DNA of 20,960 nt from a virus. The stretch is from IMG/VR virus record IMGVR_UViG_3300010430_000528, positions 1-20,960 of that record; one strand, 5' to 3'. This document shows, in pieces, positions 1-20,960 of the stretch. How positions within the stretch are numbered: position 1 is the first letter of the stretch; every line of letters starts with the position of its first letter. The translations under genes were made by a program, and so were the position numbers. Under the pieces are notes generated by a model. That model was not told where the DNA came from. It worked only from the letters and a program-made list of their open reading frames with translations, and searched no databases.

Positions 1-2
1 AG

Positions 3-62
3 ACTTTCGCGCGCGCCGGTCGTGTTATAAAGTCCGGCGCACTATGCCTATCGAAAAAATAG
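3..62 (+). CDS. possible 3' end of an upstream gene, cut by the window edge
   Basis: The frame that begins at base 3 is open from the left edge and stops at TAG 60-62, giving about 19 residues that include ARAGRVIKSG. The next gene's start at 44 would overlap it by 19 bases, which fits the tight packing elsewhere. Phages usually carry the small terminase subunit directly before the large one, so this could be its tail, but nothing in these residues identifies it. The frame of the next gene (44-274) is also open to the left edge, so the two readings compete and this call is weak. Confidence 0.3.
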   Translation, partial: TFARAGRVIKSGALCLSKK

Positions 63-274
63 ATGCGGCCTTCCCTATGCGGGTGCCGGTGGATCACGAA
101 GATTGCGAATCAGTTTATTATTCTACAAAATGGGATGCGATCTTTTGCGAGGATTGCGAATGGGTCGAGCCCCCTTGTGGCGCGGAGGATCCCGAAGATT
201 GCTACTACGATTGCCGGAACCGACCGACCACGACGATCGAGATCTGGCGAACCGATCCTAAGCGGGCCGAATAA
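44..274 (+). CDS. small acidic Cys-rich hypothetical protein
   Basis: A 76-aa ORF directly before the large terminase and in the same frame; its stop TAA (272-274) lies one codon before the terminase GTG. I do not recognise the family. Residues 21-57 are rich in Cys, Asp and Glu, with an HEDCE near residue 18, FCEDCE at about 34-39, PPCG, EDCYYDC and then CRNRP; the paired CxxC-like spacing could bind a metal or form disulfides. No good Shine-Dalgarno precedes ATG 44, and the frame is open leftwards to base 2, so the true start may lie outside the window. A terminase accessory or small regulatory role is possible from position only. Confidence 0.5.
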   Translation: MPIEKIDAAFPMRVPVDHEDCESVYYSTKWDAIFCEDCEWVEPPCGAEDPEDCYYDCRNRPTTTIEIWRTDPKRAE

Positions 275-277
275 CCG

Positions 278-1702
278 GTGAATCTATCCGAACAAGAATT
301 GGATCAGCTAGCGGCCGAAGCGTGGCGGCTATTCTTGCCGGATTTCTCCGAAGAAATATCGCGGGGGCTTTGGAAGCCTTACAAACATTTGCTCTACACG
401 GCCGATCTAATTGAGGAAGCGATCCACAACGGCGGCGGGCGCGTGATCATAAACATGCCCCCACGCCACGGCAAAAGCGAAATGTTATCGCATTGGCTAC
501 CGGTATGGTTTCTAGAGAACTTCCCCACGAAGCGGATTATTAGCACCAGCTATTCGGATTCGCTTGTAACTGATTGGGGTCGAAGGGTTCGGAACACTAT
601 GATCGAGTCCGAACGGTTACAAACGAAACCACGGGCGGACAAATCAGCGGCGGCGAATTGGGGCACACGGGTAGAGGGACAAAAAAGCACGACGCAAGGC
701 GGGTATAAGGGGGCTTCGGTAGGTGGGCCGATTACGGGTCTAGGTGGAGATTTGCTATTAGTTGACGATCCGCACAAAAATTGGGTCGAGATTAGTAGCC
801 CCACCTACCGCAAGCGCGTGATCGATTGGTTTAATTCGACCTTCTACACGCGAGCGGAGCCGAACGCGTCGATCATCGTTATCCAAACCCGCTGGCACGA
901 AGACGACCTAACGGGCTACCTGTTAAACGAACATACCGACGATTGGATCCACGTTAACTTACCAGCGATAGCCGAAGCCGACGATCCGATCGGTCGTGCA
1001 CCGGGCGAAGCGCTATGCCCTGAGCGCTACGGCGTCGAAGACTTGTTAAAGATTAAGGAAAGTATCGGGGAGCAAATGTTTGCCGGTCTTTACCAGCAAC
1101 GCCCCGCACCGGCCGAAGGCGGGATGATTAAGCGCGAATGGTTAAAGCATTGGACCGAACTGCCTAGCGAATTCGACGAAATGATCCAGGCTTGGGATAT
1201 GTCCTTTAAGAAAACCAAAACCGGATCGTTTGTGGTGGGTCAGATATGGGGTCGAAAAGAAGCGAAGTATTATTTAATTCACCAAATCCGCGAACGAATG
1301 GATTTCGCTGGTACAATTCATTCGGTTCGTTTAATGTCTGAATCGTGGAAGCGTACCACGACCAAACTTGTAGAGAATGCGGCGAACGGTCCGGCGGTTA
1401 TCTCTACGCTCAAAGACGAAATACCCGGCATAGTTCCGGTGAGTGTCAGCGGCGAAAGTAAAGAGTCAAGGTTAGCTTCGGTTTCCCCGCTCTTTGAAGC
1501 GGGTAACGTATACTTACCCCATCCGAGTTTACATGGTTGGGTTAACGAGTTGATCGAAGAACTCGTAGGATTTCCGAACATGCGACACGACGATCAAGTA
1601 GACGCTTGTACGCTCGCACTAAATCGTTTCAAGAATGCGGCGTTTGTAAACTTTGAACTAGATCTAAAAACCGGTACGCAAGCAAACCCGTGGCGCTTAT
1701 GA
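278..1702 (+). CDS. terL: terminase large subunit (packaging ATPase and nuclease)
   Basis: This 474-aa protein is the motor that pumps phage DNA into the prohead and cuts the concatemer. The N-terminal ATPase carries a Walker A-type loop, PPRHGKSE, at residues 61-68; a Walker B, DLLLVDD, at 158-164; and a coupling motif, IIVIQTRWH, at 199-207. The C-terminal RNase H-like nuclease has a first acidic residue in QAWDM (D307), a second in LVEN (E366) and the closing HDDQVD (437-442). All catalytic positions expected of the family are present and the length is normal. GTG 278 is the only sensible start, because the same frame has a stop at 272-274 and the next ATG is inside the Walker A region. 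The gene ends in an ATGA overlap with the next ORF and is followed by the portal two genes later, the usual packaging order. Confidence 0.95.
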   Translation: MNLSEQELDQLAAEAWRLFLPDFSEEISRGLWKPYKHLLYTADLIEEAIHNGGGRVIINMPPRHGKSEMLSHWLPVWFLENFPTKRIISTSYSDSLVTDWGRRVRNTMIESERLQTKPRADKSAAANWGTRVEGQKSTTQGGYKGASVGGPITGLGGDLLLVDDPHKNWVEISSPTYRKRVIDWFNSTFYTRAEPNASIIVIQTRWHEDDLTGYLLNEHTDDWIHVNLPAIAEADDPIGRAPGEALCPERYGVEDLLKIKESIGEQMFAGLYQQRPAPAEGGMIKREWLKHWTELPSEFDEMIQAWDMSFKKTKTGSFVVGQIWGRKEAKYYLIHQIRERMDFAGTIHSVRLMSESWKRTTTKLVENAANGPAVISTLKDEIPGIVPVSVSGESKESRLASVSPLFEAGNVYLPHPSLHGWVNELIEELVGFPNMRHDDQVDACTLALNRFKNAAFVNFELDLKTGTQANPWRL

Positions 1703-1881
1703 CGTACAAGGTTTGCCACCATTGCGGCGACGAATGGGAAAGCGGTTTAGCGTTTTGTGATAGACAAGATGCGTGGTCGTACTTTTGCGCGCATTGCCTT
1801 TCTGAAATCTTCCGCAAGATAAGCGACCAAATTAAAGAACTAGACGCCGGCGACATTGATTGGGAAGGCTACCTATCGTGA
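1699..1881 (+). CDS. CxxC mini-protein, putative zinc ribbon
   Basis: A 60-aa protein beginning at ATG 1699, which overlaps the terminase stop (ATGA), so it is probably translated by coupling. An upstream GTG at 1690 would add only three residues and is less likely. It has a VCHHCG pair near the N-terminus and a second cluster, FC then FCAHC, about 13-25 residues later, a pattern expected of a small treble-clef or zinc-ribbon fold. The C-terminal half (EIFRKISDQIKELDAG) looks helical and acidic. No named family is recognised. Position between terminase and portal suggests a minor packaging or host-interaction role, but this is inference. Confidence 0.6.
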   Translation: MTYKVCHHCGDEWESGLAFCDRQDAWSYFCAHCLSEIFRKISDQIKELDAGDIDWEGYLS

Positions 1882-2099
1882 AAAATGTATTAAGCGTTTT
1901 GTTTTTGGTGTGCGTCGTGGGGTGTTGCACCGGCTTAGTTTATTTAGAAACGACTAGGCCCATAATTAAAAACGACGAATGCCCCGTACCGATCGAATTA
2001 AGCCAACCTATCATTGCTAAGGAACCGGAGCCGGTCACGCTACTTACTCCGCCGGCTCCGGTTTCTAAAACCTTACGTTGTGTTTGCGAGGAAATGTAA
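1878..2099 (+). CDS. small predicted lipoprotein or membrane-anchored protein
   Basis: A 73-aa protein whose best start is GTG 1878, overlapping the previous stop (GTGA). This puts a signal sequence at the very N-terminus: MKNVLSVLF, then LVCVVGCC. VVGC (residues 13-16) fits a bacterial lipobox, which would make Cys16 or Cys17 the lipidated residue. The remaining roughly 57 residues are Pro-rich (for example EPEPVTLLTPPAPV) and carry three further Cys. A short, Pro-rich lipoprotein resembles outer-membrane spanins of the Rz1 type. However, no inner-membrane spanin, holin or endolysin is visible nearby, so lysis is only one option; superinfection exclusion is another. It may alternatively be a simple one-span membrane protein. 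It ends in a TAATG junction with the portal gene. Confidence 0.6.
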   Translation: MKNVLSVLFLVCVVGCCTGLVYLETTRPIIKNDECPVPIELSQPIIAKEPEPVTLLTPPAPVSKTLRCVCEEM

Positions 2100-3538
2100 T
2101 GCCACCTAAGATCGATTTAGATATTCTCGGCACCACCGGCCTACGGCAGTCCGGCGGATTCGTAGACGAGGAGTTTCTACGCACGCTACGCGGACGCAAA
2201 GCCGCACAAACTTATATCGAGATGCGCGACAATTCGCCGATCATCGGCGCTATGCTTTACGCGATCGAAAGTTTACTAAGCCAAGTCGAGTGGAGGATCG
2301 AACCGGCTAACGGAACATCCGAAGCGGAAGCCGAAGCCGATTTCGTTCGCGGCTGCATGAACGATATGTCTATGACTTTCGACGATTTCGTTTCGGAAGT
2401 CGTTTCGTTTATCCCGTTCGGTTGGTCGTACTTCGAAACACTCTATAAAATTCGACGTGGACCCGACGCAAAAGATCCGCGCATGCGTTCGGCGCATAGC
2501 GACGGCAAAGTAGGATGGAGCGGTTTAGAGTTACGCGCGCAAGAAACTCTAGATCGTTGGGTCTTCGGTGATCACGGTGAGATCTTGGGCATGATTCAGT
2601 TGGATATGTACGCGAGCAAAGGGCCCGTGCTTATCCCTATCGATAAGGCTTTGTTATTCCGCACGAAATCCCACAAGAATAACCCCGAAGGCAAATCGTT
2701 GCTACGTCCGGCGGTTATCGCTTATCACTACATAAAGCGGATTCAGGAATACGAAGCTATTGGCATAGAGCGTGATCTAGCGGGCTTGCCTGTATTTGAA
2801 GTACCTCTAGAGCTATTAGATCCCGACGCACCGGAAAGTTTGAAAGCACTACGCCGGCAATTCGAAGCTATGATCCAGCAAATTCGCGTAGACGAACGCA
2901 TGGGCGCAATCGTGCCTAGCGAGAAAACGCGCGACGGTATGGATAGCGGCTATAAGTTTAAGCTGCTTTCATCCGGTAGCCGTAAACAGATCGACGCGGA
3001 CAAAGTGATCAAGCGCTACGAATCGCGTATGGCTATGACGCTGCTAGCTCAGTTTATCTTGCTTGGGCAAAACGCCGGGCAAGGATCTAGCTTCGCGCTA
3101 GCCGCTAGCTCTACCGAATTGTTTTCGGTCGCGCTTGGTTCTTTGATGGAACAGATCACAGCGGTCTTTAACAAGTTCGCGATCCGTAAACTTCAGGAGT
3201 TAAACAACAAGCCGATCGAACTTGATCCGAAGTTAGTACACGGCGATCTCGAAACGCCGGCGCTTGGCGAGCTTTCAGCCTACGTTGCAGCCTTGTCTAG
3301 CGCGGGACTAATCACCGGCACACCGGCGGTTAAGAACAAGCTGCTAGAAGTCGCTTCGCTACCGGTACCGACCGAGGAAGAGCGGGCCGAAATCGAAGCG
3401 CAACAATCTCAACAACAAGAAATGGAAGAAAAAGTTACACAACTTGAAGGCGAGTTAGCGGCGGCACAAACTCCGACCGAACCGGAGCCCGAAGAAAACG
3501 AAGACGACGAAGACGATGACGAAGACGACGAAGAATAG
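2099..3538 (+). CDS. portal protein, DUF935 (Mu gp29-like) type
   Basis: A 479-aa protein forming the dodecameric ring at the head vertex through which DNA enters and leaves. The start ATG 2099 is preceded by GAGGAA (2088-2093) and overlaps the upstream stop (TAATG); an in-frame ATG at 2078 would sit inside the previous gene without support. The family-typical core is visible: an N-terminal region with YIEMRDNSPIIGAMLYAI, then FIPFGWSYFETLYK, the LLFRTKSHKNNPEGKSLLRP segment around residues 190-205, and a Gln-rich helical C-terminus. The last 25 or so residues are almost purely acidic (EDDEDDDEDDEE), and the repetitive GAC/GAA tract encoding them also contains the start of the next gene. Immediate neighbours (terminase, head protease) agree with the call. 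No MuF-like minor head protein follows it. Confidence 0.92.
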   Translation: MPPKIDLDILGTTGLRQSGGFVDEEFLRTLRGRKAAQTYIEMRDNSPIIGAMLYAIESLLSQVEWRIEPANGTSEAEAEADFVRGCMNDMSMTFDDFVSEVVSFIPFGWSYFETLYKIRRGPDAKDPRMRSAHSDGKVGWSGLELRAQETLDRWVFGDHGEILGMIQLDMYASKGPVLIPIDKALLFRTKSHKNNPEGKSLLRPAVIAYHYIKRIQEYEAIGIERDLAGLPVFEVPLELLDPDAPESLKALRRQFEAMIQQIRVDERMGAIVPSEKTRDGMDSGYKFKLLSSGSRKQIDADKVIKRYESRMAMTLLAQFILLGQNAGQGSSFALAASSTELFSVALGSLMEQITAVFNKFAIRKLQELNNKPIELDPKLVHGDLETPALGELSAYVAALSSAGLITGTPAVKNKLLEVASLPVPTEEERAEIEAQQSQQQEMEEKVTQLEGELAAAQTPTEPEPEENEDDEDDDEDDEE

Positions 3539-3713
3539 CGGCGGGCCCCGCTTGCAATGCCGCAAGTGTGGCGACGTTATCCAAAGCATGTTTCGGCATG
3601 ACTTCAAGTTTTGCAAATGCAAAGCGGTCTTTATCGACGGCGGCACCGATTACACGCGGTGCGGCGGCGAAGAGAGACACATGCGATGGCTAGACGGAAA
3701 TGATGAACTTTAG
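3516..3713 (+). CDS. zinc-ribbon mini-protein (DUF7695-like)
   Basis: A 65-aa protein starting inside the portal's acidic tail, with a 23-base overlap. It shows CRKCGD at residues 15-20, then a FRHDFKFCKC segment about 11 residues later, then FIDGGTDYTR. This arrangement (CxxCGDxI, HDF, CxC, hydrophobic, DGGxDY) closely matches small phage proteins usually annotated as hypothetical zinc-binding proteins, which I recall as DUF7695. Four Cys plus a His are candidate zinc ligands. The start at 3516 lacks a Shine-Dalgarno; a later TTG directly before the first Cys is possible but less natural. Its function is unknown; such proteins are scattered through many phage structural and early regions. 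Confidence 0.65.
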   Translation: MTKTTKNSGGPRLQCRKCGDVIQSMFRHDFKFCKCKAVFIDGGTDYTRCGGEERHMRWLDGNDEL

Positions 3714-3939
3714 CCTAGCCCGGCCGGATTACTACGCCGTCATGCTTCACCGTTTAGAGCAAATCGAAAAACTCATAGAAGATGATTTGCGTGGATCCGT
3801 CGAGCGCTTGCAATATGCGAACGGCGAAGAATTAAAGATCTTAGAGCTTTCTAGAAAGTTGCATGATTTAACCGCTAGCCTTAATGGGTTAGCCGAAGTT
3901 TTGTTTGATTCAAAAGGAGCCGATCAAAATGCCCCCTAA
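3700..3939 (+). CDS. small helical hypothetical protein between portal and head protease
   Basis: A 79-aa ORF overlapping the previous gene by 14 bases and the next by 11. Start ATG 3700 is immediately followed by a second ATG (3703), and either may be used. The protein is predicted helical: heptad-like stretches LHRLEQIEKLIEDDL and LKILELSRKLHDLTASLNGL suggest a short coiled coil. No cysteines or catalytic motifs are visible and I do not recognise a family. Its location between portal and protease is where many phages have small scaffolding or minor head proteins, so a structural role is plausible but unproven. Confidence 0.55.
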   Translation: MMNFSLARPDYYAVMLHRLEQIEKLIEDDLRGSVERLQYANGEELKILELSRKLHDLTASLNGLAEVLFDSKGADQNAP

Positions 3940-6058
3940 GAAGAAAAAAACACGCGCCTACCTTGAGGAAGCGTTAGCCGCTGCTAAGAAACAGTTACCC
4001 GGCTGGCAGTATGCCTTAATACATGCGGCGGCGTTCCCACGAAGCGGAGCACGTGCAAGACACAACCCCGATCACCTAGAGAAATTAGCGATACAGCAAA
4101 TTTCTGCAAAGGAGATCAAGGGCATGCGGTCGAGCGAACTTAAAAAATTGTTCGGCGACCTGTCTAAATTCTTCAATGCCGCACGGCGTAAGAATCAAGA
4201 CGTAGGCTACTTCGAGCGCAAAGGCAAAACCGTATACAACGAATTGAAGCGGCGCGGCGTCGAAGTCAAAGGCGCGCTAGCGGATGCGTGTAAGACTTGT
4301 GAAACGAGGAAAGAAGCCGGCGGCTACGTTGCGGCGATTCGTAATAGCGATTTTACGCAAGAAACGATCGGCGAAGCGTTTAAAAAGGCGTATCGCGAGC
4401 TAAAGGAGATCCTAGCCAAAGGCGAAGTAGAGTCGATCGCCATGATGATCGGGCCACCGGGCGCGGGTAAGTCTACCTACGTAGAGAATAACCGCAAATC
4501 GGGCGTGCTCTATTTCGATTCAGTAGCCGCACGCCGAAGCGCACGCAAAGCGTTGCTTAACATCGCTCAGACCTATGGCGTACCCGTAGACGCGATCGTT
4601 ATGGGCACTAACGGCGACACGTGCTTAAAGCGTAACGAAGCGCGTGACGAAAAAAGGCGCGTACCAGATAGCGCGGTACTTTCGGCGATCGAACTTATGG
4701 ATCAGGAACCGCCGATCCCAGAGGAAGGCTTTAGAGCGATCGAGATCGTCAAGTACGCCGAACGGGCACCGGACCTAGAGCCGGCCGAAGACCCCTTAGA
4801 GGGGGCTTTTAACGCGTTTAAGGCATCCGGTAACCCCGAAGACATAGTAAATACGATAACCTTCGTCGCGAAACACTACGACGGGGGCCTATATCTTGAG
4901 GATTTGAACGGAGATCGCCACATTGGCGAAGCTGAAACGGATCTAGAAGTTGAAGACGGCGATACGCTGGTATGTAAAGTAGAGGCGGGCCGGCCAGTGG
5001 TCCTAGGCTTCGCGGACGCGGCGCTAGCGGATCTAGCGGACGATGCGGCCGTAGCCGTCACCAAAGCCGCTGAGATCGAAAAAGCGCGCAACTTCGTGCC
5101 GTTTTTGGGCTCTAGCGAGCCTAGGATCACGTTCGTAGGCGCAAACCCCGGCCCGATTGAAGCCGCACGCAAAGAAGCCCTAGTAGGGCCCGACGGCGTG
5201 ACGTTTAAAGATGTCTATTTAGCCCCCCTAAGTATGCAAAAAGCAGACATAGCGATCGGTTTCGTCAATCCGGCGAATGTAGGGACAAACGAAACGTGGG
5301 CGGTATGGTTTCAAAAAGAGATCGACCGGCTAAAAGGCTTCGGCCCGGTCGTGGCGCTTGGCAAGTCTGCAAAGGAAGCCCTAGGCGATCGCGCGGATTT
5401 CGTTTTGCCACACCCTTCGGCCGTTCGTCGGTTCGGCAATTCCGGCGAAGTTGATCGGAAAGTCAAGAACATAAAAAAGGCGCTTGACGTTTTTTCGCTA
5501 AACGCGCAAAATGACGACGCATCGGTTAGTGACCAGAGCGACACGGAAACTAACTCGATCGGCCCGACTGATTCTAACAGCGGGAACGAATCGGGAAACT
5601 TAGTTAAGTTAACTAAGGCGTCCGAGGAGAAACAGATCGTTTATGGCGTGGTCCTAGATCCTTATGTGATCGACGCGCACGAAGACTGGATCCCCCCGGC
5701 CGAAGTTGAGCGCACCGCGCACGGATTCGTTAAAGACTCTCGCGTTATTGGTTTGCAGCACCGCGAAGCGGCGACGGCTAAAGTAGTCGAAAGTTGGATC
5801 GAAACATATCCAACCCCTTTCGATTACGAACAAGCCCTAGCCAACCAACCCCACAAAGTTTCACGTAGGGAGTTTGGTAGCGACGTGATCCATTCCGGCA
5901 CTTGGGTGCTAGGTGTGGAATTAGCAGATCAGGAATGGGAAGCCTTTAAATCGGGTACGTTTACCGGATTCTCGATCGGCGGCTCGTCTTTTAAAACGAG
6001 CATGACAACGGACGTAATGCCCGAAGTCGAATACGTTGATCTTGTTCCCGAATCTTAA
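3929..6058 (+). CDS. multidomain head protease: P-loop kinase, UDG-like and XkdF domains
   Basis: A 709-aa fusion starting at ATG 3929, 9 nt after AAGGAG (3914-3919). Residues 1-160 are basic and helical, ending near a CKTC pair (121-124). Residues about 168-275 form a P-loop kinase of the polynucleotide-kinase/zeta class: GPPGAGKST at 175-183, an Asp in LYFDS, then RNEARDEKRRVP and EEGFRAIEI. Residues about 397-520 resemble the uracil-DNA-glycosylase superfamily: FVGANPGP (402-409), LVGPDG (418-423), VVALGKSA and a late HPSA (495-498). The usual family 4 GEAPG is GANPG here, so glycosylase activity is uncertain. A Ser/Asp/Asn-rich linker (527-560) leads to an XkdF-type putative serine protease (about 567-690): IDAHEDWIPP, GLQHRE (H611) and FTGFSIGG (S682). 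XkdF proteins sit between portal and scaffold and are thought to mature the head, which matches this position. The upstream domains are an unusual addition. Confidence 0.85.
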   Translation: MPPKKKKTRAYLEEALAAAKKQLPGWQYALIHAAAFPRSGARARHNPDHLEKLAIQQISAKEIKGMRSSELKKLFGDLSKFFNAARRKNQDVGYFERKGKTVYNELKRRGVEVKGALADACKTCETRKEAGGYVAAIRNSDFTQETIGEAFKKAYRELKEILAKGEVESIAMMIGPPGAGKSTYVENNRKSGVLYFDSVAARRSARKALLNIAQTYGVPVDAIVMGTNGDTCLKRNEARDEKRRVPDSAVLSAIELMDQEPPIPEEGFRAIEIVKYAERAPDLEPAEDPLEGAFNAFKASGNPEDIVNTITFVAKHYDGGLYLEDLNGDRHIGEAETDLEVEDGDTLVCKVEAGRPVVLGFADAALADLADDAAVAVTKAAEIEKARNFVPFLGSSEPRITFVGANPGPIEAARKEALVGPDGVTFKDVYLAPLSMQKADIAIGFVNPANVGTNETWAVWFQKEIDRLKGFGPVVALGKSAKEALGDRADFVLPHPSAVRRFGNSGEVDRKVKNIKKALDVFSLNAQNDDASVSDQSDTETNSIGPTDSNSGNESGNLVKLTKASEEKQIVYGVVLDPYVIDAHEDWIPPAEVERTAHGFVKDSRVIGLQHREAATAKVVESWIETYPTPFDYEQALANQPHKVSRREFGSDVIHSGTWVLGVELADQEWEAFKSGTFTGFSIGGSSFKTSMTTDVMPEVEYVDLVPES

Positions 6059-6081
6059 TTTTTTGTTAGGAGTGTTTTGCA

Positions 6082-6933
6082 TTGGGCGACACTATTACCA
6101 TGCTGTCTGGCTTGCAGACGCACGAAGTCAGTCTAGTTGATCGGGGCGCTAACCGAAGACGGTTCGCCTTAACTAAAACGGAGGACAAATTCATGTCTGA
6201 GATTTTGGAAGCCGTACTTGCGACAGAAGCCGAAGGCGAAGAAGCAGTACGCAAAGCGCTGGAAGAAGCCGGCGTTTCGGAAAAAGGAATGGAAGGCGCT
6301 ATTGGCGCATTCCGCACGTTGCAGGCTTTCAAAGATGAGCTTAACGAAGATAACGTTAAGGGAATTTTGAAAGCAGCCGGATTCGATCCTGAAGAGGAAG
6401 AGGAAGGCGAAGAGGAAGGCGACGAAAACGATCCGTCGGAAGAAAAAGTGGCTAAGTCACTTGATGATCTTCCGGCCGATGTTCGTGCAATGGTTGAGAA
6501 ATCGTTCAAGGCGCAAGTGGAAACACAAAAGCAACTTGACGATGTGCAAAAGCAACTCGACACGGAGCGCGAGACACGCCTTAATAAGTTTTACGTCGAG
6601 AAGGCGGAAAACAGTTTCGCACATATCCCCGGTGATAGTGCTGAGCTAGGCGATACACTTCGCAAAATTCACGCCCTGGATTCTGAGTTAGGTAACGCGG
6701 TCGAAAAGGCACTGGAAGGTGCCGAGAAAATGATCGCGGAAGGAACCGTTATGAATACTCAGGGAGCGGTTAAGCCGGTAGGCGCTGGCGATGCTTGGGC
6801 GCAAATTGAGACTTTGGCACAAGAGCGAGTGACCAAGGGCCTTGATAGCGATAAGCACAAAGCGATCTCGGCTGTAATTAATGAAAACCCAGAACTCTAC
6901 AACGAGTATTTGGGCGAAACCCAAGGAGCATAA
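6082..6933 (+). CDS. scaffold-like head protein with XkdF C-terminal signature
   Basis: A 283-aa protein read from TTG 6082, which has TAGGAG (6067-6072) 9 nt upstream; the first ATG in frame is 6100. Residues about 8-32 (LQTHEVSLVDRGANRRRF) match the EVSLVDxGAN segment that normally closes XkdF-type proteases. The rest looks like a scaffold: acidic helical sequence, a Glu/Asp-rich stretch (about 102-122, EEEEEGEEEGDEND), then a coiled-coil region around QVETQKQLDDVQKQLDTERET. It lies between the protease and the DUF2190/capsid genes, the expected scaffold position, and would be removed by the protease. A strong internal start at 6193 suggests a second shorter product. I see no catalytic residues here. 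Confidence 0.75.
   Translation: MGDTITMLSGLQTHEVSLVDRGANRRRFALTKTEDKFMSEILEAVLATEAEGEEAVRKALEEAGVSEKGMEGAIGAFRTLQAFKDELNEDNVKGILKAAGFDPEEEEEGEEEGDENDPSEEKVAKSLDDLPADVRAMVEKSFKAQVETQKQLDDVQKQLDTERETRLNKFYVEKAENSFAHIPGDSAELGDTLRKIHALDSELGNAVEKALEGAEKMIAEGTVMNTQGAVKPVGAGDAWAQIETLAQERVTKGLDSDKHKAISAVINENPELYNEYLGETQGA
6179..6192 (+). promoter_or_regulatory. internal Shine-Dalgarno deciding a nested start
   Basis: CGGAGG at 6179-6184 followed by an 8-nt spacer leads to ATG 6193, inside the scaffold-like gene. This is one of the stronger ribosome-binding sites in the window, and it would serve no other frame. It supports internal initiation of a 246-aa scaffold form. Confidence 0.6.
6193..6933 (+). 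CDS. nested in-frame scaffold product from an internal start
   Basis: ATG 6193 lies 8 nt after CGGAGG (6179-6184), a better Shine-Dalgarno than the one serving the longer frame. Initiation here gives a 246-aa protein starting MSEILEAVLATEAEGE, that is the acidic, coiled-coil scaffold part without the EVSLVD segment. Phages such as lambda make a scaffold from an in-frame internal start inside the protease gene (C/Nu3), so an analogous two-product arrangement is reasonable. Whether both products are made, or only this one, cannot be decided from sequence. Confidence 0.55.
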   Translation: MSEILEAVLATEAEGEEAVRKALEEAGVSEKGMEGAIGAFRTLQAFKDELNEDNVKGILKAAGFDPEEEEEGEEEGDENDPSEEKVAKSLDDLPADVRAMVEKSFKAQVETQKQLDDVQKQLDTERETRLNKFYVEKAENSFAHIPGDSAELGDTLRKIHALDSELGNAVEKALEGAEKMIAEGTVMNTQGAVKPVGAGDAWAQIETLAQERVTKGLDSDKHKAISAVINENPELYNEYLGETQGA

Positions 6934-6936
6934 GTT

Positions 6937-7314
6937 ATGGCTTATGAAAAACGCGGGGAGACTCTCCCCGGTATTGCGGCCGGCGCCGATCTTTCCTCTA
7001 CGGGTCAACACCGCTTTGTAGATCTTGACGGATCCGGCGAAGCGGTTTTGGCTGGTGCGGGAGCAGCGGTAGCCGGAGTTTTGGAAAATGCACCGGCACA
7101 AGGCGAAGCCGCTGCGATTATGGGACCGGGATCGGTTTCCAAAGTCGAAGCGGGGGCGGCTGTATCGGCCGGCGCGGATGTAACTTCGGACGCTTCCGGG
7201 CGTGCGGTTACTTCGGCTTCCGGTAACTATATCGCGGGCAAGGCGATCAATGCCGCTGGCGGCGCGGGCGAACTCATTTCCGTTTGGATTTGTCAGCCCG
7301 GACGCACGGCGTAA
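6937..7314 (+). CDS. DUF2190-type capsid decoration protein
   Basis: A 125-aa Ala/Gly-rich protein with the look of the DUF2190 family, small beta-rich proteins that trimerise on the capsid surface and stabilise it. Visible hallmarks are a short N-terminus followed by QHRFVDLDGSGEAVLAGAG, a GVLENAPAQGEAAAIM segment, AAVSAGADVTSDASGRAV, and a closing GNYIAGKAINAAGGAGELISV; these alternating short strands and AG turns are typical. AAGGAG ends 7 nt before ATG 6937, and the gene follows the scaffold by 3 bases and precedes the capsid gene. Length agrees with the family. Confidence 0.85.
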   Translation: MAYEKRGETLPGIAAGADLSSTGQHRFVDLDGSGEAVLAGAGAAVAGVLENAPAQGEAAAIMGPGSVSKVEAGAAVSAGADVTSDASGRAVTSASGNYIAGKAINAAGGAGELISVWICQPGRTA

Positions 7315-7328
7315 GGAAGGATTAGAAA
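7315..7328 (+). promoter_or_regulatory. strong ribosome-binding leader of the major capsid gene
   Basis: GGAAGGATTA at 7315-7324 precedes ATG 7329; the same ten bases occur at 8300-8309 before ATG 8314. The shared leader suggests a deliberate high initiation rate for the capsid gene and the following AT-hook gene, or a small duplication when the genes were assembled side by side. Confidence 0.5.
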
Positions 7329-8288
7329 ATGCCTCAACCACATTTGGGACAGGTTCATGTTAACCGACCGCTTACGAGCCATTCGGTTGCATTCCTGCAA
7401 GATATGGGCGGCTTTATCGCTCCGCGAGTGTTTTCAAACATTCCGGTACAGAAAAAGTCGGACCTTTATTATTCGTATCCTAAACAGCAATGGTTTCGAT
7501 CCGACGCGCAACTTCGCGCGCCCGGTACCGAGTCCGCTGGTAGCGGTTACGAGCTAGACACCGATCAATATTCTTGCGACGTGTTCGCACTTCACAAGAA
7601 CATTGACGATCAACTTCGCGCAAACGCGGATGCCCCTATCGATCTCGATAAGGAAGCAACCGAGTTTGTAGCGCGTCAACTTATGTTGAAGCGGGAAAAA
7701 GATTGGGCCTCTAGCTTTTTTGCTGCGTCTACTTGGACCGGCTCGACTACGGGCGGCGACGTTACCCCTGGTACTCTTTGGAGCGCCGGCGGTTCCGATC
7801 CGTTCGGTGACATGCGCGCCGAAGTTGCAGCTATTCATAAAAAGACCGGTTACAAGCCTAACAAGGCTGTAATGGGTCGCGAAGTTTGGGACATTCTTGC
7901 GGATCACCCTGATTTCCTAGAGCGTATCAAGTACACTCAAACCGGCATCGTCGGTCCTGATTTGCTTGCTGCCGCTTTGGGTCTCGATGAAGTTTTGATC
8001 GGTTTCCCGATTGAAGACACCGCTGCCGAAGGTGCAACCGAAGCACTCGATTACATTTACGGTAAAAATGTTTTGTTCTGTTACAGCGCACCGCGTCCGG
8101 GTCTTATGACTCCTAGCGCGGGTTACACTTTCTCGTGGTCCGCCTTCGGTGGAAATGACATGGGAATTCGTATGAAGCGTTTCCGAATGGAGCAACTAGA
8201 AGCCGATCGCGTAGAAGGCTCTATGGCTTACGATATGAAACTCGTAGCCCCTGACCTTGGCGCGTTTATGACCGGCGTTGTAGCTTAA
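7329..8288 (+). CDS. major capsid protein (HK97-fold type)
   Basis: A 319-aa protein that by position (after scaffold and decoration protein, before neck genes) and sequence is the shell subunit. Features matching phage capsid proteins of this size are an N-terminal arm, the LKREKDWASSFF helix near residues 118-129, the PNKAVMGREVWDILADHPD spine-helix segment around 180, a glycine-rich loop, and a C-terminal YTFSWSAFGG, MGIRMKRFRMEQLEADRVEG beta segment. I infer the HK97 fold from this and from family practice, not from a structure. It has a strong GGAAGG leader (7315-7320) 8 nt before ATG and distinct codon use: of 25 Leu codons 11 are CTT, 6 TTG, only 3 CTA and none TTA, as expected of a highly expressed gene. 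No N-terminal delta domain is apparent. Confidence 0.9.
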   Translation: MPQPHLGQVHVNRPLTSHSVAFLQDMGGFIAPRVFSNIPVQKKSDLYYSYPKQQWFRSDAQLRAPGTESAGSGYELDTDQYSCDVFALHKNIDDQLRANADAPIDLDKEATEFVARQLMLKREKDWASSFFAASTWTGSTTGGDVTPGTLWSAGGSDPFGDMRAEVAAIHKKTGYKPNKAVMGREVWDILADHPDFLERIKYTQTGIVGPDLLAAALGLDEVLIGFPIEDTAAEGATEALDYIYGKNVLFCYSAPRPGLMTPSAGYTFSWSAFGGNDMGIRMKRFRMEQLEADRVEGSMAYDMKLVAPDLGAFMTGVVA

Positions 8289-8313
8289 TCAACCTAACTG
8301 GAAGGATTAAGCA

Positions 8314-8580
8314 ATGGCTTCTTACAAAGCTAAGAGGCGTTTCACTGGTGCTTCGGGCAAAGTTTACCAACCTGGTGATCTTTGCCCCGAAGCGGCCGGG
8401 TGGAAGCGCTTAAAAAATTGGATCAACTACGGATGGATCGAGGAAATTCGTGGAGCGTCCGCACCGGCTCCAATGCCTGAACCTGAACCGGCCAAAGAAC
8501 CGGAAACGGTAGAAGTGGCTTTGGATCTGGAAGATAAACCTAAGCGTCGCCGTGGGCGGCCTAGGAAAAGTGAAGATTAA
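8314..8580 (+). CDS. small basic protein with C-terminal AT-hook-like motif
   Basis: An 88-aa protein after the capsid gene, with leader GGAAGGATTA (8300-8309) nearly identical to the one before the capsid gene. The N-terminal half (residues 1-45) begins SYKAKRRFTG and contains GKVYQPGD, like small SH3-like proteins found beside phage head genes. A Pro/Glu-rich linker (PAPMPEPEPAKEPE, about 52-65) leads to KPKRRRGRPRK at the C-terminus. RGRP with flanking basics is the core of AT-hook minor-groove DNA-binding motifs. In a virion protein this may bind packaged DNA near the portal; a non-specific electrostatic tail is the alternative. It ends in a TAATG junction with the next gene. Confidence 0.75.
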   Translation: MASYKAKRRFTGASGKVYQPGDLCPEAAGWKRLKNWINYGWIEEIRGASAPAPMPEPEPAKEPETVEVALDLEDKPKRRRGRPRKSED

Positions 8581-9041
8581 TGCCGCGATTCCCTTGGAAC
8601 TATGGTGGCGATCCCGCGTCTTCGGACCGGGACGCCGTGCGCTTTTTGGTCGGTGATACGATCAAAGAGCGGCCGTTAGCCTACGACAAAGAAGTAGACT
8701 ACGCGCTTAGTTCCCAAGGGAGTGTGGTTCGCGCGGCGGCTTTCGTATGTGACGCGTTAGCCGCTAAGTTTTCTTCTCAAGCCGATGTTACTATCGGTTC
8801 GATCTCGAAATCCTTTAGCTCGCTCGCGGATAAGTTCGCGGCGCGAGCAAAGGATCTTCGATCTGATGCTAGCGTTAACGCCGAATTCTTTTTCGGAGGC
8901 ACCTCACAAGCCGAAAAACGCGATCGGGCTTCCGATCCTGATGAGGTACAACCGGCGTTTAGGCGTGGCCAAGCCGATAACCATAGAGCGATCACCGAAG
9001 ATCAAAATTCGAGTTTGTTTAATTTCTTCCCGGTGGCCTGA
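8580..9041 (+). CDS. head-tail connector (adaptor) protein
   Basis: A 153-aa protein directly after the AT-hook gene (TAATG overlap), and the first of a four-gene neck block. The N-terminal DRDAVRFLVGDT followed by PLAYDKEVDYAL and a helical AAAFVCDALAAKF segment is the pattern of small helical gp6/gp15-type adaptors that bind beneath the portal ring. The C-terminal third is polar and probably disordered, ending in Phe/Asn-rich sequence (SLFNFFPVA). Family assignment rests on this pattern and order, so the exact family is uncertain. Confidence 0.75.
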   Translation: MPRFPWNYGGDPASSDRDAVRFLVGDTIKERPLAYDKEVDYALSSQGSVVRAAAFVCDALAAKFSSQADVTIGSISKSFSSLADKFAARAKDLRSDASVNAEFFFGGTSQAEKRDRASDPDEVQPAFRRGQADNHRAITEDQNSSLFNFFPVA

Positions 9042-9042
9042 T

Positions 9043-9459
9043 ATGGCTAAGTCGAAGGTGATAGAGCGCGACACGGGATTTCGGAATTTCTTTAATGCTC
9101 TAAAGAAAGATCACCGCGTCGTAGTAGATGTGGGGGTTTTCGCGGATAGCGGCCAAGTGTCCAAAGCCGCTTCGCACGAATTCGGTGTACCCGGTAAGCT
9201 GCCCCAACGGTCGTGGCTCCGCTCTACATTCGACGAAAATAAGCCCCTACTTCGGCGCGAGATCCGAAACATAGGCTTCGCGCTAGTTAAATCCCGCACG
9301 AGTAAGCGTAAGGATCTGCTAGAGCTAGCCGAAGTGTTCCGAAAGTCGGTTATTCTTCGGATCAACAAAGGGATCCCCGGCAAGCCCGGCGGCCCGGTCC
9401 GTTATTTGCGCGAATCTGGCGCTTTCATCCGGTCTATCGATGCTAGGGAGGATAAATAA
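9043..9459 (+). CDS. HK97 gp10-like neck / tail completion protein
   Basis: A 138-aa protein from ATG 9043, one base after the previous stop. The frame is open much further upstream, but that part only overlaps the adaptor gene in another frame. It contains VVVDVGVFADSG (28-39), ASHEFGVPGKLPQRSWLRST (48-67) and then long helices, a known arrangement of the gp10-like neck family: a beta strand with a DVGV turn, an AxxHEFG loop and a PxRSWLR motif. Such proteins form the ring connecting neck and tail. It is followed through a TAATG junction, with GGGAGG at 9446-9451 serving the next gene. Confidence 0.82.
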   Translation: MAKSKVIERDTGFRNFFNALKKDHRVVVDVGVFADSGQVSKAASHEFGVPGKLPQRSWLRSTFDENKPLLRREIRNIGFALVKSRTSKRKDLLELAEVFRKSVILRINKGIPGKPGGPVRYLRESGAFIRSIDAREDK

Positions 9460-9839
9460 TGCCTCTAGCCGATATGGCCGATTGCATATTGCAATGTCAA
9501 ATACCTATTAGCGTTATTAGACGCCGTAGCGCGCCCGTGGTTATGGGTCGCGTAGGCGAAACCACCGAAGAAACGATATGCCCGATCGCAAATGTACAAA
9601 TAAGCACCGGCGACGATTTGCAGCTACTCCCCGAAGGCATGCGAACCGAGGAAGCGATCACGGTTTACACGATCGATAAGCTATATCCGGGCAACGCACC
9701 GGACCCAAACGACCCCCAACAAACGATCTACCCGGATCGGGTCTGCTATGCCGATGAAACCTACGAAGTTAAGACGGTAGAAAATTGGAAGCTACAGGGC
9801 AATTATTATAAGTCAATCGCTGTTAAGGTGGGCCAATAA
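9459..9839 (+). CDS. head closure / neck joining protein
   Basis: A 126-aa beta-rich protein between the gp10-like protein and the tail terminator, with an upstream GGGAGG at a spacing of 7 nt. It has a pattern seen in small phage head-tail joining proteins: an N-terminal strand pair ISVIRRRSAPVVMGRVGE, a CPIANVQISTGDDLQLLPEG stretch, and a C-terminal Y-rich strand region (CYADETYEVKTVENW, then GNYYKSIAVKV). The head closure (gp16/SPP1-like) role is inferred from gene order and size. It ends and passes to the next gene with TAATG. Confidence 0.72.
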   Translation: MPLADMADCILQCQIPISVIRRRSAPVVMGRVGETTEETICPIANVQISTGDDLQLLPEGMRTEEAITVYTIDKLYPGNAPDPNDPQQTIYPDRVCYADETYEVKTVENWKLQGNYYKSIAVKVGQ

Positions 9840-10438
9840 TGCCGGAGCCTATCGAGTGGAGAACAGCCGAAGACGCCATGTATACGTGGATCACCGACGC
9901 CACGGGCCTAACTACGATTTGGGCTAATCAGAACGTCGTACAACCTAAGTACCCATACGCTAGCCTTCAGATCATCAGCGGCCCCACGAAAGAAGCGGGC
10001 ATAGACGAGCTGCGCACCACGACCGACCTAAGCGCGGCTACCGGCGAAGAAATCAGTATGCAAACGGTGGGGTTCCGTTTGCTTACTTTGAATGCCCAAA
10101 TCCACGTGGGGCCCACCAACGACAACAACCCCGACGCGCACGCGCGTCACTTAATGTCAGTCGCTCAAGCTACGCTTAATGCCGAGTCCGCTCGCTCTAA
10201 ATTTCGTGTGGCAAATATCGCCGTGATTGACGAAGGCGATATTATAGATACTAGCTTAGTAATCGGGCAAGAATGGATTGCGCGGGCGTCTTTAGATGTT
10301 CGTTTCCGAGTTTCTTCGTGCTATACCGAACAAGTCGGTTATATTGAGCGCGTGTCCGTTGACGGAACTTTCGATGGGGCCAAACAAACCCCGTCACCAC
10401 TGGATTTTACCGACGAAGAATTCGGTGACATTCCATAG
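9839..10438 (+). CDS. neck terminator / tail terminator protein
   Basis: A 199-aa protein immediately before the sheath gene, the usual place for the protein that caps the growing tail and joins it to the head. It starts with a helix (TAEDAMYTWITDATG) followed by TIWANQNVVQPKYPYASLQI, where the PxxPYxxLxI motif is the signature of phage neck terminator and tail terminator proteins that I recall from contractile-tail phages. The middle (LLTLNAQIHV) and the end (ASLDVRFRVSS) supply the remaining strands. The start overlaps the preceding stop (TAATG). The last 30 residues are acidic and probably flexible. Confidence 0.8.
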   Translation: MPEPIEWRTAEDAMYTWITDATGLTTIWANQNVVQPKYPYASLQIISGPTKEAGIDELRTTTDLSAATGEEISMQTVGFRLLTLNAQIHVGPTNDNNPDAHARHLMSVAQATLNAESARSKFRVANIAVIDEGDIIDTSLVIGQEWIARASLDVRFRVSSCYTEQVGYIERVSVDGTFDGAKQTPSPLDFTDEEFGDIP

Positions 10439-10452
10439 GAGGAATTTTTACA
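10437..10452 (+). promoter_or_regulatory. strong ribosome-binding leader of the sheath gene
   Basis: TAGGAGGAA overlaps the stop of the neck terminator gene and lies just before ATG 10453; a similar TAGGAGGAG (from 11821) overlaps the sheath stop and serves the tube gene. Both provide an almost full match to the 16S rRNA tail, in contrast to the weak or absent signals at the coupled TAATG junctions. Confidence 0.55.
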
Positions 10453-11823
10453 ATGGCGCTAGACGATATTGTAAATGTAACGATTACCAAAACGACGGCG
10501 ACGGTTTCGCGTGTCGGCTTTGGTACGCCCATGATTTTGAGCGCGGAAGCCGACGGACTGCTAGCTACTACTGCTAAAGTCTACGGGCCGAACCTATCCG
10601 AGTTGACCGACGATGGCTTTTCGGCGGCGGGTACTACGGCCGCTAAGTTTACCGCGCTTATTTCTCAAAACCCTAAACCAAGTCAAATCATCGTAGGCAA
10701 GCGAAGCAATACGCCGACTAAGACTGTAACGCTAACACCGGTCGCTAAAAATAGCACCGATTACACCGTTACAATCGGGGGACGCGGACCGCTTTCGACT
10801 TCACCGGCCGAAGTGTTTACTTATACTTCGGACGCTACGGCTACAGTCGCAGAAATCACGGCGGGGCTTGTTGCTCTTATCGACGCGGGTACGCAAAACG
10901 TAAACGCTACCGATAATACTACGGACCTAACGATCGCTACGTCGGCTACGCCCGGCGGAGCGGATGCGGCGGCCTTTCCGTTTTCTCTCACAATCGGTGA
11001 TCGAACTTGCCTAACGGCTCAAGACACTACGGCGGATCCGGGCTTGTCTACGGACATTAGCGCGGTTCGGACTAACACCGACGGAAACGATGATTGGTAT
11101 TGTCTGATTCTGGATAGCTCCGGCAAAGCGGAGATCGAAGCGGTTGCGAGTGTTATCGAAACGGCTCCGAAATTGTTCATGGCTGTTAGTAACGACGAAG
11201 ATATTTTGTCGGCTTCTACTACGGACGTGGCTTCGGTGCTCCAAGATAACAACTACGCGCGTACCGCGTTGCTTTGGCACCAACACCCTGACGACGGCCC
11301 CGAAGCCGGTTGGGCGGGTGGATTGCTGCCAAAGGATCCAGGTAGCGTAACTTGGAAGTTTAAAACGATCGCAGGGTCGATCGTTACTTCGCCGGATCTT
11401 AGTCCAAGCGAAGTTAGTAGCCTTGAAGGGAAAAACGGTAACTCCTACCGGTTGCGTCAAGGCGTCAGCATGACGGCGCAAGGCACTACCGGATCCGGTG
11501 AGTTTATCGACATTACGCGGTTTATTGATTTCCTAAAAGCTAGGATTCAAGAGCGCGTGTTTTTCTCTCTCGCATCTTTGGACAAAGTACCGTTTACGGA
11601 TCAAGGCATCGCAATTATCGAAAACGATTTGCGCGCGGTTTTGAACTTGGGAATTCGTGTGGGCGGGTTGTCAAACGACCCCGAACCAACGATCACCGTT
11701 CCGAAAGCGGCGGACGTTGATCCGATTGATAAAAATAACAGATTGCTACCCGACGTTGATTTTCAAGCAACACTCGCCGGCGCAATCCATGCCGTAGAGA
11801 TTAACGGTCGCTTGTCGGTCTAG
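10453..11823 (+). CDS. contractile tail sheath protein (DUF3383-like)
   Basis: A 456-aa protein with an excellent leader (ATAGGAGGAA, GGAGG 5-6 bases into it) before ATG 10453. The start MALDDIVNVTITKTTATVSR and the following VGFGTPMILSAEAD match the DUF3383 family, which serves as the sheath in many contractile phages; the C-terminal region with RLRQGVSMTAQGTTGSGEFIDITRFIDFLKA and the ending GAIHAVEINGRLSV are the conserved inter-subunit domain. The middle (about 85-185) looks like an extra Thr/Ala-rich beta domain, which would be surface-exposed. The tube gene follows 11 bases later. Length is typical. Its place between neck and tube supports the call strongly. Confidence 0.9.
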   Translation: MALDDIVNVTITKTTATVSRVGFGTPMILSAEADGLLATTAKVYGPNLSELTDDGFSAAGTTAAKFTALISQNPKPSQIIVGKRSNTPTKTVTLTPVAKNSTDYTVTIGGRGPLSTSPAEVFTYTSDATATVAEITAGLVALIDAGTQNVNATDNTTDLTIATSATPGGADAAAFPFSLTIGDRTCLTAQDTTADPGLSTDISAVRTNTDGNDDWYCLILDSSGKAEIEAVASVIETAPKLFMAVSNDEDILSASTTDVASVLQDNNYARTALLWHQHPDDGPEAGWAGGLLPKDPGSVTWKFKTIAGSIVTSPDLSPSEVSSLEGKNGNSYRLRQGVSMTAQGTTGSGEFIDITRFIDFLKARIQERVFFSLASLDKVPFTDQGIAIIENDLRAVLNLGIRVGGLSNDPEPTITVPKAADVDPIDKNNRLLPDVDFQATLAGAIHAVEINGRLSV

Positions 11824-11834
11824 GAGGAGTTTAG

Positions 11835-12275
11835 ATGTCACTTGGAGTTTATGATCCGGCGGACGTGCTTTTCGTCTTTGCCGGTATCCCAATCAGCGGA
11901 TACGCGGACGGGACATTTGTTACGGCAGAACGTAACAATGATTCGTTTAACCTAAACGTAGGATCGAATGGGGATGCGACACGCGCTAAGTCGAATGACA
12001 AAAGCGGAGTAGTTACGTTCACACTGATCCAGTCGAGCGCAAGTAACGCGGCACTAAGCGCGATTCTCGCAATCGATGAAAACACACCTAGCGGCGACGG
12101 CATCGGGCCTATTTTGATTAAAGACGGTCAAGGGGATACCTTGATCGCTGCCGAAACCGCTTGGTTAAGAAAACCTGCTAACGTAACCTACGCTCGCGAA
12201 GCTGAAACTAGGGAATGGGTCTTAGAGACCGATAACCTACAGATGTTCGTGGGTGGATCTAATGTCGCAGGTTGA
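11835..12275 (+). CDS. tail tube protein (DUF3277-like)
   Basis: A 146-aa beta-rich protein after the sheath, with GGAGGAG about 7 nt before ATG 11835. It contains the sequence of a DUF3277 tube protein: YDPADVLFVFAGIPISGYADGTFVTAERN (residues 6-33), then GVVTFTLIQSSASNAALSAI and GPILIKDGQGDTL. The tube is built of hexameric rings of this small beta-barrel, inside the sheath. Its C-terminal end overlaps the start of the tail assembly chaperone. Its leader is among the strongest in the window, in keeping with high copy number in the virion. Confidence 0.9.
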   Translation: MSLGVYDPADVLFVFAGIPISGYADGTFVTAERNNDSFNLNVGSNGDATRAKSNDKSGVVTFTLIQSSASNAALSAILAIDENTPSGDGIGPILIKDGQGDTLIAAETAWLRKPANVTYAREAETREWVLETDNLQMFVGGSNVAG

Positions 12276-12726
12276 TAGTCAAAAACAATACATAGACGGG
12301 GACGAGTACGAAGTATTTATGCTCGACCCAATGACCGCTAACGATCTTTTGATCGATATTGGCGGTGCCATCGGACCCGCGCTTGGTGCTTTTGCCGGCG
12401 CATCCGATGGGAATGATTTGTTAGATAGCACAATGGACGGCGAAAAGTTGGGCGATGGTGTCGCCCTTCTTTTCAAAGGACTAGACAAGGCTATTGTTCG
12501 GCGGGCGATTCAATCGCTATCCGAGGTAACAACTGTAACGGGCAAGGGTAAGTTGAATCAGATCCAAGCCATACAGTTTAGAGGCAAGATCGGAACCATG
12601 TATAAGTGGTTAGGTTTTGCTTTGAAGGTGCAGTATTCTGATTTTTTAGGCTCAATGAGGGACGTTATCGCCCTCGCCGGCCGGCCGGGGGCGGTCCCCC
12701 GCTCAGAATCCCAGAGCACCAACTAG
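12262..12726 (+). CDS. tail assembly chaperone, short (zero-frame) product
   Basis: A 154-aa protein, using ATG 12262 after GGGTGGATCTA; the longer GTG start at 12253 lies within the tube gene and is less likely. The family-typical positions after a tube gene and before the tape measure mark it as the phage tail assembly chaperone (lambda G/Mu gp41 class), which coats the tape measure before the tube forms. The acidic/helical interior and the YKWLGFALKVQYSDF stretch leading into a slippery T-run fit. Most ribosomes read on to the stop at 12724-12726, giving the short protein; a minority should shift to give the long one. The tail after residue 130 (AGRPGAVPRSESQSTN) is low-complexity, as expected of a non-essential read-through segment. 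Confidence 0.85.
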   Translation: MSQVDSQKQYIDGDEYEVFMLDPMTANDLLIDIGGAIGPALGAFAGASDGNDLLDSTMDGEKLGDGVALLFKGLDKAIVRRAIQSLSEVTTVTGKGKLNQIQAIQFRGKIGTMYKWLGFALKVQYSDFLGSMRDVIALAGRPGAVPRSESQSTN

Positions 12727-12893
12727 AAGGGTGGCCGATTCGTAGAATCGTCACTAAGAAAAAGGCTACGTATCAGGAAATACGAACCTTTTGGGACATA
12801 AACGAAGTCTTCCTAATGAATGAGGTTATCGACCTTGAGGAAGACGCGGAGTGGTTAGCAGCCGAAGAAGTTCGGCGAAAAGCCAAGGGCTGA
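12262..12893 (+). CDS. tail assembly chaperone, long -1 frameshift product
   Basis: A predicted fusion of about 210 aa. The first 129 codons (12262-12648) are those of the short chaperone. After a -1 slip on T TTT TTA (12642-12648), reading continues from 12648 to TGA 12891-12893. The -1 frame is closed by a stop at 12639-12641, directly before the slip site, then open for 81 codons. The shifted part contains LEGWPIRRIVTKKK, TFWDINEVFLMNEVI and the acidic end EDAEWLAAEEVRRKAKG. The WDINEVFLMNEV pattern looks protein-like, and this stretch has no usable start of its own (first ATG 12816, no Shine-Dalgarno). In lambda the G/G-T pair has the same arrangement, with the long product joining chaperone to tape measure. 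Confidence 0.8.
12642..12675 (+). promoter_or_regulatory. programmed -1 frameshift site: slip heptamer plus hairpin
   Basis: The heptamer T TTT TTA occupies 12642-12648 in phase with the zero frame (GAT TTT TTA), the X XXY YYZ form. Eight bases later, GAGGG (12657-12661) can pair with CCCTC (12671-12675), extended across a single bulged A by CG (12663-12664) with CG (12669-12670), leaving a TTAT loop. Slip site, spacer of 8 nt and stem are all at the distances known for -1 frameshifting signals. It would set the ratio of the short to the long tail chaperone. Confidence 0.8.
12686..12701 (+). promoter_or_regulatory. second GC-rich hairpin downstream of the slip site
   Basis: CGGGGG (12686-12691) and CCCCCG (12696-12701) form a perfect six-pair stem around a CGGT loop, about 38 nt after the slip heptamer. 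It is inside both chaperone reading frames. The distance is too great for the main stimulator, so it may either reinforce the first hairpin, slow ribosomes, or be incidental to a GC-rich low-complexity stretch. Confidence 0.4.
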
Positions 12894-12897
12894 GTGG

Positions 12898-14487
12898 ATG
12901 GCGCTTCGTGAAGTATTAGTGCGGTTTGGTTTCGAGGTAGATAAGAAAACCGAGAAACAAGCTAAAAGCTCCATTGACGGCCTTAAGAAAGTTGCGATCG
13001 CCGCCGGCGCAATATTTGCCGGCGGCAAAATCGCGCAGGGGGTTGGACAACTCCTAGACCTAGCTTCCGACGCCAACGAAACCGCAAACGTACTAAACGC
13101 CGCCTTCGGCGACATGCAAGGATCGGTCGAATCGTGGGCCGATGAACAAGCAAAAGCTATGGGCCGGTCGAGCTTTATGCTCAAAGAATTCGCCGGTTCG
13201 GTCGGTGCGATCGTTCAGCCTATGCTTGGCTCCCAAAAAGCAGCGGCCGATATGGCTACGGGCGTTTCCAAACTAGCCGTAGACTTAGGATCGTTTTTCA
13301 ATACAACGGACGAACAAGCCTTAGTTGCGCTCAAAGCGGGATTGATCGGTTCGTCCGAACCTATGCTTAAGTTCGGCGTTAACTTAAAAGTCGCGTCGCT
13401 AGAGGCTTTCGCCTTAGAGCAAGGGATCACCAAATCCGTTAAGGCTATGAGCGAAGGCGAAAAAGTCGCACTTCGTTATAAGTTCATTCTCCAACAAACC
13501 GCCAACGCGAAAGACGACGCCGCTAACACGGCCGAAGGTTTTGCGAACGCTACCAAGTCGCTAAAAGCGGCCATAAAAGATTCGCTTACGGTTTTCGGTG
13601 GCGAATTCTTGCCGATAGCTAGAGACGTTTTGCAGGTATTGATCCCATTGGCTCGCGCTATGGGGAGCACGCTTGTTCGGAGCGTCAAAATAGTTAGGGC
13701 GGTCTTTAAAGGATTAAGCCAAGCCGTTGATCAACTTAACGGTATTTTTTCCGGCCTAGGCACGACCTTAGCAATTCTATTGCCGGCGGTCGTAGCTTTA
13801 AAAGTCGCTTTCTTCTTATTCGGAAAAGGCGCGGTGCTAGCTGCGCTCCAAACGGCGGCGGCCTGGTTACTTGTTAACGTTCCGTTGATCATTATGATCG
13901 GCTTGCTCCTAATTATCGGGATCGCAATAGCGGCTCTAATCGAAGACTTCGTAAGAATGGGCGAAGGCGCTTCGTCGGTGTCCGGCACGCTAGTTACAGG
14001 GTTTAACGAGTTAGTAGAATCGGTTGGCGGAGTAGGGCCGGCAATTCAGGAAATGTTAACCACGGCGCTAACCTACTGGCTAGAGTTTTTCGGTATGTCG
14101 CGCACGGCGGCCGAAGACTTCGCTACAAACCTAGGGCTCTTCTTTACGAATTTCTGGCAGGATTTGATCGACGGTTGGGGCGAAATCTTCGGCAACTTCT
14201 TTAGCGGGATATTCAGTAAGATAAAATCCTTGCCCGGAATTAGCGCGATCTTCGGCGACGATGACGAAGGCGCGGCTACGGGGGCGGTCGCTAATTCGAT
14301 TGCGTCTAGCGCCGGCACCGGTACGACCAACAACTTAAGCCAAACTTCGAAAATCGAAGTAAAAGTAGACGCACCAGGCGCGCAAGATCCGAACGCCGTA
14401 GCCGGCGCGACGGCCGGAGCGGTTAACAGCGTTTCGAGCGATTCGCTAGGGGCGGTTCGTAACGCCTTCGCGGTGCAAGGCGGATAA
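12898..14487 (+). CDS. tail tape measure protein
   Basis: A 529-aa protein starting at ATG 12898, four bases after the frameshift product ends. It is the tape measure, which fixes tail length and occupies the tube lumen: a long helical N-terminal part (residues 1-280, Ala/Lys/Glu-rich, including KKTEKQAKSSIDGLKKVAI), then two strongly hydrophobic stretches, about 288-308 (LAILLPAVVALKVAFFLF) and 311-348 (for example VPLIIMIGLLLIIGIAIAAL), thought to insert in the host membrane, and an amphipathic, Ser/Gly/Thr-rich C-terminus. It is short for its class: at about 0.15 nm per residue the tail would be near 80 nm. It precedes the Dit-like gene. No lysozyme-like or peptidase domain is visible. Confidence 0.9.
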   Translation: MALREVLVRFGFEVDKKTEKQAKSSIDGLKKVAIAAGAIFAGGKIAQGVGQLLDLASDANETANVLNAAFGDMQGSVESWADEQAKAMGRSSFMLKEFAGSVGAIVQPMLGSQKAAADMATGVSKLAVDLGSFFNTTDEQALVALKAGLIGSSEPMLKFGVNLKVASLEAFALEQGITKSVKAMSEGEKVALRYKFILQQTANAKDDAANTAEGFANATKSLKAAIKDSLTVFGGEFLPIARDVLQVLIPLARAMGSTLVRSVKIVRAVFKGLSQAVDQLNGIFSGLGTTLAILLPAVVALKVAFFLFGKGAVLAALQTAAAWLLVNVPLIIMIGLLLIIGIAIAALIEDFVRMGEGASSVSGTLVTGFNELVESVGGVGPAIQEMLTTALTYWLEFFGMSRTAAEDFATNLGLFFTNFWQDLIDGWGEIFGNFFSGIFSKIKSLPGISAIFGDDDEGAATGAVANSIASSAGTGTTNNLSQTSKIEVKVDAPGAQDPNAVAGATAGAVNSVSSDSLGAVRNAFAVQGG

Positions 14488-15132
14488 ATGGGACAGCTAT
14501 TTTCACTCCTAGGGCTAGGACCTAAAAAGGTTTTCTTTTCGGACCCGATCGAGATCGACGAGGAAGCGGAAGACGAAGGCGGCGAAGTACCTGTACTAAT
14601 CGAATTCGACGCGACCCTATCCGAAGACCACGGCCAATCGGTTAGCGTGGTTTCGCATCCGGTCGAAGATGGGGCGGACATTACCGACCATATCCGACGG
14701 CTACCCGAAACACTTTCTATAAACGCCGTGGTTTCGAATACTCCGATCTTGTTTCTGGCTAGCCTTAACGCCGAAGGCATCGACGGCGGCGACCCGCGAA
14801 CGCGAGCGGAATCGGCGTTTACCTTCCTAAAAGATTCGATGGCCGAAGGTAAGGTTTTTTCGGTCTTCACCACGCTACGCACTTATAAGAGCATGACGAT
14901 TTCAAGCCTTGCGTGCGCTCGCGATAAGGAATCGGGAAACATAGTTAATCTATCGATCGATATGGTCGAAGTTATCAAAGCCGAAACCGAGTTGACCGAC
15001 GCACCGAAGCGAAAGCGCGGCAAAAAGAAAAAGAAGAAAGACAAAGGCAAACAAAACGCATCGTCTACCGATGCTACCGATGCTAGCGGCGGTATGTTCG
15101 AAGATTTCGCTAATTCGTTCGGGGGCCCATAA
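14488..15132 (+). CDS. Dit-like baseplate protein
   Basis: A 214-aa protein immediately after the tape measure. Residues about 37-150 resemble the Dit-like N-domain seen in contractile-tailed phages: IEFDATLSEDHGQS, the SHPVEDGADITDHIRRLP motif (56-73; compare HPVExGAxIxDH in this family), LSINAVVSNTP and later FLASLN and the TYKSMTISSL strand. Such proteins form the ring that joins tube and baseplate. The C-terminal segment (about 174-192) is a Lys-rich run, KRKRGKKKKKKDKGK, followed by a Ser/Thr/Asp and Gly stretch, possibly a flexible tail that reaches lipid or nucleic acid. It ends in TAATG with the next gene. Confidence 0.8.
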   Translation: MGQLFSLLGLGPKKVFFSDPIEIDEEAEDEGGEVPVLIEFDATLSEDHGQSVSVVSHPVEDGADITDHIRRLPETLSINAVVSNTPILFLASLNAEGIDGGDPRTRAESAFTFLKDSMAEGKVFSVFTTLRTYKSMTISSLACARDKESGNIVNLSIDMVEVIKAETELTDAPKRKRGKKKKKKDKGKQNASSTDATDASGGMFEDFANSFGGP

Positions 15133-15458
15133 TGGCCGATCTATCTTTACCGCTGTTTGACATTGAGACTAGCTATCTAATGCGCTTAGATCTCGACGAT
15201 ACCGAATTTCAATTCTTGATCCGGTACAACGATCGCGACGGGTTTTGGTACTTAAGCATTTTCGACGTGGATCAAAACTCACTGCGCGAAGGCATAAAGC
15301 TGGTTACAGGGGAATACGTAAACCGCTTTATGGTCCGCACCGAAGATCCCGACGGCCGGATCGGGTTTACCGATATAACCGGCGAAGAGCGCGAAGCGTC
15401 GCTAGATGATCTAGTGCCGGACGGGGATTGGGAGATCCTTTATAGGGAGGCTTCGTAG
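15132..15458 (+). CDS. baseplate plug protein, Pam3 gp18-like
   Basis: A 108-aa protein between the Dit-like and hub proteins. It fits the small baseplate plug family typified by cyanophage Pam3 gp18: SLPLFDIETSYLMRLDLDDTEFQFLIRYNDRDGFWYLSIFD, where the hydrophobic FQFLIRYNDRDGFWYLSI core (about 26-43) is distinctive, followed by LVTGEYVNRFMVR, then TGEEREASLDDL. It is acidic overall. ATG 15132 overlaps the preceding stop (TAATG). Family use and gene order agree. Confidence 0.78.
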   Translation: MADLSLPLFDIETSYLMRLDLDDTEFQFLIRYNDRDGFWYLSIFDVDQNSLREGIKLVTGEYVNRFMVRTEDPDGRIGFTDITGEEREASLDDLVPDGDWEILYREAS

Positions 15459-16319
15459 GTGGCGGAATTATTTAAACGTGATCTACTTCTAAACGTGGGA
15501 GGCGTCGAAATCGCGTCGCGTTCTGCTACGGGCGAAGATCTACCCCTGCTACGGGTATCCTTTAAAGTCGAAAAAACCCTACAAAAAGATCCTAACAAAG
15601 CGGAGATCAAGATCTGGAATCTTAACCCCGAAAACCGGGCCAAGTTTCAGCAAAAAGACCAGCCTACGATCCTAGAAGCCGGCTACGTCGAAAACCGGGA
15701 CACAATCTTTAGCGGGGATCTCGACTTCGGATCGAATCGGCGGGAAAACGTCGATTGGGTTACGGTGCTACGCTCCGAAGACGGCGGCAAGCAATACCGA
15801 AGCGCGCGTATTAATAAATCGTTTAAAGGCGGCGTAGGGATTGGCGACGTTCTAAAAACGGTAGCCGGCTCGCTAGGCGTGGGGCTTGGGAACACCGACG
15901 AAAAAGCTAACGCCGGCGCTAAGCGCGGTAACGTGGTCGAGTATATCAAAGGCGTAGTGCTTAGCGGTAAGGCTACGGACGAAGTAGACAAGATCGCAAA
16001 AACGATGGGCCTAGGGTGGACAATCGACGGCGGCCAACTCCGTTTCTTCGAAAAAGAGGAAACGCTAAAGGGCCAAGCGTTCGTTTTAAGTTCGGCGAAC
16101 GGTATGATCGGCGCGCCCGAAGCCGGCGAAAAGGGTGTGATACGTGTCAAAGCGCTTTTAAATCCTCAACTAATACCAGGCCGAAAAATCCAGGTGATCG
16201 CAAAACAGATCGCCGAAGGTAAAGGCGCTTTTTACAGAATCGAAAAAACCACGTTTACCGGCGATACTTGGGGATCCGATTGGTACGCCAGTTTAGAAGC
16301 AAAGCCGATCCAAGCATGA
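15459..16319 (+). CDS. baseplate hub protein (gp44/gpD-like)
   Basis: A 286-aa protein from GTG 15459, with GGGAGG about 8 nt upstream and directly after the previous stop. Its sequence is that of a hub at the base of the tube: an N-terminal LLLNVGGVEIASRS strand pair, then VSFKVEKTLQKDPNKAEIKIWNL (an NxAxIxIWNL pattern well known in phage hub proteins), ILEAGY with IFSGDLDFG, and the second half with VGIGDVLKTVAG, MGLGWTIDGGQLRFF and a long IPGRKIQVIA strand. It precedes the spike gene, which it should carry at its tip. It overlaps the spike start in an ATGA junction. Confidence 0.82.
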   Translation: MAELFKRDLLLNVGGVEIASRSATGEDLPLLRVSFKVEKTLQKDPNKAEIKIWNLNPENRAKFQQKDQPTILEAGYVENRDTIFSGDLDFGSNRRENVDWVTVLRSEDGGKQYRSARINKSFKGGVGIGDVLKTVAGSLGVGLGNTDEKANAGAKRGNVVEYIKGVVLSGKATDEVDKIAKTMGLGWTIDGGQLRFFEKEETLKGQAFVLSSANGMIGAPEAGEKGVIRVKALLNPQLIPGRKIQVIAKQIAEGKGAFYRIEKTTFTGDTWGSDWYASLEAKPIQA

Positions 16320-17044
16320 CAGAACAAAGCCGATCACCAGATCTAGCCGAAGTATTGCGGATCGCTATGGACGCGCGCCTTTCGAGCGTCCACACGGCGT
16401 TACCGGGACGGGTGGAGACATACGACGCCGATAAGCAGGAAGCCGACATAAAGCCCCTGGTAAGGCGTCTAATCACCGATAGCGACGGTAATGATATTGT
16501 TGAAAGCATCCCCGTTATTCCCGATGTGCCGATCGTGTTCCCCCGTGGGGGCGGATATCACCTCACCTTCCCCATTAAATCGGGGGATCACGTTCTTTTA
16601 GTGTTTAACGAATCCAGCATAGATAACTTTATGGGCGGATCGGGCGCCGAAGTTAGCCCCGATAACTTTAACCGCTTCGATCTATCCGATCCGGTAGCCT
16701 ATGCGGGCTTCTACCCCGAAGCAAAATCCCTAAGCGACTCCGATCCCGACGATATGACGCTAGGTAAAGACGACGGCGTAGTTATCCACATAAAAGACGA
16801 CGGCACGATTAACCTAGGGAGCAAGGATCCGGCGGATCACTTGTCCCTTGCCTCGATCGTCAATTCCGAGTTTGAGCGGATAGACGCGGAACTAGCCTCG
16901 CTTAAATCGTTACTAGACTCTCACACGCACATAGGCGCGGTACCCGGCCCCCCGTTCCTAATGACCGGCACTAACCTGCAAACCCCCGGCTTTTCACACG
17001 GGCCCACTAACGACGTTAAAAGCGACGTAGTAAAGAGCGACTAA
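16316..17044 (+). CDS. membrane-puncturing spike, Gp138 type
   Basis: A 242-aa protein starting at ATG 16316 (overlapping the hub stop, ATGA); a farther upstream start in the same frame would run into the hub gene. The N-terminal OB-like domain shows LPGRVETYDADKQEADIKPLV (residues 24-44), the PDVPIVFPRGGGYHLTFPI segment (67-85) and GDHVLLVFNESSIDNFM, all characteristic of the Gp138 family. The beta-helix part (VVIHIKDDGTINLGS) and a late SLLDSHTHIGAVPGPP segment follow. HTH together with a His further on (FSHGP) suggests metal binding at the tip, as in P2-like and Gp138 spikes that hold iron. It trimerises and pierces the outer membrane. Confidence 0.88.
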   Translation: MTEQSRSPDLAEVLRIAMDARLSSVHTALPGRVETYDADKQEADIKPLVRRLITDSDGNDIVESIPVIPDVPIVFPRGGGYHLTFPIKSGDHVLLVFNESSIDNFMGGSGAEVSPDNFNRFDLSDPVAYAGFYPEAKSLSDSDPDDMTLGKDDGVVIHIKDDGTINLGSKDPADHLSLASIVNSEFERIDAELASLKSLLDSHTHIGAVPGPPFLMTGTNLQTPGFSHGPTNDVKSDVVKSD

Positions 17045-17263
17045 ATGCCATTAGTACCAGCACTAGGCGGCGAAGCCGCGAAAGCAGCGTTTGCCGAAGC
17101 AATGGCGGCGCAATTCCCTGAGACCCCCACGGCGGACGAACAAGCGGGCATAGACTACCTAGCCGAAGCGGCGGGAGCGGCGGGCGAAGCGGTCGTAGAA
17201 TATATCTTGGCAAACGCGCTAGTGCCGGCACACGCGCCGGGAGGGGCTACCCCGATAACCTAA
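17045..17263 (+). CDS. small Ala-rich helical protein after the spike
   Basis: A 72-aa protein that starts directly after the spike stop. It is predicted entirely helical, acidic and Ala-rich (EAAKAAFAEAMAAQFPETP, AGIDYLAEAAGAAGEAVVEYILAN). I do not recognise a named family, although such short ORFs commonly sit between spike and wedge genes in compact-baseplate phages. A role as a spike-associated chaperone or small baseplate component is a guess from position. Confidence 0.65.
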   Translation: MPLVPALGGEAAKAAFAEAMAAQFPETPTADEQAGIDYLAEAAGAAGEAVVEYILANALVPAHAPGGATPIT

Positions 17264-17285
17264 GTCGGGATAGGATGCGGAGCAA

Positions 17286-17663
17286 ATGGCGGATATTCAA
17301 ATAAACACAGGCGGCGCAAACAAAGGCGATTTGGTCTTTTCTCAAGGCGATCTTGTATTCGTGCGTGGGCGCGACGCGATCTTAGTGCATGTTTTTGTGC
17401 GAATGTCCTTTTTTCTTGGCGAATATGCGCTAGATCAGCGAATCGGGATCCCTTACTATCAGCAAATTTTAATTAAATCGGCAAACATGCCAGCGGTAGA
17501 AGCCATCTTTAGGGAAACGATCTTAACTACGCCGGGCGTTTTAGAACTTCAACGATTAGATCTAGATTTCGACGGGTCTACGCGCGCGCTATCCGTAGCC
17601 TTTAGCGCGTTAACCACCGACGGCGTGCTAACGTTCGAAGAGGAGTTTATTATCAATGTCTAG
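17286..17663 (+). CDS. baseplate wedge protein, gp25/gpW-like
   Basis: A 125-aa protein beginning at ATG 17286 after a short 22-base gap with GCGGAG upstream. It is of the gp25-like wedge class: a short N-terminal region (TGGANKGDLVFSQGDLVFVRGRDAIL), then a helix (VHVFVRMSFFLGEYALDQRIGIPYYQQILIK), where the FLGEYALDxxxGIPY motif is highly typical, a middle helix (AVEAIFRETILTTPGVLELQRLDL) and a last beta hairpin. It would contact gpJ, whose start overlaps its stop by eight bases. Both are core wedge components. Confidence 0.85.
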   Translation: MADIQINTGGANKGDLVFSQGDLVFVRGRDAILVHVFVRMSFFLGEYALDQRIGIPYYQQILIKSANMPAVEAIFRETILTTPGVLELQRLDLDFDGSTRALSVAFSALTTDGVLTFEEEFIINV

Positions 17664-19197
17664 CTTTGGTGTACTCACTACGGGCTTTTCGCGAAAAGAC
17701 GTAGACGATATTTTAGCCGAATACAGCACTGACCAAAAAGCGCGTTTCGGTGCGGACACTAACACGCAAGCCGATAGCGTACTTGGGCAACTAAACGGAT
17801 CGAACGCGGATCGCGTTGCTGATTTGTGGAGCCTAGGAGAGTCTATTTATAATAACCTCTACCCGGATACGGCTTCGGGCGATGCGCTCGATCGTTTGGC
17901 TTCGCTTAACGGAATCACACGGGCGGCGGCTACACAAAGTTCGGTAGCGGTTAACTTGAATATAGACGCCGGCGTTACTGTACCGGTCGCGTCGGTCGCT
18001 TCGAAGTTCGGCGGCGACGGTGATCGATTCTTCCTAGGCGCATCCGCAACAAACGCAGCGGGCTACCGGGATATTATATCTGCTACAATGTTTTCCGAAG
18101 AATTCGGAGCGATCACAGCGGTAGCCACGTCGATCGATAACATCGAAACACCGATCGCCGGTTGGAGCGCGGCGGCTATTATCAAAAGCGGATCGGCCGA
18201 AACCTACGCGTTAGTAGACGGCCAAACGCTAACCATGACAACGGACCAAGGCGTAGAACAAACCGCTACGTTTAATACCGGCGACTTCGGCGCAATCGGA
18301 GCGGCTACGGCGGCGGAAGTTGCGGCCGTTATCACTTCGGACATTGGCGGAGCCACGGCGCACGCCGGCGGCGGGTTTATCTACATTCAAAGCGACACCG
18401 ACGGCACCGGCTCCGCTATCAACGTAACGGGCGGCACGGCTAACGGCGCGTTAGGTTTCGCCACCACCGAAGTTAAGGGTTTCAACCCTACCGACGCTAA
18501 CATAGGCAACGAACTAGAAACCGATTCGTCGTTTAGGCTTCGACGCGAAAACACTTTGCGAAGTGTGGGCGCGGCTTCGGTAGACGCCATTCGGGCACAA
18601 CTCCTAACCGTGTTCGGTGTTACCGATGCTATCGTTATCGAAAACACTTCGCTAGCGACGGTGGGCGGTATCCCCGGCAAGGCGTTCGAATCCGTCGTAG
18701 TGGGCGGAGCCGACCAAGACGTAATAGATCAAATCGGAATCTCTAAACCGGCCGGAATCCAAGCGTTCGGCGTAGACGTAACCGGATCCTATGTCGATAC
18801 CCAAGGCGTTTCGAGCACTATCGAGTTTAGCCGGCAAGATGATATCGATCTTTATGTCGAAGTAGACATAGAAGTAGACTTAGGATCTTTCGGGGGCGGC
18901 GATAGGGAAGCCGGGCGCGACGAAGTTAAACTCGCGGTTAAAGCCAAAGGCGACGAACTACTACGGCTTGGTGAAGACTTCGCGAACGTTCTTTACCGCT
19001 GCGATCTTATCGACAATACGGTAGGCATCGACGATGTACCAGAGCTTCGCGTAGGCACTACCGCAAGCCCCACAAACACCGGCAACGAAACGATCGAGCC
19101 ACGCGAACGGGGCATACTAGACACGGATGTAGCGCCGGTTAGTGGCGCGGCCAGAATCCTAGTTAAAATCACAAACGACGAAACGGTAGCGACCTAA
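17656..19197 (+). CDS. baseplate J-like wedge protein with inserted beta module
   Basis: A 513-aa protein read from ATG 17656 with GAGGAG about 12 nt upstream; it overlaps the wedge gp25-like gene by eight bases. The N-terminal half is that of baseplate J/gp47-like proteins (FSRKDVDDILAEYSTDQKARFG; SGDALDRLASLNGITR; GAITAVATSIDNIETPIAGW). The C-terminal half resumes at NELETDSSFRLRRENTLRS, with VTDAIVIENTS and GLSD-like strands after it. Between them, about residues 176-282, lies an extra Ala/Thr/Gly-rich module (LVDGQTLTMTTDQGVEQTAT, AATAAEVAAVIT, GGTANGALGF) of a kind I recall from other phage tail and adhesin proteins. The usual gpI neighbour is absent. It links wedge and fibres. Confidence 0.85.
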   Translation: MSSFGVLTTGFSRKDVDDILAEYSTDQKARFGADTNTQADSVLGQLNGSNADRVADLWSLGESIYNNLYPDTASGDALDRLASLNGITRAAATQSSVAVNLNIDAGVTVPVASVASKFGGDGDRFFLGASATNAAGYRDIISATMFSEEFGAITAVATSIDNIETPIAGWSAAAIIKSGSAETYALVDGQTLTMTTDQGVEQTATFNTGDFGAIGAATAAEVAAVITSDIGGATAHAGGGFIYIQSDTDGTGSAINVTGGTANGALGFATTEVKGFNPTDANIGNELETDSSFRLRRENTLRSVGAASVDAIRAQLLTVFGVTDAIVIENTSLATVGGIPGKAFESVVVGGADQDVIDQIGISKPAGIQAFGVDVTGSYVDTQGVSSTIEFSRQDDIDLYVEVDIEVDLGSFGGGDREAGRDEVKLAVKAKGDELLRLGEDFANVLYRCDLIDNTVGIDDVPELRVGTTASPTNTGNETIEPRERGILDTDVAPVSGAARILVKITNDETVAT

Positions 19198-20960
19198 TGC
19201 CGATTCATACCTATAGCCTAAGACAACGCACCGGGACGTTTACGCCGCCCGAAACCAGTTACCCGACGACATGCGAGGATCAGTACACGTCCTTTAGCAA
19301 ACGTCGATTAGGCATGATAGGCACTATCCATAACGAAACCTTGATAGCGGGGCACCGATATTTGTGCATCGGATCAGGTAAAGCGTTCCCAACTCCCGCC
19401 ACGCAGGCGGTGGAGTTTCGAGGCGGAACCGGCCAGATCGGAAACACAAACGTTAAGCCGAATATGTTCGGAATACCTAGGGGAGACGGTACGCGGTGGG
19501 TGCGTAACTCCGCTATGAACGTGTACACGCAACCAGGCGGCGACGATCACGGGTGGACCGGCGTTCATATTGAGCCGTTCCAAAAAATGAACTACCTAGC
19601 CTTGGATTTAGATTCGGGCTTAGTAGAAAACACCGATTGGTTTCACACCTACGACGGCACTAACCACGCGGACATGGACAACACGTTTGGGAACAACCCC
19701 GGCGCATCCGTGACTTGGACACCGGACGGAACTAGCGATTACTTAGTTATGGGTTCCTTTCGTTTACAATCAAACGCGGACACAACTTTCGGGGCGATGC
19801 GGCTTCGCGATACAACCGATTCAGCAACGCGTGCGCAGATTGGCTTAAACTCCAACCATTCGGCGGCGGTCGTAATTAATCAGATCCTACCTTATATCTA
19901 TGTGGCTCCGGCCGCTTCGTCGCGCACCGTTCGCCTGGAAGGGATAGGCGAAAGTATTTGGGATATGGTGAATTCGGAAATCATCATTATCCGATTGAAC
20001 GCCTTCGAAACTTATGGATACGCCCAAAGCGCACCGGGTACGACTGGGCATAACGTTTCGTATGCTTCTAAAGGTAGCTTTAACATTGACTGCGACGATC
20101 GCGATCAACTCCACTACTTCGGCTATTCGCAATGGGACATAACGGCCGATAGTGACGGCGTTAGTTCAAAAGTGGAGCTAGGCGCGACGGAAATCTACGA
20201 CGCTAACCAGTCCGGCGGCGATGATTACGCCGGGACAATCAACGGAACGGCCGGCGGCGAAAGCGCGAAGGTAGGTTATTTTCTACATGACGTTGTAAGC
20301 GGAGCGAATGTTGCGGGCGGCTCTAAGTTGCTCGACATGAAGATGAAAACCAACAACGCGAGCATGACTCTAGAAAACGTTTGTATGTTTGCGTTCGGTA
20401 CACGCCTAGCCGATGATCCCGCACAAGTTAGAGCGGTGCACGGTATTAATGACGTAGCCGACAAAACCGGAGCAGGCTACGACGTGGACCGGCGCGAAGA
20501 CGGCGGTACGTTCTTTTCGAACAACGGAGCCGGCCCCGTTGATAAAAACAACTTAGTAGACATTCGAGATTTTACGAACAAACCGCACCTATTCATCGAT
20601 CACGGTTTGTATCACTGCGATTCTGGCGGGACTAACAGTAGATCGTTTTACGTAGATCACTTTACCGGCGATTTTAATAGCGGCGTCGGGAGTATGACGA
20701 ACGAATTCCAACTTAGAAGCCGCACAAGGCAACGAGACGCGTGGATTGCACAACAACAAATGTCTATGCAGGTGTTCACGCCCACCGATGAAAGTTGGAT
20801 CTACCAGCTTGGCGGGTTTTCCCAAAATACCCCCACGACCGTAGGTAACGCTTGGACGGGTATCTTCGGACTAGAGCTAAGCGAACTAACGGCAATCCCC
20901 GATGCGGTTACGGCTTCGGGCGATTATATGCTAGCCACCGACGCGGTTGCTATTCCCAGC
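19197..20960 (+). CDS. modular tail fibre / adhesin, continuing past the right edge
   Basis: A reading frame open from ATG 19197 (TAATG with gpJ) to the last base, 588 codons with no stop. I do not recognise a named family. After a head of about 130 residues it shows three degenerate beta modules, each starting with a hydrophobic strand pair and ending in a similar final strand: 182-275 (DYLVMGSFRLQS ... SEIIIIRLNAFETYGYAQS), 305-402 (LHYFGYSQWDIT ... MTLENVCMFAFGTRL) and roughly 470-570 (PHLFIDHGLYHC ... WTGIFGLELSEL). The RLNAFETY and TVRLEG pieces recall repeated modules in marine-phage tail proteins. Context after gpJ makes it a receptor-binding fibre or its support. The C-terminal receptor-binding end lies outside the window. 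Confidence 0.8.
   Translation, partial: MPIHTYSLRQRTGTFTPPETSYPTTCEDQYTSFSKRRLGMIGTIHNETLIAGHRYLCIGSGKAFPTPATQAVEFRGGTGQIGNTNVKPNMFGIPRGDGTRWVRNSAMNVYTQPGGDDHGWTGVHIEPFQKMNYLALDLDSGLVENTDWFHTYDGTNHADMDNTFGNNPGASVTWTPDGTSDYLVMGSFRLQSNADTTFGAMRLRDTTDSATRAQIGLNSNHSAAVVINQILPYIYVAPAASSRTVRLEGIGESIWDMVNSEIIIIRLNAFETYGYAQSAPGTTGHNVSYASKGSFNIDCDDRDQLHYFGYSQWDITADSDGVSSKVELGATEIYDANQSGGDDYAGTINGTAGGESAKVGYFLHDVVSGANVAGGSKLLDMKMKTNNASMTLENVCMFAFGTRLADDPAQVRAVHGINDVADKTGAGYDVDRREDGGTFFSNNGAGPVDKNNLVDIRDFTNKPHLFIDHGLYHCDSGGTNSRSFYVDHFTGDFNSGVGSMTNEFQLRSRTRQRDAWIAQQQMSMQVFTPTDESWIYQLGGFSQNTPTTVGNAWTGIFGLELSELTAIPDAVTASGDYMLATDAVAIPS

Follow-up and report, generated by a model that had tools for sequence, protein, structure and literature searches.

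The window, by which we mean the whole stretch of 20,960 bases analysed here, is the record of an uncultivated virus and encodes a head and contractile-tail module, including a tail sheath protein (phrog_205, E 1.6e-90). Between the portal gene and a probable scaffold gene lies one open frame (Table 1), whose ATG at position 3929 is preceded at good spacing by a Shine-Dalgarno-like AAGGAG, as read from the sequence. The initial annotation had placed a kinase, a UDG-like segment and an XkdF-type protease together in this single 709-aa frame, and located the frame in the gene slot of the head protease. Both statements hold: the Pfam matches to XkdF, AAA_33 and UDG each exceed the curated gathering score, and the genes follow in the order TerL, portal, fusion, scaffold, cement, capsid. 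The motifs were also correctly positioned (GPPGAGKST at residues 175-183, FVGANPGP at 402-409, HPSA at 495-498, H611 and S682).

Table 1. Genes of the head module in the window and features of the fusion protein
Feature	Position	Strand	Evidence
Terminase large subunit	278..1702	+	phrog_38, E 5.8e-104
Portal, Mu type	2078..3538	+	PF06074, E 4.1e-25; phrog_113, E 2e-67
709-aa fusion: N-domain, Pnkp-like kinase module, UDG-like domain, XkdF protease	3929..6058	+	open frame, Pfam, synteny
Helical N-domain, family-specific, residues 9-111	3953..4261	+	own HMM, E 2e-35
P-loop kinase module, bacterial-Pnkp type, residues 169-280	4433..4768	+	AAA_33, TIGR04075 and CthPnkp matches
Walker A GPPGAGKST, residues 175-183	4451..4477	+	translation
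Kinase junction, residues 191-194, at which 41 residues of the Pnkp core, among them the general-base Asp of relatives, are missing	4499..4510	+	alignment to 4jst
UDG-superfamily domain, family 4/UdgX-like fold, residues 380-527	5066..5509	+	PF03167, E 2.8e-6; PDB profile; model
Ser/Asp/Asn-rich disordered linker between UDG-like domain and protease	5516..5599	+	low pLDDT; linkers in relatives
XkdF/S78_2 protease domain, residues 559-705	5603..6043	+	PF14550, E 7.5e-23
Probable scaffold	6082..6933	+	phrog_13547, E 2.1e-17; role inferred from position
Cement/decoration protein	6937..7314	+	PF09956, E 1.2e-6
Major capsid protein	7329..8288	+	phrog_1005, E 7.2e-88

In the protease domain, the match to PF14550 (Peptidase_S78_2/XkdF) covers residues 559-687 and reaches 81.3 bits against a cut-off of 24, and neither H611 nor S682 varies among the aligned XkdF relatives. 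Residues 530-555 of the preceding linker have a pLDDT under 50 in the AlphaFold model, and similar linkers are found in the relatives. At the other end of the protein, the N-domain (about 105 amino acids) is common to 39 of the 93 XkdF relatives sampled, as detected with our own HMM; comparison of its profile with Pfam and PDB gave no convincing match.

The gene neighbourhood is conserved. Where the contigs of proteins combining the UDG-like domain with XkdF leave room (the window included), a portal gene is found upstream in 28 of 28, a cement gene downstream in 29 of 29 and a capsid gene downstream in 24 of 24; for the group with several enzyme domains the corresponding figures are 12 of 15, 22 of 26 and 18 of 22. 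A gene of the probable-scaffold type comes after the fusion in most relatives. Cultivated phages with the same gene order carry XkdF alone in this slot (156 aa in Pakpunavirus C11, 134 aa in rV5), which identifies the N-terminal parts of the fusion as additions. Many relatives contain an extra gene between portal and fusion, by eye a MuF-type minor head protein; positions 3539-3928 of the window have no MuF-like gene and hold short frames only (for example, one of 81 aa at 3694-3936).

Kinase module and UDG-like domain

The AAA_33 match falls into two stretches, the better of them at residues 197-258 (E 1.9e-11), and the closest kinase is that of bacterial Pnkp (TIGR04075, E 5.4e-7; CthPnkp in PDB, E 2.5e-5). 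In the alignment to 4jst (CthPnkp), residues 169-190 of the window protein correspond to 10-31 and residues 195-280 to 77-162, so that residues 32-76 of CthPnkp are faced by residues 191-194 only and about 41 residues are gone. In Pnkp kinases this missing stretch contains the general-base Asp and a substrate-contacting Arg; the module retains the Walker A motif expected of a Pnkp 5'-OH kinase and lacks the general-base Asp with its nearby Arg. The P-loop assigned initially as PNK/zeta-type stands, the kinase being of Pnkp type. Since the stretch carrying the catalytic Asp of related kinases is missing, 5'-kinase activity of the module appears doubtful. In the AlphaFold model the kinase region has low pLDDT. 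No convincing kinase was found in any other sampled XkdF relative, a kinase-only scan yielded no relatives, and a search against 50,697 phage records gave one match, which was insignificant.

For the UDG-like domain, profile and model agree. The Pfam match spans residues 393-503, the domain profile finds family-4 UDGs among PDB structures (E 3.6e-14), and residues 390-525 of the AlphaFold model lie mostly above a pLDDT of 85. The best structural matches of this model are the family-4 UDG 1ui1 (Z 15.2, rmsd 3.0, 142 residues aligned) and UdgX (Z 12.7). In BFVD, matches to the model include the UniProt entries A0A516MCN4, A0A516KYX7 and A0A6J5PIT0 (a zeta-toxin-domain protein), candidates for a second protein with kinase, UDG and XkdF. 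Judged by the model, the domain has the UDG fold of family-4 type, which bears out the superfamily-like segment of the initial annotation. Among NCBIfam models, UdgX and UDG family 4 give the ligase-bearing relatives their highest scores, although these do not reach the cut-offs.

Motif 1 of the window protein reads GANPG, with A405 in place of the Glu of GEAPG. The replacement had been noticed before; it marks the whole family rather than this protein alone, the Glu being missing in 60 of 61 members. The catalytic Glu of usual UDGs is therefore absent, while the fold is retained. The HP motif (H495 in the window protein) is kept in 60 of the 61, residue 411 is acidic in all 61, and R414 is kept in 59; such conservation points to an active or binding site under selection.

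XkdF fusion proteins among the relatives

Searching viral contigs with peptide patterns from the whole window protein found no relatives; scans with its XkdF tail did. After removal of redundancy the set comprises 93 XkdF proteins, the majority taken from viral contigs and a few from annotated phages. It is a sample and not a census, each scan being capped at 80 loci, and contig fragments shorten some of the proteins. Of two scans of a genome collection, the first found nothing and the second a single locus (L128), which lies in a Deltaproteobacteria MAG contig. Domains were counted with HMMs built on family sequences: besides the N-domain mentioned above, we found the UDG-like domain in 64 of the 93, an ATP-dependent DNA ligase in 20, an NTase in 18, a phosphoesterase of one type in 25 and of another in 7 (about 30 together), a HAHG repeat domain in 9, and a 2H and a methyltransferase domain in 4 each. 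For several relatives, Pfam independently backs the ligase, UDG, 2H, methyltransferase and XkdF assignments. Almost all multi-domain members have XkdF at their C-terminus or close to it, and the order of domains is N-domain, NTase, (HAHG), (methyltransferase), ligase, UDG-like domain, LigD-type phosphoesterase and XkdF, with few exceptions (in L051 the phosphoesterase precedes the UDG-like domain, and 2H lies towards the N-terminus). Fusion of XkdF to two nucleic-acid enzymes had initially been taken to be uncommon; fusions to such enzymes are instead widespread among uncultivated viruses and occur in a cultivated phage too. What recurs in the survey of XkdF homologues is the pairing of UDG-like domain and protease, not the kinase.

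The ligase motifs of the relatives look intact: motif I Lys is present as read from the sequences, and nearly all members keep motif IV (SEGxxxK) and the region of motif V, the ligase of L019 being a remnant. The model of the 1,194-aa protein L076 shows the fold of an ATP-dependent DNA ligase at about residues 265-627 (Z 23.3 to 2cfm). Ligases filled the fold-search list for this protein; for the phosphoesterase, the profile has weak matches, the best with E 0.006, mostly to LigD phosphoesterases, and HxDxR is kept in nearly all members. The putative NTase is assigned from a GS...DxD pattern and a weak Pfam hit, its profile giving no convincing match in PDB. In many members the UDG-like domain is shortened, which together with the ligase remnant of L019 demonstrates decay within the family.

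A scan with other XkdF types recovered more proteins of the ligase-UDG-phosphoesterase kind as well as further fusions, to NUDIX, histidine phosphatase, D12 adenine methyltransferase and other methyltransferases. NUDIX is fused to XkdF at L189:3202-5175 (plus histidine phosphatase) and, plus a methyltransferase, at L185:2530-4866 and L194:2206-4863; a D12-class adenine DNA methyltransferase accompanies XkdF at L181:2683-4908 (two such stretches), L200:3112-4926 and L055:3943-6366. At L208:1636-4857 an XkdF protein of 1,074 aa matches ADP-ribosyltransferase below threshold and contains a P-loop-like motif (GTTASGKS); having no kinase match in Pfam or PDB, it was not counted as a kinase. The HAHG repeat domain, located at L012:4723-5052 and at eight other loci between N-domain and UDG-like domain, consists of recurring His-rich GGxHxH units and is possibly a metal-binding module.

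We also examined the enzymes elsewhere in the viral genomes. In each of 10 viral records, the fusion carries the sole detectable UDG domain. Five records contain an ATP ligase; G006 has a second copy of it and the other four do not. A search of the 10 records, some of which may be fragments, for Ku found none and thus gave no sign of a complete NHEJ system.

Proposed function and rival explanations

Head maturation proteases in general work inside procapsids. On this background, the architecture suggests that a DNA-repair kit could be packed into the particle by fusion to the head protease. The XkdF part would bring the fusion into the procapsid, in the way head proteases enter it, and would then cut its own linker as well as the scaffold; once freed, the N-terminal modules would remain beside the DNA inside the head and act there or after injection, where they might bind damaged (uracil or abasic) bases and heal and seal nicks and ends. 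The initial annotation had raised packaging and delivery as a possibility, which the present data support in part. To this reading of the window protein, an XkdF-tailed polyvalent protein which cleaves itself in the procapsid and whose modules act on viral DNA, we give close to an even chance. The case for action on nucleic acids is strengthened by the relatives, because they add ligase, LigD-type or 2H phosphoesterase, NTase and methyltransferases in the same slot, and the long disordered linker in front of XkdF is what release by cleavage would require. A cleavage site in the fusion could not be identified. The points against this reading are that none of the relatives has a homologue of the kinase, that the Glu of motif 1 is lost family-wide and that the Asp stretch of the kinase is missing. 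Since the window protein carries no ligase and both of its modules lack a usual catalytic residue, they may mainly bind DNA or ATP. A broader proposal, for which we are inclined to give only about a third of our belief, is that the family represents a virion-packaged DNA-repair polyprotein with enzymes for healing and sealing ends, widespread in uncultivated tailed viruses, which is released by its protease and mends or protects the genome on entry, the divergent UDG fold serving as a damage reader. If this were true, the UDG-like domain would constitute a new catalytic or damage-binding class.

The modules might instead act in the producing cell, on replicating or packaging DNA, with XkdF docking repair enzymes on the procapsid so that nicks, uracils and bad ends are mended before or during packaging and none of the enzymes is injected. 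The gene does adjoin portal and terminase, and since a further ATP ligase or UDG is absent from most of the searched records, the fusion could be in use throughout infection; but this explanation offers no reason for joining the enzymes to a protease whose normal place of action is within the shell, and it leaves the methyltransferase, NUDIX and possible ART fusions at the same place unexplained. We grant it a modest chance. A slightly smaller one goes to the reading that the kinase and UDG parts of the window protein are degenerate, non-catalytic elements which bind DNA or act as scaffolding, anchoring the protease or organising DNA in the head. The 41-residue gap that takes out the catalytic Asp region of the kinase, the nearly universal loss of the GEAPG Glu and the decay described above would all fit such an origin, whereas the intact Walker A motif, the conserved HP, acidic 411 and R414 of the UDG-like domain and the preserved ligase motifs of the relatives would not be expected from it.

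Modules directed at the host or its defences, repairing RNA or tRNA after the attack of an anticodon nuclease or removing nucleotide signals, are improbable in our view. The kinase is of the type found in bacterial RNA-repair Pnkp, and relatives contain NTase and 2H phosphoesterase domains, the latter having been proposed, as parts of polyvalent proteins, to target RNA or nucleotide signals (PMC5512222); against this, the ligases group with DNA ligases, the phosphoesterase resembles the DNA-repair domain of LigD, and the UDG fold is DNA-directed. That no other collected relative has a convincing kinase could finally be attributed to a chimera of metagenome assembly, the real protein being composed of N-domain, UDG-like domain and XkdF. 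We regard such an artefact as very improbable indeed: the frame is open throughout, the flanking domains are in frame and in the correct order, base composition does not change, and the segment sits in a slot where relatives hold other inserted domains.

Self-release of packaged modules, the reading we prefer, would bear on a poorly known matter, namely how phage DNA is protected or repaired once it has been packaged and before the first genes are expressed. With DNA ligase, phosphoesterase and UDG-like modules built into the polypeptide of a head protease, and this in the head operon of many environmental viruses, repair of DNA by virion-borne enzymes becomes directly testable. XkdF proteins may quite generally carry enzymes into the particle (repair, methylation, NUDIX and others). 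Where a protein is annotated only as head protease, RNA ligase or DNA methyltransferase, its N-terminal part merits re-examination.

Comparison with known systems

At the level of single domains, family-4 UDG and UdgX share the fold and the HP motif with the UDG-like domain, but differ in having the motif-1 Glu and in the NCBIfam scores, which remain below the cut-offs for our sequences. Bacterial Pnkp has in common with the window module the Walker A motif and, CLKRNEAR included, the C-terminal half of the kinase core; the window protein is devoid of the Pnkp phosphatase and ligase modules and of the stretch of about 41 residues with the general base. LigD, the ligase of bacterial NHEJ, likewise pairs an ATP-dependent DNA ligase with a 3'-phosphoesterase, as do the relatives of the window protein. 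In the latter, however, neither Ku nor the LigD polymerase domain was seen, the order is another one and XkdF is terminal; the window protein itself has neither ligase nor phosphoesterase.

XkdF proteases of known systems (XkdF of B. subtilis PBSX, ORF12 of psiM2, those of Pakpunavirus and Vequintavirus) agree with the window protein in the domain, its His and Ser and the gene slot, but consist of XkdF alone (134-156 aa) or with a C-terminal extension, and contain no nucleic-acid enzymes. A jumbo-phage survey names XkdF once, as an alternative head protease. Some XkdF genes of Pseudomonas, Rhizobium and other phages are labelled DNA methyltransferase or DNA methyltransferase/prohead protease. 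For the two that we checked, AU075_gp169 of Pseudomonas phage C11 (L129:2396-2866) and a gene of Rhizobium phage RHph_Y1_11 (L131:2495-3133), we rejected this label, as neither protein has a Pfam methyltransferase domain; the misannotation has likely been propagated (also in phrog_1530). A cultivated phage with a fusion of this kind is Arthrobacter phage Salgado, whose gp18 (NC_055033, phrog_14859; L130:1805-2926) has a 2H phosphoesterase in front of XkdF and is annotated as RNA ligase only; kinase, UDG-like and ligase modules are absent from it. In the archaeal virus ANMV-1 (KP703175, 3200-5800; L056), a gene just after the portal encodes ligase and then phosphoesterase-like stretches, with no XkdF domain and no Pfam UDG hit. 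The portal gene of this virus is annotated as a MutT-like hydrolase and matches Phage_portal_3 in Pfam.

The general concept is that of the polyvalent proteins of phages and conjugative elements, multidomain mosaics of nucleic-acid and effector enzymes which are encoded beside portal and terminase, are predicted to be packaged and injected, and include proteases, 2H domains, NTases and methyltransferases (Iyer et al. 2017, PMC5512222). None of XkdF, DNA ligase, glycosylase or LigD phosphoesterase is named among their domains in the passages searched, and the open-access literature searched, which mostly excludes subscription papers, yielded no description of the fusion family. Shuffled enzyme domains and the portal/terminase neighbourhood are common to polyvalent proteins and the XkdF family, and the latter is distinguished by XkdF as the common C-terminal carrier and by modules for end-healing, sealing and UDG-like functions. 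Multidomain polyvalent proteins, predicted to be packaged, and the lone XkdF were known; new, as far as the open-access literature and the consulted parts of these sources go, are the fusions of XkdF with ligase, UDG-like domain and LigD-type phosphoesterase.
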